Shown here piece by piece: positions 1-64,000 of a DNA stretch of 64,000 nt (positions within the stretch are counted from its first letter, which is position 1; every line of letters begins with the position of its first letter). Source of the DNA: Euzebyales bacterium (GTDB lineage: Bacteria; Actinomycetota; Nitriliruptoria; Euzebyales; JAHELV01); contig DASUUK010000065.1 of NCBI GenBank assembly GCA_036374135.1, positions 1 to 64,000 on the forward strand, read 5' to 3'. Both the position numbers and the translations under genes were made by a program. The notes beneath the pieces were generated by a model. That model had not been told where the DNA came from, searched no databases, and saw only the letters and a program-made list of their open reading frames with translations.

Positions 1-273
1 CTCGGCCGTCAGCCACTTGGTGAACTGCTGCAGCGACCGGTACCGGAACGCCACCGTTGCCGGCTTCCACCGGGACGCTTGGTCGGCGAGGTAGTCCTCG
101 ATCAACGCCCGATTCAGCTCGGCGTGACCGTGCTTCCGCGCGAACGCGGCCAGCTCCTGGGCGCTGTCGGTGTAGGTCTCGACCGTCCGCGGCGAGCGGT
201 TGCGCGCCCGCAGACTGCGCGACCACTGCCGCAGCAACAATGCCAGCACGTCCGGTTCGAACAGGTCGCTCAT
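1..273 (-). CDS. Tyrosine recombinase/integrase, N-terminal part (cut by window edge)
   Basis: The 91 visible residues start at an ATG (273-271) preceded by a purine-rich GAAGGGGG ribosome-binding site about 10 bases upstream. They match the SAM-like, DNA-binding N-terminal domain of phage-type integrases: an RNRSPRTVETYT motif near residues 24-35, then ALIEDYLADQ and a helix ending QQFTKWLTAE. The catalytic domain (R-H-R-Y) lies outside the window, so activity cannot be judged. The gene starts 138 bases downstream of the tRNA-Phe 3' end and reads away from it, the usual arrangement of an island inserted in a tRNA gene. A resident Xer-type recombinase is the alternative. Confidence 0.8.
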   Translation of the reverse strand, partial: MSDLFEPDVLALLLRQWSRSLRARNRSPRTVETYTDSAQELAAFARKHGHAELNRALIEDYLADQASRWKPATVAFRYRSLQQFTKWLTAE

Positions 274-394
274 GGCCGTCAGCCCCCTTCGGCGGCCCGG
301 TCCGCGGGGTCACCCGTGGATCCGAGGCGTCGAAGTTATGCGCTGAGCGAGCGGTGTGCTCGATCGACCGAGGCGGTTCTGTGGATAAACCTGC

Positions 395-424
395 TGGTCA
401 GAGGCGGTTTGTGGTCAGGGGCGG
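395..424. repeat. Short direct repeat of the tRNA-Phe 3' end
   Basis: TGGTCAGAGGCGG (395-407) is repeated as TGGTCAGGGGCGG (412-424). The second copy is the acceptor-stem/discriminator end of tRNA-Phe, and 12 of 13 bases agree. It lies between the tRNA and the integrase start, where an attachment-site remnant would be expected. The match is short and could be chance. Confidence 0.4.
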
Positions 425-484
425 GGTCGAACCGCCGACCTCACGATTTTCAGTCGCGCGCTCTACCAACTGAGCTACCTGACC
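412..484 (-). tRNA. tRNA-Phe (GAA)
   Basis: The minus strand folds as a 73-nt cloverleaf. The acceptor stem GGTCAGG (484-478) pairs with CCTGACC (419-413), the discriminator is A, and the T-loop reads GGTTCGACCCC. The anticodon loop CUGAAAA gives anticodon GAA, with stem CGCGA/TCGTG containing one G-U pair. No CCA is encoded. It is the last of three tRNA genes on this strand and the nearest to the integrase. Confidence 0.95.
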
Positions 485-537
485 GGGCGCCGTCCCTTCG
501 GGAACGACAACGGCCGGGGGTGACCGGCCGTCGTGGG

Positions 538-612
538 CGGAGCTGACGGGATTTGAACCCGCGACCTTCACCTTGACAGGGTGACGAGCACTCCTAACTG
601 CTCCACAGCTCC
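538..612 (-). tRNA. tRNA-Asp (GTC)
   Basis: A 75-nt minus-strand cloverleaf with acceptor stem GGAGCTG/CAGCTCC and a G discriminator, as is usual for tRNA-Asp. The anticodon stem TCACC/GGTGA encloses the loop CUGUCAA, giving anticodon GUC. The T-arm reads GGGTTCAAATCCC. It is the middle gene of the Lys-Asp-Phe cluster. Confidence 0.95.
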
Positions 613-632
613 ATGCAATTGTCCTCAAAGAG

Positions 633-704
633 TAGGCCGTGCAGGACTCGAACCCGCTCCGCCGGATTAAAAGTCCGGAGCTCTACCCGTTGAGCTAACG
701 GCCC
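633..704 (-). tRNA. tRNA-Lys (TTT)
   Basis: A 72-nt minus-strand cloverleaf. The acceptor stem GGGCCGT pairs with ACGGCCT with a G-U first pair, and the discriminator is A. The anticodon stem CCGGA/TCCGG holds the loop CUUUUAA, giving anticodon UUU. The T-arm is GGGTTCGAGTCC. It is first in the cluster, only 20 bases upstream of tRNA-Asp, so the two are probably cotranscribed. Confidence 0.95.
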
Positions 705-845
705 GTGTTGCAGCCACGCGGCAAGCGACCGTCGCCGTGGGAGTGTAGCCGTCCCGCACGCCGCATGCGAGTCGGCCGCGAACTGCCTGCCGGGACGCCC
801 GATCGACAAACGTGTTCGCCCCGCCTGACGTTACGCTTCGCCACC

Positions 846-1826
846 ATGCTGCGCATCGAGTCACGCACCGTACTGGACCGCGAGGTTCTCGACGAGATCC
901 TCGACCTGATCGAGGCGACGACCCGCATCGAGGGCCACCGGCCCGTGGGCGAGCACAAGTACTCGCACCTCAAGGTCGGGGCCACGGGCTGGCTCGGCGT
1001 GCTCGCCCACGACGATGGCCGCCTCATAGGCTACGTGCACACCCGCTGGGGCCACCCGGGCCAACGCCCGCGCGTCGCGGTCGAGGTGGTGGTGCATCCC
1101 GACGAACGTGAGGGCGGAACGGTCGCGACCGCGCTGCTCGACGAGACACGCGCCGCCATCGCCCGCGCCGGCGGCGGCTGGGTGTTCCTGTGGGTCCACC
1201 GTGTGGAGCAGGCCGACCAGACGCTCGCGTTCGAACTCGGGTACGACATCCAGCGCGAGTTGGCGTTCATGGCACGCCGGCTCGACGACCCCCCGCAGCG
1301 ACCGACCCACCCGGACGGCATCGACGTGCGCCCCTACCGTGGCCCCCGCGACGACGACCCCTTCCTGGCCGTCAACAACGCGGCGTTCGAGGGACACCCG
1401 GAGAACGGCGGGTGGACGCGGGAGGACTTCGCCGAGCGGCGGCAACGCGACTGGTTCGAGCCCGACGACCTGCTGATGGCGTGGCGGGGCGACGACCTGG
1501 TCGGCTTCCATTGGACCAAGTGGCACGGCCACGAGTCCGACGAGGTGCCTGCGCACGAGCCCGTCGGCGAGGTGTACGTGCTCGCCGTCGATCCGTCGGC
1601 ACAGGGACAGGGCCTGGGGCGCAGCCTGCTGGACGCCGGCGTGGCGCACCTGTACGACCGCGGGTGCCGGCAGGCGATCCTGTACGTCGACTGCGCGAGC
1701 ACGACTGCCGTGCGCCTGTACGAGTCCGCGGGCTTCGCCCACGAGTACCTCGACGTGTGCTACGAGCAGTGGATCGATTCCGCCGTCGACGGGGCGACCC
1801 GGGACCTCCTGCGCCCCGCCTACTGA
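846..1826 (+). CDS. mshD: Mycothiol synthase MshD (tandem GNAT acetyltransferase)
   Basis: A 326-residue protein, the usual MshD length, with two GNAT domains. It acetylates Cys-GlcN-Ins with acetyl-CoA, the last step of mycothiol synthesis in the cytoplasm. The C-terminal domain (about 155-310) has the acetyl-CoA loop QGQGLG after GEVYVLAVDPSA, the MshD motif NNAAFEGHPENGGWT and the closing LYESAGF motif. The N-terminal domain is more divergent, as is known for the family. ATG 846 was chosen over an upstream in-frame ATG at 705 because homology begins there and 705 lies next to the tRNA-Lys. Its 3' end overlaps the convergent gene by 7 bases. glnR two genes away matches mycobacterial gene order. 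Confidence 0.93.
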   Translation: MLRIESRTVLDREVLDEILDLIEATTRIEGHRPVGEHKYSHLKVGATGWLGVLAHDDGRLIGYVHTRWGHPGQRPRVAVEVVVHPDEREGGTVATALLDETRAAIARAGGGWVFLWVHRVEQADQTLAFELGYDIQRELAFMARRLDDPPQRPTHPDGIDVRPYRGPRDDDPFLAVNNAAFEGHPENGGWTREDFAERRQRDWFEPDDLLMAWRGDDLVGFHWTKWHGHESDEVPAHEPVGEVYVLAVDPSAQGQGLGRSLLDAGVAHLYDRGCRQAILYVDCASTTAVRLYESAGFAHEYLDVCYEQWIDSAVDGATRDLLRPAY

Positions 1827-2176
1827 CCGGCTCGGCGGGCGTCCAACCGCTGGAGCAGTTCGTGGGCGGCGAGCTCGACGTCCTTGTGGTCCCACTCGGC
1901 AGCGCGGTAGCGGCAGGCGATCAGGCCGGACCGGTGCACACGGCGGTAGTCGCCGAACACGAACGCGTAGCGGCCCTTGGTCTCGTCGGTCGCGCCGACG
2001 GTGAGGCCGAGGTGCCACGCGCCGTACCCGTCCCACCCGTGGCGTTCGAGCATGGCGTTGCCGGCCTCGGCGTCAGGTTGGACGTCGCCCCAGTTGCTGG
2101 ACACGACGTACTGACCGGCGTCGATCATCTGCTCGGCCTTCGCGACGCCGGCGGGGTTGACTTCGTAGGTGGCCAC
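1820..2176 (-). CDS. Conserved hypothetical protein
   Basis: A 118-residue soluble protein starting at GTG 2176. It resembles a small actinobacterial family of unknown role, with the segments NWGDVQPDAEAGN, WHLGLTVGATDETKGRYAF and YRAAEWDHKDVE. It has no signal peptide, membrane segment or cysteine. It follows glnR on the same strand with a 5-base gap, so it is probably cotranscribed with it. It overlaps mshD tail to tail. I recognise the family by its conserved segments but know of no function. Confidence 0.75.
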   Translation of the reverse strand: MATYEVNPAGVAKAEQMIDAGQYVVSSNWGDVQPDAEAGNAMLERHGWDGYGAWHLGLTVGATDETKGRYAFVFGDYRRVHRSGLIACRYRAAEWDHKDVELAAHELLQRLDARRAGQ

Positions 2177-2181
2177 CGGCG

Positions 2182-2853
2182 CTACTCGTCAGCCTTCGGG
2201 GCGGCGGGATCGAGCTTGTACCCGACACCGCGGACGGTGCCGATCAGCTGCTCGTACTCGGTCCCGAGTTTGGCGCGCAGGCGACGGATGTGGACGTCGA
2301 CCGTGCGGGTGCCACCGAAGTAGTCGTAGCCCCAGACCTCCTGCAGCAACTGCGACCGCGTGAACACCCGCCCCGGGTTGTTCGCCAGGTACTTCAGCAA
2401 CTCGAACTCGCGGAACGTCAGGTCGAGCGGCTTGCCGCGCAGGCGCACGACGTACGTCTCCTCGTCGATCGACAGGTCGCCGATGCGCGCCCGCGACGAG
2501 CGGGCGCTGCGCGCCGTCTCGGCGAGCAGGCGCAACCGTGTCTCCAGCTCTGCGGGCCGTGCGCGGGGGAGCAACCAGTCGTCGAAGCCCCATGTGCCCT
2601 TGATCGCCGCGAGACTGCCGTCGTCAACGACGACCAGCACCGGGCGCGACCGGTCCGCAGCGGCGATCGACCGGCACGTGCTCGACGCGGCGCCCAGGTC
2701 GTCGGTCGCGTCGACGATGATCAGGTCCCAGTCCGCGGCCTCGCCCGCCTCGCGCGGGTGGAGCGGGGCGACGGACACGCTGTGATCGAGGAACTCCAAC
2801 GCGGGCAACAGCGTCTTCGCACTGTCGCCATCGGAGAGAATGAGCAGTCTCAC
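2182..2853 (-). CDS. glnR: GlnR-type OmpR-family transcriptional regulator
   Basis: A 223-residue atypical response regulator. The receiver-like domain (1-105) keeps an aspartate in IIVDATDD (D48) but little else of a phosphorylation pocket, as in GlnR orphan regulators. The C-terminal winged helix (about 125-215) is very close to GlnR/PhoP types: LTFREFELLKYLANNPGR, QLLQEVWGYDYFGG, RTVDVHIRRLRAKLG. GlnR controls nitrogen assimilation in actinomycetes. No sensor kinase is adjacent. The start is GTG 2853. Pairing with mshD supports the call over PhoP or MtrA. Confidence 0.88.
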   Translation of the reverse strand: MRLLILSDGDSAKTLLPALEFLDHSVSVAPLHPREAGEAADWDLIIVDATDDLGAASSTCRSIAAADRSRPVLVVVDDGSLAAIKGTWGFDDWLLPRARPAELETRLRLLAETARSARSSRARIGDLSIDEETYVVRLRGKPLDLTFREFELLKYLANNPGRVFTRSQLLQEVWGYDYFGGTRTVDVHIRRLRAKLGTEYEQLIGTVRGVGYKLDPAAPKADE

Positions 2854-3070
2854 TGCCCGTCGCTTCCGTCCACTGACCGCCGCCTACAGCCACCGTGTCT
2901 GTCACCGGGGTCGCCGCGGGCGACGACATCCGACCGACCGACGCACACCTCCGGCACGTCGGTCCAACGCAGTGAACGGTAGCACCCCGGCCGGCGGCAT
3001 CGCCCGCCGCGGTCGGCCGGAACGCCGACGGGCTACGCTGCCCATGGGCAGGTGATGCGAAAGGTCGTTC

Positions 3071-4102
3071 GTGGCGGTCACGGTGCGGTTGTTCGCTGCG
3101 CTGCGTGACGCGGCCGGGACCGCGCAGGTCCAGGTTCCGCCCGACACGGTTCCCGTGATCGTCGCCGGCCTGTGTGACCGCTTCGGTGAGCCGTTCGCCA
3201 CCCGGGTGACCGTCGCGTCCGGCGTGCTCGACGGGTCCCGGGTTGCGCTCGACGACGCCGTCGACGTGCCGGACGGCGCCGAGTTGGCACTGCTCCCGCC
3301 GTTCAGTGGCGGCTCGGCCGTGAGCGCGACCCGACGACGTGGCCACCTGCTGCTGCTCGGCGGGTCGGTGCTCGTGCCGGCCATGCTGGCACTCGGTGCC
3401 GTCGCCGGTCGCTGGGTGTTGGGCCTCGCGGTCCTGGTCGTGGCGGTCTGCAGCCTCGTCGATCTGCACGGTGCGTTGGGTGCCACGAGTGTGCGCACCG
3501 TCCTGCCCGCCGCCGTCCTGCTGGGGACGACGCCGGTCGCGCTTCTGACGGTCACGCCTGGCATCAGCATCGTCTGGACGGGCGCCACGCTGGCCGTCGG
3601 CGTGATGCTGACCTTCCTGCTCGCGTTCGCGTCGTCCCGGCGTCACGAAACGGCGGCGGTGGTCGGCTCGACGATGTTCGCCGGCCTCATCGTCGGCGTG
3701 GGCGCCGCGTCCCTGGTCGCGCTGTACGACCTGCTCGGCACGGCTGCCACAGTGGCCACGCTGGTGGTGATCGGGGTTACCGACGTCGCGGTGATCGCGA
3801 CGAGCAGCCCGTCGGCGGGCGACCGCGACCGCTACCGCATCATCGTGGCCGCAGCAGCCGCGGTGGCAGGCGGCGCCACCATGTACGCCGTCGGCATACC
3901 GGACCCGCCGGCGCCGACGCTGACGACAGGGCTGGCGTTGGCCGCCGTGTTCGCAGCACTGCTCGGTGCCCGCCTGCGCCATGTGCTCCGGACGGATGAG
4001 CACGGGACACGGACGGCGGACGCGTTGCTGTTCGGTACCGCCGACGCCGTGCTGCTGGGTGCCCCGTTGGCGGTGTTGTGGCTGCAGATGCTGGCCACCT
4101 GA
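3071..4102 (+). CDS. MoaD/ThiS-like ubiquitin-fold domain fused to a multi-span membrane domain
   Basis: A 343-residue protein from GTG 3071. Residues 1-81 look like a MoaD/ThiS sulfur-carrier fold: VTVRLFAALRDAAG at the start and ELALLPPFSGG at residues 71-81, ending in the diglycine that is normally the free C-terminus. Here the diglycine is followed by about 260 residues with roughly eight hydrophobic segments and an Arg-rich linker (ATRRR). The protein therefore cannot act as a standard carrier unless it is cut after Gly81. The membrane part loosely resembles small cytidylyltransferase-like membrane proteins, but I do not recognise it. It is divergent from glnR across about 215 bases. Confidence 0.75.
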   Translation: MAVTVRLFAALRDAAGTAQVQVPPDTVPVIVAGLCDRFGEPFATRVTVASGVLDGSRVALDDAVDVPDGAELALLPPFSGGSAVSATRRRGHLLLLGGSVLVPAMLALGAVAGRWVLGLAVLVVAVCSLVDLHGALGATSVRTVLPAAVLLGTTPVALLTVTPGISIVWTGATLAVGVMLTFLLAFASSRRHETAAVVGSTMFAGLIVGVGAASLVALYDLLGTAATVATLVVIGVTDVAVIATSSPSAGDRDRYRIIVAAAAAVAGGATMYAVGIPDPPAPTLTTGLALAAVFAALLGARLRHVLRTDEHGTRTADALLFGTADAVLLGAPLAVLWLQMLAT

Positions 4103-4258
4103 CAAGTGTTTACTGTGAAATATCCCCCCGGCTGGGCCGGTGTGGCCGAGGCTGCTTGTCAATACGGTAGAAAGCAGACATGCACGTCGTCCACTCACCG
4201 CACCCGATGGAACCCGTCGACAGTGACGTGGTCACATCGCGCGGCTTCCGACCCACCT

Positions 4259-5296
4259 GTGGATGACGGCAGCGAGCGGACCCAGCTGACCGCTGACCGC
4301 TGGGTCCGCCGCACCGCCGATGTCAGCACCCGTCGCGCGCTGCGCAGTACGACGCGCGCCAGCATCTACGAGCACCTTCGTCGCGTCGGCGAGGGACAGA
4401 CGGTCCGTGACATCGCCGGCGCCTTCGAACTGCACCCCAACGTCGCGCGCACGCACCTGGAGACCCTCGCCGACGCGGGCCTGGTGGTCGTCAGCAGCCG
4501 CAAGCACCCGGGCGGCGGGCGCCCGGCCAAGCTCTACCTCGCGCGCCCGGAGGCGGCGGCTGACGAGGTCCGCGTCGACCCGGCCGCGGACGCCACGCGG
4601 ACGCCGTCCAACCTGCTTCGGCTGCTGGGCGAGGTCATCGTCAACGGCAACGGCGGCGCGCACGGCAGCGGGCGGCTCGAGGCGGTGCGGCAGGCCGCCA
4701 CGCGGGAGGGCGGACGCCTGGCGGAGCAGCACGCCGAGCCGGTCGAGTCGCTGGCCGAGGCCGTCGAGGCCGTGGCACGCATCCTGCGCTCCGGCGGTTA
4801 CCTCGTACACGTCCACAGGGCGGACGACGCCGGGTCACTGCTCAGTCGTCTCGGTGGTGCGCTCGATCCGCTGCGACCGGTGCGCGGAGGACTCGCCGGC
4901 GCGATCGAGTGGGGCCTGTTAAGCGGGGCCTTCTCCCGCGTCTGGCGCCAGGTCCAACTCTCACCCGTGGCCGATGTGGGCGACGGCGGCGGTCCCGGAT
5001 GGGCGGTCCGGCCGGCGGCGGCCGGACCGACGACCTCGCGGTTGATGGTGACGGTGGCGGGCAGGATCGATGCGCGGGGCGCACCCCGCGAAACCGGCGT
5101 CGTGCGCGCCATGCGGGCGATCACCGCCCTGGATCCCGGCTCCGTGCTGGAGGTGCTGGCCGGCGGGCCGGGCTCACCCGCGGCGTTCGCGCGGTGGGCC
5201 GATCGGGCCGGTCACGAGCTGATCGGCGTCGAACGAGCCGCCGACGATCAGGGGCGCCCGGCGATCCGGCTGCTGATCCGCAAGGGGCGCACATGA
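4259..5296 (+). CDS. Winged-helix regulator with C-terminal TusA-like domain
   Basis: About 345 residues. An ArsR/SufR-type winged helix occupies the first third: IYEHLRRVGEGQTVRDIAGA, LHPNVARTHLETLADAGLV and GGGRPAKLYL. The last 85 residues have the TusA layout, with strand, DARG turn, helix, then SVLEVLAG, FARWADRAGHEL and a terminal LLIRKGRT. The TusA cysteine motif CPxP is replaced by RETG, and the whole protein lacks cysteine. The start is uncertain: GTG 4259 is given, GTG 4223 is possible, and neither has a good ribosome-binding site. Its stop overlaps the next start (ATGA). It is likely a sensor/regulator of the following DsrE-like genes, possibly autoregulated. Confidence 0.75.
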   Translation: MDDGSERTQLTADRWVRRTADVSTRRALRSTTRASIYEHLRRVGEGQTVRDIAGAFELHPNVARTHLETLADAGLVVVSSRKHPGGGRPAKLYLARPEAAADEVRVDPAADATRTPSNLLRLLGEVIVNGNGGAHGSGRLEAVRQAATREGGRLAEQHAEPVESLAEAVEAVARILRSGGYLVHVHRADDAGSLLSRLGGALDPLRPVRGGLAGAIEWGLLSGAFSRVWRQVQLSPVADVGDGGGPGWAVRPAAAGPTTSRLMVTVAGRIDARGAPRETGVVRAMRAITALDPGSVLEVLAGGPGSPAAFARWADRAGHELIGVERAADDQGRPAIRLLIRKGRT

Positions 5297-5598
5297 CCGT
5301 GGCACTGTTGACATCGCAGCAACCCGCCGAGGCGCTGGCCCTCGGCTCCGGGTGGGCGCGCGACGGTGAGGACGTCGTGGTGGTGCTGCTCGACGCCGCC
5401 ACGATCGTGTTGCGACCCGGCCACGACGACGCTGCGAACCTGCGCGAGGCCACCGAGGCCGGCGTGCGCGTGTGGGCGCACGACCACGCGGCGGCCGAGC
5501 GCCTGATCGTTCCCGGTGACACCGAGGTCGAGCTCGTGGACCTCGAGGCCGTGGCACAGCTGGTCGGCGAACCCGAGACGAGGGCGCAGTGGTGGTGA
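5293..5598 (+). CDS. DsrE/DsrH-like protein 1, cysteine-free
   Basis: A 101-residue alpha/beta protein, second gene of a translationally coupled operon (ATG 5293 overlaps the previous stop). The fold pattern fits DsrE/F/H and TusBCD sulfur-relay proteins: a first strand TVALLTS, a VVVVLLDAATIVLRPGH loop, then AGVRVWAHDHAAAERL. In active DsrE proteins a cysteine follows the GVxVY strand; here a histidine stands in that region and the protein has no cysteine at all. It could be a structural subunit of a heteromeric complex with its two neighbours. Family assignment rests on fold pattern and context. Confidence 0.6.
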   Translation: MTVALLTSQQPAEALALGSGWARDGEDVVVVLLDAATIVLRPGHDDAANLREATEAGVRVWAHDHAAAERLIVPGDTEVELVDLEAVAQLVGEPETRAQWW

Positions 5599-5954
5599 GC
5601 CGTGCCATCACCGTCGTGCTGTCGTCGGCGACCAGCTCGGCGGCCGCCGCCACGGCGCTGCAGCTCGCCGATCGCCTGCTCGCCGCGGGGCACCGGGTCA
5701 TGATCTTCGCCCACGGCACCGCCGTCGATCTCGCGTTGGATGACGGCTCCATCGCCGACGCCGCCCGCGCGCTGGTGCGCCGCGGGGTGCACGGAGCGAC
5801 GCTGGACTGGGTGGTCGAGGCCGGCGCCACCGGGGGCCGCAAGATGGTGGACGGAGTGATCGTCGGCGACGAGGCGGATCTGTGGCGGTTCGTGCGCGCC
5901 GCCGACGTGGTGCTGGCTCCGGGAGGTGGACAGCCGTGGCGCGTCGTGTCGTGA
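5589..5954 (+). CDS. DsrE-like protein 2, cysteine-free
   Basis: A 121-residue protein starting at GTG 5589 (or GTG 5592), overlapping gene 1 by 10 bases. DsrE features are a beta strand ITVVLSSATSS, helix AATALQLADRLLAAGHRV, strand MIFAHGTAV, then GVHGATLDWVVEAGATGG and a final ADLWRFVRAADVVLAP. The last segment is typical of cytoplasmic DsrE-family members. No cysteine is present, so persulfide transfer in the classical way is not possible. It is predicted to pair with genes 1 and 3. Confidence 0.65.
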   Translation: MVVSRAITVVLSSATSSAAAATALQLADRLLAAGHRVMIFAHGTAVDLALDDGSIADAARALVRRGVHGATLDWVVEAGATGGRKMVDGVIVGDEADLWRFVRAADVVLAPGGGQPWRVVS

Positions 5955-6313
5955 GCATCCTCACTGCGGCGCCGGCCGCCATGTCCACCACCGACCCGGT
6001 GCTCGAGGCCAACATCTACGCCGTCGCCGAGGACGTGGACCTGACGGTCCTGCTGCGCGGTGTCGCGATCGAGTACGCGGCGCAGGGCGGGGACGCCCCC
6101 ACCGCGACGCTCGCGGGCCATGACCTGCCCAACAGCCGGTGCGCACGCGATCTGCGCGGCCTGCTCGAATCCGGCGTGCTGGTCTATGTCGACGCCGTCA
6201 GCGCCCGGCACCAGGGCCTGGACAGCACGGACCTCATCCCCGGCGTCAGCATCGCCGACGCCGACGAACAGTCCGCACTGCTGCGGACCGCGGACGCTGT
6301 GCTTCACTGGTAG
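5936..6313 (+). CDS. DsrE/TusC-like protein 3
   Basis: A 125-residue protein. GTG 5936 is chosen because GGAGG (5922-5926) sits 9 bases upstream, inside gene 2; an in-frame ATG at 5981 has no such signal. The pattern matches DsrF/TusC: VVSILTAAPA, then ANIYAVAEDVDLTVLLRGVAIEYA, and LLESGVLVYVDAVSARHQGL. The position of the DsrE cysteine after GVLVYV is an aspartate. The only cysteine is about 15 residues earlier (NSRCARDL). It is the last gene of the operon, followed by about 120 bases with no terminator that I could see. Confidence 0.65.
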   Translation: MARRVVSILTAAPAAMSTTDPVLEANIYAVAEDVDLTVLLRGVAIEYAAQGGDAPTATLAGHDLPNSRCARDLRGLLESGVLVYVDAVSARHQGLDSTDLIPGVSIADADEQSALLRTADAVLHW

Positions 6314-6437
6314 GCGCGCCGACGGCGCGATCGGCCCACCCGCGTCGATTCGGCGCTGACGAACGGGTCGGCTACAGTACACGGTCCGCTGTCGTCGGCC
6401 GTGGGTGGTGCTTCGATTTCCCATGGGAGCGGTTGGC

Positions 6438-8471
6438 ATGCAAGCGTGTGAAGTGTGCGGTTGGGACACGAGGGAGGGAACTCGTGTCTGTTCGTCCTGC
6501 CGTGCCGAAGGACATGGCGACCGTACCGAGGTCACCGCCCTGCTGACGAGCGTGCTCGAGAACGCCCGTGGCGCACCGGCGGAAGAGCAGGCCGCGGACG
6601 TCGGCGGGACGGCACCGGCACCGAGCGACAACCTGCCCGTTCCGGCGCGACCGAACAGGGCGTCCGGCCACGGCGAGCAGATCGTGCTCCGGGAGATCGC
6701 CCCGGGCGACGACGCGTCCGAGCAACGGACGGAGATCTCGTTGGTCGCTGCGTCACTGCTGGAGGCCTTCCAGCAGCCGGCGCCCGGGGCGGATGACAGC
6801 ACCGACCGCCTGCAGCCCATCGTGGCGCGCGAACAGCACGACCAGGGCGCGTTCACCGCCGACAACGTGACCGAACGGACCAACACCCTCGACGACTCCG
6901 GTCCGCTCGCACCACCCACGCCGACGGCCGATGAGACCGACGTGGCGGATCCGTCCGAGCCGACGGTCGAGATCACCGGCCGGTTCGCCAACCTGCCCAC
7001 CGTCCCGCTGGAGCCGGTCGATCCGGTGGGCGACCGGAACACAGACGCCGCGACGGTCGGTCGTGCGTCCGCGGCGACGGTGGACGACGCGACGTTCACC
7101 GCTGCGGCCCCCACGCCGTCCACGTCGGACGCGCACGCACCGCAGCAGACCGATCGCACCGCGGACATCGACGACACCACGGACATCGGCGACGACGCCG
7201 GCACCGCCTACGTCGCCAGCGTCGACCACACCGCTGACACCGATCACACCACGGACATCCCGCAGTTCCTCGGCGTCGACGACACCGGCGACATCGGCCT
7301 GCCCACGGACACGGCCGACGCAACCACGACGGCCGACCGGACGACCGGCACCGTCGACGCAGCCACGACAGCCGACGGGACGACCGACACCGAGGAGGCC
7401 CCGGCGTGGGACGACCGGGGCGCCGCTGAGCCGGGCGGCACGTGGAATGACGGCATCGACTCCACGACCGACGAGGCATGGGACACGGCGACGGCATCGG
7501 TCGACGCGGGCACGGTCCCGGAGTCGGGCACCGCGAACATGCCACCCTTGGATGGACCGGGCACGCCGGACACCGACACAGTGGCGCCCGATGATACGAC
7601 GACCAGCGGTGACGTGACCGGCGACACCGTCACCACGACCGGCGACATCACGATCGATCCGGACCCTGTCACGCCCGACGACGGCATCGACGGCCGCCGC
7701 GACGTGGCCGACGTCGACGACCGGTCATCTCCCGACGGCCTCTCAACGACCGACGGTGCGGACCGGCCCCATGACGCCGGGCATCTCAACCACGCCGCAT
7801 CGGCCTCGCCGACCGCGTTCGCTGTCGCCGACGCGGCGGCGGGCACCGACGCGCAGCATCACGACCCGCAGTCGCCGGGCGCCGACGACGTCCCGGCGCA
7901 CGAAGACGCGGTCACCACGCCACACCTGCCCGACACCGTCGGCGGTGCGACCGCAGGCACGACCGGAGCGTCGGAGCAGCACCCGCCCGGCCAGGCCGGC
8001 GCGTGGACGACCGTCGCCCAGGTCATGCTCGTGATCGTCGGCGTGCTGTGCGTGGTCCAGATCGTGGTCCTCATCGTGGTCTACCGGTTCCTCGGCGAGG
8101 CAGGCGCCGACCCCACAGACATCCTCGCTGCGCACACAAAGGTGACGGCGGTGATGCTCCCGGCCCTGATGGGTGGGACGTTCGCCGCGACAGCGTTCGC
8201 AGCGTGGCAAGCGTCGTCGACACCTACGCAAGGTCTGCACGTGCTCGGCCTGCCGGTCGCGTTGTGGGCCGTGCTGATCAGCGCGACGCTCGTGGCCGCC
8301 GTCGTCCTGCTCGGCGGATCGACGACGATCCTGCAGGCACGCCAGACGACGTTGTGGGCCACCGCTGCGTGTGCGCTGCTGGGGACCGCGTGCATCGCCG
8401 CACCTCGGGCGTTCACCGAGATGGTCGACGAGCACGAACCGGCGACCCCGGACACCCGCGTGCGGGTGTGA
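6438..8471 (+). CDS. Zinc-ribbon, acidic low-complexity, four-TM membrane protein
   Basis: A 677-residue protein. The start is ATG 6438, with GGGAG 8 bases upstream. Residues 4-23 carry two paired cysteines (CEVCGWD and CSSC), typical of a zinc ribbon. About 500 residues of Asp/Thr/Ala-rich sequence follow, with loose DTTDIGDD and TADTDHTTDI repeats. The C-terminus has four hydrophobic segments (starting near TVAQVMLVIVGVLCVVQIV and ending LLGTACIAAP). No enzyme domain is visible. It is convergent with the conservon next door, whose kinase tail has similar Asp-rich sequence. The coding frame is uninterrupted. Function unknown; it may be a membrane scaffold. Confidence 0.75.
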   Translation: MQACEVCGWDTREGTRVCSSCRAEGHGDRTEVTALLTSVLENARGAPAEEQAADVGGTAPAPSDNLPVPARPNRASGHGEQIVLREIAPGDDASEQRTEISLVAASLLEAFQQPAPGADDSTDRLQPIVAREQHDQGAFTADNVTERTNTLDDSGPLAPPTPTADETDVADPSEPTVEITGRFANLPTVPLEPVDPVGDRNTDAATVGRASAATVDDATFTAAAPTPSTSDAHAPQQTDRTADIDDTTDIGDDAGTAYVASVDHTADTDHTTDIPQFLGVDDTGDIGLPTDTADATTTADRTTGTVDAATTADGTTDTEEAPAWDDRGAAEPGGTWNDGIDSTTDEAWDTATASVDAGTVPESGTANMPPLDGPGTPDTDTVAPDDTTTSGDVTGDTVTTTGDITIDPDPVTPDDGIDGRRDVADVDDRSSPDGLSTTDGADRPHDAGHLNHAASASPTAFAVADAAAGTDAQHHDPQSPGADDVPAHEDAVTTPHLPDTVGGATAGTTGASEQHPPGQAGAWTTVAQVMLVIVGVLCVVQIVVLIVVYRFLGEAGADPTDILAAHTKVTAVMLPALMGGTFAATAFAAWQASSTPTQGLHVLGLPVALWAVLISATLVAAVVLLGGSTTILQARQTTLWATAACALLGTACIAAPRAFTEMVDEHEPATPDTRVRV

Positions 8472-8486
8472 GCCCAGTGGGCGGGA

Positions 8487-9122
8487 TCAGCGCCCCTGCG
8501 TGCCGGCGGCCACGGACGACTCCCCGGGTTGCGCGGCGTCGCGCTGGACCGCGCGCAGCACGGCCTCCAGCAACGTGACGAGCGCCTCCTTGACCGACGC
8601 GCGGTCACGGGCGTCGCACCGCACCATCGGGATGTCATCGGCGACGTTCAACGCGTACCGCACGTCGTCGCGATGGTGCGTCGGCGCGTTGTCGAACTGG
8701 TTGACAGCGACGATGAACGGGATGTCGCGCGCCTCGTAGTAGTCGATCGAGGCGTAGCAGTGGTCGAGTCGGCGGGTATCGACCAGGACCACCGCGCCGA
8801 GCGCTCCGCGCACGAGGTCGTCCCACATGAACCCGAAGCGGTCCTGCCCGGGCGTACCGAACAGGTACAGCCGCAGCGCCTCGTCGAAGGTGATCCTGCC
8901 GAAGTCCATCGCGACGGTGGTGGTCGTCTTCTGCGGCAACCAGCTCGAGTCGTCGACGTCGGTGCTGGCCGTCGTCATCGCCGCCTCGGTCCGGAGCGGC
9001 ACGATCTCGGACACGGCACCGACGAAGGTGGTCTTGCCGACACCGAAACCGCCGGAGACGACGATCTTGACCGACTTGGGCTGCGGAGCCAGCCCGAACC
9101 CGTCAGAGGGAGCGGACGCCAT
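8487..9122 (-). CDS. Conservon small GTPase (CvnD-like)
   Basis: A 211-residue Ras-like GTPase of the MglA/CvnD group. The P-loop is GGFGVGKTT (residues 24-32), the switch/G3 motif is FGTPGQDRF, and the specificity motif is NQFD instead of the usual NKxD, as in conservon GTPases. It likely cycles between GTP and GDP states under control of the roadblock and DUF742 partners in a membrane-associated complex. It is the last gene of the four-gene minus-strand operon, overlapping the DUF742 gene by 20 bases. The C-terminal 20 residues look disordered. Confidence 0.92.
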   Translation of the reverse strand: MASAPSDGFGLAPQPKSVKIVVSGGFGVGKTTFVGAVSEIVPLRTEAAMTTASTDVDDSSWLPQKTTTTVAMDFGRITFDEALRLYLFGTPGQDRFGFMWDDLVRGALGAVVLVDTRRLDHCYASIDYYEARDIPFIVAVNQFDNAPTHHRDDVRYALNVADDIPMVRCDARDRASVKEALVTLLEAVLRAVQRDAAQPGESSVAAGTQGR

Positions 9123-9456
9123 CGATCAGCCTCCTGATCAGCTGTTCGTTCGTATCGGTCGGCCGGCTGACGCGCAGCGTCCCGTCCGCGACGAGATCGC
9201 CGATGAGGACCCGCGCCACGCCCGCCGGCACTTCCAGGGTCGCGGCGACCTCGGCGATCGAGAGCGGCTCATGACACATCATGAGGATCCGCCGCTGCTC
9301 GAACACGTGTCGTCCGGCGGCGTCGCGGCCCTCGGTGGTGGTGGTGACCAACGTCTCGAGCGCCAGGTCGGCGCCGTCCGACCGTGTGCGGCCGCCGGTG
9401 ACGATGTAAGGCGGCACCAGCCGCCCGTCGTCGTCGGCCGCCGAGGGTTGCCTCAT
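9103..9456 (-). CDS. DUF742 protein (CvnC-like)
   Basis: A 117-residue DUF742 protein of the conservon type. The family signature is visible in LVPPYIVTGGRTR near residues 12-24, RRILMMCHEPLSIAEVAATL in the middle, and GVARVLIGDLVADGTLRV. The fold is a winged-helix-like domain thought to link the kinase/roadblock unit to the GTPase. Its ATG overlaps the roadblock stop (ATGA). Always found in this operon order in actinomycetes, it supports the conservon assignment. Confidence 0.92.
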   Translation of the reverse strand: MRQPSAADDDGRLVPPYIVTGGRTRSDGADLALETLVTTTTEGRDAAGRHVFEQRRILMMCHEPLSIAEVAATLEVPAGVARVLIGDLVADGTLRVSRPTDTNEQLIRRLIDGVRSL

Positions 9457-9875
9457 ACCGTGAGTGCGTTCTTGAGCTCGCTGATGAGTGCCGGCGTGAG
9501 CGTCGTGCCGACGCGGTCGAGGAGCAGGGTCATCTCATAACCGACAAGGCCCATGTCGCAGTCCTTGTCTGCGAGGACCGCGAGGGTCGAGCCGTCGCTG
9601 ATCGCCGACACGAACAGCACGCCGTCGTACATCTCGACGATGACCTGTTCGACGTCGCCACAGCCCAGCAGGCTGCCCGCGCCGTTGGTCAGGCTGGTGA
9701 GGCCCGATACGATCGCCGCGAACTGCTCGACCCCGTCGCGATCCCTTCCGGCCGAGCCGGCGAGCAGGAAGCCGTCGGAGCTGACCGCGATCGCCTCGCG
9801 GACGCCTGCGACGTCGCGAACGAAGTTCGACAGCAGCCAGTTGAAGTTGCGAGCGCTGCCACTCAACTTACGCAT
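9453..9875 (-). CDS. Roadblock/LC7 protein (CvnB-like)
   Basis: A 140-residue roadblock/LC7-domain protein. It begins LSGSARNFNWLLSNFVRDV and contains REAIAVSSDGFLLAGS and VIVEMYDGVLFVSAISDGSTLAVL, the usual alternating strand-helix pattern. Such proteins act as GTPase-activating or docking partners of the conservon GTPase. The start ATG 9875 lies inside the end of the kinase gene (8-base overlap), so translation is coupled. Confidence 0.92.
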   Translation of the reverse strand: MRKLSGSARNFNWLLSNFVRDVAGVREAIAVSSDGFLLAGSAGRDRDGVEQFAAIVSGLTSLTNGAGSLLGCGDVEQVIVEMYDGVLFVSAISDGSTLAVLADKDCDMGLVGYEMTLLLDRVGTTLTPALISELKNALTV

Positions 9876-12800
9876 CGCCGTGCTCTCCCCCGTCGTGCTG
9901 ACGGCTGGCCTCCGACCGACCACGTTGGACCGCCTGCTGGAAGCGCGCGAGTCGATCACGCGCTGCGCGCGCGTCACGTTCGGCCGTCGTGAGCGTGACG
10001 CCGTTGTCGTCGGTGTCAGCGTACGCGGTGGCGCGGGATGGCGCGCGCCGTGGCTGGTCGGCCGATGCGTCGGTCGTCTGCTCCCGCCGATCTGACGCCG
10101 TTCGCTCTGTACGCAGCACGGCGCGGCCAGCCGGTGGCTGTCCGTTCGCGGGCCTGCCGTTGCCGTCGCGTCGCGATGACCGACGTCGGACCTCGAACAC
10201 CGGCACGGCGTCCGGGTCGTCTGCCGATCCCTCGTCCGCCGGGCGTTCGGACCCAGCCACGTCGACGTCCTCGTCGCGGCCGTCGGACGCGGCGTCCCGA
10301 TCCGCCCACCCCGCGTCGGCATCATGCCCGTCGCCGTCATCGCGAGCATCCGCGTGGTCGGAGCCGGCGTCGTCCGATCCCCATACGTCCACGTCAGCGC
10401 GCTCGCGCGCATCGCTGTCGGCGGCATCGTCGCGCTCACGGGCGTCAGCGGCGTCCTGTTCGTCAGCGCCTTGGGTCCGCACCGCGGTGTCCCAGACCGA
10501 TGAGGACGATGGGTCTCCGTGTGCACCCGATCGGTCCCACGGCTGCACGTCGGCCGGTCTGTCAACGCCCGTCGCGTCCTGATCCGCACCCCAGTCGTCC
10601 GATCCACCGCTGCTCCGCCCGCGTTCCGCGGTCGCTCCGATGGACCCGCCACGGATCTCGCCGGTGTCGCCATCGTCGATGCCGGACCCATCGGCCACGT
10701 GATCGTCGGGATCGGCGGCGGTCCAGCTCCAGCCGACGTCGCGCCGACCACCGGAGTGCCCATCCGACGCGTGGTCGTTGCCCACCTCGTCCCGATGACG
10801 CGGCGGGGCATCGAGGTCGACATCGACGCGTCCGAATGGCGCCGTTGTGGTGTCAGTGTCGGCGTCATCGTCCGATCTGTCGTCGACGAACGCCTCCGCG
10901 CGGTTCGACGCCGCCGCACGCGCACGCACCGGTGCGCGACGGTCGGGCCGCACGTCATCGTCGGAGCCGCGCCCCGTCCGGTCGTCGCGTCGCTCAGCCT
11001 GCCGCGGCCCCCGGTCGGTGCCGCTGCCTGTGGGCAGGGCAGGCGCCCGGCCGGCAGGCAGTTCGTTGGACGGCCCACGCGTCGCCGGATCGATCAACGC
11101 CGCGGGCAACAGCACCTTGGCGGTGATGCCCTCCGTGGTCGACTCCATCAGTCGCACACGGATGCCGTGACGTGCCGCGAGCCGGCCGACGACGAACAGG
11201 CCGAGGAAGCTCGACGGCACCCGGTCTACTTCGGGCGAGGTCTCGATCCGGTGGTTGGCGTCGTCGAGTTGCTCGGGGCTCATCCCGACGCCGTCGTCAA
11301 CGATCGCGAGCGCGTACCCGTCGACGACCCGCCGGCCGACGACCAGCACCGACGTGTCCGGCGCCGAGAACTGCACCGCGTTCTCGATGAGCTCGGCGAC
11401 CAGGTGCGTGACGTCACCGACGGCGCTGCCGGCCAGCGCGGCCTCGTCGACGCCCTCGAGGTTCACGCGCCGGTAGTCCTCGACCTCGGCGATCGCGCCC
11501 CGGACCACGCTGGTCAGCGACACCGGCTCGGACCAGCGGCGCGCGGGCTCCTCGCCGGCCAGCACCAGCAGGCTCTCGGCGTTGCGTCGCATCCGCGTCG
11601 CGAGGTGGTCGAGACGGAACAGGTCATCGAGTAGATCGGCATCGTTCGTGTCGCGCTCGAGCTTGTCGATGAACTCGAGCTGGCGGTTCAGCAGGTTCTG
11701 GTTGCGCCGTCCCAGGCTGACGAACATACGTGACACGTTGCGACGGCTGCGCGCCTGGTCGGCCGCGAGCTCCGCGGCGGTGCCGCTGACGACGTTGAAG
11801 GCGTCGGCGACATCCTCGATCTCGTCGTGCGTGTGCAGCTCGACGGCGGGCAGTTGCGGTGTCTCGTCGTCGTCGCCCGGCAGCGTCTGCGCCCGGTGGA
11901 CGAGCATCGGCAGCTGGGTGTCGGCGATGTTGCGCGCCGTGGAGCCCAGCGAGCGGAGCGGTTCGACGATCCGCTGTGCAAGGCGGGTCGACACGATGAA
12001 CGCCGCGAGCACAGCGATCAGCATGACGATCAGCATCACGACGCCGAAGGTCCGCGCGGTGCGGCTCAGCCCCTGCTGGACGTCCGACAGCCCGCTGAGC
12101 GGGGCGAACGCGATGTCGTTGGGTTGCTCAACGATCGCGACCCACTGGACGGCATCGCTGTCGACGTCGTTGTAGTCATCGACCAACGACGACAGTCGGC
12201 CGTCGACGGCGTCGAGCGGTGCGAACGCCGCAACCGCGCGGTCGGCGAGGACGAAGCCGGGCTTCTCGCTCTCCAGCGCCCGGGTGATGGTGTCAGCCCG
12301 CTCCTCGTCGAACTCGATGTCTGCGTTCATGATGCGCGACGCGCTGTGCTCCGAGCTGGTCTCGGCGAGCAGCTGGCCGTCACGCGTGAGCAGGGTGATG
12401 TCGCTGCCGGTCTCGCGCGCCAGCCGGGTGGCGATGCGCTGCACCTCGTCGAGCCGGATCACGCCCTTCACAACACCGAGGCGCTGCGACCCGTCTGCTG
12501 CTTCGATGCGTGCGGCGACGGTCAGACCGACCGCGTCGGAGCTGTCGTCGCGCTCGACGTCGCCGAGGTACAGCCCGTCCTCCCACGCACCGTTCCACCA
12601 GGTCTCGTCGCTCTGTACGAAGTCGCTCGTCCTGGCGGAGGCGGCGACCGCCAACCCGTTGCGCTCGGTGAAGAACAGCTCCGAGAACTGCGGCTGACGT
12701 TGCGTCACCGACCGCAGGTAGCGGTCGGAGGTCGACCCGGCGCCCAGCCGCCGCTGCCGGTCGAATTCGGACTCGAGCTCGCTCGTCGGGCGGATGACCA

Positions 12801-13191
12801 GGGTGTCGCCGGTCTCGGATCCGGTGCTCGCGGCGTCGCGCACCGACGGCGACGCCGACAGGGCGATCACGTCGTCGACACGCTCCCCGATGGCCCGGTC
12901 GACGTCCTGGGCGACGCCGAACGCCTCGGTCCGCACTGCGCGCCCGACAACGTCGCGTGCCAGCCCTTCGCGGCTGGCGTCGAGGTTGCGTTCCGCTGAC
13001 CGGGACAGCCCGACCAGGCTGCTGAGGGCGATCGTGCCGAGCAGCAGGAGCGGCAGGATCGAGATCAGCAGTGCCCTCGACAGGATGCGGCTCTTGAGCG
13101 ACTGGCGCGTCGATCCGGGCGCTGACGACGCGGGCGCGTCAGCCGCACGCGGGCTGCGGTTATTGGTTGGGCTGGCTGTGGTTGACCCCAT
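9868..13191 (-). CDS. Conservon sensor histidine kinase (CvnA-like) with very long acidic tail
   Basis: A 1107-residue membrane kinase; start ATG 13191 is chosen over an upstream in-frame ATG because the membrane helix begins soon after. TM1 is at about 38-62, an extracellular Cache-like sensor at 63-380 (DETWWNGAWEDGLYLGD), TM2 at 383-403 and HAMP to about 450. The kinase core has the conservon pattern SRRNVSRMFVSLGRRNQNLL and LVAELIENAVQFSAP (N box), VDDGVGMS (G1) and FLGLFVVGRLA. A classic H-box histidine is not evident, as is usual for CvnA. About 390 C-terminal residues are Asp/Arg-rich and probably disordered. It heads the operon kinase, roadblock, DUF742, GTPase. Confidence 0.92.
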   Translation of the reverse strand: MGSTTASPTNNRSPRAADAPASSAPGSTRQSLKSRILSRALLISILPLLLLGTIALSSLVGLSRSAERNLDASREGLARDVVGRAVRTEAFGVAQDVDRAIGERVDDVIALSASPSVRDAASTGSETGDTLVIRPTSELESEFDRQRRLGAGSTSDRYLRSVTQRQPQFSELFFTERNGLAVAASARTSDFVQSDETWWNGAWEDGLYLGDVERDDSSDAVGLTVAARIEAADGSQRLGVVKGVIRLDEVQRIATRLARETGSDITLLTRDGQLLAETSSEHSASRIMNADIEFDEERADTITRALESEKPGFVLADRAVAAFAPLDAVDGRLSSLVDDYNDVDSDAVQWVAIVEQPNDIAFAPLSGLSDVQQGLSRTARTFGVVMLIVMLIAVLAAFIVSTRLAQRIVEPLRSLGSTARNIADTQLPMLVHRAQTLPGDDDETPQLPAVELHTHDEIEDVADAFNVVSGTAAELAADQARSRRNVSRMFVSLGRRNQNLLNRQLEFIDKLERDTNDADLLDDLFRLDHLATRMRRNAESLLVLAGEEPARRWSEPVSLTSVVRGAIAEVEDYRRVNLEGVDEAALAGSAVGDVTHLVAELIENAVQFSAPDTSVLVVGRRVVDGYALAIVDDGVGMSPEQLDDANHRIETSPEVDRVPSSFLGLFVVGRLAARHGIRVRLMESTTEGITAKVLLPAALIDPATRGPSNELPAGRAPALPTGSGTDRGPRQAERRDDRTGRGSDDDVRPDRRAPVRARAAASNRAEAFVDDRSDDDADTDTTTAPFGRVDVDLDAPPRHRDEVGNDHASDGHSGGRRDVGWSWTAADPDDHVADGSGIDDGDTGEIRGGSIGATAERGRSSGGSDDWGADQDATGVDRPADVQPWDRSGAHGDPSSSSVWDTAVRTQGADEQDAADARERDDAADSDARERADVDVWGSDDAGSDHADARDDGDGHDADAGWADRDAASDGRDEDVDVAGSERPADEGSADDPDAVPVFEVRRRSSRRDGNGRPANGQPPAGRAVLRTERTASDRREQTTDASADQPRRAPSRATAYADTDDNGVTLTTAERDARAARDRLARFQQAVQRGRSEASRQHDGGEHGDA

Positions 13192-13407
13192 GCGTCCGCT
13201 CACGTTGGGATTGATGCCGTGCCGATCATCCGGCCGATGACGGTGACCCGGATCGGCGGCACCGTGGACGATCGTGTCTGGCCCCCGGCGCCCGGCCTGC
13301 GTGTCACCGAGTCCTAGAGACTCGCACATACGTAAGCATCTCGCGAATCGACCGATCGGCCAGCCGCGGCCGATAGCATCGACACCGGCGTCGACGACGA
13401 GGTGGCG

Positions 13408-14580
13408 ATGACACGGCGGTCACCGCATCTGATCTCCAGACTGCAGGGGCTGGGCACGACCATCTTCTCGGTCATGACTGCGCTGGCCGTCCGGCACGAC
13501 GCGGTCAACCTCGGGCAGGGCTTCCCCGACGTCGAGGGACCGGCCGAGATCCGCGACGCTGCGATCGCTGCGATGCGCGCCGGTCACAACCAGTACGCGC
13601 CTGGCACGGGCGTACCGGCCCTGCGCCACGCCATCGCCGACCATCAGCGGCGCCGCTACGGGCTGGCGTTCGACGCCGACGACGAGATCACGGTGACCGC
13701 CGGAGCGACCGAGGCGTTGGCAGCGACCATCCTCGCGCTGTGCGAGGTCGGTGACGAGGTCGTCACCTTCGAGCCGTACTACGACGTGTACACCGCGGGG
13801 ATCGCCATGGCGGGCGCGGTACGGCGCGCCGTCACGCTGCGGCCGCCGACGTTCCGGTTCGACGTGGACGAGCTGGAGCGCGCCGTCACGCCACGGACGC
13901 GACTGCTCGTGATCAACAGCCCCCACAACCCGACCGGGAGGGTCTTCGACGAGGGCGAGCTCGCCACGATCGCGAGGGTGTGCGTCGAGCACGACCTGAT
14001 CGCCGTGACCGATGAGGTGTACGAGCACCTCGTGTTCGACGGCGCGCACGTGCCGCTCGCGACGCTGCCGGGCATGCGCGAGCGGACGGTCACCATCTCG
14101 TCGGCGGGCAAGAGCTTCTCGTTCACCGGGTGGAAGGTCGGCTGGGCGTGCGCAGCACCGGCGCTGACGACCGCGCTGCGGACCACGAAGCAGTTCCTGA
14201 CCTTCACGAACGGCACACCGTTCCAGCACGCCGTCGCGTACGGACTGGGGCTGGGCGATGCCGTCTTCGACGAGCTGACGGACCTCTACCGGGCCCGCCG
14301 TGATCAGCTCTGCGCCGGTCTCCGGGAGCTCGGGTACGACGTCCCGACGCCGGCCGGCACGTACTTCGCGACCGCGGACATCCGCCCGCTGGGCTACGAC
14401 GACGGCATGGCCTACTGCGCGCAACTTCCCGAGCGGGTCGGGGTCGCCGCCGTGCCCGAGGTGGTCTTCTACGACGACACGACCGTTGGCGCACCACTCG
14501 TCCGCTTCGCGTTCTGCAAGTCCGAGGCGTTGATCGACGAGGGACTGCGCCGACTGTCGAAGCTGCCGCACGGCGGGTGA
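13408..14580 (+). CDS. Class I/II aminotransferase (glutamine transaminase K / methionine aminotransferase type)
   Basis: A 390-residue PLP enzyme. GAGG (13399-13402) precedes ATG 13408, which is preferred over GTG 13402. Motifs are VNLGQGFPD near the N-terminus, NQYAPGTGVPALR, NSPHNPTGR, DEVYEHLVF, and the lysine that binds PLP in SSAGKSFSFTGWKVGW. Members act on kynurenine, methionine or glutamine with 2-oxo acids. The omega-amidase gene 33 bases downstream fits the glutamine-transaminase/omega-amidase pair used in methionine salvage: the amidase removes the 2-oxoglutaramate made from glutamine. DapC-type function is the main alternative. Confidence 0.85.
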   Translation: MTRRSPHLISRLQGLGTTIFSVMTALAVRHDAVNLGQGFPDVEGPAEIRDAAIAAMRAGHNQYAPGTGVPALRHAIADHQRRRYGLAFDADDEITVTAGATEALAATILALCEVGDEVVTFEPYYDVYTAGIAMAGAVRRAVTLRPPTFRFDVDELERAVTPRTRLLVINSPHNPTGRVFDEGELATIARVCVEHDLIAVTDEVYEHLVFDGAHVPLATLPGMRERTVTISSAGKSFSFTGWKVGWACAAPALTTALRTTKQFLTFTNGTPFQHAVAYGLGLGDAVFDELTDLYRARRDQLCAGLRELGYDVPTPAGTYFATADIRPLGYDDGMAYCAQLPERVGVAAVPEVVFYDDTTVGAPLVRFAFCKSEALIDEGLRRLSKLPHGG

Positions 14581-14613
14581 CCGCCGGACGGGCGCTCGAG
14601 GGAGAGGGATGAC

Positions 14614-15372
14614 ATGCGCGTGGCCGCCATCCAGCACGACATCGTGTGGGAGGACCCCAAGGCGAACTTCGCGGCGCTGGCACCCAGGGTCGCCGGCGCC
14701 GCGGGCGCCGGCGCGCGCCTGATCGTGCTGACCGAGATGTACGCCACAGGGTTCTCGATGCGGACCGACGTCACGGCCGAGCCGGCCGGGGGGCCCGCGA
14801 CGTCGTTCCTTGTCGAACAGGCCCAGCGACACGACGCGTGGCTGGCGGGGTCGGTCGCCGAGCGCGCCGAGGACCGCGAGCGTCCCTACAACACCCTGAT
14901 CCTGGCGTCGCCGTCGGGTGAGGTGCAGCGCTACCGCAAGATCCATCCGTTCACACACTCCGGCGAGCACGAGCACTTCCGTGCCGGTGACCGCTACGTC
15001 ACGGTCAACGTCGACGGGCTGCGGACCACACTGTTCGTGTGCTACGACCTGCGCTTCGCGGACGAGTTCTGGGCGACGGCGCTCGACACCGATGTGTACG
15101 TCGTGCCGGCCAACTGGCCGGACACCCGACGGGAGCACTGGCGGACGCTCCTGCGGGCCCGCGCGATCGAGAACCAGGCCTACGTCATCGGCGTCAACCG
15201 TGTGGGGACCGGCGGCAGGCTGACCTACGCCGGCGACACGATGGTCGTGGACCCGATGGGCGAAGTGCTGGCGTCAGCCGCCGGTGGCGAGGCAACGCTG
15301 GTGTGCGACATCGACGCCGACACGGTCACCGCGACGCGCGACCGCTTCAGGTTCCTGCAGGACCGCCGCTGA
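14614..15372 (+). CDS. Omega-amidase, nitrilase superfamily
   Basis: A 252-residue carbon-nitrogen hydrolase with the Glu-Lys-Cys triad visible: LTEMYATGFSM (Glu near 41), YRKIHPF (Lys near 110) and VCYDLRFADEFW (Cys near 145). These motifs, especially MYATGF and the CYDLRF sequence, are those of omega-amidases (YafV/Nit2 type), which turn 2-oxoglutaramate or 2-oxosuccinamate into the dicarboxylates. Start ATG 14614 has a GAGGGAGAGG purine stretch upstream. It is likely cotranscribed with the preceding aminotransferase, whose by-product it would clear. Confidence 0.87.
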   Translation: MRVAAIQHDIVWEDPKANFAALAPRVAGAAGAGARLIVLTEMYATGFSMRTDVTAEPAGGPATSFLVEQAQRHDAWLAGSVAERAEDRERPYNTLILASPSGEVQRYRKIHPFTHSGEHEHFRAGDRYVTVNVDGLRTTLFVCYDLRFADEFWATALDTDVYVVPANWPDTRREHWRTLLRARAIENQAYVIGVNRVGTGGRLTYAGDTMVVDPMGEVLASAAGGEATLVCDIDADTVTATRDRFRFLQDRR

Positions 15373-15523
15373 CCTGGCGACGGAACCTGTTCGAGCCGTC
15401 CCGCACGCGCCGGCGCCCGGCCCTCGTCGGTCGCCGGCTGCGCGTCCACGATGGCGCGCGTGGCATCGTCACCACGTAGCCGCAACGCAGCCCGACGCGG
15501 ACGGTGTCGGTCCGAGCAGAGTC

Positions 15524-16480
15524 TCAGCGCAGCTCGACGCGCACGATCTCGAAGTCGAGTGTCGTCGGATCCGCACCCATCCCGAGGTCGGCGAACCGTG
15601 CGTTGACCGCGTACAGCGCGCCGAGCGCCAGCGTCGCGGTGGTCGGCGTCGCGAGGTCGTCGTCGGTCAGATACCCGGTGACGGTTCCGCTGGTCAGGTC
15701 CCCCGACAGGCGCACGATCGCGACGCGGTCCTGCTGGTTCTCGACGACGTAGAGGGTGCGTCCGCGGAGCACGATGCCGTCGGCGTTCGTGACGTCGCCG
15801 TCGATCGCAATGCGGATCGCCTCGGCCTCGTTCTCACCGGGCTCGACCAGGTACAGCGCGCTGCCGGTGCCGTCCGTCGGGTCAGCGGACTGCGCGAGGA
15901 TCAGGCGGGTCGCGTCGCCACCACCGACCGCCTCGATGCCGTTGGCGTTGAAGCCGGGAGCGAGCTCGAAGTCCCCGGTCAGGGTGAGCGGCTCCGGCTC
16001 GCCCACTTCGCGACCGGTCAGCGGCACGCGGTACAGCGTCGCGTTGAACGAATCGGTGGCGTACGCGGCGTCGCCCGTGACGATGACATCGTTGATGAAG
16101 CCGGCACCGGGATCGGACAGCTGGACGACAGCGATCTCGTCTCCGCTCGTCGCGTCGTAGACACGCAGCTCACCGGTGGGACCACCGGCCACGAACAGCA
16201 GGTCGCCGGCCAGCGCCAGCCCGACCGCCGGTCCACCGGCCGACGCGACCAGCGTCGTGACGTCCCCCGTCACCAGGTCGGCGGTGACGATCGTGCCGGT
16301 CGCCAGCGACCCGGCGTAGGCCGTCGAGCCACGCGCGACGACGCCCTCGCCCTGGAATCCGGTGGTGGCGGTCGCCTCGCTGGTCAGCGGGATCGTCTCC
16401 GGGAACGGCGGTTGCGCCGATGCCGGCACGGCGGCCAGCACGAGGAGCGCGGAGAGGGCGGCGATGAGCGAGCGGCGCAC
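15524..16480 (-). CDS. Secreted beta-propeller protein (SMP-30/gluconolactonase-like)
   Basis: A 318-residue exported protein. GTG 16480 is chosen because AGAGG lies 8 bases upstream and a clean signal peptide follows (RRSLIAALSALLVLAAVPASA), with cleavage expected after ASA. The mature part shows repeated strand units such as GDVTTLVASAGGPAVGLAL, GEIAVVQLSDPGAGFIND and VTNADGIVLRGRTLYVVEN. This is the blade pattern of a six-bladed propeller, and metal-site-like Asp/Asn residues are present. Substrate unknown; the family includes lactonases and simple binding proteins. Confidence 0.72.
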   Translation of the reverse strand: MRRSLIAALSALLVLAAVPASAQPPFPETIPLTSEATATTGFQGEGVVARGSTAYAGSLATGTIVTADLVTGDVTTLVASAGGPAVGLALAGDLLFVAGGPTGELRVYDATSGDEIAVVQLSDPGAGFINDVIVTGDAAYATDSFNATLYRVPLTGREVGEPEPLTLTGDFELAPGFNANGIEAVGGGDATRLILAQSADPTDGTGSALYLVEPGENEAEAIRIAIDGDVTNADGIVLRGRTLYVVENQQDRVAIVRLSGDLTSGTVTGYLTDDDLATPTTATLALGALYAVNARFADLGMGADPTTLDFEIVRVELR

Positions 16481-16633
16481 GAGTGGACCTCTGCTAGAAC
16501 GGATCGACCGGGGCCGATGGTACCGGATCGCCCATCGTGCACGCGGACTCCCGGGAGCGCGCACAAAGGCCGATCAGGCGACGGCTGCGGTTCTCACCCG
16601 CTGACCGCCCGATGGGGTGCCCCGCCCTGCGAT

Positions 16634-16737
16634 CTGGGGAGACCACGGCGCGCATACGTTGACAACTCTCCCCAGAACGCGAACGGCCCGCGAACCTGGG
16701 GAGACCACGGCGCGCACACGTTGACAACTCTCCCCAG
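16634..16737. repeat. 62-bp-period palindromic repeat, locus 1 (two units)
   Basis: Two copies start at 16634 and 16696, 62 bases apart. Each has a perfect 9-bp inverted repeat, CTGGGGAGA ... TCTCCCCAG (16634-16642/16667-16675 and 16696-16704/16729-16737), with a 24-base loop. The loop ends ACGTTGACAAC, itself a small palindrome (GTTG-A-CAAC). The block lies just past the 3' end of the amino-acid ABC operon. The same element recurs at 55165-55370. Confidence 0.85.
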
Positions 16738-16745
16738 AACGCGGA

Positions 16746-17513
16746 TCAGAGGCGGCCGGCGTCGATGATGCGCGCCAGGAACTGGCGGGTGCGCTCCTCG
16801 GCGGGGTCCGCAAGCACCTGGTGGGGCGGCCCTGACTCGAGCACACGGCCGTCGTGCAGGAAACAGACGCGGTGGGCCACGTCGCGGGCGAAGCCCATCT
16901 CGTGGGTCGCCAGCACCATCGTCATGCCGGCGCCGGCGAGCTCGCGGATGACGGCCAGCACCTCACCGACCAGCTCCGGATCCAACGCCGAGGTGATCTC
17001 GTCGAGCAGCAGCAGATCCGGATCGATCGTCAGCGCGCGGACGATCGCCGCGCGCTGCTGCTGCCCACCCGACAGCCGTTCGGGGTACTCGTCGGCCTTG
17101 TCGCCGAGCCCGAAACGGCCAAGCAGCTCGCGGGCCGTCGCCTCCGCCTCCCTGCGGCCGACGCCGTGGGCCTTGCGCGGTGCCAGCGTCACGTTGTCGA
17201 GCACCGTCATGTGCGGGAACAGGTTGAACGACTGGAACACGATCGCCATGCGCTTGCGCATCGCGGTGCCGTCGACGCCGGGCGCGGTGATGTCCCGCCC
17301 GTCGAGCAGGATGCGACCGCCATCGATGCGTTCGAGCAGGTCGATGCAGCGCAGCAGCGTCGACTTGCCGCAGCCACTCGGGCCGATCAGGCACACGACC
17401 TCGTGCTCCTCGACAGTGAGGTCGATGCCGTCGAGCACGACCTTCGCGCCGAAGCGCTTGCGCACCCCCTCCAGCTGGAGCCGGGGCGTTCGTGGAGCGT
17501 CGCGGGCGCTCAT
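16746..17513 (-). CDS. Polar amino-acid ABC transporter ATPase (GlnQ-like)
   Basis: A 255-residue ABC ATPase. Walker A is GPSGCGKSTLL (about 38-48), followed by the Q-loop (VFQSFNLFPHMTVLDNV), signature LSGGQQQRAAIVRAL, Walker B LLLLDEITSALDPE and switch His in ATHEMGFARDVAHRV. The sequence around AHRVCFLHDGRVLESG is typical of GlnQ/ArtP/GltL transporters. It is the last gene of a minus-strand operon (binding protein, permease, ATPase), with an ATGA overlap with the permease. It powers uptake of a polar amino acid at the inner face of the membrane. Confidence 0.92.
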   Translation of the reverse strand: MSARDAPRTPRLQLEGVRKRFGAKVVLDGIDLTVEEHEVVCLIGPSGCGKSTLLRCIDLLERIDGGRILLDGRDITAPGVDGTAMRKRMAIVFQSFNLFPHMTVLDNVTLAPRKAHGVGRREAEATARELLGRFGLGDKADEYPERLSGGQQQRAAIVRALTIDPDLLLLDEITSALDPELVGEVLAVIRELAGAGMTMVLATHEMGFARDVAHRVCFLHDGRVLESGPPHQVLADPAEERTRQFLARIIDAGRL

Positions 17514-18403
17514 GCCGCCATCTGCGAGCGTCGCGCCCGGTCGCGGGCGGTGTACCAGTCGGCGAACCGGGCGGCCGGGATGCTGATCAGCAGGAACAGC
17601 AGGGTGGCAGCGATGAACGACGTGTAGTTGAAGGTGCGCGACGTGTAGATCTCCGCGGCCCGGACCGCCTCACGCACGCCGAGCACGCTGACCAGCGCGA
17701 CGTCCTTCTGGAGGCTGACGAGACCGTTGAGCAGCGCCGGGACCACGTTGCGCACAGCCTGCGGCAGGATCGCGTACCGCAGGCCCTGCCACTGCGTCAG
17801 CCCGAGCGATCGCGCCGAGGACCGCTGGCTCTCCGGGACGGCGTCGATGCCCGACCGGTACACCTCGGCGGTGTAGGCCGAGTACGACAGCACCAGCGTG
17901 GTGACGCCCCAGAACAGCTGGCTGCGTGGGACACCCGGGATGTCGAGGGCCGGGACGCCGAACCCGAACAGCAGGATCGCCAGGATCAACGGCACGCCGC
18001 GGAACAGGTCGATGTAGAGCACGGCCAGCAGACGCAGCGGCAGGAACGCCGGACCGCGCAGGCTGCGCATGACCGCGACCAGCAGCGCGAACACCAGGAT
18101 CGCGATCTGTGCGATGACGAACATGCGCAGATCGAGCCAGAACCCGGCGAGCACATCCGGCCACGCGGCGACGAAGTCCTCGGGATTGAAGAACTGTGCC
18201 CGGACCGCGTCCCAGTTGTCGCTCGTCAGGACCGCCCAGGCCGCGACCGCGACCACGCCAAGGGTGCTGATCGTCGCGATCAGCGCCCCGCGCGCTCCTT
18301 CCTCGGCGAGCCAGCCGCGCACGGGCCCGAGCGCACCCGACCCGGTCCATGAGACGGGCTCCTGCGACGAGCCCACACCTGAGCGCGGGCCGGAGCCGGT
18401 CAC
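17510..18403 (-). CDS. Polar amino-acid ABC transporter permease (HisM/GlnP type)
   Basis: A 297-residue membrane protein from GTG 18403. It has an early TM segment (ALIATISTLGVVAVAAWAVL), then the HisMQ permease core with about five more. The EAA loop is SQRSSARSLGLTQWQGLRYAILPQA, shortened here, near residues 195-215. DLFRGVPLILAILLFGFGVP and YSAYTAEVYRSGIDAV are hallmark sequences. Only one permease gene is present, so it probably works as a homodimer. The N-terminal 35 residues are cytoplasmic and low in complexity. Confidence 0.9.
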   Translation of the reverse strand: MTGSGPRSGVGSSQEPVSWTGSGALGPVRGWLAEEGARGALIATISTLGVVAVAAWAVLTSDNWDAVRAQFFNPEDFVAAWPDVLAGFWLDLRMFVIAQIAILVFALLVAVMRSLRGPAFLPLRLLAVLYIDLFRGVPLILAILLFGFGVPALDIPGVPRSQLFWGVTTLVLSYSAYTAEVYRSGIDAVPESQRSSARSLGLTQWQGLRYAILPQAVRNVVPALLNGLVSLQKDVALVSVLGVREAVRAAEIYTSRTFNYTSFIAATLLFLLISIPAARFADWYTARDRARRSQMAA

Positions 18404-18440
18404 AGCCGGTCCATGCCGTCGCCGACGCCGGCGCCGCCGC

Positions 18441-19364
18441 TCAGTTCGTCAACGTCGGGATGTCGCCGGACTGGCTCAGCCACTCCTCCTCGAGCTCCTC
18501 GAGCGTGCCGTCGTCACGCAGCGCCGCCAGTGCCTCGTTGACGCAGGGCACGAGCTCGCTGCCCTCCTCGAACAGTATGCCGAGCTCCTCGGGCTGTCCC
18601 GTGTCCGCTCGTGGCAGCACGCCGACGATCGACGCGTCGGGGATCTCGACCGCCGTGATGAAGTAGGCCGTCGGCAGGTCGAACACGAGGCCGTCGACCT
18701 GCCCAGCGTCGAACGCGGCCTTGGCGGCGGCGTTGTCGTCGAACACCTGGGCCTGTGTCTCCGGTTCGATGACCTGGTCGATGTAGTCGAGGCTCGTCGT
18801 GCCGATCGCGGCGCCCAGGCGCGCGGACTGCAGGTCCTCGACGGTCGTCGCCGCGGCCACCGGCGAGCCCGCGGCGGCGACGAGCGCCTGCTCGACCTCG
18901 TAGTAGCCGTCCGAGAAGTCGACGACCTCGTCGCGCTGCTCGGTGATCGAGTACTGCTGGATGTTGAAGTCGTAGTCCTTGTCACCCGGCGCGATCGCCT
19001 CGTCGAAGCCGGTGCGCACCCACTCCACGTCGCCCTCGGCGAATCCAAGCTGGTCGGCGAGCGCGTAGACCAGCGCGCTCTCGAAGCCCTCACCGTTGCT
19101 CGGGTCGTCCTCGACCATCCACGGCTCGAACACGGGCTCACCCGTCGCGACCGTGAGTGTTCGGTCCTCTGTCAGCGGCAGGCTGGCGACGTCACACGCG
19201 GCGGACGCAGGCGCCGACGACGCGTCGGACGCAACCGCCTCAGCGGTGGTCCCGGTCGCGGCGCCCGCGTCGTCATCCGCCTCCGAGGTGTCCGTCTCGG
19301 CGGCACCGCCGCAGGCGGTGACCAGCAGCATCAACCCCAGCACCAGTGCGATCCAACGCGTCAC
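18441..19364 (-). CDS. Polar amino-acid ABC transporter substrate-binding lipoprotein
   Basis: A 307-residue lipoprotein from GTG 19364 with a short signal and lipobox LVTACGG (Cys18), then an Asp/Ala-rich linker of about 35 residues. The mature domain is a type II periplasmic-binding fold (SBP_bac_3): RTLTVATGEPVFEPWMV, GFESALVYALADQLGF, FNIQQYSITEQRDEVVDFSDGYY. It binds a polar amino acid outside the membrane and hands it to the permease downstream. The exact ligand cannot be read from the sequence; glutamate, glutamine and cystine are all possible. Confidence 0.88.
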   Translation of the reverse strand: MTRWIALVLGLMLLVTACGGAAETDTSEADDDAGAATGTTAEAVASDASSAPASAACDVASLPLTEDRTLTVATGEPVFEPWMVEDDPSNGEGFESALVYALADQLGFAEGDVEWVRTGFDEAIAPGDKDYDFNIQQYSITEQRDEVVDFSDGYYEVEQALVAAAGSPVAAATTVEDLQSARLGAAIGTTSLDYIDQVIEPETQAQVFDDNAAAKAAFDAGQVDGLVFDLPTAYFITAVEIPDASIVGVLPRADTGQPEELGILFEEGSELVPCVNEALAALRDDGTLEELEEEWLSQSGDIPTLTN

Positions 19365-19442
19365 GACCCGCTCCTGTCACTCGTCGACCGACGGCACCAC
19401 CACGGGCACCGCCGTCCGATCGCAATCGTACGCTGGTCGCGG

Positions 19443-20228
19443 TCAACGGCGGACCAGTTCGGACTCCTCGTACTCCATCAGCGGCAGGAAGCCCAGGCCC
19501 TCGTACAGGTTGCGCGCCGGCGTGTTGTCGCGATCCACGTTGAGCGCGACGACATCGACTTCGTCACGCAACCGGCGCGAGAGCGCGGCGACGACCTGCC
19601 GCGCCAGACCACGCCCGCGGTAGGCGGGCAACGTGTTGACATTGCCGATCGCCGCCAGGCCCAGGTTGGTGTCGATGACGTGCGTACCCGCCATGGCGAC
19701 CAGGGTGGTGCCGTCGAAGATCCCGGTGTGCCGGCCCGTGCCCAGCAGGTCGTGGCGGAAGAAGTCCGGCGATCCGCTCGTCTGCTCGAGCAGCACCGTG
19801 CACGCCTCGCCATCGGCTGGCTCGAGCATGCGTACGCCCGGGCCCGGGTCGGGAAGCAGGTCGGGTCGGATGAGCTGCATCTTGACGTACGGCTCGACCC
19901 GCGTGGCCGAGTGCGTCGGTTGCATGCGGGCGGCCAGACCGGACGGACCTGTGACCGCGAACCGATCGGGCAGGTCGTCGACGATGTCGGTGAGCAGCGC
20001 AATCGTCGCCGCGGCGTAGACAGCGGACACCGCGTACACGACCGCGTCGGAGACCCCCGGCAGGCCGATGTGGCCCACGACACCGTTGTCACGTACCCAC
20101 CAGCGGGAGGTGTCCCAGAACTGGACGGCGTCGATGATGCCGTAGGCGTGGATGGCGCGGTGTTCCGTGAGGACGTCGAGCACCGCCCCGCGGTCGCCTA
20201 CGGGCTCGGGACGGTCACGCGGCGTCAT
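19443..20228 (-). CDS. GNAT-family N-acetyltransferase
   Basis: A 261-residue protein starting at ATG 20228. The C-terminal half (about 130-255) is a GNAT domain: IGNVNTLPAYRGRGLARQVVAAL gives the acetyl-CoA loop (YRGRGLA), followed by VALNVDRDNTPARNLYEGLGF. The N-terminal half is a family-specific region found in plant- and actinobacterial-type FR47-like acetyltransferases and has no motif that I recognise. It is transcribed toward the same strand as the ABC operon but 78 bases upstream of it. Substrate unknown. Confidence 0.85.
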   Translation of the reverse strand: MTPRDRPEPVGDRGAVLDVLTEHRAIHAYGIIDAVQFWDTSRWWVRDNGVVGHIGLPGVSDAVVYAVSAVYAAATIALLTDIVDDLPDRFAVTGPSGLAARMQPTHSATRVEPYVKMQLIRPDLLPDPGPGVRMLEPADGEACTVLLEQTSGSPDFFRHDLLGTGRHTGIFDGTTLVAMAGTHVIDTNLGLAAIGNVNTLPAYRGRGLARQVVAALSRRLRDEVDVVALNVDRDNTPARNLYEGLGFLPLMEYEESELVRR

Positions 20229-20323
20229 AGCGGCGGATCATAACCGCACCTGGTCGCGGGTGGCCCGACCGCGCCGTGACGACGCGACCGGTGCTGCGGT
20301 TGCGTGCGTGACGGCCGTCGGCC

Positions 20324-21553
20324 TCATGGCGCGGGCGGCGGTGTCAGCAGCGCGGCGGCACACGCGGCTCCGCACGCCAGCGCGGCCACGCCGGCGGCGA
20401 GGCCCGGCCGACCGGCGGTCCCGGTCCCCGGCACCCGCCATGTGCTGTCGAGGGGTACCTCGACGAAGCGGTAGGTGAGGTCTCCGAGCAGGACGACCGC
20501 CAGCAGGTAGACGGCCGTGTACACGGGACGCGACACCGTGGACGGGCCACCGAGCGCGACGATGACCGGCCACTGCCACAGGTACATCGCGTAGGCGCGC
20601 AGACCGATCCACTGGGTCGCGGGGCGGTCCAGCAGCGGGAACGGGGCGCCGCGCACGATGGCGGCCAGCGCCAGCACAGCGAGCAGATCGGTGACCAACA
20701 GCCCGCCCCGACCGAACCACGCGGCGGTCGGGCCGGTGGTCAGCATGATGACGACCAGTCCGCCGAGCGCCAACAGGCCGAGACCGCGCAGACGTCGTCT
20801 CCGCACGCCGCCGACGCCATCCAGCCGGGCCGGGCGCAGGACGAGACCCAGCGCTGCGCCGAGCAGCAGCCCGCCGGAGCGCACGTCTGTGCCGTACAGC
20901 AGCCGCAGGCCCAGGTCGCCGTCCGAGGTCAGCACCGCCAGCGCGACGCTGGCCGCGACCGCGCCGCCGACCGCCGCCATGGCAGCGACACCCCGTGCGC
21001 GCGGGGAGCGGACCGCGACGACGACGAGCGCGACCACCACCGTCAACTGCACGCCGACCGCGAGAGCCCACAGGTGCTCGAGCGCGGACGGCCCCGATCC
21101 CGCCGGCTGCGTGATGAGGTGCCAGTTGACGACGCCGACCAGCGTCGCCCGCATGTCACCCCCCAGCCGGTACAGCTCCTCAGGTCGGTCGGCCAGCACG
21201 AACAGCGACACGCCCCCCAGCAGCGTCAGCAGCGCCGGGAGCATCCGGCGGGCCCGCCCTCCGCACCGACGGATCAACTCGACGACGGTGGTCCGGGACC
21301 CGTCCGCCGGCGTCAGCGTCGTGACGGTGAGGTAGCCGCTCAGGACGAAGAGCACCTCGATGCCGACCGTCCGCCCGCCGGTCAGCCACCCGTTGCCCGC
21401 GGCCGCGAGCACGACACCGACGATGGCGAGCGCGCGCAGACCGGTGATGCCCGACAGGTAGTCGTGCCGCTCGCTGACAGCCACGCGGGCTCGGTCGACG
21501 ACCGGGCGGTCGCGCACCCCGTCATCACGTGTGGTCGTCGTCTGTACGTCCAT
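20324..21553 (-). CDS. Acyltransferase 3 family membrane protein (OafA/YrhL-like)
   Basis: A 409-residue protein from ATG 21553 with about ten membrane segments. The family signature appears at the N-terminus as YLSGITGLRALAIVGVVL and VGIEVLFVLSGYL, and later as WIGLRAYAMYLWQWPVIV. Proteins of this family move acyl groups onto extracytoplasmic sugars or lipids. The histidine that normally follows the first helix (in a VVLYH-like context) is absent: the sequence reads VVLAAAGNGW. Catalysis may therefore be altered or lost. A stable hairpin lies upstream at 21728-21756. Confidence 0.82.
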   Translation of the reverse strand: MDVQTTTTRDDGVRDRPVVDRARVAVSERHDYLSGITGLRALAIVGVVLAAAGNGWLTGGRTVGIEVLFVLSGYLTVTTLTPADGSRTTVVELIRRCGGRARRMLPALLTLLGGVSLFVLADRPEELYRLGGDMRATLVGVVNWHLITQPAGSGPSALEHLWALAVGVQLTVVVALVVVAVRSPRARGVAAMAAVGGAVAASVALAVLTSDGDLGLRLLYGTDVRSGGLLLGAALGLVLRPARLDGVGGVRRRRLRGLGLLALGGLVVIMLTTGPTAAWFGRGGLLVTDLLAVLALAAIVRGAPFPLLDRPATQWIGLRAYAMYLWQWPVIVALGGPSTVSRPVYTAVYLLAVVLLGDLTYRFVEVPLDSTWRVPGTGTAGRPGLAAGVAALACGAACAAALLTPPPAP

Positions 21554-21727
21554 CGCCCCTGGCAGGCCTCGTCGAGCGGGCACCGGCCCACCCGGGCGCC
21601 GATCATCGCACGCGATGGCCGCGATCGTCCGCAGGCTCCGCAGGGCGTGGCACCCCCGGGTCGTGAGCGACCGGACGGGCGCGTGCCAACGCCCGGCGCT
21701 GTCACACCGGGCGGGTCGGGACACAGA

Positions 21728-21756
21728 ACGGCCCGGGCCGTGATGGCCCGGGCCGT
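21728..21756. terminator. Perfect 12-bp GC hairpin
   Basis: ACGGCCCGGGCC (21728-21739) and GGCCCGGGCCGT (21745-21756) form a 12-bp stem with a 5-base loop GTGAT. No T-run follows on either strand. It could end transcripts entering from either side, or be part of the leader region to its right. Confidence 0.6.
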
Positions 21757-21867
21757 CGGCATCCTGCACTCGCCGTCGAACGTCACGATCCCCGGCGAAC
21801 ACCGCTTGTCGGGCGGTTCCGGGTGGGTGGGTGTGACCAGCTCCCACGGACGAACGAGCGGGTGAGG

Positions 21868-21937
21868 AGGGTGGTATCGCGAGGCACCTATGGTGGTCCG
21901 GTCGGATGCCTCGTTGACCGGATAGGCGCTAGCGCCT
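21868..21937 (+). promoter_or_regulatory. T-box-like sequence with alternative hairpins
   Basis: AGGGTGGTATCGCG (21868-21881) matches the T-box core AGGGUGGNACCGCG at all but one fixed position. It runs into a stem, CGAGGCA (21880-21886) with TGCCTCG (21907-21913). An alternative stem, CCGGTC (21898-21903) with GACCGG (21916-21921), would exclude it. A perfect 14-bp palindrome AGGCGCTAGCGCCT follows at 21924-21937. I found no stem I specifier, and the next gene on this strand is ygfZ, not an aminoacyl-tRNA or amino-acid gene, so this is tentative. The larger gap 21554-22072 otherwise holds only the hairpin at 21728 and the short reading frame at 21929. Confidence 0.3.
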
Positions 21938-21976
21938 CATCACCTCGACGGTCACGCGTGAACTATCAGAACTCAT
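21929..21976 (-). CDS. Possible 15-residue leader peptide with extended Shine-Dalgarno
   Basis: ATG 21976 is preceded by AGAAAGGAGGTGGTCCAGC (21997-21979), which matches the complement of a typical 16S rRNA 3' tail at all but one base over 19. The frame encodes MSSDSSRVTVEVMRR and stops inside the 14-bp palindrome at 21924-21937. So long a ribosome-binding site is very unlikely by chance, but no downstream gene is close on this strand (the acyltransferase starts 375 bases away). It could be a leader peptide, a small protein, or an antisense signal. Confidence 0.45.
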   Translation of the reverse strand: MSSDSSRVTVEVMRR

Positions 21977-22072
21977 GCGCTGGACCACCTCCTTTCTGTC
22001 GTCCGGCCAGCATGACATCGGTGTCCGCGAATGGCAACGGCCATCGCCGCGATGGCGCGCTACCGTGCGGTC

Positions 22073-22987
22073 ATGGGCCCGCTCGACACCACCACCGCGA
22101 TGTACGCCCGACCGGTCGGCGTGATCCGCGTCTCCGGCCATGATCGCCTGACGTACCTGCACAGCCTGCTCTCACAGGATCTCGAGCAGGCGCGCGCGGG
22201 CACGGTCGCCGACTTCCTCCACCTGGACGCCAAGGGCACCGCACTCGCCGAAGGGCGAGCGGTCGTCCGGGCGGGTGACGTGCTGCTCACCACGCCCCCG
22301 GAGGTCACGGCGAGCCTGGTCGACACGCTGAACCGCTTCACGTTCCTGCTGGAGGCCACGGCCGAGAACCTGTCCGCAGACTGGCGCATGATCAGCGTGC
22401 GCGGGCCGGACTGCGAGGGGCTGCCCGGTGCCCGCACGCAACCGATGACCGCCGCTCCGCAGGGCGACGGGATCGTCGTCCGCGACCGGTCGGGCGGCGT
22501 CGACTACCTCGGTCCCTCGGCGTGGGTCGAGGCGCGCGAGCGCGATCTCGACCTCCCCACGGCCGCCGCCGCCGACTGGGAACGGTGGCGGATCCGGGCC
22601 GCCGTGCCGGTGTGGGGTCGCGAGATCACGGCCGGGCGCCGCACCCAGGAGCTCGGTCTACTGCCCACCCACGTGCACCTGCGCAAAGGCTGCTATCCGG
22701 GCCAGGAGTCGATCGCCAAGACCTACAACCTCGGACGCCCCCGCCGCGCCCTGTGGACCGCGGCCTTCGACGCCGCCGTGCCGGTCGACGGCGACGTCCG
22801 CGTGGGAGAGCGCAACGGCGTGATCACCAGCGCGGCGCCCGACGACAGCGGCATGGTCGCGCTGACGCTGCTGCCGTTGGAACGCGACGGCACGCTCGCC
22901 ACCCGGCAGCTCGACGCCGACGGCGTGCGGGGACGCGTGTTGCGCCGGGTCGGTGAGGGCCTGACCCAGCCGGGCGCACAGGGCTAG
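22073..22987 (+). CDS. ygfZ: Folate-binding Fe-S cluster repair protein YgfZ
   Basis: A 304-residue GcvT/YgfZ-fold protein. The family motif KGCYPGQESIAKTYNLG, with the conserved cysteine, is at about 206-222. The N-terminal folate-binding half includes LHSLLSQDLEQA and FLHLDAKGTALAEGRAVV. YgfZ uses tetrahydrofolate to support maturation or repair of certain iron-sulfur enzymes in the cytoplasm. ATG 22073 is used; ATG 22052 or 22031 in frame are possible, and none has a strong ribosome-binding site. The next gene begins 4 bases after the stop, so this gene, the phosphatase and the kinase form an operon. Confidence 0.9.
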   Translation: MGPLDTTTAMYARPVGVIRVSGHDRLTYLHSLLSQDLEQARAGTVADFLHLDAKGTALAEGRAVVRAGDVLLTTPPEVTASLVDTLNRFTFLLEATAENLSADWRMISVRGPDCEGLPGARTQPMTAAPQGDGIVVRDRSGGVDYLGPSAWVEARERDLDLPTAAAADWERWRIRAAVPVWGREITAGRRTQELGLLPTHVHLRKGCYPGQESIAKTYNLGRPRRALWTAAFDAAVPVDGDVRVGERNGVITSAAPDDSGMVALTLLPLERDGTLATRQLDADGVRGRVLRRVGEGLTQPGAQG

Positions 22988-22991
22988 TCGC

Positions 22992-23477
22992 ATGCGCGTG
23001 CTCTTCGTCTGCCTCGGCAACATCTGCCGGTCGCCGACGGCCGAGGCGGCCACGCTCGAGGCGTTGATCGACGTCGGCATCGCCAACCGGGTCGTGCTGG
23101 ACTCGGCGGGGATCGGCGACTGGCACGTCGGGCGCCCGCCGGACCGCCGCATGCGTGCCGCGGCGAGCGAGGACGGTCTGCGACTGCACGGCTCCGCGCG
23201 TCAGGTCACTGCGGACGAACTGGGGGAGTGGGACCTCATCCTCGCGATGGACCGGGACAACCTGGCGGACCTGCGGGCCATGGCGCCCGACGACGACGTC
23301 CGTTCGCGCATCCGCCTGTTCCGCGACTACGACGCCGACGCGACCAGGCCGGACGTGCCCGACCCCTACTACGGGGGACGGCAGGGCTTCACGGAGGTCG
23401 TCAGGATCTGCCGGGCCGCCGCCGACGGCCTGGTCGACGACATCGTCGAGCGGCTCGACGGCGACACCACCGCATGA
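22992..23477 (+). CDS. Low-molecular-weight protein tyrosine phosphatase family enzyme
   Basis: A 161-residue phosphatase with the P-loop CLGNICRS (nucleophile Cys7, Arg13) at the extreme N-terminus and the general acid Asp in DPYYGG near residue 125. The size is normal for the family. The gene overlaps the fructosamine-kinase gene by 4 bases (ATGA). Bacterial phosphatases paired with such kinases are known to dephosphorylate ribulosamine/erythrulosamine phosphates on proteins, so a deglycation role is a reasonable inference beside classical phosphotyrosine activity. Confidence 0.9.
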   Translation: MRVLFVCLGNICRSPTAEAATLEALIDVGIANRVVLDSAGIGDWHVGRPPDRRMRAAASEDGLRLHGSARQVTADELGEWDLILAMDRDNLADLRAMAPDDDVRSRIRLFRDYDADATRPDVPDPYYGGRQGFTEVVRICRAAADGLVDDIVERLDGDTTA

Positions 23478-24289
23478 CGGCCGCGTCGGGCCCACCGGCC
23501 CTGCCCGGCCATCTCGGGCGACTGCACGACCCGCGGCCGCTGGGTGGCGGCATGATCTGCCAGGTGTGGGCCGGAACACTTGACGACGGGAGCCCGGTCG
23601 CGGTCAAGCAGGCCCCGTACGCCGTGGACGTGGAGGTCGACGGCCTGCGGGCGCTGGACGCCGCGGGCGCGCCCGTGCCCGCGGTGCTGGGTGCCGAGGG
23701 TGACGTCCTGGTCCTCCGCCACGTGCAGGGCGCCCCCGCCTGGCACGATCTCGGCGCACGGGTCGCGACCGTGCACCGGGACGGCGGCGACGGACGCTTC
23801 GGCTGGCACCGCGACAACCTGCTGGGGCGGGCGGTGCAGCCGGGCGGATGGTCCGACGACTGGTCGGCCTTCTTCGCCGAGCACCGCCTGCGGCCTCTGC
23901 TGGCCGCCGACGCGTTGCCCGGCACCGTGCGTGCCCGCATCGAACGCGCGATCGTCGGCCCACTGCCCGCGCTGCTCGGCGCGCACGAGCCGACGCCGAG
24001 CCTGGTGCACGGCGACCTGTGGAGCGGCAACATCATCGACGGTCGCTGGCTGATCGATCCCGCTGTGTGGATGGCCGACCGCGAGCTGGAGATGGCGTTC
24101 ACGGCGATGTTCGGCGGTGTGCCTGAGGCGTTCTTCAATGGGTACGACTCCGTGTGGCCGCTGCCGAGCGGCGCAGCGCAGCGTCGCCCGGCGCTGCAGC
24201 TGTATCACCTGCTGATCCACGTGTGGCACTTCGGCGCCAGCTACGTCGGCGGCGTGGTCGACAGGCTGGACCGGCTCGGATGGACGTAG
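23474..24289 (+). CDS. Fructosamine/ribulosamine 3-kinase family protein
   Basis: A 271-residue kinase of the FN3K family. Lys in GSPVAVKQAP binds ATP, the catalytic loop is LVHGDLWSGNII (about 178-189) and the DFG-like metal site is LIDPAVWMADRELEMAF. FGWHRDNLLGRAVQ is also a family hallmark. These enzymes phosphorylate sugars linked to lysines, making the adduct unstable so that it falls off. It is the last gene of the ygfZ operon, translationally coupled to the phosphatase. Bacterial members usually prefer ribulosamines or erythrulosamines. Confidence 0.9.
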   Translation: MTAASGPPALPGHLGRLHDPRPLGGGMICQVWAGTLDDGSPVAVKQAPYAVDVEVDGLRALDAAGAPVPAVLGAEGDVLVLRHVQGAPAWHDLGARVATVHRDGGDGRFGWHRDNLLGRAVQPGGWSDDWSAFFAEHRLRPLLAADALPGTVRARIERAIVGPLPALLGAHEPTPSLVHGDLWSGNIIDGRWLIDPAVWMADRELEMAFTAMFGGVPEAFFNGYDSVWPLPSGAAQRRPALQLYHLLIHVWHFGASYVGGVVDRLDRLGWT

Positions 24290-24342
24290 CGGCTCGCGGA
24301 TCCGGGCCGGCGACGGACGAGACGGGCAGGCAAGGAGACACG

Positions 24343-25053
24343 ATGTCGTCGCAGGACCAGAGCGCGGACGAGGCGGAGGCCCAGGCGCAGAGCTCCGATG
24401 GTGGACGGTCGGAGGGTGGCGACGGCCGGACCAAGCATCCCGAGCAGCAGGCCCAGGGCGACGCGCAGGAGTCCGAGGAGCGTCGCCGGGCCGAGGACAC
24501 CAGCGACGACCCCGAGCCGACGATCATCGACGTGTACGTCGAGATCCCCAAGGGCTCACGCAACAAGTACGAATGGGACACCGAGACCGGCCGGTTCCGG
24601 CTCGACCGCAAGCTGTTCACCGCCGTGCAGTACCCGGGCGACTACGGCTTCGTCGCCGAGGCCTGGGGTGAGGACGGTGACCCGCTCGACGCGCTGGTCA
24701 TCCTCGGCGACCCGACGTTCCCCGGCTGTGTGATCTCGGCGCGCGTGGTCGGCGTGTTCTACATGACCGACGACAAGGGCCGCGACACCAAGATCATCAC
24801 CGTGCCCAGCAAGGACCCGGCCTGGGAGTTCATCAAGGAACTGGACGACGTTCCCGACCACCTGCTCAACGAGATCTCACACTTCTTCTCGATCTACAAG
24901 GACCTCGAGCAGAAGAAGGTGACGGTCGACGGGTTCGGCTCGCGCCAGCGGGCGCTCGAGGAGCTCGAACGAGACTTCGAGCGCTACCGCAACCTCGAGG
25001 AGCCGCAGCCCGTCATGCCCTGGACGCCCTACGTGCCGGGCAGGCCCACGTAG
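24343..25053 (+). CDS. ppa: Inorganic pyrophosphatase with acidic N-terminal extension
   Basis: A 236-residue family I pyrophosphatase; AAGGAG sits 5 bases before ATG 24343. The catalytic domain starts near residue 65: VEIPKGSRNKYEWD, YPGDYGFV, and the metal-binding DGDPLDALVI, then SKDPAWEF and DLEQKKVTVDGF. It hydrolyses pyrophosphate to phosphate in the cytoplasm and so drives biosynthetic reactions. The first 60 residues are Glu/Gln/Asp-rich, probably disordered, and unusual for the family, whose members are about 165-175 residues. Confidence 0.94.
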   Translation: MSSQDQSADEAEAQAQSSDGGRSEGGDGRTKHPEQQAQGDAQESEERRRAEDTSDDPEPTIIDVYVEIPKGSRNKYEWDTETGRFRLDRKLFTAVQYPGDYGFVAEAWGEDGDPLDALVILGDPTFPGCVISARVVGVFYMTDDKGRDTKIITVPSKDPAWEFIKELDDVPDHLLNEISHFFSIYKDLEQKKVTVDGFGSRQRALEELERDFERYRNLEEPQPVMPWTPYVPGRPT

Positions 25054-25115
25054 TCATCGGCGTCGCGGCCGCTCGAGGTCCGGCGAGGCAACCGACACCG
25101 GCCGCCGGCACGCGC

Positions 25116-25134
25116 CGCCACGCTGAAGGTGGCG
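25116..25134. terminator. Small hairpin between convergent genes
   Basis: CGCCAC (25116-25121) and GTGGCG (25129-25134) form a 6-bp stem with a 7-base loop, five bases from the hppD stop and downstream of the pyrophosphatase gene. It is weak and lacks a T-run. Confidence 0.3.
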
Positions 25135-25138
25135 ACCG

Positions 25139-26470
<1,332 letters not shown>

Positions 26471-26938
26471 ATGGTCGACCGCCTGGATGCAGAGATCCTG
26501 ACGTTGTTCGACACCGAGCCCCGCATCAGCGTGCTCGAGGCGTCACGCCGTCTCGGCGTCGCCCGCGCGACCGTCCAGGCGCGGCTGCGGCGTCTCGAAC
26601 GTGATGGGACGCTCCAGGGGTTCGGACCTGATCTGGACGTCGCCGGCCTGGGTCATCCCGTGACCGCGTTCTGCACGCTCGAGATCCGGCAGGGGCTCGG
26701 CCACGATGCGGTGACGCGTCACCTGACCGATATCCCCGAGGTGCTCGAGGCCCACACCGTCACGGGCCCCGGCGACCTGCTCGTCCGCGTGGCAGCCCGG
26801 TCCAACAGCGATCTGCAACGAGTCATCGATCGGGTCGTCGCCGACGACTCGGTCGTGCGGATCGCGACCACCATCGTGCTGCGGACCCTGATCGCCCACC
26901 GCACGGTGCCGTTGCTGCGCTCCTCGATCGAGGACTAG
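26471..26938 (+). CDS. Lrp/AsnC-family transcriptional regulator
   Basis: A 155-residue regulator; GGAGGG (26462-26467) precedes ATG 26471. The helix-turn-helix (about 2-55) reads LDAEILTLFDTEPRISVLEASRRLG then ATVQARLRRLERDG, and the C-terminal ligand-binding RAM domain contains VLEAHTVTGPGDLLVRVAARS. Lrp proteins form octamers and sense amino acids. Divergent placement from hppD suggests it controls tyrosine catabolism in response to an aromatic amino acid or keto acid. Confidence 0.9.
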   Translation: MVDRLDAEILTLFDTEPRISVLEASRRLGVARATVQARLRRLERDGTLQGFGPDLDVAGLGHPVTAFCTLEIRQGLGHDAVTRHLTDIPEVLEAHTVTGPGDLLVRVAARSNSDLQRVIDRVVADDSVVRIATTIVLRTLIAHRTVPLLRSSIED

Positions 26939-27006
26939 TCGTGACCCGTTCGGAGCATGGTGTCCTGCGGATGGTGACACGGGTCGGGCGAGCACGGTGA
27001 GGTCTG

Positions 27007-28491
27007 ATGGCAGACGCGGTGGACCGCGAGCAGTTCTCGGAGCACGAGTACGAGCGGATGCGCGAGAAGCTCGACCAGTGCCTGATGGCACTCGACGTCC
27101 TGCTGTCAACGCCCGGCTTCGGCGAGGGCGAGCAGACGATGGGCGCAGAACTGGAGCTGTTCATCGTCGATGACGAGCGAGCGCCGCTGCTCTCCAACGC
27201 CGAGGTGCACGACCGCATCACCGACGGGCGGCTGACCAAGGAGGTCAACCGCTGCAACCTCGAGGGAAACATGACCCCGCTGCCGCTGGCGGGAGCCCCG
27301 TTCGCTGCGATGCATGCAGAGATGGACGAGGTCTACGCCATCGTCGACGCCGCCGCCGCGGACCTCGGGGGCGCCGCGGTCGCCATCGGCACGCTGCCCA
27401 CGATGCGCGTCGGCGACCTGGGTCCGTCGTCGGTCACCGACGAAGCGCGCTACAAGGCACTCGATCACCGCCTCCGGGTGCTGCGGTCCGAGCCCTACCG
27501 CATCGACATCTCCGGCGACGACCACCTGGTCGCCGAAGCCGACGATGTCTCGCTCGAGGGTGCGAACACATCGTTCCAGCTGCACATCCGGGTGGCCCCC
27601 GGACGGTTCGTCGACCTGTACAACGCCGCGCAGCTCGCGACGGCGCCCGCACTGGCGATCGCGGGCAACTCGCCGTTCTTCCTGGAGCACCGGCTGTGGG
27701 ACGAGACGCGGATCGCACTGTTCAAACAGTCGGTTGACTTCCGTGACGGTCACCGTCGGCGCACGCTGCCGTCACGCGTGTCGTTCGGTTCGCGGTGGCT
27801 GGAGCGCCACGCGATGGAAGCCTTCGCCGACGCGGTCCGCACCCACGAGCCGCTGCTGCCCATCCTGTCGGACGAGGATCCCCGCGCCGCGGTGCACGTC
27901 GGGTCGATCCCAGGCCTGGACGAGCTGCGCATGCACCTCGGATCGATCTGGACCTGGAATCGCGCGGTGTACGACCCGGGCGCTGGCGGTCACCTGCGCG
28001 TGGAGCTGCGAGCGTTGCCCGCCGGGCCGACGTCGGTCGACATGGTGGCCAACGCCGCCTTCGCCCTCGGCCTGACGTTGGCGGCCATGCCCGAGATCAA
28101 CGCATGGACGACGATGCTCCCGTTCGAGCAGGCCCGCGACAACTTCCTCGCCGCGGCCAGGGACGGCATCGACGCCACGCTGGCGTCCCCGTTCAACCGC
28201 ACCGGACTCGAGCGTATCGGCGCCCGCGAGCTGGCACTGCAGCTGCTGGAACCCGCCCGGCAGGCCCTGCTCGACCACGGGGTCGAGGCCGGCGATGTCG
28301 ACGACCTGTTCGCCCTGCTCGACGCCCGCGTCAACACGGGACGCACCGGCGCCCGGTGGCAGCACCACGCCACGGCAGCCCTCGAACCGCGGCTCGGCCG
28401 CGCGCGGGCCCTGGTCGCGATGACCGACCGCTACATCGACGCCATGCGCACCGGGGAACCGGTCCACACCTGGCCGATGCCCGCCGCCTGA
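27007..28491 (+). CDS. GCS2-family carboxylate-amine ligase (glutamate-cysteine ligase-like)
   Basis: A 494-residue ATP-dependent ligase of the GCS2 superfamily. The acidic metal/ATP site is GAELELFIVDD (about 46-56), followed by NRCNLEGNMTPLPL, SFQLHIRVAPGRFVDLYNAAQ and HLRVELRALPAGPTSVDM. Family members join an amino-acid amine to the gamma-carboxyl of glutamate. A mycothiol producer does not need glutathione, and no partner gene for glutathione or ergothioneine synthesis is nearby, so the substrate is open. GAGG lies 6 bases before ATG 27007. Confidence 0.8.
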   Translation: MADAVDREQFSEHEYERMREKLDQCLMALDVLLSTPGFGEGEQTMGAELELFIVDDERAPLLSNAEVHDRITDGRLTKEVNRCNLEGNMTPLPLAGAPFAAMHAEMDEVYAIVDAAAADLGGAAVAIGTLPTMRVGDLGPSSVTDEARYKALDHRLRVLRSEPYRIDISGDDHLVAEADDVSLEGANTSFQLHIRVAPGRFVDLYNAAQLATAPALAIAGNSPFFLEHRLWDETRIALFKQSVDFRDGHRRRTLPSRVSFGSRWLERHAMEAFADAVRTHEPLLPILSDEDPRAAVHVGSIPGLDELRMHLGSIWTWNRAVYDPGAGGHLRVELRALPAGPTSVDMVANAAFALGLTLAAMPEINAWTTMLPFEQARDNFLAAARDGIDATLASPFNRTGLERIGARELALQLLEPARQALLDHGVEAGDVDDLFALLDARVNTGRTGARWQHHATAALEPRLGRARALVAMTDRYIDAMRTGEPVHTWPMPAA

Positions 28492-28543
28492 CCGACCGCG
28501 GTCCGGACCCGCCGATGTGTGCGCCGACGTCGGAGAGCGTGGG

Positions 28544-29713
28544 CTACCGGGTGATGCCGATGCCACGTTTGCGCAACTGGTCCGTGATGATCATGCGCTG
28601 GATCTCCGACGGCCCCTCCCAGATGCGGTCGACGCGCAGTTCACGGTAGAAGCGCTCGGCGACGTTCTCCCGCATGGAGCCGCGGCCACCGAAGATCTGC
28701 ACCGCGCGGTCGGCGACCCGATTGGCCATCTCGGATGCGTACAGCTTGACCATCGAGCAATGCGCGTGCTGGCGCTTGACGTCGGCTCCGGCGTCCATCT
28801 CGGCGGCCGTGCGATAGGTCATGAGACGAGCCGCCCACAACTCGGTCACGGCGTCGGCGAGCATGAACGCCGGAGCCTGGTGGTCGAGCAGGGCACGACC
28901 GAAGGTCTGCCGCTGTTCGGCGAACGCCGAGACCTCCTCGATCAAGCGGTCGGCGGCGCCGCAGCAGCGTGCGGCGATCATCAGACGTTCGTAGCGGAAC
29001 CACTCGTGGGTCCAACGCATGCCGTCGTCGAGCGCGCCGACGAGGGCGTCGTCGCCGACCCGGACATCGTCGAACGCGATCACCGGATGCTCGTGGGCCG
29101 ACACCTGCGCATACATCGGCGTGCGGACCACCCGGATGCCGGCTGCGTCGAGGTCGACGGCGAACAGTGCGTGGGCACCCGCGTGCGGTCCGTCGGCCAC
29201 CTTGGCCTGGAACAGGCACCAGTCCGACAGGTTGGCCGACGTCACGTGCCACTTCTCGCCGCGCAGCACCCAGCCGCCGTCGACACGGGAGGCCGTCGCG
29301 GCGATGCCGTCGACGTCGGAGCCGGCACCCTCCTCGGTGATCGCGTAGCACTCGTGGCGCTCACCGCGGAACGTCGGCAGCACCCAGCGATCGAGCTGCT
29401 GCGGTGTGGCGACCTCCGCCAGCCAGCGCGGCGGCGTGGTCACGATCCAGCCCAGCGTGTTGGTCACGCGGCCGATCTGCTCGGACACCAGTGCCTGCTG
29501 CAACACGGAGTAGCCCGGGCCGCCGTACCCGGCCGGCACGCTGATGCCGAGCAGCCCGAGCTCGGCGGCCCGGCGACGCTGGCGGTCCAGCACCTCGTCG
29601 GGCAGGTGCCCGCCGTGCAGTTCCGCCTCGACCTCGTACGGGATCAGCTCGGCGTCGACGAACGCCCGCGTCCGCTCCTGCAGGTCCAGATCGTCGGTCG
29701 ACAGCACGTCCAT
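28544..29713 (-). CDS. Acyl-CoA dehydrogenase 1
   Basis: A 389-residue flavin enzyme oxidising an acyl-CoA to the 2,3-enoyl-CoA. Visible are the FAD/substrate segment CYAITEEGAGSDVDGI, the WHVTSANLSDW loop, RQTFGRALLDHQ, IFGGRGSMRENVAE and the C-terminal RIWEGPSEIQR with the usual catalytic Glu. It is the last gene of an operon with the FAD oxidoreductase and the ADP-forming synthetase, 11 bases after the latter. It is probably under the TetR operator at 33548. A paralogue is at 47920. Confidence 0.88.
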   Translation of the reverse strand: MDVLSTDDLDLQERTRAFVDAELIPYEVEAELHGGHLPDEVLDRQRRRAAELGLLGISVPAGYGGPGYSVLQQALVSEQIGRVTNTLGWIVTTPPRWLAEVATPQQLDRWVLPTFRGERHECYAITEEGAGSDVDGIAATASRVDGGWVLRGEKWHVTSANLSDWCLFQAKVADGPHAGAHALFAVDLDAAGIRVVRTPMYAQVSAHEHPVIAFDDVRVGDDALVGALDDGMRWTHEWFRYERLMIAARCCGAADRLIEEVSAFAEQRQTFGRALLDHQAPAFMLADAVTELWAARLMTYRTAAEMDAGADVKRQHAHCSMVKLYASEMANRVADRAVQIFGGRGSMRENVAERFYRELRVDRIWEGPSEIQRMIITDQLRKRGIGITR

Positions 29714-29724
29714 CGGCGCTCACC

Positions 29725-31869
29725 TCACCTCTCTCCGACCTCCGCCGCGTCCGCGACGGCCGGGACCACCAGTGCGTCGACCGCCACGCAGCCGTCGGCT
29801 CGACAGACCAACGGGTTGATGTCCACGGCGGTCAGCAGATCGCCGAGGTCGACCGCGACCTGCGACAGCGCGGCGATGGTCGCGGCCACGCCAGCGAGAT
29901 CGACCGCAGGTCCACCACGCACGCCACGCAGCACCGGCGCCAGCACCAGGTCGTCGAGGAGGCGGCGAGCGCGGGCAGGACCGACCGGCGGGAGCGCAAC
30001 GCGGCGGTCTTCGATGATCTCGACCAGCACACCACCGGCGCCGACGACGAGCAGCGGGCCGAACGCCGGATCGACGGTGACGCCGAGCGCCAACTCGACG
30101 CCTGGCGGGGTCATCGCCGCGACCGTCACGTCACGCCCGAGCCGAGCGGCCACCTGGTCATAGGCGGCGCGGACCGCCGCTGCATCGCCGAGCCCGAGGT
30201 GGACGCCGCCGAGGTCGGTCTTGTGACCGATCCCTGGTGCTGCGGTCTTGACCGCCACCGGGTAGCCGAGGTCCGCGGCCGCCCTGACGGCGTCATCAGC
30301 GGTGTCGGCACGGCGGTGCGCAACGACCGGCACTCCATGCTCAGCCAGGAGCGCGAGTGCGTCCGCCTCGTCCCACACCGCCCGGTCGCGCAGCCGGCTG
30401 CGCCAGCGCTCCCGCACCTCGGGGTCGCCGACCGCGGGCACCGTCTCCGGCGCGGGCGATCGCCGGTCACGGCGGGCCAGCAGGTGCGAGAGCGCCGCCA
30501 GTCCCGTCGCCGTCCCCTCGAGCACGACGATCCCATCGGAGCGCAACTGATCGGCGACGACCGGATTGACCGCGCCGGCCACGTTGGCCAGGACGACCAC
30601 CGGCTTGTCGGTCCCGGCATGCAGTTCGCGGGCGATGCGCGGGTAGCTGTCGTCGTCGCGGTCCGGCAAGTCGACGCAGAAGGCCAGCACGGCCGTGTCG
30701 GGGTCTCGCAACAGTGCCGTGCCGCACGCCATGAACACGTCGTGGAACCCGACGCTGCTGCCCCACACGTCCAGCGGGTTCGTGGCAGGCAGGCCAGGGT
30801 CGAGGACCGCGGCCAACGCCGCGCGGGTCCGCGGCGCCAGCTCCGCCAGCGGCACGCCGCCGTCGAGCGCGAGGTCCAGCACGTGGGCCCGCTCGCCACC
30901 GGAGTCGTGCATGACCGCGAGCCCACCGGGTGCTGCGGCGCGATCCATCGCCAGTACGGCGGCGGTGTCGAGCAGCTCATCGATCGTGCGCACCCGGTGC
31001 ACCCCGTAGGCGTCGAACACCGCCTCGTACGCGCCGTCGGCCCCCGCCAACGCACCGGAGTGGGCTGTGACCAGGGCACGGGACTCGGCGTGGCGACCGA
31101 CGGTCAACGCCACCACGGCGACGTCGCGGCGCCGGGCCTCGGCGAGCGCGGCGACGAACCCGTCCGGATCGCGGACCGTCTCGCAGAACAGCGCCACCAC
31201 CCGCGTCGTGGCTCGCGCAACGGCGTAGCGCAGATAGTCGGCCATGGTGGTGACCAGTTCCTGGCCCGTCGAGACCGCCAGGTTGAACCGCACGCCCCGT
31301 CGGTTGTGGAGCATCGACGTGAACAGCGAACCGGAATGCGTCAGCAGCGCGACCGGACCGGGCGCCAGGTCCAACGGTTGGTCGTAACCGGTCGCCCGAA
31401 GCCCGACGTCGAGGTGGACGAACCCCATACTGTTCGGGCCGCACAGTGCCATGCCCGCCGTGCGGGCGATCGCCGCGAGGCGCGACGGCAGCGGCGTGAC
31501 TCCCGCGTCGTGCTCGTGGGCACTGGCGAAGACGACGGCTGCCCGTACACCCGTCTCGGCGGCGGACTCGAGCTGCGCTTCGAGCCGCCGCGCGCCGACA
31601 GCCAGCACCACCAGATCGACCGTTGCGCCGATGTCCTCCAGCGTGGGGGCGCACGGGAGACCGCACACGTCGTCGTGGCGCGGGTTGACGGGGTGCACGG
31701 CGCCCGTGAACCCCCCGCCTAGCAGCTGGTCCATGGCGAGGCGACCGACCGCACCGGGTCGCGGACTGGCACCGACGACCGCGACCGACCGCGCATCGAG
31801 CAGCGGCTGCAGCGCACTGTGCCCTGCGACGTCCACGGTCGCAGTCTCGCCGATCGCCGCGCGCGTCAC
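29725..31869 (-). CDS. ADP-forming acyl-CoA synthetase 1 (fused alpha-beta)
   Basis: A 714-residue single-chain ACD. Order: CoA-binding Rossmann domain (SVAVVGASPRPGAVGRLA, GPNSMGF), succinyl-CoA-ligase-like domains with the phosphorylated His in AHSGALAG (near 265), then the ATP-grasp domain (LGYPVAVKTAAPGIGHKTDLGGVHLGL, shortened here). It makes an acyl-CoA from acid, CoA and ATP, releasing ADP. GTG 31869 overlaps the FAD oxidoreductase stop. Together with the dehydrogenase downstream it would activate and desaturate a carboxylic acid, probably made from an imported amine. Confidence 0.87.
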   Translation of the reverse strand: MTRAAIGETATVDVAGHSALQPLLDARSVAVVGASPRPGAVGRLAMDQLLGGGFTGAVHPVNPRHDDVCGLPCAPTLEDIGATVDLVVLAVGARRLEAQLESAAETGVRAAVVFASAHEHDAGVTPLPSRLAAIARTAGMALCGPNSMGFVHLDVGLRATGYDQPLDLAPGPVALLTHSGSLFTSMLHNRRGVRFNLAVSTGQELVTTMADYLRYAVARATTRVVALFCETVRDPDGFVAALAEARRRDVAVVALTVGRHAESRALVTAHSGALAGADGAYEAVFDAYGVHRVRTIDELLDTAAVLAMDRAAAPGGLAVMHDSGGERAHVLDLALDGGVPLAELAPRTRAALAAVLDPGLPATNPLDVWGSSVGFHDVFMACGTALLRDPDTAVLAFCVDLPDRDDDSYPRIARELHAGTDKPVVVLANVAGAVNPVVADQLRSDGIVVLEGTATGLAALSHLLARRDRRSPAPETVPAVGDPEVRERWRSRLRDRAVWDEADALALLAEHGVPVVAHRRADTADDAVRAAADLGYPVAVKTAAPGIGHKTDLGGVHLGLGDAAAVRAAYDQVAARLGRDVTVAAMTPPGVELALGVTVDPAFGPLLVVGAGGVLVEIIEDRRVALPPVGPARARRLLDDLVLAPVLRGVRGGPAVDLAGVAATIAALSQVAVDLGDLLTAVDINPLVCRADGCVAVDALVVPAVADAAEVGER

Positions 31870-33536
31870 GAAGCCGCTGCGCGCCCGCGACCGTCATCGC
31901 GCGCCGGCACGAATCGCCGGCGTCGGCGTGCGGCCCTCGTACGGTCGCTGATGATCTGACGCACGGCCAGCATCGCGGGGATCCCGCACACCCCACCACC
32001 GGCGTGCGTGGCCGACGAGGCCTGGTACAGCCCGACGATGGGGGACCGGTAGTCGGCGTGGCCGGCGGCCGGGCGCATGTGGAACAGCTGGTTGGCGGAC
32101 AGCTCACCGTGGAAGATGTTGCCGCCGACGAGTCCGAGCTCGTCGGCCATGTCCTTCGGACCCAGCACCTGCCGATGGACGATCGCGTCGGCGAAGTTCG
32201 GCGCGAGCTCCGTGTACCCGGCGATGACCCGGTCGGCGTACGCCTCGAGCGCGTCCCGGTCCTGCTCGTCGGCCCAGGTCGCGGGCACCCACTGCGTGAA
32301 CAGCGACATGATGTGGTACCCGTCCGGACACAGCGTGCGGTCGAACACCGTCGGGATGACACCGTCGGAGAACGGACGGGCGGCAGGTCGCCCGGCACGC
32401 GCCTCCTGGAACGCGTCCTCGAGGTAGTCGATGGAGTGGCTGAGCTCGATGGCACCGCCGTGGTGCACACCGGCGGTGGTACCCGGATCAGCGATGAAGT
32501 CCGGCAGTGCCGACAGGGCCAGGTTGATCTTGACCGTGCCGGACCGCGACCTCCACCGGGTGATGGCCTCGACGAAGTCGGCCGGCAGGTCGCGCGCGTC
32601 GATCTGGCGCAGGAACGTGATCTGGGGGTGGATGGTGGTGACGACGGTCGACGCGTACAGCTCCTCGCCGCCTTCCAGCACGACGCCCGTCGCGCGGCCG
32701 TCACGAATGAGCACCCGCTCGACGGGCGCATGCAGGCGCACCTCGGCACCGGCCGAGACGGCGGACGCATGGATCGCGTCGGACACTGCTCCCATGCCAC
32801 CCTCGGGGTATCCCCACGAGCCGAGGCCGACGCCGACATCGCCGATCTCGTGGTGGGCGAGCACGTAGGCGGTGCCGGGGGCGCGTGGACCTGCCCACGT
32901 GCCGATCACACCGTCGACAGCGAGCGCGGCCTTGACCTGCTCGGACTCGAACCAGTCGTCGAGCAGGTCACCGATGCTCATCGTGAGCAGCCGGGTGACG
33001 TCGCCGATGCGGCGGCTGTCCAGCCCGCGCAGGCGCCAGAGCAGCTTGAGCTGGTCGACCAGATCCTGGGGATCGCGCGAGCCCAGCCTGGGCGGGACGG
33101 TCAGCAGCAGGGGCGCGAGCACGTCGGCGATGCCGCCCAGCCACTCCTTCCACCGAGGGTAGGCGGACGCGTCACGCGCGCTGAACCGCTTGATGGCAGC
33201 CGTGTCGCTGGCCACGTCCTCCGAGCCGATCGTCAGCGAGCCGCCGTCGGGGAACGCGACGTAGTACGGGCCCATCGGGTGCACCTTGTACCCGTGGCGC
33301 GCGAGCTCGAGGTCGCGGATGATCTCCCCGGGCATGAGGCTCATCACGTACGAGTACGTCGTCACCTTGAACTCGGGCGCGTCGGGCCACGGTGCATCCG
33401 TCGCCGCGGCGCCACCGACCTTGTGACGGGCCTCGCACACGACGACCCGCGCCCCGCTGCGCGCGAGGTAGGCGGCGGCGACCAACCCGTTGTGGCCCCC
33501 GCCGATGACGACCGCGTCGTAGCCGTTCGTCCGCAT
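31866..33536 (-). CDS. FAD-dependent oxidoreductase, PYROXD2/CrtI-like
   Basis: A 556-residue flavoprotein. ATG 33536 was chosen because AGAGG lies 7 bases upstream and the dinucleotide-binding motif follows at once: VVIGGGHNGLVAAAYLARSG, then VCEARHKVGGAA. C-terminal family segments are LYQASSATHAGGGVCGIPAM and NIFHGELSANQLFHMRP. The fold is that of phytoene-desaturase/amine-oxidase relatives, with unknown substrate. It is first in the operon with synthetase 1 and dehydrogenase 1. A palindromic operator (33548-33563) lies directly in front of its ribosome-binding site. Confidence 0.82.
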   Translation of the reverse strand: MRTNGYDAVVIGGGHNGLVAAAYLARSGARVVVCEARHKVGGAAATDAPWPDAPEFKVTTYSYVMSLMPGEIIRDLELARHGYKVHPMGPYYVAFPDGGSLTIGSEDVASDTAAIKRFSARDASAYPRWKEWLGGIADVLAPLLLTVPPRLGSRDPQDLVDQLKLLWRLRGLDSRRIGDVTRLLTMSIGDLLDDWFESEQVKAALAVDGVIGTWAGPRAPGTAYVLAHHEIGDVGVGLGSWGYPEGGMGAVSDAIHASAVSAGAEVRLHAPVERVLIRDGRATGVVLEGGEELYASTVVTTIHPQITFLRQIDARDLPADFVEAITRWRSRSGTVKINLALSALPDFIADPGTTAGVHHGGAIELSHSIDYLEDAFQEARAGRPAARPFSDGVIPTVFDRTLCPDGYHIMSLFTQWVPATWADEQDRDALEAYADRVIAGYTELAPNFADAIVHRQVLGPKDMADELGLVGGNIFHGELSANQLFHMRPAAGHADYRSPIVGLYQASSATHAGGGVCGIPAMLAVRQIISDRTRAARRRRRFVPARDDGRGRAAAS

Positions 33537-33547
33537 GCGCAATCCTC

Positions 33548-33563
33548 TTGAGTCGCCATTCAA
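33548..33563. promoter_or_regulatory. Palindromic operator, site 1
   Basis: TTGAG-TCGCCA-TTCAA, a copy of the TTGAA-N6-TTCAA pattern with one mismatch. It lies 12 bases upstream of the FAD oxidoreductase start and next to its ribosome-binding site, a position where a bound repressor would block expression. The tetR gene starts about 150 bases away on the other strand. Confidence 0.6.
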
Positions 33564-33681
33564 ACTTGTTGGAGCGTAGCCGACCGTCGCCGGCATGCGG
33601 AAGGTCTGCGAGTCGGCGAGCTCGCGCCTGTGCGGGCGATCCCAGCCGTCGGTGCAGGTTGACGTCCTTCGGTCCGTTGTC

Positions 33682-33697
33682 TTGAATACAGAATCAA
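33682..33697. promoter_or_regulatory. Palindromic operator, site 2 (in front of tetR)
   Basis: TTGAA-TACAGA-ATCAA, within the slightly longer CTTGA...TCAAG inverted repeat (33681-33698). It ends 19 bases before the TTG start of the TetR gene, consistent with autorepression. Confidence 0.6.
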
Positions 33698-33716
33698 GGA
33701 CCTACGGAGACGATCG

Positions 33717-34352
33717 TTGGCTTCACGACCCGCGCAACACGAGCAACGTCGGCAGCAGATCCTCGACGCGGCAGCTCACGTCATCAGCGACCGGGGACTG
33801 TGCGAGGCGAGGATCACAGACATCGCCGAGGCCGCCGCGATGAGCACCGGGCTGATCCTGTACTACTTCGACAGCAAGGACCGCCTGCTCGCCGAGGCGC
33901 TCGCGGCAGCCGAGGACGCGTTCTACCTGCACACCTTCCGCGCGATCTCGGCGATCGACGACCCGCGGCGGCAGCTGGCCGAGCTGATCGCCGGGTCGTG
34001 CCCGTCGACACCTGACGCCCACGATGGCGTGGACGCCGAGTGGCGGCTCTGGGTGGAGCTGTGGGCACGCGCGTTGCACGATCCCGACGTCGCCCGACGT
34101 CGCGCGGCACTGGATCGGAGGTGGCGTTCGACCATCGCCGACGTCGTGCGCTCCGGGCAGCGCCGCGCCGTCTTCGCGACGGTGATCGATCCCCATGAGT
34201 TCGCACTCGAGCTCGCCGCGCTCATGGACGGCCTCGCGCTCCAGGTCGCGCTGGACGACGCAGACGTCGACGGCGCCCACATGCTGTCGGTGTCGCTGGC
34301 CCATGCAATGCGCCGCCTCGACTTCCAGCTCGATGAGGTGACGACCCACTGA
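33717..34352 (+). CDS. TetR-family transcriptional regulator
   Basis: A 211-residue repressor from TTG 33717, with GGAG 7 bases upstream. The N-terminal helix-turn-helix spans about 10-55: RRQQILDAAAHVISDRG, ITDIAEAAAMSTGLILYYF, DSKDRLLAEAL. The C-terminal ligand domain includes WRLWVELWARALHDPDVA, as in BetI-like regulators. It is followed after 17 bases by the binding-protein gene, so tetR and potDBC-like genes form one operon. It is the best candidate to bind the four TTGAA-N6-TTCAA-like sites at 33548, 33682, 40190 and 42682. Confidence 0.88.
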   Translation: MASRPAQHEQRRQQILDAAAHVISDRGLCEARITDIAEAAAMSTGLILYYFDSKDRLLAEALAAAEDAFYLHTFRAISAIDDPRRQLAELIAGSCPSTPDAHDGVDAEWRLWVELWARALHDPDVARRRAALDRRWRSTIADVVRSGQRRAVFATVIDPHEFALELAALMDGLALQVALDDADVDGAHMLSVSLAHAMRRLDFQLDEVTTH

Positions 34353-34369
34353 CCCAGAGGAGAAGCTCG

Positions 34370-35674
34370 ATGCGCCATCCCAAAGAACGCCTCATCCTTC
34401 CACGTGGGCTGTCCAGACGCGACTTCCTGCGTCTGTCCGGAGGCGTCGCCGGCGGGGCGCTGCTCACCGCCTGTGGCGGTGCGGCCACCACGACCGATGA
34501 CGCTGGCGGCGGTGCATCCGAGGCGACCAGCAGCGCACCCGATGACACGGGCGGGCTCGCGATCGGTTCACCGGGAGAGCCCGTCGAGCAGCCCCTCTTC
34601 GACGACATCCCATCGATCGAGTCGGGACTCGAGCCCGAGGCCGGTCCGCTCCAGATCTACAACTGGGCGGACTACCTCAACGTCGACACGCTCAAGCGCT
34701 TCAGCAAGGAGTTCGGCGTCGACTACGAACTGACCACCTTCTACAACCTCGACGAGGCTCTGCGGAAGCTGGCGTCCGGCGAGCTGCAGGTCGACGTCTT
34801 CTTCCCGACCTCACCTGTGCTGCCCAAGTACGTGGCGGGCAAGCTGCTGCAGCCGCTCAACCACGACTACCTGCCGAACCTCGACGCCAACGTGTGGGCC
34901 GAGCTGGCTGACCCGTACTACGACGCGGGCTCGCGCTACAGCGTGCCGTACGCCATCTACCAGACCGGGCTGGCATGGCGCACCGACCGCGTCGAGCTCG
35001 ATCCCGAGAGCATCGACAACCCCTGGGACATCTTCTGGGACCCGCAGTACAAGGGCGAGGTGGGGCTGTACGACGACAACCGCGAGACCATCTCGGTCGC
35101 GCTGTTCCACAACGGCGTGCTCGATCCCAACACCACCGACCCGGTCGTGCTGGAGGAGGCGGGCGCCAGCTTGTCCGAGCTGGTTGATCTGGTCAACATC
35201 CGCTACTCGATCGACGGCGCGTACATCAAGCTGCCGGAGAACAAGCTCGGCATCCACCACGCGTGGTCGGGCGACATGGTCAACGCGCAGTACTACATGC
35301 CCAAAGGCGGCGATCCATCGGTGCTGCGCTACTACTGGCCCCCGTCGGGAGGCGGCGACGCCGGGGGGCTCATCGCGAACGACACCATGGTCATCACGGC
35401 GAACGCCGAGCACCCCGTGCTCGCACACGAGTTCCTCAACTTCATGCTCGACAATGACAACGCGCTGCACAACTTCGGGTGGACCGGCTACCAGCCACCG
35501 CTGACGTCGATCAACCCGGACACCCTCGTCGCCGACGAGTGGGTGCCGCCGAACCTCGAGTCGGCGGTGGTGCGTGAGGGCGACTTCGAGCGGGGGCAGG
35601 TGCCGTTGCAGCTGACGCCGGAGGCCGATCAGCTGTGGCAGCGGGTGTGGGCGTCGGCGCAGGCCGGTGCCTGA
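34370..35674 (+). CDS. PotD-like substrate-binding lipoprotein, Tat-type signal
   Basis: A 434-residue binding protein. The signal has a twin-arginine motif SRRDFLRL (15-22) and lipobox LLTACGG (Cys35), followed by a disordered linker. The mature domain resembles spermidine/putrescine binding proteins: LQIYNWADYLNVDTLKRFSK, DVFFPTSPVLPKYVAG, and a hinge region YAIYQTGLAWRTDRVE. It captures an amine-type solute for the two permeases downstream. Polyamine is the family default, but context (CntA-type oxygenase, carnitine operon) leaves room for a betaine-like ligand. AGAGGAGAAG precedes ATG 34370. Confidence 0.87.
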   Translation: MRHPKERLILPRGLSRRDFLRLSGGVAGGALLTACGGAATTTDDAGGGASEATSSAPDDTGGLAIGSPGEPVEQPLFDDIPSIESGLEPEAGPLQIYNWADYLNVDTLKRFSKEFGVDYELTTFYNLDEALRKLASGELQVDVFFPTSPVLPKYVAGKLLQPLNHDYLPNLDANVWAELADPYYDAGSRYSVPYAIYQTGLAWRTDRVELDPESIDNPWDIFWDPQYKGEVGLYDDNRETISVALFHNGVLDPNTTDPVVLEEAGASLSELVDLVNIRYSIDGAYIKLPENKLGIHHAWSGDMVNAQYYMPKGGDPSVLRYYWPPSGGGDAGGLIANDTMVITANAEHPVLAHEFLNFMLDNDNALHNFGWTGYQPPLTSINPDTLVADEWVPPNLESAVVREGDFERGQVPLQLTPEADQLWQRVWASAQAGA

Positions 35675-36596
35675 CCGGGCGGCCGTCCACAGCGGCCAGG
35701 GCCGTACGTCGGATCGCAACCTGCTGTGGCCGCTGTTCGCCCTCCCAGGCGTGGTCTGGCTGCTCCTGCTGTTCGTGGTCCCGTTCTACGCGATCCTCGC
35801 CGTCGCCATGGGCACGATCGATCCGCTGTTCGGTCTCGCCCAGCCGGTGTGGAACCCGCTCCATTGGGATCCGACCACGTTCATCGGCGTGCTGCAGGAC
35901 CTCGCGGGCGGGCGACTGACCCCGCTCTTCCTGCGGACGGTGACCTATGTGGTGGTCGCATCGGCCCTGTGCATCGTGATCGGCTATCCCGTGGCGTACT
36001 TCATCGCGCGCCGCGCGGGCCGCTGGAAGGTCCCGCTGCTCGTGCTGCTGATCCTGCCGTTCTGGATCAACTACATCATGCGGATGCTGGCGTGGGTCAA
36101 CCTGCTGTCGGTCGACGGTCTGGCGAACCAGGCGATGGTGGCGCTCGGGCTGCTCAGCGCGCCACAGGACTGGCTGGCGGGACGCTCGTCGACAGTGGTC
36201 CTCGGACTTGTGTACGGCTACATCCCGTACTTCATCCTGCCGCTGTACGCCGCGCTGGACCGCATCGGCGAGGACCTGCTCGAGGCGTCGCGGGATCTTG
36301 GCGCCAGCCCGTTCCGGACGTTCACGCGGGTCACGCTTCCGCTCTCGCGCCAGGGGATCCTCGCCGGCACCGTGCTGATCATGCTCCCGATGTTCGGTGA
36401 CTACTACACGCCCAACCTGCTGTCAGGATCGCCGCGCACCCGCATGATCGGCAACGAGATCGACCAGTTCATCAGCTCGGGCATCGGTGGGACCGAGGGC
36501 GCGGCGATCACGGTCGTGTTGATGGCGTTCGTGGGGCTGCTGATGAGCTACTACCTGTTCAGCGTGGCGCGTGAGACCCGACAGGCACGCGCATGA
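35667..36596 (+). CDS. PotB-like ABC transporter permease
   Basis: A 309-residue inner-membrane permease from GTG 35667, overlapping the binding-protein gene by 8 bases. It has six membrane segments, starting LLWPLFALPGVVWLLLLFVVPF. The ATPase-contact loop is EDLLEASRDLGASPFRTF (about 205-222), followed by VTLPLSRQGILAG. RRAGRWKVPLLVLLILPFWI is typical of PotB. It pairs with the PotC-like protein, whose gene it overlaps by 4 bases. Confidence 0.9.
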   Translation: MPDRAAVHSGQGRTSDRNLLWPLFALPGVVWLLLLFVVPFYAILAVAMGTIDPLFGLAQPVWNPLHWDPTTFIGVLQDLAGGRLTPLFLRTVTYVVVASALCIVIGYPVAYFIARRAGRWKVPLLVLLILPFWINYIMRMLAWVNLLSVDGLANQAMVALGLLSAPQDWLAGRSSTVVLGLVYGYIPYFILPLYAALDRIGEDLLEASRDLGASPFRTFTRVTLPLSRQGILAGTVLIMLPMFGDYYTPNLLSGSPRTRMIGNEIDQFISSGIGGTEGAAITVVLMAFVGLLMSYYLFSVARETRQARA

Positions 36597-37531
36597 GTGG
36601 GGAGGCGACGACCCGGCCGGCAGCGGACCGCACCGAACGTCGGTCGCGGGTGGAGCGGGTGCGGGAGTGGTTGGCGAACCCATGGCGACGGCCGCGATGG
36701 CTGGCGGCGTTCACCGCGCTGTACCTGGTGTGGGCGCTGGTCCCCGTGCTCATCGCGATCCAGTTCTCGTTCAACGCCGGCCGCTCCCGCAGCGCGTGGC
36801 AGGGCTTCTCGCTGCGCTGGTACGTGACCGACCCGGCGCTGTCGGTGGTCAGCGACCCGGCACTGCGTGCGTCGTTGATGCAGAGCCTGAAGATCGCCGT
36901 GCTCACAATGCTGATCGCCACACCGCTCGGCATCGGGCTGGCGGTCGGCCTGGCCCGGTGGCAGGGCCGGGGAGCCCGCGCGGCGAACACCCTGATGCTG
37001 TTCCCGCTGATCACGCCCGAGATCGTGATGGGCGTCGCCCTGTTCCTGGTGTTCACCAACCTCTTTGGCTTCGTCGAGCTCGGCACGCCCGCGCAGCTGC
37101 TCGGACACGTCACCTTCACGATCAGCTACGTGGTGGTCGTGCTGCGCGGCCGCCTGTTCGCCGTGACCGCCCAGTACGAGGAGGCGGCCATGGACCTGGG
37201 CGCGTCACGCTGGCAGGCGATGCGCCTGGTGCTGCTGCCCCTGCTGCTGCCCGCCATCTACGCCGCCCTCGCGCTGGTGTTCGCGATCTCGATCGACGAC
37301 TTCGTGATCTCGGCGTTCCTGTCGGCGGGTCAGGACTCGATCACGCTGCCGGTGCGCCTGTACAGCAGCACGCGCCTGGGGCCGACGCCGGCGCTGAACG
37401 CGCTGGCCACGATCCTGCTGGTCATCACACTGGTCGCGGTCGTCGGCGCAGGCATCGCGCTGCGCCGCAGCCGCAGCCGCTCGGGGGAGCGCGGCTCCGC
37501 GGTCGAGGACCTCGCACAGTTCGACCTGTAG
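36593..37531 (+). CDS. PotC-like ABC transporter permease
   Basis: A 312-residue permease with six membrane segments. The coupling loop is EEAAMDLGASRWQAMRLVLL (about 200-219), then LLPAIYAALALVFAISIDDF, typical of PotC. An N-terminal Arg-rich cytoplasmic stretch of about 35 residues precedes the first helix. It is the last gene of the tetR-potDBC-like operon. The matching ATPase is encoded on the opposite strand just downstream, so the transporter is split between two convergent operons. Confidence 0.9.
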   Translation: MSGEATTRPAADRTERRSRVERVREWLANPWRRPRWLAAFTALYLVWALVPVLIAIQFSFNAGRSRSAWQGFSLRWYVTDPALSVVSDPALRASLMQSLKIAVLTMLIATPLGIGLAVGLARWQGRGARAANTLMLFPLITPEIVMGVALFLVFTNLFGFVELGTPAQLLGHVTFTISYVVVVLRGRLFAVTAQYEEAAMDLGASRWQAMRLVLLPLLLPAIYAALALVFAISIDDFVISAFLSAGQDSITLPVRLYSSTRLGPTPALNALATILLVITLVAVVGAGIALRRSRSRSGERGSAVEDLAQFDL

Positions 37532-37610
37532 AGCGCGGACGCCCGAGTGATCACCACCCACCCGTACGAGTCGGGCCGCGTCGGCTTCGATGCCGGGACC
37601 TGACGACCGA

Positions 37611-37627
37611 CTCCCGCTCCTCGGGAG
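37611..37627. terminator. Hairpin between convergent transporter operons
   Basis: CTCCCG (37611-37616) and CGGGAG (37622-37627) pair with a 5-base loop, between the potC-like stop and the potA-like stop of the opposite operon. It could serve both directions. No T-run. Confidence 0.45.
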
Positions 37628-37661
37628 GTCCCCGCCCGCGTATGCAGCCGGGCGTCGCAGA

Positions 37662-38792
37662 TCAGGGGGCCACGGCCGCAGCGGCCTCCGCTTCGGTCTG
37701 CGTGCGCTCGACCGGCAGGGCACGGAGCGCCGCCGCCGGCAGATGGACCGCCACCGTGGCGCCGGCGGGCCACCCCGCGTCGCCGCCTTGGTTGGCCAGC
37801 AGCGCCTGCACCCGCCGCTGTCCCGACAACCCGACGATCACCTGTGTGACCGGACCTTGGAACACCGTCCGCTCAACCACGCCGCGCAGCGTGTTCTCCT
37901 GGGTCACGGTGGCACTGTCCACGGCATCGAGCACCACCCGCTCAGGGCGGATGACCAGCTTCACGGGCCCGCTGAGCTCACGGCCGGCGGCGGACGCGCG
38001 CAGCTCCAGATCGTCGATGCGGACCCGGACGCGGCCGTCCTGGTCGACCCCTGTGGCCTGGGCGTCCAGCAGGTTGGCGGCGCCGAGGAAGTCGGCGACG
38101 AACGCGTGTTCCGGTGACTCGTACACCGCGCGCGGCGTGCCGACCTGGCGGATCCTTCCGGCGTCCATCACCGCCAGGCGATCCGACATCGTCAGCGCCT
38201 CCTCCTGATCGTGCGTGACGTACAGGAAGGTGATGCCCACACGCTCCTGCAGCGCCTTCAGCTCGACCTGCAGCAGCTTGCGCAGCTTGGCGTCCAGGGC
38301 ACCGAGCGGCTCGTCGAGCAACAGCACCGACGGGCTGAGCACCAGCGCACGGGCCAGCGCCACTCGCTGCTGCTGTCCACCCGACAGCTGCGCCGGCATC
38401 CGCCGCCCCAGGTCGCCGAGCTGGACCAGTTCCAACGCCTCGGCGATGCGGCGGCGGCGCTCGTCGGTGCCCGCATCCGTGAACCGCAGCCCGAACCCGA
38501 CGTTGTCGTGCACGCTCAGGTGGGGGAACAGCGCGTAGTGCTGGAAGACGGTGTTCACCGGCCGGCGATGCGGCGGCGTGGTGGACATGTCGACCCCGCC
38601 GACGCGGATCTCGCCGCCGTCGGGGCGTTCGAACCCGGCGATCAGCCGCAGTGTCGTCGTCTTGCCGCATCCCGAGGGGCCCAGCAGCGAGAAGAACTCA
38701 CCGGCGGTGACATCCAGGTCGATGGCGTCGACCGCGACCACGTCCCGGAAGCGTTTCGTCAGCCCCGCCAGGTGGACGCGCTCAGCCGCCAT
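37662..38792 (-). CDS. PotA-like ABC transporter ATPase
   Basis: A 376-residue ATPase. Walker A is GPSGCGKTTTLRL (about 38-50), Q-loop TVFQHYALFPHLSV, signature LSGGQQQRVALARAL, Walker B LLLDEPLGALDAKLR, and switch His in VTHDQEEAL. The C-terminal TOBE domain (about 285-365) includes LVIRPERVVLDA. It energises the PotB/PotC-like permeases encoded convergently. It follows the class III aminotransferase gene by 5 bases, tying uptake and transamination into one transcript. Confidence 0.92.
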   Translation of the reverse strand: MAAERVHLAGLTKRFRDVVAVDAIDLDVTAGEFFSLLGPSGCGKTTTLRLIAGFERPDGGEIRVGGVDMSTTPPHRRPVNTVFQHYALFPHLSVHDNVGFGLRFTDAGTDERRRRIAEALELVQLGDLGRRMPAQLSGGQQQRVALARALVLSPSVLLLDEPLGALDAKLRKLLQVELKALQERVGITFLYVTHDQEEALTMSDRLAVMDAGRIRQVGTPRAVYESPEHAFVADFLGAANLLDAQATGVDQDGRVRVRIDDLELRASAAGRELSGPVKLVIRPERVVLDAVDSATVTQENTLRGVVERTVFQGPVTQVIVGLSGQRRVQALLANQGGDAGWPAGATVAVHLPAAALRALPVERTQTEAEAAAAVAP

Positions 38793-38797
38793 TGCCG

Positions 38798-40174
38798 CTA
38801 TCCGCGGAGCGCGGCCGCGAAGGCCTCGAAGTTCGACAGGAACAGTGCGGCGTCGTCATGCGAGTGCTGCACCGACAGCGTCCACTGCTCGGCCTTGCCC
38901 CATGGCGGAAGGAACACGCCGTTGTTGTGCTGGAACAGCCAGTGCAGGTGCGACAGCTGATCGTCGATCCGCATGAAGTCACGATAGTTGCGAACGCGCT
39001 CGGAAGCGAACGTGACACTGCCCTTGGCGCCGAAGCCCAGCGGATATGCCGGCAGCCCGTAGCGCTCGACGATCTCCGCCGCGCCGTCGACCAACTGGTC
39101 GCGCAGCGCATTGAGGTGCGCGTACGCCTCGGGGGTGGTCACCTCGGTCAGCATCGCACGCGCCGCGGCCATCGTCAGGGGGTTTCCGTTGAAGGTCCCG
39201 ACCTGTTCGTAGCGGCCATCGGCGATGTAGGCCATGACGTCGGCCGTGCCACCGATCGCCCCGCACGGAACGCCGCCGCCCAGCGCCTTGGCGAGGGTGA
39301 CGATGTCGGGCGTCACACCCGAGACCTCGGTGACACCGCCCGCAGCGGTGGTGATGCCCGTCTTGACCTCGTCGAACGCCAGCAACACGTCGTGGTCGTG
39401 CAGCAGTTCCTTCAGCCCTGCCAGATAACCGTCGTCCGGCGGGATGATGCCGGCGTTCATCATGATGGGCTCGACGATCATGCCCGCGATCTCGCCAGCG
39501 TGTTCGTCCAATGCCCGCGCGACGGCATCGAGGTCGTTGAACGGCACGATCGTCGTCAGGTCGGTCAGCACGCCCGGGATCCCCGCTCCGGCCGCCGCGG
39601 ACGTCGGTCGCGTCGCCGGACCGATCTCGTCGATCTCGTTGGCGACGGAGACCATCACCGAGTCATGGTGGCCGTGGTAGCAGCCCTCGGCCTTGAGGAT
39701 GCGATCGCGCCCTGAGATCGCCCGCATCAGGTGGACGGCGTCCATCGTCGCCTCGGTGCCCGAGTTGCCGAACCGCCACAACGGCAGACCCCAACGCCGC
39801 GCCAACTCGGTCGCGACCACGATCGCGTCGGGCGTGGGTTGCGCGAAGTGCGTACCCCGCGGGACGCGACCGGTGACCGCCGCGACGATCGCGGGGTGAC
39901 CGTGGCCCGCGACGCCGACGCCGTAGCCGCCGTGCATGTCCACGTACGATCGCCCATCGGCATCGACCATCGTGGAGCCTGCGCCGTGGGACAACCAGAT
40001 CATCTGCGGACGGGCGATCTGCCAGCTCGATGTGCCACCGCCCGCGAGGACCTGCCGGGCCTCCGCCAGCAACTCCGCGGACCGCGACTGGCCGCGGAGG
40101 AACACCTGCTCCTGCTCGGCGATCAGCTTCTCGATCGCTGCCTGCTCGTTCGTGGTCAGCGGCTCTGTCAGCAT
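38798..40174 (-). CDS. Class III aminotransferase (glutamate-1-semialdehyde aminomutase-like)
   Basis: A 458-residue PLP enzyme; ATG 40174 with GGAG 9 bases upstream is preferred over an ORF start at 40237. Motifs: YVDMHGGYGVGVAGHGHP, FGNSGTEATMDAVHLMRA, CYHGHHDSVM, LAFDEVKTG (pyridine-nitrogen Asp) and TLAKALGGGVPCGAIGG, with the PLP lysine in AKALGGG. The closest general type is HemL, but location in a transporter/catabolic operon argues for an omega-transaminase acting on an imported amine. An operator (40190-40205) sits directly in front. Confidence 0.85.
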   Translation of the reverse strand: MLTEPLTTNEQAAIEKLIAEQEQVFLRGQSRSAELLAEARQVLAGGGTSSWQIARPQMIWLSHGAGSTMVDADGRSYVDMHGGYGVGVAGHGHPAIVAAVTGRVPRGTHFAQPTPDAIVVATELARRWGLPLWRFGNSGTEATMDAVHLMRAISGRDRILKAEGCYHGHHDSVMVSVANEIDEIGPATRPTSAAAGAGIPGVLTDLTTIVPFNDLDAVARALDEHAGEIAGMIVEPIMMNAGIIPPDDGYLAGLKELLHDHDVLLAFDEVKTGITTAAGGVTEVSGVTPDIVTLAKALGGGVPCGAIGGTADVMAYIADGRYEQVGTFNGNPLTMAAARAMLTEVTTPEAYAHLNALRDQLVDGAAEIVERYGLPAYPLGFGAKGSVTFASERVRNYRDFMRIDDQLSHLHWLFQHNNGVFLPPWGKAEQWTLSVQHSHDDAALFLSNFEAFAAALRG

Positions 40175-40189
40175 GGATCGACTCCAAAT

Positions 40190-40206
40190 TTGAACGGCCG
40201 TTCGAA
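40190..40206. promoter_or_regulatory. Palindromic operator, site 3 (divergent aminotransferase/MFS)
   Basis: TTGAA-CGGCCG-TTCGAA; the core GAACGGCCGTTC is a perfect 12-bp palindrome. It lies 16 bases before the aminotransferase start and 15 before the MFS start, so one bound regulator could control both. TACGAT (40207-40212) would fit as a -10 for a leaderless MFS transcript. Confidence 0.65.
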
Positions 40207-40220
40207 TACGATACTCAGCG

Positions 40221-41459
40221 ATGGCTCCCTCGGGCAATGGCCGGACCGCCCAGGCGTCGCGCCCACGCCCGCGGTCGCCGCAACACGGCGTGAGCGCACT
40301 GGTGCTCGGCTATGGCGTGTACGGCGCGTTCTGGGGCGCGTGGGCGGTCGTGCTCGTCGAGTACCTGGACGTGCGCGGCCTGACGCTGGCCGCGATCGGT
40401 GGGCTGTTCTCTGTCACGTCCGTCACGGCCATCGCCACGATGACGTTCGGCGGCGATCTCATGGTGCGCCCGGCGCGTCACCACGCCCTGGCGGCCGCGT
40501 TCGGGCTGGCCGGCGCCGCGAGCCTGCTCGTCGGGGTCGCCACGGGCCCCTGGCTGGCCCCGGCGTTCGCGGTGCTCGGTGTGGGCATCGGGATGGTGGA
40601 CGTGCTCGTCAACCTGGCGGGCGGTGAGATCGAGGCGGCGACCGACCGCCCCGCGCTGCAGATCATCCATGCCGGATACGGTGCCGGCGGCGCCACGGGC
40701 GCGCTGCTCGCGGCGACCGCCACCACAGCGGGCTGGCTGCCAGCGGCGGTGCTCGTCTCCATCGGCCTCGCCCACGGGCTCGCCGCCATCGCGGTGGTCG
40801 CTCTGATTCCCCACGAGCCGCCGTCCGAGGGGGTACCGCCCCCGCCCGGCCTGGCGCTGGGAGTCCTGCGTGGACGCCCTGACCTGCAGATCGCCGCCCT
40901 GGTCGTGCTGTGCGCGTTCTTCATCGAGGGCTCGATGGATGGCTGGGCGGTGCTGTTCGTGCGCACGACGCTGCAGGGCCCGGTCATGGGCGCCGCGGTC
41001 GCCTTCGCCGCGTTCGCCCTGGCGATCACGGCCGGCCGCCTGTTCGCCGCGCGTGTGCTGTACCGGCTTGGCCGTCATGCGACCCTGCTGGTCTCGGGCG
41101 CCGGCTCGCTGGTCGCCGGCGCCACAGTGGTCGGAGCATCGACGACGGCGGTCGCCGGCGGCGCGTTCCTGCTGTTGGGGTTCTTCCTGTCGGTCGCCGC
41201 GCCGGCGGCGTTCGGCATGGTCGGCGGCGCGGCCGACGCGGGCAGGGCGATCGCCGCGATCACCGCCGTCGGCTACAGCGGCTTCGTGGTCGGCCCGCCG
41301 GTCATGGGCTGGGTGGGCGACCGCTTCGGGCTGCGGACCGCACTGCTCGCGCTCGTGATCGCGCCCGCATGCATGCTGCTCGCGGCCGCCGTCGGCGAAC
41401 GCCGGCGGCGTCAGTCGGCGCGATCTGCGAGGACGGCACCCGACGTGCCGGTGAGGTAG
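40221..41459 (+). CDS. MFS transporter
   Basis: A 412-residue protein with about 12 membrane segments in two halves, divergent from the aminotransferase. Segments such as VLGYGVYGAFWGAWAVVLVE, FAVLGVGIGMVDVLVNLAGG and GFVVGPPVMGWVGDRFGLRT show the MFS pattern; the last resembles the motif of FucP/YbjJ-like transporters. There is no ribosome-binding site before ATG 40221, and a -10-like TACGAT ends 8 bases upstream, so the message may be leaderless. Its last 49 bases overlap the end of the convergent Rieske gene. Probably a catabolite exporter or second uptake system. Confidence 0.82.
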   Translation: MAPSGNGRTAQASRPRPRSPQHGVSALVLGYGVYGAFWGAWAVVLVEYLDVRGLTLAAIGGLFSVTSVTAIATMTFGGDLMVRPARHHALAAAFGLAGAASLLVGVATGPWLAPAFAVLGVGIGMVDVLVNLAGGEIEAATDRPALQIIHAGYGAGGATGALLAATATTAGWLPAAVLVSIGLAHGLAAIAVVALIPHEPPSEGVPPPPGLALGVLRGRPDLQIAALVVLCAFFIEGSMDGWAVLFVRTTLQGPVMGAAVAFAAFALAITAGRLFAARVLYRLGRHATLLVSGAGSLVAGATVVGASTTAVAGGAFLLLGFFLSVAAPAAFGMVGGAADAGRAIAAITAVGYSGFVVGPPVMGWVGDRFGLRTALLALVIAPACMLLAAAVGERRRRQSARSARTAPDVPVR

Positions 41460-42586
41460 GCGTTCGCGATCTGCTGGACGAAGCGGTGCACCGACGCCTC
41501 GTCGCCGCTGAACGGCCCCTGCCGGTAGCCGATGCCGCCCACGCCGCGCTGCACCCCTTCGCAGGCCGCCCAGTCCTGCTGGTTCGTGATGTCCCAGAAC
41601 TCGACGGCGTACGACGGGTCGAACCCGGGTCGGTCCACCGCCTCGGGCGGGAACAACCAACTGCAGCTGACGGCGGTGCGGTCCGGCGCGAGCGGTCGCA
41701 GGACATGCGTCATCACGTAGTCGGGGTGCACCGACAGCAGCAGGTTCGGGAACACGCTGACGTACCAGACGGTCGTGCGCAGGGCCGGGTCGAGACCGGG
41801 CATCACGACACCACGGCTGCGCCCATCGAGCGACATCGTCTCGGCGCCGTCCAGCAGTTCCATCGTGCCGCCGCGCCACGCACCGCTCGGGACCATGTCG
41901 GTCCCGCTGCGCGGCGAGCTGACCCTGCGCAGCTCCGGGTGGATCTCGTCGCAGTGGTAGCACTCGTGGTAGTTCTCGATCAGCAGCTTCCAGTTGGCCG
42001 CGACCTCGTAGTCGTGCGTCACGACCGTGCGGATGCGTTCGAGGCCGTACGGACCGATGATCGCGTCGAGCCCGTCGACCCACGCGGCGAACGCCGGCGG
42101 GTGGGTCGTGGCCGCGACGAACATCCAGCCCCGCCACTCGGCGACGTGCAGTGCGACGAGGCCGTGCGACGGGTCGGTGCGGTCGAAGTCGGGAGTCTGG
42201 CGCAGCCGCGGACCGCCCCGGAAGCGCCCGTCAAGGCCGTAGGTCCACGCGTGGTACGGGCACTGCAGCGTCGTGCCGGAGCTGTCGCCGGCCGCGACCA
42301 CCTCGTGGCCACGGTGGCGGCACACGTTCGACAGCGCGTGCAGCCCACCATCGCTGTCCCGGGTGAGCACCACGGGCTCGGCTCCGACCGACAGCGCGCG
42401 GCGGTCACCGGGCGTGGCGAGGTCGTCGCTGCGCCCGACGCAGACCCACGACCGGGGTAGCAGCTCACGCTGCTCCCATGCGAAGACGTCGGCGGCGTGA
42501 TAGGCGGCGCCCGGCAACGTGCGCGCCTGCGCGTGCGGGGCGGCGCTGCGCGCGAGATCTGCCGGGTCGAGCGCTGGCGCGGACAC
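41411..42586 (-). CDS. Rieske non-heme iron oxygenase, quaternary-amine (CntA/GbcA) type
   Basis: A 391-residue oxygenase. GTG 42586 follows AGGAGG at 7 bases. The Rieske [2Fe-2S] ligands are Cys89, His91, Cys109 and His112 (CRH, CPYH). The catalytic iron site is NYHECYHCDEIH, with His211 and His216 and a bridging glutamate (Glu208) where ring-hydroxylating enzymes have aspartate. The bridging Glu is characteristic of carnitine/betaine-type oxygenases such as CntA. It would demethylate or cleave a quaternary amine such as glycine betaine or carnitine. The reductase partner is not in the window. An operator copy lies about 95 bases upstream. Confidence 0.85.
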   Translation of the reverse strand: MSAPALDPADLARSAAPHAQARTLPGAAYHAADVFAWEQRELLPRSWVCVGRSDDLATPGDRRALSVGAEPVVLTRDSDGGLHALSNVCRHRGHEVVAAGDSSGTTLQCPYHAWTYGLDGRFRGGPRLRQTPDFDRTDPSHGLVALHVAEWRGWMFVAATTHPPAFAAWVDGLDAIIGPYGLERIRTVVTHDYEVAANWKLLIENYHECYHCDEIHPELRRVSSPRSGTDMVPSGAWRGGTMELLDGAETMSLDGRSRGVVMPGLDPALRTTVWYVSVFPNLLLSVHPDYVMTHVLRPLAPDRTAVSCSWLFPPEAVDRPGFDPSYAVEFWDITNQQDWAACEGVQRGVGGIGYRQGPFSGDEASVHRFVQQIANAYLTGTSGAVLADRAD

Positions 42587-42681
42587 CGTCACACCTCCTG
42601 GCCGCCCGTGGCTGCTTGTCCGGCGAAGCCGGTCAACCCCGTGTCTCGTGGAACCAGGCTCCGCGATGATTGTCGCAGTAT

Positions 42682-42697
42682 TTGAATCTCCGTTCAA
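42682..42697. promoter_or_regulatory. Palindromic operator, site 4 (perfect copy)
   Basis: TTGAA-TCTCCG-TTCAA, an exact TTGAA-N6-TTCAA palindrome upstream of the Rieske gene. The stop codon of the amidohydrolase gene lies within it. Confidence 0.65.
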
Positions 42698-44298
42698 GGC
42701 GCTTCGTGCACGATGACTCCGTCGACCATCGTCAGCGCGACGGTCAGGTCCGCGGGTGCCACGGCATCGCGGCCCACGAGCCGACCGTCCAGCACGGCGA
42801 GATCGGCTGCCATCCCTGGCGCGACCGTTCCGGTCGAGTCTGCGGTGCCGTTGACGAACGCACTGCCGCGCGTCGCGGCCACCAGCGCGTCGTGCAGCCC
42901 GATGCGCTGCTCGGGCAGGAAGGGCTGGGCGCCGCGATGCTCCGGGTCGGTGCGCGTGATCGCGACCTCGACGCCACGCAGCGGGTCGGCGGTCGATACC
43001 GGCCAGTCGCTGCCGAAGGCGAGCACGGCGCCATGCGCGAGCAGACCGGCCCACGGGTACTGCAGGTCTCCGCGGACCGGACCGAGCAGAGGAAGGGTGA
43101 GCTCGGTCATCTGCGGTTCGAACTGGGCCCAGTAGGGCTGAGCGTTGGCGATCACGCCGAGTTCTGCGAACCGCGGCAGGTCCTCCGCCGCGACGACCTG
43201 CAGGTGCGCGATGGTGTGCCGGCGACCGCTCCCCCCGGCCCGGCGTGCGGCCGCGAACGCGTCGAGCGCGTCCCGGACGGCCGCGTCGCCGATCGCGTGG
43301 ACGTGCACCTGGAATCCCAGCCGGTCCAGCTCGACCACGGCGGCGGTCAACAGCTCCGGGTCGAGGTGGCGCAGCCCCACGTTGGTCGTCGGTCCGCCGT
43401 CGGGGTCGAGGTAGGGCTCGAGCATGGCCGCCGTGCCGTTCTCGACCACGCCGTCGGCCATGATCTTGACCGTGCCGGCTGACAGGCGCTCGCCGTGGGT
43501 GGCACCGCGCTGCGCGACCAGGTCGTCGATCTGCTCGAGTCCGCGGTCGCGTTCCCACCACAGCGCCGCCGTCACGCGTGCGGTCAGCTCGCCTGCATCC
43601 GCCAGCGTCTGATAGGCGGCCAGCTCGGCCGGTGTGACCCACGCGTCGCTCCAGGCGGTGACGCCCAGTTCATGCAGGTGCTGCTGGCCCGCACGATGTG
43701 CTTCGACCTGCCGGTCGGGACCGGACGGCGGAAGGTGCCGGCGCACCAGGTCCATGGCGCCCTCGTGCAACGCGCCGGTCGGACCACCATCGGGATCCCG
43801 TTCGATCCGACCGTCGACGGGATCGGGTGTGTCGGCGGCGACGCCGGCCAGTTCGAGCGCGCGGCTGTTGACCCAGGCGCCGTGCCCGTCGGCGTTGACG
43901 AGGAAGACGGGCCGGTCGGGCACGACCCGGTCGAGGTCCTCGCGTCTCGGGTTTCCGCCGGGGAAGTGCGACATCCTCCATCCACCGCCGGTGACCCACG
44001 GGTCGTGCGGGTTGGCCAGCGCGTACGCCGCCACCGCCGACACGCAGGCGGGTCTGCTGTCGGCGTCGGTCAGGTCGCACGACAACCGCCGCACACCACC
44101 GTGGCCGGGATGGCAGTGCGCGTCCTGGAAGCCGGGCAGGATCGTGTGACCGGGCAGGTCGATGACATCGGACGCCGAGGTTCCCGATGGTGGCGGTCCG
44201 GTCGTGATCGCGGCGATGCGCCCACCCTCGATCGCGATGGTGCCGGCATCGATCACGGCACCGGTCCCCGTCCAGATCGTGGCAGCGGTCAGCAGCAT
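42694..44298 (-). CDS. Amidohydrolase (YtcJ-like)
   Basis: A 534-residue metal-dependent hydrolase of the YtcJ group. The N-terminal composite domain ends with the metal motif PGFQDAHCHPGHGG (near 55-68). Other landmarks are LVNADGHGAWVNSRALELAG, GFQVHVHAIGDAAVRDALDAF and FGSDWPVSTADPLRGVEVA near the C-terminus. Such enzymes deformylate or deacylate amides and carbamates. It is upstream of the Rieske gene on the same strand, about 107 bases apart, with an operator in between, so the link is loose. Substrate unknown. Confidence 0.85.
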   Translation of the reverse strand: MLLTAATIWTGTGAVIDAGTIAIEGGRIAAITTGPPPSGTSASDVIDLPGHTILPGFQDAHCHPGHGGVRRLSCDLTDADSRPACVSAVAAYALANPHDPWVTGGGWRMSHFPGGNPRREDLDRVVPDRPVFLVNADGHGAWVNSRALELAGVAADTPDPVDGRIERDPDGGPTGALHEGAMDLVRRHLPPSGPDRQVEAHRAGQQHLHELGVTAWSDAWVTPAELAAYQTLADAGELTARVTAALWWERDRGLEQIDDLVAQRGATHGERLSAGTVKIMADGVVENGTAAMLEPYLDPDGGPTTNVGLRHLDPELLTAAVVELDRLGFQVHVHAIGDAAVRDALDAFAAARRAGGSGRRHTIAHLQVVAAEDLPRFAELGVIANAQPYWAQFEPQMTELTLPLLGPVRGDLQYPWAGLLAHGAVLAFGSDWPVSTADPLRGVEVAITRTDPEHRGAQPFLPEQRIGLHDALVAATRGSAFVNGTADSTGTVAPGMAADLAVLDGRLVGRDAVAPADLTVALTMVDGVIVHEAP

Positions 44299-44461
44299 GC
44301 GCGGATGCTACGGGCTGAGGCCGTCGCGGGAAACAGGCGCCGTGCATCCGTTGTCCGCCTCGTGCGTCCGACCGGGCGCAACGGGCGTTGCCGGGGGCAC
44401 ACGGCACTGCGTTTCCGCCCCGGTCGACGAGGCGGGGCCTACACAGCCGCGTCGCGCTGAA

Positions 44462-44472
44462 GTAGACTCTAC
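44462..44472 (+). promoter_or_regulatory. Possible promoter of the stress-protein-like gene
   Basis: GTAGACTCTAC is a small palindrome containing TAGACT (44463-44468), a plausible -10 in otherwise GC-rich DNA, 24 bases before the ATG at 44492. No convincing -35 is visible. Confidence 0.35.
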
Positions 44473-44491
44473 CACCCCGGGAGCGTGCACC

Positions 44492-44905
44492 ATGACCGAC
44501 TATCTCGTGGTCGCCAACCAGACGCTCGGCGGCGCGCATCTGCTCGCCGAGCTGCGACGTCGGACCTCCGAGGGACCCTGCCGGTTCCACGTCGTGGTGC
44601 CCGCCAACGTCAACCCGGAAGGGTGGACCCATACCGTGGACGAGGCGTGGGCGATCGCACGGCGACGCCTGGACGACGCGATCGAGCGCTTCCGGGACCT
44701 CGGCGCGGAGGTCGATGGTCAGGTCGGCGACGAGCGCCCGCTCGACGCCATCCAGGACGCGCTCCGCAGATGGCAGTGCGACGAGGTCATCCTGTCGACG
44801 CTGCCGGCCGGCGCCTCTCGCTGGCTCAAGATGGATCTCGTCTCGCGCGCCTCCCGGACCCTGCGCATCCCCGTGACGCACGTCGAGGCGACCGAATCGC
44901 CGTAG
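44492..44905 (+). CDS. Universal-stress-protein-like protein
   Basis: A 137-residue alpha/beta protein from ATG 44492, with GGGAG 9 bases upstream. It starts DYLVVANQTLGGAHLLAELR and ends with CDEVILSTLPAGASRWLKMDL and TLRIPVTHVEA, the pattern of a USP-like family common in actinomycetes. The nucleotide-binding GxxGxG loop of ATP-binding USPs is not evident, so ligand binding is uncertain. It is a single gene between two minus-strand operons. The 193 bases after it show no feature that I can support. Confidence 0.75.
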   Translation: MTDYLVVANQTLGGAHLLAELRRRTSEGPCRFHVVVPANVNPEGWTHTVDEAWAIARRRLDDAIERFRDLGAEVDGQVGDERPLDAIQDALRRWQCDEVILSTLPAGASRWLKMDLVSRASRTLRIPVTHVEATESP

Positions 44906-45098
44906 CGCCCACCGTCGGGGGCGTGGCGGCGCACGATCCCGAGAAGCGTGCGTTCGACACGGGCCTGATCTGTACGAGCTGATCGAGCACGGGTCCGATC
45001 ATCCGCACGGGCCGCCTACCCGGACAGCCACTCGCTGGAGGTCCCGGGTGTCCGACCCGGCGATGCGGCGACGTGAGCACGGCGATCGCTGTCCACCA

Positions 45099-45878
45099 TC
45101 AGCCACCCGTCCACCGCGGGGGGCGCCGCTCGGCGAACGCACGGGGACCCTCCAGCGCGTCATCCGACGCGAGCATGCGCTCGTAGGGATCGACCGTGCC
45201 CGAGCGCAGCAGGCGCATGCTGTCGACGACAGCCATCTGCTCGGTCCGGCGGACCAGGTCGAGCACGGCCTCGACCGCCAGCGGCGCGGCATCGACGATG
45301 CGTTCGGCGAGCTCGGTGGCCGCCGTCATCAGCCCGTCGGCGGGGACGACGCGGTTGATCACGCCCCACCGCAGCGCCTCGTCCGCGTTCAGCCGACGAC
45401 CCGCGATGAGCACCTCGATCGCCACCGGCCTGGGCAGCAGCCGCGGCAGACGCACGCTGCCGCTGTCGGGGATGACCCCGACCGCCGTCTCCGGTAGGAA
45501 GAACGTCGCGTGATCGGCCGCCACGGCGAGGTCGGCGGCCAGCACCAGCTCGAACCCACCACCCACCGCCATGCCGTTGACCGCCGCAATCACCGGCTTG
45601 CGCAGACCGGCGAGCTCGCCGTATCCGCCGAAGCCGCCGGCGCCGAAGTCGGCGTCGTACGCCTCACCGCTGGCCGCGGCACCCAGGTCCCAACCTGCGC
45701 TGAAGAACCGCGGTCCCGCGCCCGTGACGATGGCAACCCGCAGCTGCGCGTCGTCGCGGAACCTGGAGAACACCTCACCCAGCCGGCGGCTCGTGGCAGC
45801 GTCGATGGTGTTGGCCGTGCCGCGCTGCAGCGTGACTACGAGCAGCGGGGGTGTCGCTGCGACGTGCACGTCGGTCAT
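45099..45878 (-). CDS. caiD: CaiD-like carnitinyl-CoA dehydratase (crotonase family)
   Basis: A 259-residue enoyl-CoA hydratase. It follows E. coli CaiD almost segment by segment: NTIDAATSRRLGEVFSRFRD, VAIVTGAGPRFFSAGWDL, DADFGAGGFGG, KPVIAAVNGMAVGGGFEL, PETAVGVIPDSG and GPRAFAERRPPRW. FFSAGWDL and GGGFEL form the oxyanion hole, and Glu in LPETAVG is the catalytic position. It would hydrate crotonobetainyl-CoA to L-carnitinyl-CoA, or the reverse. It is the last gene of the five-gene operon, with an ATGA overlap with the synthetase. Confidence 0.85.
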   Translation of the reverse strand: MTDVHVAATPPLLVVTLQRGTANTIDAATSRRLGEVFSRFRDDAQLRVAIVTGAGPRFFSAGWDLGAAASGEAYDADFGAGGFGGYGELAGLRKPVIAAVNGMAVGGGFELVLAADLAVAADHATFFLPETAVGVIPDSGSVRLPRLLPRPVAIEVLIAGRRLNADEALRWGVINRVVPADGLMTAATELAERIVDAAPLAVEAVLDLVRRTEQMAVVDSMRLLRSGTVDPYERMLASDDALEGPRAFAERRPPRWTGG

Positions 45879-47923
45879 GGGTCGTCACCTGCCATGTCAC
45901 TCGTCTCCAGCACCAACACGTCGACCGCCCGCACACCCTCGGTCAGCACGAGCAGCGGGTTGACCTCGAGCTCGACGACAGTGGGATCGGATGTGGCGAT
46001 GGCGACGATCCGGCAGATGGCGTCGGCAGCCGCAACCACATCCCCTGCGGGGCGGGACCGGTGCCCGGACAGCACACGGCCGACCTTCAAGGTCGCGAGC
46101 GCCGCCATCACCTCGTCGCGACGCACGGGCGCCAACAAGGTGACCAGGTCGTCGAGCAGGTCGACCAGCAGCCCGCCGGCGCCGATCGTGACGCTGTATC
46201 CGATCGCGCCCTCGCGCCGCACGCCGACCAGCAGTTCGGCCACGACCTCCGGCACGTGACGCTCGACCAGGAAGCGGTCGCCCAGGTCCATCATGGCCGC
46301 GACGGCGGCGCGGACCTCCGCGGCCGTCCGCAGGTCGACCGCGACACCACCGATGTCGGTCTTGTGCTCGTGCTCGGTGGCCTTGACGGTCACCGGGTAG
46401 CCGACCTCCTCCGCCACGGCACCGATCTCGGCGCGGGTGCAGAAGCGCCCGGGCGGCACCAGGACGCCGCCGCCGACCAGCAGCGCGCGCGACGCGGGCG
46501 GGTCCCGGCGGCGAAGCGCCCTGGGCAGGTCCGTGGAAGCACCCCGGTGCAACGCGGGGCGTCCGCCACGACGGCCCGCCGCCGCAACCGCGGCGAGCGC
46601 GGTGTCGACGTCACCCACTGCGGGCACGCCGCTGTCGGCCAGCTCAGCGCTCACCGACGCCGGCAGGTTCTCGGGCAGCACGGCCGTCACGACGACCGGC
46701 ACACCCGTCGCCCGCTGCGCCGCCACGACCGCGTCGACAGCGACCTGCCACGACCGGGCATCGTGGTCGGCGCCCGGAAAGTCGACGACGAGCAGTCCCA
46801 CGTCGACGGGGCCGCGCAGCGCTGCCGTGAAGACGCGCTCCAGCGCGGCGCGGTCGCCCCACTGGAAGGTGTGGTAGTCCAACGGGTTCGTGACCGCCAC
46901 GCGCTGATCCAGTGCGCGTGCGATCCCGGCCGCGACGTCCGGTGGCGGCACGGGGAAGGTGACGCCGTGGTGATGACCACGGTCGGCCACCAGCGCCGCC
47001 TCCCCTCCCGAGCAGGACAGCGATATGGCCCGCGTGCCACCCAGCCGGCCGTAGGCGTGCAACACCGCCAGCGCGCCGACGAACGCCGGGGCCGAGTGCA
47101 CGACGGCGACGTCGTAGCGGGCGAACAGCGACCGGTACGTGGCGGTCCGGCCGGTCAGCGACGCAGTGTGCGTGCGGGCCAGCACGGCGCCCTCCGTCGA
47201 CACCCCGGTCTGCAGCACGACGATGGGAGTGTGGTGGTCCCAGGCCCGGATCGCAGCGCGGCCGAAGGCGACCGGGTCGGTCAACTGCTCGACGTGCAGC
47301 CCGATCGCGGTGATGCGGGGGTCGGACGCGAGCACGGCCACGCAGTCCTCGAGCCGCACGCCGGCCTGGTTGCCGACCGTGATGACCTGCGCAACCGGCG
47401 GTCCGCGGCGACGCATGGTGATCGACAGGGCCAGGTTGCCCGACTGCGTCACCACCGCGACACCGCGACCGACGCGGAGACAGCCCTGGGCGTCGGGCCA
47501 GAGCGCCGCACCCGACAGCGCGTTCACGAACCCGTGGCAGTTTGGACCGAGCAGGGGCATGTCGCCGGCGGCCACGCGCAGGCGCTCCTGCAACAGTGCC
47601 CCTTCGCGGCCGACCTCCGCGAACCCGGATGCGAAGCACACGACACCTCCGGCGCCGACTGCGCGCAGGGCCGCGACGACATCGATCGTGCGGTGGCGGT
47701 CGACGGCGACCAGCGCAGCGTCCGGCGCACCCGGCAGCACATCGACCGCTGCAACCGCGCGCCGTCCGCCGATCTGCCGCCGCGTCGGGTGCACGGGCCA
47801 CACGTCGCCTGCGTAGCCGAGGCGGTCGCACTGTGCGATCGCCTCGGCTGCCTCGGCCCCGCCGACGACGGCGATGGTCGCGGGGTCGAGCAGCCGCCGC
47901 AGGCGGTCCGGTACCACGGTCAC
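45875..47923 (-). CDS. ADP-forming acyl-CoA synthetase 2 (fused alpha-beta)
   Basis: A 682-residue ACD; GTG 47923 overlaps the dehydrogenase stop. The CoA-binding domain (TIAVVGGAEAAEAIAQCDRL, GPNCHGFV) is followed by the ligase domains with phospho-His in THTASLTG and a C-terminal ATP-grasp (VGYPVTVKATEHEHKTDIGG, EVNPLLVL). It would activate a betaine-type acid such as gamma-butyrobetaine, crotonobetaine or carnitine, replacing the AMP-forming CaiC of enterobacteria. It is distinct from synthetase 1 at 29725, which sits in the TetR-linked cluster. Confidence 0.86.
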   Translation of the reverse strand: MTVVPDRLRRLLDPATIAVVGGAEAAEAIAQCDRLGYAGDVWPVHPTRRQIGGRRAVAAVDVLPGAPDAALVAVDRHRTIDVVAALRAVGAGGVVCFASGFAEVGREGALLQERLRVAAGDMPLLGPNCHGFVNALSGAALWPDAQGCLRVGRGVAVVTQSGNLALSITMRRRGPPVAQVITVGNQAGVRLEDCVAVLASDPRITAIGLHVEQLTDPVAFGRAAIRAWDHHTPIVVLQTGVSTEGAVLARTHTASLTGRTATYRSLFARYDVAVVHSAPAFVGALAVLHAYGRLGGTRAISLSCSGGEAALVADRGHHHGVTFPVPPPDVAAGIARALDQRVAVTNPLDYHTFQWGDRAALERVFTAALRGPVDVGLLVVDFPGADHDARSWQVAVDAVVAAQRATGVPVVVTAVLPENLPASVSAELADSGVPAVGDVDTALAAVAAAGRRGGRPALHRGASTDLPRALRRRDPPASRALLVGGGVLVPPGRFCTRAEIGAVAEEVGYPVTVKATEHEHKTDIGGVAVDLRTAAEVRAAVAAMMDLGDRFLVERHVPEVVAELLVGVRREGAIGYSVTIGAGGLLVDLLDDLVTLLAPVRRDEVMAALATLKVGRVLSGHRSRPAGDVVAAADAICRIVAIATSDPTVVELEVNPLLVLTEGVRAVDVLVLETSDMAGDDP

Positions 47924-49086
47924 CCGCCGACGGCGCGCAACATGGAGCGGGAGATGATGTGGCGCTGGATCTCCGACGTGCCGTCCCAGATGCGCTCCAC
48001 GCGTGCGTCGCGCCACAACCGTTCGAGGGGCAAGTCGTCCATCAGCCCCATGCCGCCGAGGATCTGCAGGGCCTCGTCGGTCACGAACGCCAGCATCTCG
48101 GACGCGACCAGCTTGGCCATCGCCGCGTCGGCGTCGGTCATCCGGCCCTGGTCGTCGAGCCATGCCGCCCGGTAGGTCAGCAGCTCGGCCGCGGCGAGGC
48201 GCGCGGCCATGTCCGCCAACTTGAACGACACGCCCTGGAAGCGCCCGATGGGCCGCCCGAACTGCACGCGGTCGGCCGCCCACCGGGTCGCGAGCTCGAT
48301 CGCACGATCCGCACGACCGAGGCACGTCGCGGCCACCTGGAGCCGCGACGACGACAGCCATGTCGACGCCACGGCAAAGCCATCATGCTCATCCCCGAGG
48401 ATGTTGGCGACCGGCACGCGACAGCCGTCGAACCGCAGCACGGCGTTGTGGTACCCCCGGTGCGACACCGACCGGTACCCCTCGGCGACCTCGAAGCCGG
48501 GCGTACCGTGGTCGACGAGGAAGGCTGTGACGCGACTGCGCCGCCCCCGCTGCGCGTCGTGATCGTCACCGGTCGCGGCGAACAGGATGACGTAATCGGC
48601 GACGTCTGCGTGACTGATGAAGTGCTTGGTCCCGGTGATGACGTAGTCGTCGCCGTCACGCACCGCCCGGCAGCGCATGCCACGGAGATCCGACCCGGCG
48701 TCGGGCTCTGACATCGCGAGGCACTCGACGCGCTCACCTCGGATCGTCGGCAGCAGCCAGCGGTCGACCTGGTCACCGGTGCACGCGCGCAGGATGTTGG
48801 ACGGGCGCGCGACGATGTACTGCAGCGCCATCGCGGTGCGACCCAACTCGCGCTCCATCAGCGCGACATCCAGGGTGCCCAGTCCGCCGCCGCCGAGCTC
48901 GGCGGGCATGTTGGCCGCGTAGAGCCCGCCGTCGAGGGCACGCCGACGAATCTGCTCGGCCAGCTCCGGGCGGACCCGCCCGGAGCGCTCGACCTCCTCC
49001 TCGTGCGGCGCGAGCTCGGCGTCCACGAACGCCCGCGTGACGTCCAGGATCATCCGCTGCTCGTCGCTGAGCTCGAAGTCCACCAC
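47920..49086 (-). CDS. Acyl-CoA dehydrogenase 2 (CaiA-like role)
   Basis: A 388-residue acyl-CoA dehydrogenase starting GTG 49086, directly after the previous stop. Motifs include CLAMSEPDAGSDLRGMRCRA, KHFISHADVADYV, RVQFGRPIGRFQGVSFKLAD and LQILGGMGLM. The C-terminal catalytic segment reads RIWDGTSEIQR, with Asp where most family members, and dehydrogenase 1 in this window, have Glu. In context it would convert gamma-butyrobetainyl-CoA to crotonobetainyl-CoA. The Asp may change rate or specificity, or another residue may act as base. Confidence 0.85.
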   Translation of the reverse strand: MVDFELSDEQRMILDVTRAFVDAELAPHEEEVERSGRVRPELAEQIRRRALDGGLYAANMPAELGGGGLGTLDVALMERELGRTAMALQYIVARPSNILRACTGDQVDRWLLPTIRGERVECLAMSEPDAGSDLRGMRCRAVRDGDDYVITGTKHFISHADVADYVILFAATGDDHDAQRGRRSRVTAFLVDHGTPGFEVAEGYRSVSHRGYHNAVLRFDGCRVPVANILGDEHDGFAVASTWLSSSRLQVAATCLGRADRAIELATRWAADRVQFGRPIGRFQGVSFKLADMAARLAAAELLTYRAAWLDDQGRMTDADAAMAKLVASEMLAFVTDEALQILGGMGLMDDLPLERLWRDARVERIWDGTSEIQRHIISRSMLRAVGG

Positions 49087-50589
49087 TCACCCCCCGATCG
49101 CCAGCACCGCGCGGTCCGGCCTCGGCAGCTGGTCGTGGACCGCCGCGACCGCGCGCAGCGCGTCGAGCCGCGCAGGGGGCACGGGCGCGGATCGGCCGTC
49201 CGCCGTGTCGACGTGGACGAGCATCTGCTCATTGGTGCACAGCACGTCGCCGCTCGCGCCGTGCCTCATCGTGTGGAACAGGTGCAGCCGCTTGAGGTCG
49301 TGACCCAGCAGCTGGGTGGTGAAGCGCAGCGGCTCGCCCTCGCCCACCTCCCGCCGGTACACCAGGTGGCTCTCGACGGTGTAGTACGAGGCGCCGGCGT
49401 CGCGGTGGGCCTCGTCGATGCCGATGTAGCGGAAGAACGCGTCGCTGGCCCAGCCGAAGGCGTACAGGTACGCCGACTCGGTCATGTGCCGGTTGTAGTC
49501 GACCCAGTCCGGGGCGACCGTGCACGCATACAGCGGCAGTGGTGCCGGCACGTCGTGATCCGCGTGCCACCGCAGCGGAGCGCCGGCGGCGAGCGTGCGG
49601 GCCTCGCGTCGGGACGCGATCGCGCCCGCGCCCAGCCCGGTGCCGCGCAGCGCGTGCATGACCGACACCAGCGCCTCGTCGCGCAGCCGCTCGAGCTCTG
49701 CGACGGACCGCCCGGCCGCCTGGTCCCGGGTGCCATCGACCAGCGCGGCGGTCAGCGCCTCGGTCAGCGGCGGCGCCTCGAACCGCGCCCACGGCCACGC
49801 CAGCGCCGGCCCGAACTGCGCGAGCATGTGGCGCATGCCACCCTCGCCGCCGCCGAGGTGGTAGGTGAGGTTGGTGCCCATGGCCGCCCACCGCAGGCCC
49901 GGCCCGTAGACGAGTGCCTCGTCGAGCTCGGACGTGGTGGCGACGCCCTCGGCGAGCAGGTGCAGCTGCTCACGCCACACCGCCTCGAGGAGGCGATCGG
50001 CGACGAAGCCGTCCGTCTCGCGCCGCACGATCAACGGGTGCATGTCGAGGTCGGCGTAGACCGCACGGGTGCGGTCGACGGCGTCGGGCGTCGTGCGCTC
50101 GCCCGCGACGACCTCGACCAGCGGCAGCAGGTACACGGGGTTGAACGGATGCCCCACGACGACACGGCCAGGGTGGCGCAGACCAGCCTGCAGCGTCGTC
50201 GGCCGCAGCCCTGAGGTCGACGACGCGATGACCACGTCGGCGCCGGCCACCTCGTCGGTGGCCGCCAGCACGGCACGCTTGGCCCCGAGGTCCTCCGGCA
50301 CGGCCTCCTGGATGAACCCGGCAGTCCTGGCCACCGCATCGATGGTGTCGACGAACGCCAGGCGATCGGGATCGGCGCCGGGATGCAGGCCGAGGCGGCT
50401 GACGGCCGGCCATGCCCGCACGACGGCGTCGCGCACCCGGTCCCGCACGCCCGGCGCCGGATCGTGCGCCACGACGTCCAGCCCACGGCCGAGCGCTCGC
50501 ACGACCCATCCGGTGCCGATGACGCCGGCACCGATCACCCCGAACGTGTCCTGCGGCACGGCGGTCACGGGGGCGTCGTCAGAACGCAA
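49087..50589 (-). CDS. L-carnitine dehydrogenase fused to betainyl-CoA thioesterase
   Basis: A 500-residue bifunctional protein. Residues 1-320 are a 3-hydroxyacyl-CoA-dehydrogenase-like NAD enzyme: GVIGAGVIGTGW, SSTSGLRPT, GHPFNPVYLLPLVEVV, and the carnitine-dehydrogenase segment WAAMGTNLTYHLGGGEGG. Residues about 350-490 are a hot-dog thioesterase: WVDYNRHMTESAYLYAF, KRLHLFHTM. It oxidises L-carnitine to 3-dehydrocarnitine and hydrolyses betainyl-CoA to glycine betaine. The start is TTG 50589, overlapping the BKACE gene by 11 bases; GTG 50568 is an alternative. The fusion is known in other carnitine-degrading bacteria. Confidence 0.9.
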   Translation of the reverse strand: MRSDDAPVTAVPQDTFGVIGAGVIGTGWVVRALGRGLDVVAHDPAPGVRDRVRDAVVRAWPAVSRLGLHPGADPDRLAFVDTIDAVARTAGFIQEAVPEDLGAKRAVLAATDEVAGADVVIASSTSGLRPTTLQAGLRHPGRVVVGHPFNPVYLLPLVEVVAGERTTPDAVDRTRAVYADLDMHPLIVRRETDGFVADRLLEAVWREQLHLLAEGVATTSELDEALVYGPGLRWAAMGTNLTYHLGGGEGGMRHMLAQFGPALAWPWARFEAPPLTEALTAALVDGTRDQAAGRSVAELERLRDEALVSVMHALRGTGLGAGAIASRREARTLAAGAPLRWHADHDVPAPLPLYACTVAPDWVDYNRHMTESAYLYAFGWASDAFFRYIGIDEAHRDAGASYYTVESHLVYRREVGEGEPLRFTTQLLGHDLKRLHLFHTMRHGASGDVLCTNEQMLVHVDTADGRSAPVPPARLDALRAVAAVHDQLPRPDRAVLAIGG

Positions 50590-51517
50590 CGCGGTCCAGG
50601 CCCTTGAGACCGAGCACCTCCCGTGTCCGTGCCGCGCTCAGCGGCTCACGCGACAGCTCGGTGAGGATGCGCACGATCTTGTCGACCTGCTCCGCGTTGG
50701 ACTCCGCCAGCCGGCCCTTGCGAAGGTAGATCGAGTCCTCGAGACCGACCCGGACGTTCCCGCCGAGGGTCGCACCAGCGGTGATCAGATCGAACTGGGC
50801 CCGGCCGCCGCCGAGGATGCCCCACTCGAGGTCGTCACCGAACAGCCGCACCGCCGCCTCCTTCATGTGGAACACGTTCTCGACGGCCGGGCCGATGCCG
50901 CCCAGCGTGCCGATGACGAACTGCAGGAAGATCGGCGGTGTCACGAGCCCCTGGTCGGCGAAGAACGCGAGCGTGTACAGGTGCCCGATGTCGTACGCCT
51001 CGAACTCGAACCGGCAGCCGGTCTGGTCCGCGAGCTCGGTCAGCATGTACTCGATGTCGGAGAAGCGACTGATGAACGGCTCGTGCCGGGTCGACTCGAG
51101 GAACGGCTCCTCCCAGTCGTACTTCCAGCGGCCCTCGTATCGGGGGATCATCTGGAACAGCCCGTAGTTCATCGAGCCCAGGTTGCACGTGGCGAGCTCG
51201 GGCTCGAGCTCGCGGACCACCCGCAGGCGCTCGTCGACGGACTGCCCTGGCCCTCCACCCGTTGTCAGCGACAGGACCGCGTCGCACTGCGACTTGATGC
51301 CCGCGCAGTACTCACGGAACAGGCCGACGTCAGCCGAGGGCCGACCGTCACGCGGGTCCCGCGCATGGAGGTGGATGACCGCCGCCCCGGCCGCCGCCGA
51401 CGCGACCGAACCGTCGACCATCTCGTCGATGGTGACCGGCAGGTCGTTGTTCATCGTCGGCGTGTGCGCGCTGCCCGTCACCGCGCAGGTCACGATCACC
51501 GATCCGGCCGGCCGCAT
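50579..51517 (-). CDS. BKACE-family dehydrocarnitine cleavage enzyme
   Basis: A 312-residue beta-keto acid cleavage enzyme (DUF849). ATG 51517 is used because GGACGG precedes it and homology starts there; ATG 51547/51544 lack a ribosome-binding site. Zn ligands and core are seen in VIHLHARDPRDGRPSADV; CNLGSMNYGLF and RYEGRWKYDWEEPFLESTR are features of the dehydrocarnitine subgroup. It would combine 3-dehydrocarnitine with acetyl-CoA to give betainyl-CoA and acetoacetate. First gene of the operon, divergent from an IclR regulator. Confidence 0.87.
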   Translation of the reverse strand: MRPAGSVIVTCAVTGSAHTPTMNNDLPVTIDEMVDGSVASAAAGAAVIHLHARDPRDGRPSADVGLFREYCAGIKSQCDAVLSLTTGGGPGQSVDERLRVVRELEPELATCNLGSMNYGLFQMIPRYEGRWKYDWEEPFLESTRHEPFISRFSDIEYMLTELADQTGCRFEFEAYDIGHLYTLAFFADQGLVTPPIFLQFVIGTLGGIGPAVENVFHMKEAAVRLFGDDLEWGILGGGRAQFDLITAGATLGGNVRVGLEDSIYLRKGRLAESNAEQVDKIVRILTELSREPLSAARTREVLGLKGLDRVAF

Positions 51518-51550
51518 GGCATCACCGTCCGAGATGAATTCCATCATGTG

Positions 51551-51573
51551 GAACGTTCTGTATTCTGGAAGAG
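51551..51573. promoter_or_regulatory. Candidate IclR operator
   Basis: GAACGTTC (51551-51558) is a perfect 8-bp palindrome, followed by TATTCTGGAA. This is an AT-richer pocket between the divergent BKACE and IclR genes, where an IclR dimer-of-dimers could bind. Exact limits are a guess. Confidence 0.4.
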
Positions 51574-51606
51574 AGCGTAGTCGATGCGTACACAGGTGGT
51601 CAACGG

Positions 51607-52389
51607 GTGGTCGAGCACGTCCAATCGGTGCTGCGCGCGTTCGACGTCCTGCGCACCCTCGCGTCCCACGAAGCCGCCGTGCCGCTGTCCGCCGTGGCGC
51701 AGCACACCGGCCTGGCACCGAGCACGACCAGCCGCCTGTTGATGACGCTCGAGTCGATCGCGGTCGTCAGTCGGGGCCCCGCACACGGCACCTGGCAGCC
51801 CGGGCCCGGGCTCGCGGCGGTGACCGGTGGCGGCCACTCGATCTCCCACCTGCTCGGCCTGGCCCACCCGTACCTGACCGAACTCGTCGACCGCTTCGGT
51901 GAGGACGCCGCGCTGGCGGTCAGCGACGGAAGCGACCTGATCTACGCGGCGCAGGCGCGCGGCCCCGAAGCGGTGACCGTGCCGGACTGGACCGGACAAC
52001 GGTTCGCGCCCCACACCGTCGCGGGCGGGTTCGCGCTGATGGCGTCGTGGCCCGACGACAGGCTCGACGCCTACCTGGGTCGCGATCTGTCCCGGCCGAC
52101 CGACCGCACGCTGACGGACCCCGACGCGATCCGCCGCCGACTCGATGGCATCCGACGTCGCGGCTACGGCTGGGCGGCCGGGGAGTGGGTCGCTGGCGTC
52201 ACCGGCGCGGCGGCGCCCGTGCTTGCCGACGATGGGCAACCGCTGGCTTCGCTCACCGTGTTCGGCCCCGCCTACCGCTTCCCCGACCAACAACAGCGCG
52301 ACCGCATCGGCGAGGACCTCCGGGCCGTGGCCGATCGCCTCGGTCGTGCGATGTCCGGCCCAGCAGGTCCTGCGCCGTCGCGCGATTGA
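51607..52389 (+). CDS. IclR-family transcriptional regulator
   Basis: A 260-residue regulator from GTG 51607. The N-terminal winged helix (about 1-65) includes VQSVLRAFDVLRTLASHE and LSAVAQHTGLAPSTTSRLLM. The C-terminal effector domain has HPYLTELVDRFGEDAALAV, FAPHTVAGGFALMAS and GYGWAAGEWVAGVTGAAAPV. Divergent from the carnitine operon and directly upstream of the AMP-forming synthetase, it is the likely regulator of both, with a carnitine-pathway compound as probable effector. Confidence 0.88.
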   Translation: MVEHVQSVLRAFDVLRTLASHEAAVPLSAVAQHTGLAPSTTSRLLMTLESIAVVSRGPAHGTWQPGPGLAAVTGGGHSISHLLGLAHPYLTELVDRFGEDAALAVSDGSDLIYAAQARGPEAVTVPDWTGQRFAPHTVAGGFALMASWPDDRLDAYLGRDLSRPTDRTLTDPDAIRRRLDGIRRRGYGWAAGEWVAGVTGAAAPVLADDGQPLASLTVFGPAYRFPDQQQRDRIGEDLRAVADRLGRAMSGPAGPAPSRD

Positions 52390-52457
52390 CCATGGTTGTG
52401 CCCGGGGCCGGTCAGGCATGATCCATCCGGGTGGAGCAACGCGAGGGGTATGGCCGC

Positions 52458-54098
52458 ATGGACGACGTCATGAACATGACCGACTACGACGACACGCGGG
52501 CGACGTTCTCACTCGCGGTCCCGGAGCGGTTCAACTACACCCGCGACGTCATCGACGACTGGGCGGCGATCGAGCCAGGTCGGCCCGCGTTGATCGCCGT
52601 GGCCGCCGACGGCCACCGGGCGCACCACGTGACCTTCGGCGATCTGCACGATCGCGCTGACCGCACAGCAGCGTTCCTGGCGTCGCTGGGCGTGGAGCCC
52701 GGTGACCGGGTGTTCGTCATGCTGCCGCGGATCGTCGAGTGGTACGACGTCCTGCTCGGAGCGTTCAAGCTCGGCGCGGTCCCGATGCCGGCAACGACCC
52801 AACTGCAGCCCAACGACATCGCCTACCGCATCGAGCGCTCACAGGCGCGGATCGCAATCACCGACGGCGCCGGCACAGCGAAGGTCGACGTCGCCCGGCA
52901 GCGCTGCCCCGACCTCGTCCACCTCATCACCACCGATGAGGCGCGCGACGACTGGGTCGCGTTGGCGGAAGGCGCCACCGCCTCCCGGGACACCGTGAGT
53001 GCCCACGACACCGCCGCGGACGATCCGCTGCTGGTGTACTTCACATCGGGCACGACCGGCCACCCGAAGATGGTGCTGCACACGCACGCCTCGTACGGGA
53101 TCGGCCACCAGATCACGGCGCGCTACTGGCACGACCTGCGCCCCGACGACGTGCACTGGACGGTCAGCGACACCGGCTGGGCCAAGGCAGCGTGGGGCAA
53201 GCTGTTCGGTCAGTGGTCGATCGGCTGCACCGTGCTCATGTGGAACCCACAGGGCAGCCCCGACTTCAGCGTGATGGCCGGCATGATCGCGGAGCACGGC
53301 GTCACGACGTTCTGCGCACCCCCCACGATCTACCGCGCGCTGGTGCAACTGGATCTGTCGCACTACGACCTTTCGACCCTACGCCACTGCACCGCCGCTG
53401 GCGAACCGCTCAACCCCGAGACGTTCAACGCCTGGCGTGACGCCACCGCCACCGAGATCCACGATGGGTACGGTCAGACCGAGACGGTCAACATCGTGGC
53501 CAACTACCGGTGCCTGCCGCTCAGGCCGGGCTCGATGGGCAAACCGACCCCCGGCTTCGACATCGCGGTGGTCGACGACGACCTCAACGTGTTGGACCCC
53601 GGCAACGAGGGTCAGATCGCGGTGCGGGTCGCGCCGGAGCGCCCCGTCGGACTGTTCGCGGGCTACTGGGACGACGACGAAGCGACCGCGGCGTCCTTCC
53701 GGGGCGACTGGTACCTGACCGGCGACCGGGCGCACGTCGACGAGGACGGCTACTTCTGGTTCGTCTCGCGCGACGACGACGTCATCATCTCGGCGGGCTA
53801 CCGGATCGGGCCGTTCGAAGTCGAGTCCGCGATCATCGAGCACCCAGGGGTCGCCGAGACGGCGGTGATCGGCGTGCCCGACCGTGACCGCGGGCAGGTC
53901 GTCAAGGCGTTCGTCGTCGTGGCGTCGGGCCACGAGCCGTCCGACGACCTCGCCACGCAGATCCAGGATCACGTGAAGGCGACGACCGCGCCCTACAAGT
54001 ACCCACGGCGCATCGAGTTCGTCGACGAGCTGCCCAAGACGGTGTCGGGCAAGATCCGGCGCGTGGAGCTGCGCGAACGCGAACGCGCCGCGGGCTGA
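52458..54098 (+). CDS. AMP-forming acyl-CoA synthetase (ACSM-like)
   Basis: A 546-residue ANL-family ligase; GAGGGG lies 9 bases before ATG 52458. The ATP loop is YFTSGTTGHPKMVLHTHASY (about 195-214), followed by VSDTGWAKAAWG (typical of medium-chain/ACSM ligases), DGYGQTETV, and WYLTGDRAHVDEDGYFWFVSRDDD with the hinge. The C-terminal catalytic lysine is in KTVSGKIRRVEL. It makes acyl-CoA with AMP release. Next to the IclR gene and carnitine operon, it may activate gamma-butyrobetaine or crotonobetaine (a CaiC role), overlapping with synthetase 2. Confidence 0.87.
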   Translation: MDDVMNMTDYDDTRATFSLAVPERFNYTRDVIDDWAAIEPGRPALIAVAADGHRAHHVTFGDLHDRADRTAAFLASLGVEPGDRVFVMLPRIVEWYDVLLGAFKLGAVPMPATTQLQPNDIAYRIERSQARIAITDGAGTAKVDVARQRCPDLVHLITTDEARDDWVALAEGATASRDTVSAHDTAADDPLLVYFTSGTTGHPKMVLHTHASYGIGHQITARYWHDLRPDDVHWTVSDTGWAKAAWGKLFGQWSIGCTVLMWNPQGSPDFSVMAGMIAEHGVTTFCAPPTIYRALVQLDLSHYDLSTLRHCTAAGEPLNPETFNAWRDATATEIHDGYGQTETVNIVANYRCLPLRPGSMGKPTPGFDIAVVDDDLNVLDPGNEGQIAVRVAPERPVGLFAGYWDDDEATAASFRGDWYLTGDRAHVDEDGYFWFVSRDDDVIISAGYRIGPFEVESAIIEHPGVAETAVIGVPDRDRGQVVKAFVVVASGHEPSDDLATQIQDHVKATTAPYKYPRRIEFVDELPKTVSGKIRRVELRERERAAG

Positions 54099-54125
54099 CA
54101 CGCACCGACCCTGATCGGATCTCCG

Positions 54126-55157
54126 ATGGCTGACGTCCATGCCCCGTGGGGGCGCGACCTGCGGGGCGCTCTCGACGAACATCAGATCACGAGCGCCGCA
54201 CTCGCGGACAACCCTCTCGGCGATCCCGCCACGCGTCCGCTGTGGGTGCTCACGCCGCCGCACGTGGCCGCCGACGAGCGCACACCGACGATCTACGTCA
54301 TCCAGGGGTTCACGGGCCACCTCGACATGTGGCGCTACCGCCTGGCGCTGCGCGAGAGCGCGCTCGAGCGCTTCGACGCGGCGTTGGCCGATCCCTCGCA
54401 CCCGCCGGTCCGTCTGGTGTTCGTCGACTGCTTCACCTCCCTCGGCGGTAGCCAGTTCGTCGACTCACCCGCGGTCGGCGACTACCACACGTACCTCTGT
54501 GACGACGTCGTGGGGTTCGTCGACCAGCGGTACCCCACACTCGCGAGCGCGTCCCACCGCGGCATCGCGGGCAAGTCGTCGGGAGGGTACGGCGCGATGA
54601 TCACGCCGATGCTGCGCCCGGACCTGTTCGGTGCGCTGGCGACCCACGCGGGCGACGCCCTGTTCGAGACCTGCTTCGGCGGCGACTTCCGCATCGTCGC
54701 GCGGACGCTGCGCGACCGCTACGACGGCTCGTGGGATGTGTTCTGGGACAACTGGCGCAGCCGCCCGCACGGCGTCGGTCCGGAGGATGACGTCATCATC
54801 AACGCCTGGACCATGGCCGCGTGCTGGTCGGCGGACCCAGACGGTACGGTCAACCTGCCGTTCGACACCGCCACCGGCAGGATCATCGACGACGTCTGGC
54901 AGCGCTGGCTCGCCTGGGACCCGGTACGGATGGTCGCCGACCGCGCTGACGCTGTGCGCGGACTGCGGGCGATCTGGGTCGACGCGGGCACACGCGACCA
55001 GTTCTGGCTGGACCTCGGGGCGATGGCGTTCCGCGACGCCCTGGCCGATGTGGGCGTCCAGCCGAGCCACTTCGAGCTGTTCGACGCCACGCACTCCAGC
55101 ATCGAATACCGCTATCCGCTGGCGATCCGCCACCTGGCCGAGCGTCTGCAACCCTGA
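54126..55157 (+). CDS. Alpha/beta hydrolase, esterase D-like
   Basis: A 343-residue hydrolase of the esterase (PF00756-type) family with no signal peptide. The nucleophile elbow is GKSSGG (about 157-162), the oxyanion region YVIQGFTGH, and the probable His is in LFDATHSSIEYRY near the C-terminus. It follows the synthetase by 27 bases and may be cotranscribed with it. The substrate is unknown; family members hydrolyse S-formylglutathione, mycolates or siderophore esters. Confidence 0.82.
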   Translation: MADVHAPWGRDLRGALDEHQITSAALADNPLGDPATRPLWVLTPPHVAADERTPTIYVIQGFTGHLDMWRYRLALRESALERFDAALADPSHPPVRLVFVDCFTSLGGSQFVDSPAVGDYHTYLCDDVVGFVDQRYPTLASASHRGIAGKSSGGYGAMITPMLRPDLFGALATHAGDALFETCFGGDFRIVARTLRDRYDGSWDVFWDNWRSRPHGVGPEDDVIINAWTMAACWSADPDGTVNLPFDTATGRIIDDVWQRWLAWDPVRMVADRADAVRGLRAIWVDAGTRDQFWLDLGAMAFRDALADVGVQPSHFELFDATHSSIEYRYPLAIRHLAERLQP

Positions 55158-55164
55158 CCGCTGT

Positions 55165-55370
55165 GGGGAGAATCTGCACCGCCGGCGTTGACAACTCTCC
55201 CCATGAGCCGGTCAGCCCGCGTCACCGGGGAGACAACCAGCCGCCCGCGTTGACAACTCTCCCCATGAGCCGGTCAGCCCGCGTCACCGGGGAGACAACC
55301 CGCCGCCGGCGTTGACAACTCTCCCCAGAGGGCGGCCGCACACCGCGCCACCAGCGTTGACAACTCCCTG
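55165..55370. repeat. 62-bp-period palindromic repeat, locus 2 (three units plus a partial)
   Basis: Units begin at 55165, 55227 and 55289, exactly 62 bases apart. Each is GGGGAGA ... GCGTTGACAACTCTCCCC (ends 55202, 55264, 55326), so GGGGAGA and TCTCCCC can pair across the unit. The linker TGAGCCGGTCAGCCCGC is identical between units. A degenerate partial unit (GCGTTGACAACTCCC) lies at 55354-55368, next to the stop of the convergent aldo/keto reductase. It is the same family as 16634-16737. Confidence 0.9.
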
Positions 55371-56339
55371 TCAGACCATGATGTCGTCGATGCGCTCCAG
55401 CACGTCGTCGTCGAGCTGCTCGAGGACGTCGAGCGCTTCCAGGTTCTCGTGCACCTGCTCGACGCGGCTGGCGCCCGTGATCACGGTGGACACGTTCGGG
55501 TTGGCCGCGCACCACGCGATCGACAGCTGCGCGAGGGTGCAGTCGAGGTCATCGGCGACATCCCGTAGCTGCTTGACCTTCGCGTTCGCCTCGGGATCGG
55601 TCACGCGTTCGCGCAGCCAGTCGTAGCCCTCGAGTGCCGCCCGGCTGCCCTCGGGCACGCCGTCGATGTACTTGCCGGTCAGCAGCCCGGACGCGAGGGG
55701 GCTCCACGTCGTCAGGCCGAGGCCGATGTCCTCGTACAGGCGCGCGAACTCCTCCTCGACCTTGTCGCGGACGAACAGGTTGTACTGCGGCTGCTCCATC
55801 ACCGGCTTGTGCAGGTGGTGCCGGTCGGCGATCTCGTAGGCCGCGCGGATGTCGTCGGCCGGCCACTCCGAGGTGCCCCAGTAGTGGGCGTAGCCGGCCG
55901 AGATGATGTCGCTCATCGCCCAGACCGTCTCCTCGACGGGCGTGTCGGAGTCGGGGCGGTGGCAGTAGATGAGATCGAGGTGCTCCAGGCCGAGGCGCTC
56001 GAGTGACGGCTCGATGGCTTCGAGCAGATACTTGCGGTTGAGGGTTCTCCGGCTGTTCACGCCGTCGCGCACCCCCCAGAAGTACTTCGAGGAGATGACA
56101 TAGGCGTGCCGCTCCCAACCGAGGTCGGCGATGATGGCACCCATGATCTCCTCCGACCGGCCGCCGGCGTACGACTCCGCGTTGTCGAAGAAGTTGATGC
56201 CCGCCTCATAGGCGGCATCCATGCATGCGGCGCCGGACTCGACGTCGAGCTGGTCACCGAACGACACCCATGATCCGAACGACAGGACGCTGACCTTGAG
56301 GCCGGAGCGCCCCAGCCTGCGGTAGCTCATCTCGGCCAT
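55371..56339 (-). CDS. Aldo/keto reductase (potassium-channel beta-subunit type)
   Basis: A 322-residue TIM-barrel NADPH oxidoreductase. ATG 56339 has GAGGGAG about 10 bases upstream. Catalytic residues: Asp/Tyr in [16 protein letters not shown], Lys in VISSKYFWG, His in [12 protein letters not shown]. The cofactor segment is [19 protein letters not shown]. The FWG and CHRPD sequences place it near the Kv-beta/YghZ group. It likely reduces aldehydes or ketones. It stands alone between the repeat block and the amine oxidase. Confidence 0.9.
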
Positions 56340-56483
56340 GATGACGACACTCCCTCGTCGACGACCAGCCGCCACATGCGGCCCGGAGGATCAGCCTCGC
56401 CGTCGCGGGTCGTTCGCAAACAGCTCGCCGAGCGGGTGGTCAACCCACCCGGCGAGCATCGGATCCGCAGATCTCGCCAGCTG

Positions 56484-58106
56484 TCAACCGGGGGGCAGCC
56501 GGTTTGCGACGTAGTTGGCCGCGAGGCGACCCGTCTCGGCTCCGCCGTTCATGAACCCGTACCACAGATCGCTGAAGTGCTCGCCGGCGAACACCAGGTT
56601 GCGAAACGCCACGCTCAGCTCGTTCTCGATCCAGAAGTACTGGCCGTAGGTCGTGAGCTGCCCAGGCTTGAAGTTGATGTACGCGCCCCGGGTGAACTCT
56701 TCGTTCGCCCAGTCGGTGGCTGCACTGAAGCCGTTGTGGGTGTCATCGTCGGCGTCACCCGGGATGATCGTGTAGAGGCTCCTGGCCAAGTCGCGGACGC
56801 TCGTCCGATTCTTCTGTACCTGGGCGCCGCCGAAGTAGAACGTCACCGCGCCGCTTGGGGCGTCCGGGCCCTCCCGCTGCGTGGCTTCCCACGCCACGCA
56901 GTAGCCGTTGGTGTTCTTGTCAGGTCCCGGAAGCGGCGATCCGTCGACCCACATCCCGTTGGTCCATACCTGCTGCGTACGCCAGATCCGCGGGGTGAAG
57001 CCGACGAACGTCTTCTCGTTGCGCCCGAGGTCGATGTCGCGGATGTATCGGCGGAACTGCGACGGCAACGTGACGGTCCACTCGATGGTGCGCAGCAGCG
57101 ACGCGGGCACCGTGACGATCACGGCGTCGACCTCGACGACCTCGCCGTCCGCGAAGGTCAACATGTAGGTCGACATGCGATCCTCGACGCGCGTCAACAC
57201 ACGACCGAGCTGCACACGGTCGCCGAGCTCGGCAGCCATCGCATCCGGAAGTCGACCGATGCCGCCCTCGAGCACATACTTCTCGTCGCTGTAGCCGAGG
57301 ATCTCGACGTGCTCACCGTCGGCGACCGGCAGCAGGAACAGCAGCTGCAGGGCTGACGAGTCTCGAGGCTCGGAGCCGTACTCGCTGCGGTTGGCCTGCT
57401 CGAGGACCTCGCGCGTGCCGGGTGCGGTCAACTTGTCGGCGTGCTGGTCGAGGTAGTCGGCGACCGACAGCGCATCGAACCGTGAAGCCCACTTGCTCCA
57501 GTTCTGATCGAGCAGCGCCGCATCGCGGGAGATCTGTTCGGCGATCGCCTGGAGGTCCGTCGCGAACGTGGCCTCCGGGATGAGCTTGCCGTCGAAGTAG
57601 TACGCCTCGGCCTGGTAGGGCTGATCATCGGCGTCCTCGACCCGGTCGAAGAGTTCGTCCCGCAGTTCGTAACGGTCGATGAGGGCGAGCATGTCCGCGT
57701 GGTCGCTGTTGATGAACGACCCGCCGTAGTCCAACACGTACTCGGTGTTGTCGTGCACGAGTTTCCGCGAGTAGCACCGTCCACCCACCCGGTCCCGGGC
57801 CTCGTACACGGTCGCGTCGATCCGCAGGTCCTGGAGCCAGAGCGCCGCGTTGAGGCCGGCGAGACCGCCGCCCACGATCGCGATCCTGGGCGGATCCATG
57901 GCGCGTGCGCTCACGAGCCCGCCGCCGGTCGTGGTGGCGAGCCCGGCCGCCGCGGCCGCCGTCGCACCCGACTTCAGGAACTGCCGTCGCGATACCCGGT
58001 ACCCGGGACGTTGAACGGCCGCCGGTTGCCCGGCGGCCTCGAGGTTGAGCTGACGCGCACGCTGCAGCGCGCGTACCGTGAACCTGAATAGCGGTGTCCG
58101 CCCCAT
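56484..58106 (-). CDS. Tat-exported flavin amine oxidase
   Basis: A 540-residue flavoprotein. The N-terminus carries a Tat signal SRRQFLKSGATAAAAAGLATT (39-58, shortened), with export after an ARA-like site. The FAD motif is IAIVGGGLAGLNAALWL, then YEARDRVGGRCYS and a C-terminal NLVFAGEHFSDLWYGFMNGG, as in monoamine/putrescine and L-amino-acid oxidases. It would oxidise an amine outside the membrane, giving aldehyde, ammonia and peroxide. The aromatic cage residues cannot be confirmed by eye. A long palindrome (58156-58177) lies about 50 bases upstream. Confidence 0.85.
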   Translation of the reverse strand: MGRTPLFRFTVRALQRARQLNLEAAGQPAAVQRPGYRVSRRQFLKSGATAAAAAGLATTTGGGLVSARAMDPPRIAIVGGGLAGLNAALWLQDLRIDATVYEARDRVGGRCYSRKLVHDNTEYVLDYGGSFINSDHADMLALIDRYELRDELFDRVEDADDQPYQAEAYYFDGKLIPEATFATDLQAIAEQISRDAALLDQNWSKWASRFDALSVADYLDQHADKLTAPGTREVLEQANRSEYGSEPRDSSALQLLFLLPVADGEHVEILGYSDEKYVLEGGIGRLPDAMAAELGDRVQLGRVLTRVEDRMSTYMLTFADGEVVEVDAVIVTVPASLLRTIEWTVTLPSQFRRYIRDIDLGRNEKTFVGFTPRIWRTQQVWTNGMWVDGSPLPGPDKNTNGYCVAWEATQREGPDAPSGAVTFYFGGAQVQKNRTSVRDLARSLYTIIPGDADDDTHNGFSAATDWANEEFTRGAYINFKPGQLTTYGQYFWIENELSVAFRNLVFAGEHFSDLWYGFMNGGAETGRLAANYVANRLPPG

Positions 58107-58155
58107 CCTGCGCTGTCTCCGATCTACCCTCGCGGGCGTAGCTAGTCATTACAGG

Positions 58156-58177
58156 CCATCTGTCGCGCGACAAATGG
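58156..58177. promoter_or_regulatory. 22-bp operator-like palindrome upstream of amine oxidase
   Basis: The core TGTCGCGCGACA (58161-58172) is a perfect 12-bp palindrome flanked by CCAT and ATGG; 20 of 22 positions are symmetric. It overlaps the region where the amine oxidase promoter is expected, so a TetR-like repressor is likely, although none is adjacent on that side. Confidence 0.6.
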
Positions 58178-58262
58178 GCCACGATAACCATGCCAGCACA
58201 TGTCCTATTGGGCAAGGCCTGACCCGGATTTCCCGTACGAAAGGTCAGGTGGTCGGACGACC

Positions 58263-58292
58263 ACAGCCCCGGGCTGGGGAGCCCGGGGCTGT
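58263..58292 (-). terminator. 12-bp hairpin after the YceI gene
   Basis: ACAGCCCCGGGC (58263-58274) and GCCCGGGGCTGT (58281-58292) form a perfect 12-bp stem with a 6-base loop, 19 bases past the YceI stop. It is a likely transcription terminator of the GC-rich, T-poor type. Confidence 0.75.
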
Positions 58293-58310
58293 CAGAACCA
58301 GCGGTGCAGT

Positions 58311-58880
58311 CTACTGCGCCTGTACGAACTCCACATCGATGTCGATGTCGACCTTGCGGCCCACCAGGATGCCGCCGGCGTCCTTCGGACCCTCCCACGT
58401 CAGACCGAAGTCGTGACGCACGATCTTGGTCTCGGCCTCGAAGGCGATGCGCTGACCGGCACCCATCGGGTCCTGGGCGGTGCCGAGGTACTCCACATCG
58501 AGCGTGACCGGCCTGGTCACACCGTGGACGGTCAACTCGCCCTCAACGATCCAGTCCTCGTCGGACTCCTTGGCGATCCGCGTGCTCCGGAACTCCAGCA
58601 CCGGATGGTTCTCCACATCCAGGAAGTCCGCCGACTTCAAGTGCCCGTCGCGGTCGGGCTGGTTGGTCTGGATCGAGCCTGCATCGATCGTGACGTTGAT
58701 CGACGACTGCGTGGGGTCGTCGGCCAGTTCGAGCGTGCCTTCCACCTTCTCGAAGTGGCCACGGACCTTCGACAACCCCAGGTGTCGGACCGAGAAGTTC
58801 GCGCTGCTGTGAGCCGGTTCGATGTTCCAGGTGCCGGTCGGGAGCGCGTCGGCGGTCGTGGCGGTTCCTGTGGTGCTCAT
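58311..58880 (-). CDS. YceI-family lipid-binding protein
   Basis: A 189-residue lipocalin-like protein from ATG 58880 without a signal peptide. Family landmarks are GTWNIEPAHSSANFSVRHLGLSKVRGHF near the N-terminus (shortened in sense), SINVTIDAGSIQTN, HLKSADFLDVENHP, ELTVHGVTRPVTLDVEYLG and KIVRHDFGLTW. YceI proteins bind isoprenoid-type lipids. Divergent from a TetR regulator with two strong operators between them, so it is almost certainly under that repressor. Confidence 0.92.
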   Translation of the reverse strand: MSTTGTATTADALPTGTWNIEPAHSSANFSVRHLGLSKVRGHFEKVEGTLELADDPTQSSINVTIDAGSIQTNQPDRDGHLKSADFLDVENHPVLEFRSTRIAKESDEDWIVEGELTVHGVTRPVTLDVEYLGTAQDPMGAGQRIAFEAETKIVRHDFGLTWEGPKDAGGILVGRKVDIDIDVEFVQAQ

Positions 58881-58920
58881 CGGTGTGCCTTTGCGTCGGG
58901 TGCGTTGTGTGTACAATAAC

Positions 58921-58963
58921 CGGACCGTAGTCCGGATAAACACTGTATGCGGACCGGAGTCCG
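58921..58963. promoter_or_regulatory. Two TetR operators between yceI-like and tetR genes
   Basis: CGGAC-CGTA-GTCCG (58921-58934) and CGGAC-CGGA-GTCCG (58950-58963) are perfect inverted repeats of the same pattern, 29 bases centre to centre. Each straddles promoter sequence of one gene; TATTGT on the minus strand next to the first copy fits a -10 for the YceI gene. The second copy overlaps the start of the TetR gene. Confidence 0.85.
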
Positions 58964-59564
58964 ATTGTCAACCGAACGCTTCCTACCCATCGCCGGCGAG
59001 CCGCCGCAGGAACGCGCCGACGCCGCGCGCAACCGCGAACGCATCCTCACCGCCGTGCGGGAACTGCTGCGCACGACGACACCGTGCGAGATCTCGATCG
59101 ACGACATCGCGGCACGGGCGGGCGTGGGAAAGGGCACCATCTACCGACGGTTCGGCGACCGCGGGGGGCTGATGCAGGCCGTCCTCGACGAGCGCGAGCA
59201 GGCGTTTCAGGCCGCTGTGCTGTCCGGCGACCCCCCACTGGGGCCGGGCGCGTCCGCGCACGAGCGACTCCCCGCATTCCTGTGCGCGCTCATCGATCAG
59301 CTGGAGGAGGTCGGCGACCTGCTGGCCGAGGTCGAGACCGGTCACCAGTGGGCCACCAGCCCGCCGCAGCGCTTCCGGCGCCTGCACGTCGCGATCCTGT
59401 TGCGCGAGGCCCGCCCTGACCTCGACGCCGGACCCCTCACCGACGCTCTGCTGGCATCGCTGACAGCCGACCACTACCTGCACCAGCGCCGCACCAGCGG
59501 CTACGACCCCGAGCGCATCAAGCAGGCCGTGCGCGCGCTGACGTGCGGACTGCTGCGAGGGTGA
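58947..59564 (+). CDS. TetR-family transcriptional regulator
   Basis: A 205-residue repressor. The helix-turn-helix spans about 25-75: RNRERILTAVRELL, ISIDDIAARAGVGKGTIYRRF. The ATG at 58947 has no ribosome-binding site and directly abuts the second operator, so the transcript may be leaderless; TTG 58965 is an alternative start. The ligand domain ends with YLHQRRTSGYDPERIKQAV. It is divergent from the YceI gene and probably represses both genes through the CGGAC-N4-GTCCG sites. Confidence 0.88.
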   Translation: MRTGVRLSTERFLPIAGEPPQERADAARNRERILTAVRELLRTTTPCEISIDDIAARAGVGKGTIYRRFGDRGGLMQAVLDEREQAFQAAVLSGDPPLGPGASAHERLPAFLCALIDQLEEVGDLLAEVETGHQWATSPPQRFRRLHVAILLREARPDLDAGPLTDALLASLTADHYLHQRRTSGYDPERIKQAVRALTCGLLRG

Positions 59565-59705
59565 CGCGGACCGGCCACTCCTGCATCGGCCGAACGTGAA
59601 GACGGGTGCTCCGCCCGGTCTCGTCTGCGATCGTGACTGCGCCTGCGAGTCGCCACCGCCGGGGGCGGTTGCCGCAGCGGCGCAGTCGATGTCAAGGTGG
59701 TCCCC

Positions 59706-60161
59706 ATGAGCATCGACCTGCGTGACGCGGACTACCACGACGCCGTGTCAACCGCGCTCATCGAAGAGGTCCAGCACGAGTACGTCATCCGTTACGGCGG
59801 CCGCGACGAGACCCCGCTCGCAGATGGCGAGTTCGGGCCGCCGACCGGCGCGTTCGTGGTCGTGCGCGTCGACGGCGACCCCGTCGCGTGCGGAGGGGTC
59901 CGCCGCCACGACGACGACACGGCAGAGATCAAGCGCATGTACGTCCGCGCGGCGCATCGCGGCACCGGCATCGGCCGGCGACTGCTGACGACGCTCGAAC
60001 AGCGCGCCCGCGACCTCGGCTACGGCCAGGCCGTGCTCGAGACCGGCACGGCACAGCCCGAGGCGATGGCCCTGTACGCCAGCGCCGGGTACCACCCGAT
60101 CGCGCCGTACGGGTACCACCGGTGCTCACCGCGGTCCCGCTGCTTCGCCAAGGATCTGTAG
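59706..60161 (+). CDS. GNAT-family N-acetyltransferase
   Basis: A 151-residue GNAT protein with AAGGTGG 5 bases before ATG 59706. The acetyl-CoA site is AHRGTGIGRRLLTTLE after AEIKRMYVRA, and the tail YASAGYHPIAPYGYHRCS is a conserved C-terminal segment of small GNATs (YkkB/PA4866-like). Substrate unknown. It ends convergently with the S55 protease; an 8-bp inverted repeat TCCGTACC...GGTACGGA (60166-60219, long loop) lies between them. Confidence 0.87.
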   Translation: MSIDLRDADYHDAVSTALIEEVQHEYVIRYGGRDETPLADGEFGPPTGAFVVVRVDGDPVACGGVRRHDDDTAEIKRMYVRAAHRGTGIGRRLLTTLEQRARDLGYGQAVLETGTAQPEAMALYASAGYHPIAPYGYHRCSPRSRCFAKDL

Positions 60162-60228
60162 CTGCTCCGTACCACCACGTCCCGAATGCCGCAGCCGCTG
60201 GCGGAGCGTCCGGTACGGAACCGCCGCG

Positions 60229-62007
60229 CTATCGGACCGTCACCCGGACCGTTCGCCGACCTCCGAGCACGTTCGTCAACAGGCGTTCGGTCTCGGCGAG
60301 CACCAACGGCCCCGGTGCCTCGGGCCCCCGCGCGCGCTGCAGCCGCACCAGCAGCTCGTCGGCGCTGTCGGTCCGGCGCATCCGCTGCAGCGCACCGTTC
60401 AGCGTCGTCGCGGCGAAGATGTTCGTCTCACCCTGCACGCTCGCACCACCGAAGACCCCGAGCGTCATCGACTGGCCGGACAGCCGGTGCGGCACCCGCA
60501 TGCGGCGGTACAGGGTGCGGTGGACCGCGTCGCTGCCCTGACGCTTGACACCGACACGCACGCGGATCAACGCGCCCGGGTTCGGACGCAGCCGCGAGAT
60601 CGAGCCGATGTCGCGCCACCGGCTCCTGTTGACCTTCACCGCTACGGCACCGAACTGCAGCCGGTCGAACGACTCGTTGACGGTCGAGGTCATGTGGATC
60701 GTCTCGTACGAGACGTTGCCGCCGAGCTGCTCGATGACGAACAGCCAGTCGAGCATCTCGAAGATCGACTCGAACGAGACGTCGAACCGGTTGGCGAAGC
60801 GGTTCCTGCGCCGCAGCTGGAACGCCTCACCCTGGCGGTCGGTCGCCTCGAGCGTCCACGTCAGCGACGCCCGTCCCTCACCGATCTTGTCGAGGATCCG
60901 ATCCAGGTTGGCAAGCAGGTGGAACGGGGCGATGTCGGGCACGTCGTCGTCCCGGTTGACGAAGGTCCGGCCGTCCCGGGACTCACCGGTCGTCGACGAC
61001 CGCACCGTGGACGAGATGACCGTGGGTTCGGGGCCGTCGCCGAGCGCGGCACGGAGTCCGGTCAACCGGTCCTGGTCCACCGTGCCGACCACGCCGCCGG
61101 GGTTGGCGATCTTGTAGGAGAACCCGCCGTCGGGCTGGATGACGATCGCGTCCGCTGTGTGCGCGCTCAACGCGGTCCGGCCCGTCCAGAGGAACGGATG
61201 ACCGAAGGCGAGTGCCATTCCGTCGCAGGTGTCGGTCGTGGTCCCGATGCCGACGGCGCTGACGTCGCCGTAGGACAGTGCCGCGGCGAAGTTGCTCCCC
61301 GGGAAGATCTCACTCGGGTCGGCCGTGGCCGCCCCCGCGGCAGACGCGGCGAAGGAGGCGATCTCAACCCGACTCCGCAGCCGCTTCTCGAGCTCCGGCA
61401 GGCGCGAGCTGCGCAGTCCGGACACCGCGAGCGGCACCGGTAGCGGCGCCATGCCCTCACCGACCTCCGCGCTGCTTGCGTCAGACGCCTCGACCGCGGC
61501 CTGCTGCAGCGCCGTCGGCAGCTGCACGTTGTCGTTGAGCGACAGCGACTGCGTCGCCCCCGGGTAGTCGTAGAGCTTCGTCATCTGGGCCGCCGGCGTG
61601 AGGCCGGCGATCGACGACTGCTCGAACGCCAGGCTGTAGGAGACCGCCCCGATGAGCCGGCCGTCGGCGGCGTAGACCGGTGAACCCGACATGCCTGCCC
61701 AGATGCCGGCACGCTCGACTGCGGGTGAGGAGAGGTCGGCGATGATCAAGTCGATGCCCGGCGCGATGCCGTCGACCAGCACCCCGAGCACCTCCGCGTC
61801 GAACGGCTCGGGGGTCGTGCCGTCGGACACGGTCAGGCCCGTCCCCGTCAGGCCGTCGCTGACCTCATCGATCGGCACCGGGGCCGCACATGCACCGTCG
61901 GGCGCCTGACCGTGCGCAGGCGGGGTGAGCACTCCCGTCACCAGCGCGGCCGCGAGGGCGATGGACAGGACCGTTCGCGTCGGTCGACGCACCGCGACCA
62001 AGCTCAT
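60229..62007 (-). CDS. Secreted SpoIVB-type (S55) serine peptidase-like protein
   Basis: A 592-residue exported protein. A signal peptide (RTVLSIALAAALVTGVLTPPAHG) is followed by a peptidase S55-like domain: GLTGTGLTVSDG, then GIWAGMSGSPVYAADGRLIGA (101-121, shortened in sense) with the serine motif GMSGSPV, and later FGHPFLWTGRTALSAHTADAI. The C-terminal 250 residues are a separate, strand-rich region. SpoIVB cleaves a signal-transduction partner during sporulation; in non-sporulating relatives the role is unknown. No PDZ domain is evident. Confidence 0.75.
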   Translation of the reverse strand: MSLVAVRRPTRTVLSIALAAALVTGVLTPPAHGQAPDGACAAPVPIDEVSDGLTGTGLTVSDGTTPEPFDAEVLGVLVDGIAPGIDLIIADLSSPAVERAGIWAGMSGSPVYAADGRLIGAVSYSLAFEQSSIAGLTPAAQMTKLYDYPGATQSLSLNDNVQLPTALQQAAVEASDASSAEVGEGMAPLPVPLAVSGLRSSRLPELEKRLRSRVEIASFAASAAGAATADPSEIFPGSNFAAALSYGDVSAVGIGTTTDTCDGMALAFGHPFLWTGRTALSAHTADAIVIQPDGGFSYKIANPGGVVGTVDQDRLTGLRAALGDGPEPTVISSTVRSSTTGESRDGRTFVNRDDDVPDIAPFHLLANLDRILDKIGEGRASLTWTLEATDRQGEAFQLRRRNRFANRFDVSFESIFEMLDWLFVIEQLGGNVSYETIHMTSTVNESFDRLQFGAVAVKVNRSRWRDIGSISRLRPNPGALIRVRVGVKRQGSDAVHRTLYRRMRVPHRLSGQSMTLGVFGGASVQGETNIFAATTLNGALQRMRRTDSADELLVRLQRARGPEAPGPLVLAETERLLTNVLGGRRTVRVTVR

Positions 62008-62219
62008 GATCAGACCCCCGAACTCGTCCGCGGCTGAGAGCGTGCACGATCAACCTAGTCCGTCCACGTGCCGGAGAACAGACTGGGAACGAGACCGTTC
62101 ATCGTCTACTGTGGGGTGTTCGGCACTGCACGCTGCGTGAGCCCGATCGGGCGCCGCACCAGGTGGATGTGGCTCGGACCCGAGCCCGCGTGTGGACGGC
62201 GGGCGTAGGCTGTCAGCCG

Positions 62220-63836
62220 ATGCGCGCCGGAACCGTCCTGACCTCTGCCGCGGACCCCGGGTCCGATCGGTTCGCCGGCTACGCGGGCACCCACCGGCGG
62301 CTGGTCGCGGATCTGCGCGCGCAGCTCGCGTCCGCCGCGGAGGGCGGTGGCGCGCGGGCGCGTGACCGCCACACGGGCCGCGGCAAGCTGCTGCCGCGCG
62401 ACCGTGTCGACGCGCTGCTCGACGCCGGCACGCCGTTCCTCGAGCTGTCACCACTGGCCGCGCACGGCATGTATGACGACGAGGCGCCCGGGGCGGGCCT
62501 GATCACCGGCGTCGGCCGTGTCAGCGGGCGCGAGGTCATGGTGGTCGCCAACGACGCCACCGTCAAGGGCGGCACGTACTTCCCGGTGACGGTCCGCAAG
62601 CACCTGCGCGCCCAGCAGGTGGCGATGGACAACCGGCTGCCGTGCGTCTACCTGGTCGATTCCGGTGGCGCCTACCTGCCGCTGCAGGACGAGGTGTTCC
62701 CCGACCGCGAGCACTTCGGGCGCATCTTCCGCAACCAGGCGCTGCTGTCGAAGGCGGGGGTGCCGCAGATCGCCGCCGTGCTGGGCAGCTGCACGGCCGG
62801 CGGGGCGTACGTCCCGGCGATGAGCGACGAGACGGTCATCGTCCGTGACCAGGGGACGATCTTCTTGGGCGGGCCACCGCTGGTCAAGGCTGCCACCGGG
62901 GAGGACGTGTCGGCCGAGGAGCTCGGTGGTGGCGTGCTGCACGCCCGCGAGTCGGGTGTGGTCGACCATCTTGCGGACGACGACGCGCACGCGCTGACGA
63001 TCGTGCGGTCGATCGTGGCGACGGTCGGACCACGCCCGGAGCCGCCGTGGGATGTCGCGCACGCCGAGGAGCCCGAGATCGACCCGACGCAGCTGTACGG
63101 CGTCGTGCCACCCGACAACCGAACCGCCTACGACGTGCGCGAGGTGATCGCGCGCGTGGTCGACGGCAGCCGGTTCCACGAGTTCAAGGCGAGCTACGGC
63201 GACACGCTCGTCTGCGGGTTCGCGCGCATCCATGGCCACCCGGTGGGCATCGTCGCCAACAACGGAGTGCTGTTCAGCTCGTCGGCACTCAAGGGCGCGC
63301 ACTTCGTCGAGCTGTGCGATCAACGTGGCGTGCCGCTCGTGTTCCTGCAGAACATCACCGGCTTCATGGTCGGCAGGGAGTACGAGGCGGCCGGCATCGC
63401 CAAGCACGGCGCGAAGATGGTGATGGCGGTTGCGTGCACGCGGGTGCCCAAGCTCACCGTGATCATCGGCGGGTCGTTCGGAGCCGGCAACTACGCGATG
63501 TCGGGCCGCGCCTATGACCCGCGGTTCGTCTGGATGTGGCCCAACGCCCGCATCTCGGTCATGGGTGGGGAGCAGGCGGCGACCGTGCTCGCCACGGTGC
63601 GGCGCGACAGGATCGAAGCGGACGGCGGCGGGTGGTCGCCGGCCGACGAGGAGGCGTTCAAGGAGCCGATCCGCGAGCAGTACGAGACGCAGGGGCACCC
63701 CTACCACGCGACCGCGCGCCTGTGGGACGACGGGGTGATCGATCCTCTCGACACGCGGATGGTCCTCGGGCTGGGACTGTCGGCGTGCGCCAACGCGCCA
63801 CTGGGCGAGCCCGGGTACGGGGTGTTCCGGATGTGA
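62220..63836 (+). CDS. Acyl-CoA carboxylase carboxyltransferase subunit (methylcrotonyl/propionyl-CoA type)
   Basis: A 538-residue carboxyltransferase. ATG 62220 fits family length (about 535); an upstream ATG at 62163 is less likely. Signatures: [20 protein letters not shown], the biotin/CoA-binding [53 protein letters not shown] and [18 protein letters not shown]. The last pair is characteristic of methylcrotonyl-CoA carboxylase beta subunits in leucine breakdown. The biotin carboxylase gene follows directly. Confidence 0.92.
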
Positions 63837-64000
63837 GCCCGACCATCATGTTCGACCGCGTGCTCGTCGCCAACCGCGGCGAGATCGCCGTGCGCATCAT
63901 CCGCACCCTGCAGCGCCTGGGTGTGACCTCCGTCGCGGTGTTCAGCGATGCCGACGCCGACGCCCCGCACGTGCGCCTGGCCGACCTCGCGGTGCGGTTG
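63833..64000 (+). CDS. Biotin carboxylase subunit of acyl-CoA carboxylase, start only
   Basis: The first 51-56 residues are visible: [20 protein letters not shown] and [19 protein letters not shown], the invariant start of biotin carboxylase/acyl-CoA carboxylase alpha subunits. GTG 63833 overlaps the preceding stop (GTGA) and would couple translation; ATG 63848 is the other option. The gene runs off the right edge. With the upstream subunit it forms a biotin-dependent carboxylase, probably for methylcrotonyl-CoA. Confidence 0.9.

Follow-up and report, generated by a model that had tools for sequence, protein, structure and literature searches.

Persulfide exchange by cysteine defines the TusA and DsrE proteins, and the question raised by this locus is what four overlapping genes with matches to the subunits of such a relay, the first of them fused to a DNA-binding domain, may be doing with a single cysteine among them. 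The locus lies in the window, i.e., the whole analyzed stretch of 64,000 nucleotides from the forward strand of contig DASUUK010000065.1 (Euzebyales bacterium, GCA_036374135.1), and its four genes are designated REG, D1, D2, and D3 (Table 1).

Four overlapping genes and their folds

An earlier note, made from the sequence alone, had described four coupled genes at 4259-6313 as a winged-helix/TusA-like fusion followed by DsrE-like proteins, and both the layout and the family assignments held, with every gene overlapping its downstream neighbor and with Pfam matches to HTH_20 and TusA in REG and to DsrE in D2 and D3. Structure models were built for REG and D2, each as a single chain. The AlphaFold2 model of REG, with 36 homologues as input, had a mean pLDDT of 86, while its pTM of 0.53 is too low to fix the arrangement of the domains. 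In Foldseek comparisons, the C terminus of REG resembled E. coli TusA (3lvj_C; TM 0.85 by target length) and the N terminus resembled CadC/ArsR winged helices, whereas the middle domain gave weak matches to BcsD and TRAPP subunits (TM 0.45 to 0.55 by target), which suggests that the modeled domain may be V4R-like; no Pfam V4R match was obtained in REG at an E value of 1. Conservation among the homologues, expressed as the mean majority fraction, was 0.72 for the TusA-like domain versus 0.75 for the winged helix and 0.48 for the middle domain.

Table 1. Coordinates of the features discussed (window positions, except where a locus in another genome is given)
Feature	Position	Strand	Remarks
Mycothiol synthase mshD	705..1826	+	NCBIfam TIGR03448, 249.6 bits (cut-off 163.1)
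GlnR-type response regulator	2182..2853	-	Pfam GlnR_1st, 111 bits
MoaD/ThiS-like sulfur-carrier domain fused to membrane segment	3071..4102	+	Weak NCBIfam SAMP1/MoaD matches
Region upstream of REG	4103..4258	+	Contains ACGGTAGAAA at 4164-4173
REG	4259..5296	+	GTG start; putative regulator: winged helix, middle domain, cysteine-less TusA-like domain
REG winged helix	about 4340-4543	+	Pfam HTH_20 (PF12840), 33 bits (cut-off 27)
REG middle domain	about 4604-5014	+	
REG TusA-like domain	about 5048-5284	+	Pfam TusA (PF01206), 31.9 bits (cut-off 28.6)
R-E-T-G, REG residues 277-280	5087..5098	+	Replaces TusA C-P-x-P (profile alignment to TM0983)
D1	5293..5598	+	TusB/DsrH-like subunit, 0 Cys; ATGA overlap with REG
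D2	5592..5954	+	TusD/DsrE-like subunit, 0 Cys
D2 Glu76	5817..5819	+	Site of catalytic DsrE/TusD Cys78
D3	5936..6313	+	TusC/DsrF-like subunit, single non-conserved Cys
CTPC-motif DsrE near REG operon	L061:3746-4198, L072:11388-11759, L075:1429-1791		

The three downstream proteins matched one relay subunit type each. With the Pfam DsrE cut-off at 22.7 bits, D2 (23.2 bits) and D3 (24.8 bits) scored above it and D1 (17.1 bits) below it; the top match of D1 in a profile search of the PDB was DsrH (2hy5_C; E value, 0.0012). The best pairs in hhalign comparisons with the E. coli subunits were D1-TusB, D2-TusD, and D3-TusC, a one-to-one pattern, although the individual profile scores were weak to modest. 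Moreover, YchN and DsrE ranked first among the Foldseek matches to the AlphaFold2 model of D2 (pLDDT, 89), with MTH1491 also matched, so that the folds put forward earlier were borne out for both modeled proteins. The previous reading of the three genes as DsrE, DsrE, and TusC/DsrF stood for D2 and D3 and was revised for D1, which fits DsrH/TusB best. On these profile and fold matches, 4259-6313 is predicted to encode a complete TusABCD-type set, comprising REG and TusB-, TusD-, and TusC-like proteins.

Loss of the relay cysteines across the class

Neighboring open reading frames have an average cysteine frequency of 0.84%, from which about six cysteines would be expected in the four proteins versus the one observed, which lies in D3 and agrees with the count given previously (REG itself has none). 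Since such a shortfall is only mildly unusual, the case rests instead on aligned positions, and none of the four alignments contains a conserved cysteine column. In REG, R-E-T-G sits under the C-P-V-P of the TusA protein TM0983, in agreement with the replacement proposed in the earlier note; among 36 homologues, position 277, that of the TusA nucleophile, is occupied by Arg (22), Tyr (13), or Phe (1), and the second proline of the motif is changed to Gly in 35. The DsrE Cys78 position holds Glu in 10 and Asp in 10 of the 20 D2 homologues. This register was agreed upon by HMMER alignment to DsrE, by HMMER alignment to a cysteine-bearing paralogue, and by two of three MAFFT modes, whereas the third mode placed Cys78 elsewhere, with a large gap. 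In D1, His63 occupies the DsrE-type cysteine loop, and there is no cysteine at the position of DsrH Cys20. Of the Asp, His, or nothing first read at the usual cysteine sites, the absence of cysteine held, and the residues at these sites in the window are Glu76 in D2 and His63 in D1. The middle domain of REG, on which the earlier note was silent, adds to that account: REG homologues have residues other than cysteine at the SufR Fe-S ligand positions, whereas relatives of the winged-helix and middle domains outside the class carry SufR-like C-P-F...C...C cysteines, and the domain has lost its Fe-S type cysteines as well.

The set is confined to the class in the genomes sampled. REG was found in 36 of 41 relatives, including all 29 with good-quality genomes, and full-length REG was limited to the class in a 397-genome sample of the phylum, with relatives of the winged helix occurring outside. 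The D1-D3 triplet was present in 16 of the 29 good-quality close relatives, D3 occurred in 21 of the 41 relatives and beside REG in every listed case, and D2, as detected with the DsrE profile, was restricted to the class in a set of 297 genomes. The named relatives are MAGs of Nitriliruptorales and Egibacteraceae. Within the genus, dN/dS was 0.12 to 0.39 for all four genes, with synonymous sites that are rather diverged, and by these ratios REG and D1-D3 are evidently under purifying selection.

Cysteines are retained in other DsrE proteins of the class, where all nine that were read keep the active-site residue. A CTPC-type DsrE lies ∼2 kb from the REG operon, in convergent orientation, in several genera (Table 1). 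G408 possesses both the cysteine-less operon, as REG-D1-D2-D3-cysH-DUF4395-thioredoxin-like gene (L092), and a cysteine-bearing DsrH-DsrE-DsrF triplet with a W-I-N-C motif (L087:1447-2662), with the order as in L092; a search of the 397 phylum genomes for cysteine-bearing relatives of this L087 DsrE gave one distant match, with a CGVC motif. The source genome of the window encodes one canonical TusA with CPRP elsewhere and no further DsrE beyond the operon, and no homologous operon with the relay cysteines was found. Two other arrangements were observed: another DsrE adjoins a second REG copy in L094, and a single open reading frame in L090 (G003:C14) joins a TusA-like domain without cysteine to a DsrE-like domain with one.

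Gene neighborhood and comparison with known systems

The most widespread neighbor of the operon, and the commonest gene upstream of it, was mshD (22 loci; synteny cluster 0), followed by the GlnR-type regulator (17 loci; cluster 1), which is transcribed away from the operon, and the MoaD-like gene (13 loci; cluster 4), both conserved upstream neighbors. In the window, the Gly-Gly end of the MoaD/ThiS-like domain runs on into the membrane segment within the same open reading frame, a fusion that would keep it from serving as a sulfur carrier in the usual way, while the MoaD-like protein terminates at Gly-Gly in L057, L060, L069, and L070. Downstream, the operon extends into cysH, DUF4395, and thioredoxin-like genes in three families (the f2 and f3 genera and G408 of f4), other relatives keep the DUF4395 and thioredoxin-like genes without cysH, and the genome of the window has cysH and DUF4395 on other contigs. 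The DUF4395 membrane proteins (L071:12061-12516 and equivalents) have a conserved C-V-G-C and are followed by a CxxC thioredoxin-like protein, which suggests that the two may form a membrane thiol-redox pair. A search for operators upstream of REG revealed no clear palindrome, and within the genus only short blocks were conserved, such as ACGGTAGAAA, which is identical across four species and is a possible promoter or operator.

Farther downstream in the window, 6405-8471 encodes a long acidic, threonine-rich, probably disordered protein that matches no Pfam family and has a zinc-ribbon-like C-x2-C...C-x2-C at its N terminus and hydrophobic segments at its C terminus. On the minus strand, 8487-13329 holds genes for a small GTPase, DUF742-like and roadblock-like proteins, and a sensor kinase, a set that by eye resembles an actinobacterial conservon.

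Like E. coli TusA-TusBCD and Allochromatium vinosum DsrEFH, the operon combines one TusA-type and three DsrE-family subunits, with TusA and DsrE folds, in adjacent genes; unlike them, it lacks the TusA cysteine, DsrE Cys78, and DsrH Cys20 (the last a feature of A. vinosum that E. coli TusB is also without), its TusA part is fused to a DNA-binding protein, and its gene order is H-E-F. ArsR-type sulfane-sulfur repressors (sHdrR/SoxR, BigR) sense by cysteines. REG shares with them an ArsR-like winged helix near sulfur genes, but REG of the window is without the sensing cysteine pair, and no such cysteine is conserved among its homologues. SufR (Rv1460), which requires its three cysteines (PMC6034842), likewise has an N-terminal winged helix and a related middle domain, whereas REG has lost the three Fe-S ligand cysteines and gained a TusA-like domain. 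The redox regulator MsvR of methanogens (HTH-V4R), which works through V4R cysteines (PMC3729527), shares the winged helix and may share, by Foldseek resemblance only, a V4R/TRAPP-like middle domain; REG differs in having a TusA-like domain and no V4R cysteines. The type II DsrEFH of cable bacteria and others is also a three-gene set divergent from type I, but it has been shown to transfer sulfur, and its DsrE Cys67 was present in 99.3% of sequences in a 2026 survey that put the remainder down to sequencing error (PMC13293266), while the cysteine is absent from 20 of 20 D2 homologues. A literature search on TusA-HTH fusions or on DsrE in Nitriliruptor found nothing relevant. By the features tested, REG-D1-D2-D3 is not a TusA sulfurtransferase, a DsrEFH transferase, SufR, or a sulfane-sulfur sensor that works by cysteine; parts of those known systems are assembled in it into a new, cysteine-free variant.

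A proposed pseudo-relay and its alternatives

Since other residues stand in place of the cysteines of both the TusA and the DsrE partners, the known chemistry cannot carry out the transfer, and the loss of persulfide chemistry is well supported. A regulatory complex is favored, in our inference, by the DNA-binding domain fused into REG and by the neighbors that belong to sulfur assimilation. Our best explanation, plausible if somewhat short of probable, is a pseudo-relay in which the binding interface would be kept and the persulfide chemistry lost and which would regulate sulfur assimilation and thiol redox. The earlier note had proposed a relay turned into a non-transferring sensor or binding system; its relay-derived, non-transferring character is well supported, while the sensing or binding role would follow from the fusion, the operon, and the neighbors.

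Under this proposal, D1, D2, and D3 would form a DsrEFH-type hexamer (alpha2-beta2-gamma2), on which the TusA-like domain of REG would dock as real TusA does, with the Arg (or Tyr) of REG facing the Glu or Asp of D2 where two cysteines once exchanged sulfur. A sulfur metabolite, or the genuine TusA of the genome as a competitor, might govern docking and release, which would alter DNA binding by the winged helix, through which REG could tune sulfate-assimilation and thiol-redox genes, its own operon included. The contact between the Arg of REG and the acid of D2 is attractive but unproven. Arg or Tyr at position 277 is also kept in lineages without D1-D3, so this residue need not contact D2, and the choice between the two tracks family rather than the presence of D1-D3; a covariation of this position with the triplet does not hold. 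More tentatively, and on balance doubtfully, the whole relay chain may have become a non-covalent signaling complex, in which a basic or aromatic residue pairs with an invariant acid and a switch at the interface holds or frees the transcription factor.

It is possible, though we lean against it, that the function resides in REG, as a repressor responding to a ligand or to redox state, with its TusA-like domain serving only for dimerization or ligand binding, while D1-D3 form a binding or scaffold complex of their own and have only the promoter in common with it. Many class members indeed have REG with an intact TusA-like domain and without D1-D3, and in these REG is followed by the DUF4395 and thioredoxin-like genes; however, D1-D3 were never found apart from REG in the sampled class, and their overlap with REG fits a functional partnership. 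Action of the complex in some other process, such as the regulation of mycothiol or Fe-S supply, with REG a descendant of SufR that kept its regulon and lost its cluster, seems unlikely: the relatives of the winged-helix/middle region outside the class, with their Fe-S type cysteines, adjoin iscS-iscU, a rhodanese, or an erpA-like gene, and ygfZ as well as mshD is among the syntenic neighbors, but in the closest recurring positions downstream stand cysH, DUF4395, and thioredoxin-like genes rather than genes of Fe-S assembly.

A carrier that still moves sulfide, sulfite, or other sulfur species without protein cysteines, e.g., by anion binding, is very unlikely, even though the DsrE fold is retained and the cysH, thioredoxin-like, MoaD-like, and mshD neighbors are sulfur or thiol genes. 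In the known relay, transfer needs DsrE Cys78, which binds sulfur (PMC3397948), or the equivalent type II Cys67, to which persulfidated TusA donates (PMC13293266). An invariant acid in place of Cys78 should tend to repel sulfur anions. Lastly, that an ordinary relay operon has decayed locally, or that unrelated folds were misread, is scarcely credible despite the low cysteine count and the subthreshold D1, decay being ruled out by class-wide conservation of the cysteine-less state (shared by five families) with dN/dS well below 1 and misassignment by the profile and Foldseek matches to TusA and DsrE.

Returning to the pseudo-relay, a class-wide, selected, cysteine-free set fused to a DNA-binding protein would be, in effect, an entire relay turned pseudo-enzyme, from which one could learn how the protein interface of a relay can be reused for control. 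The locus is a consistent, inherited exception to the cysteine rule of the type II survey (PMC13293266), though in a different set from type II, and it would supply, for an actinobacterial class that is almost unstudied, a candidate regulator of sulfur assimilation.
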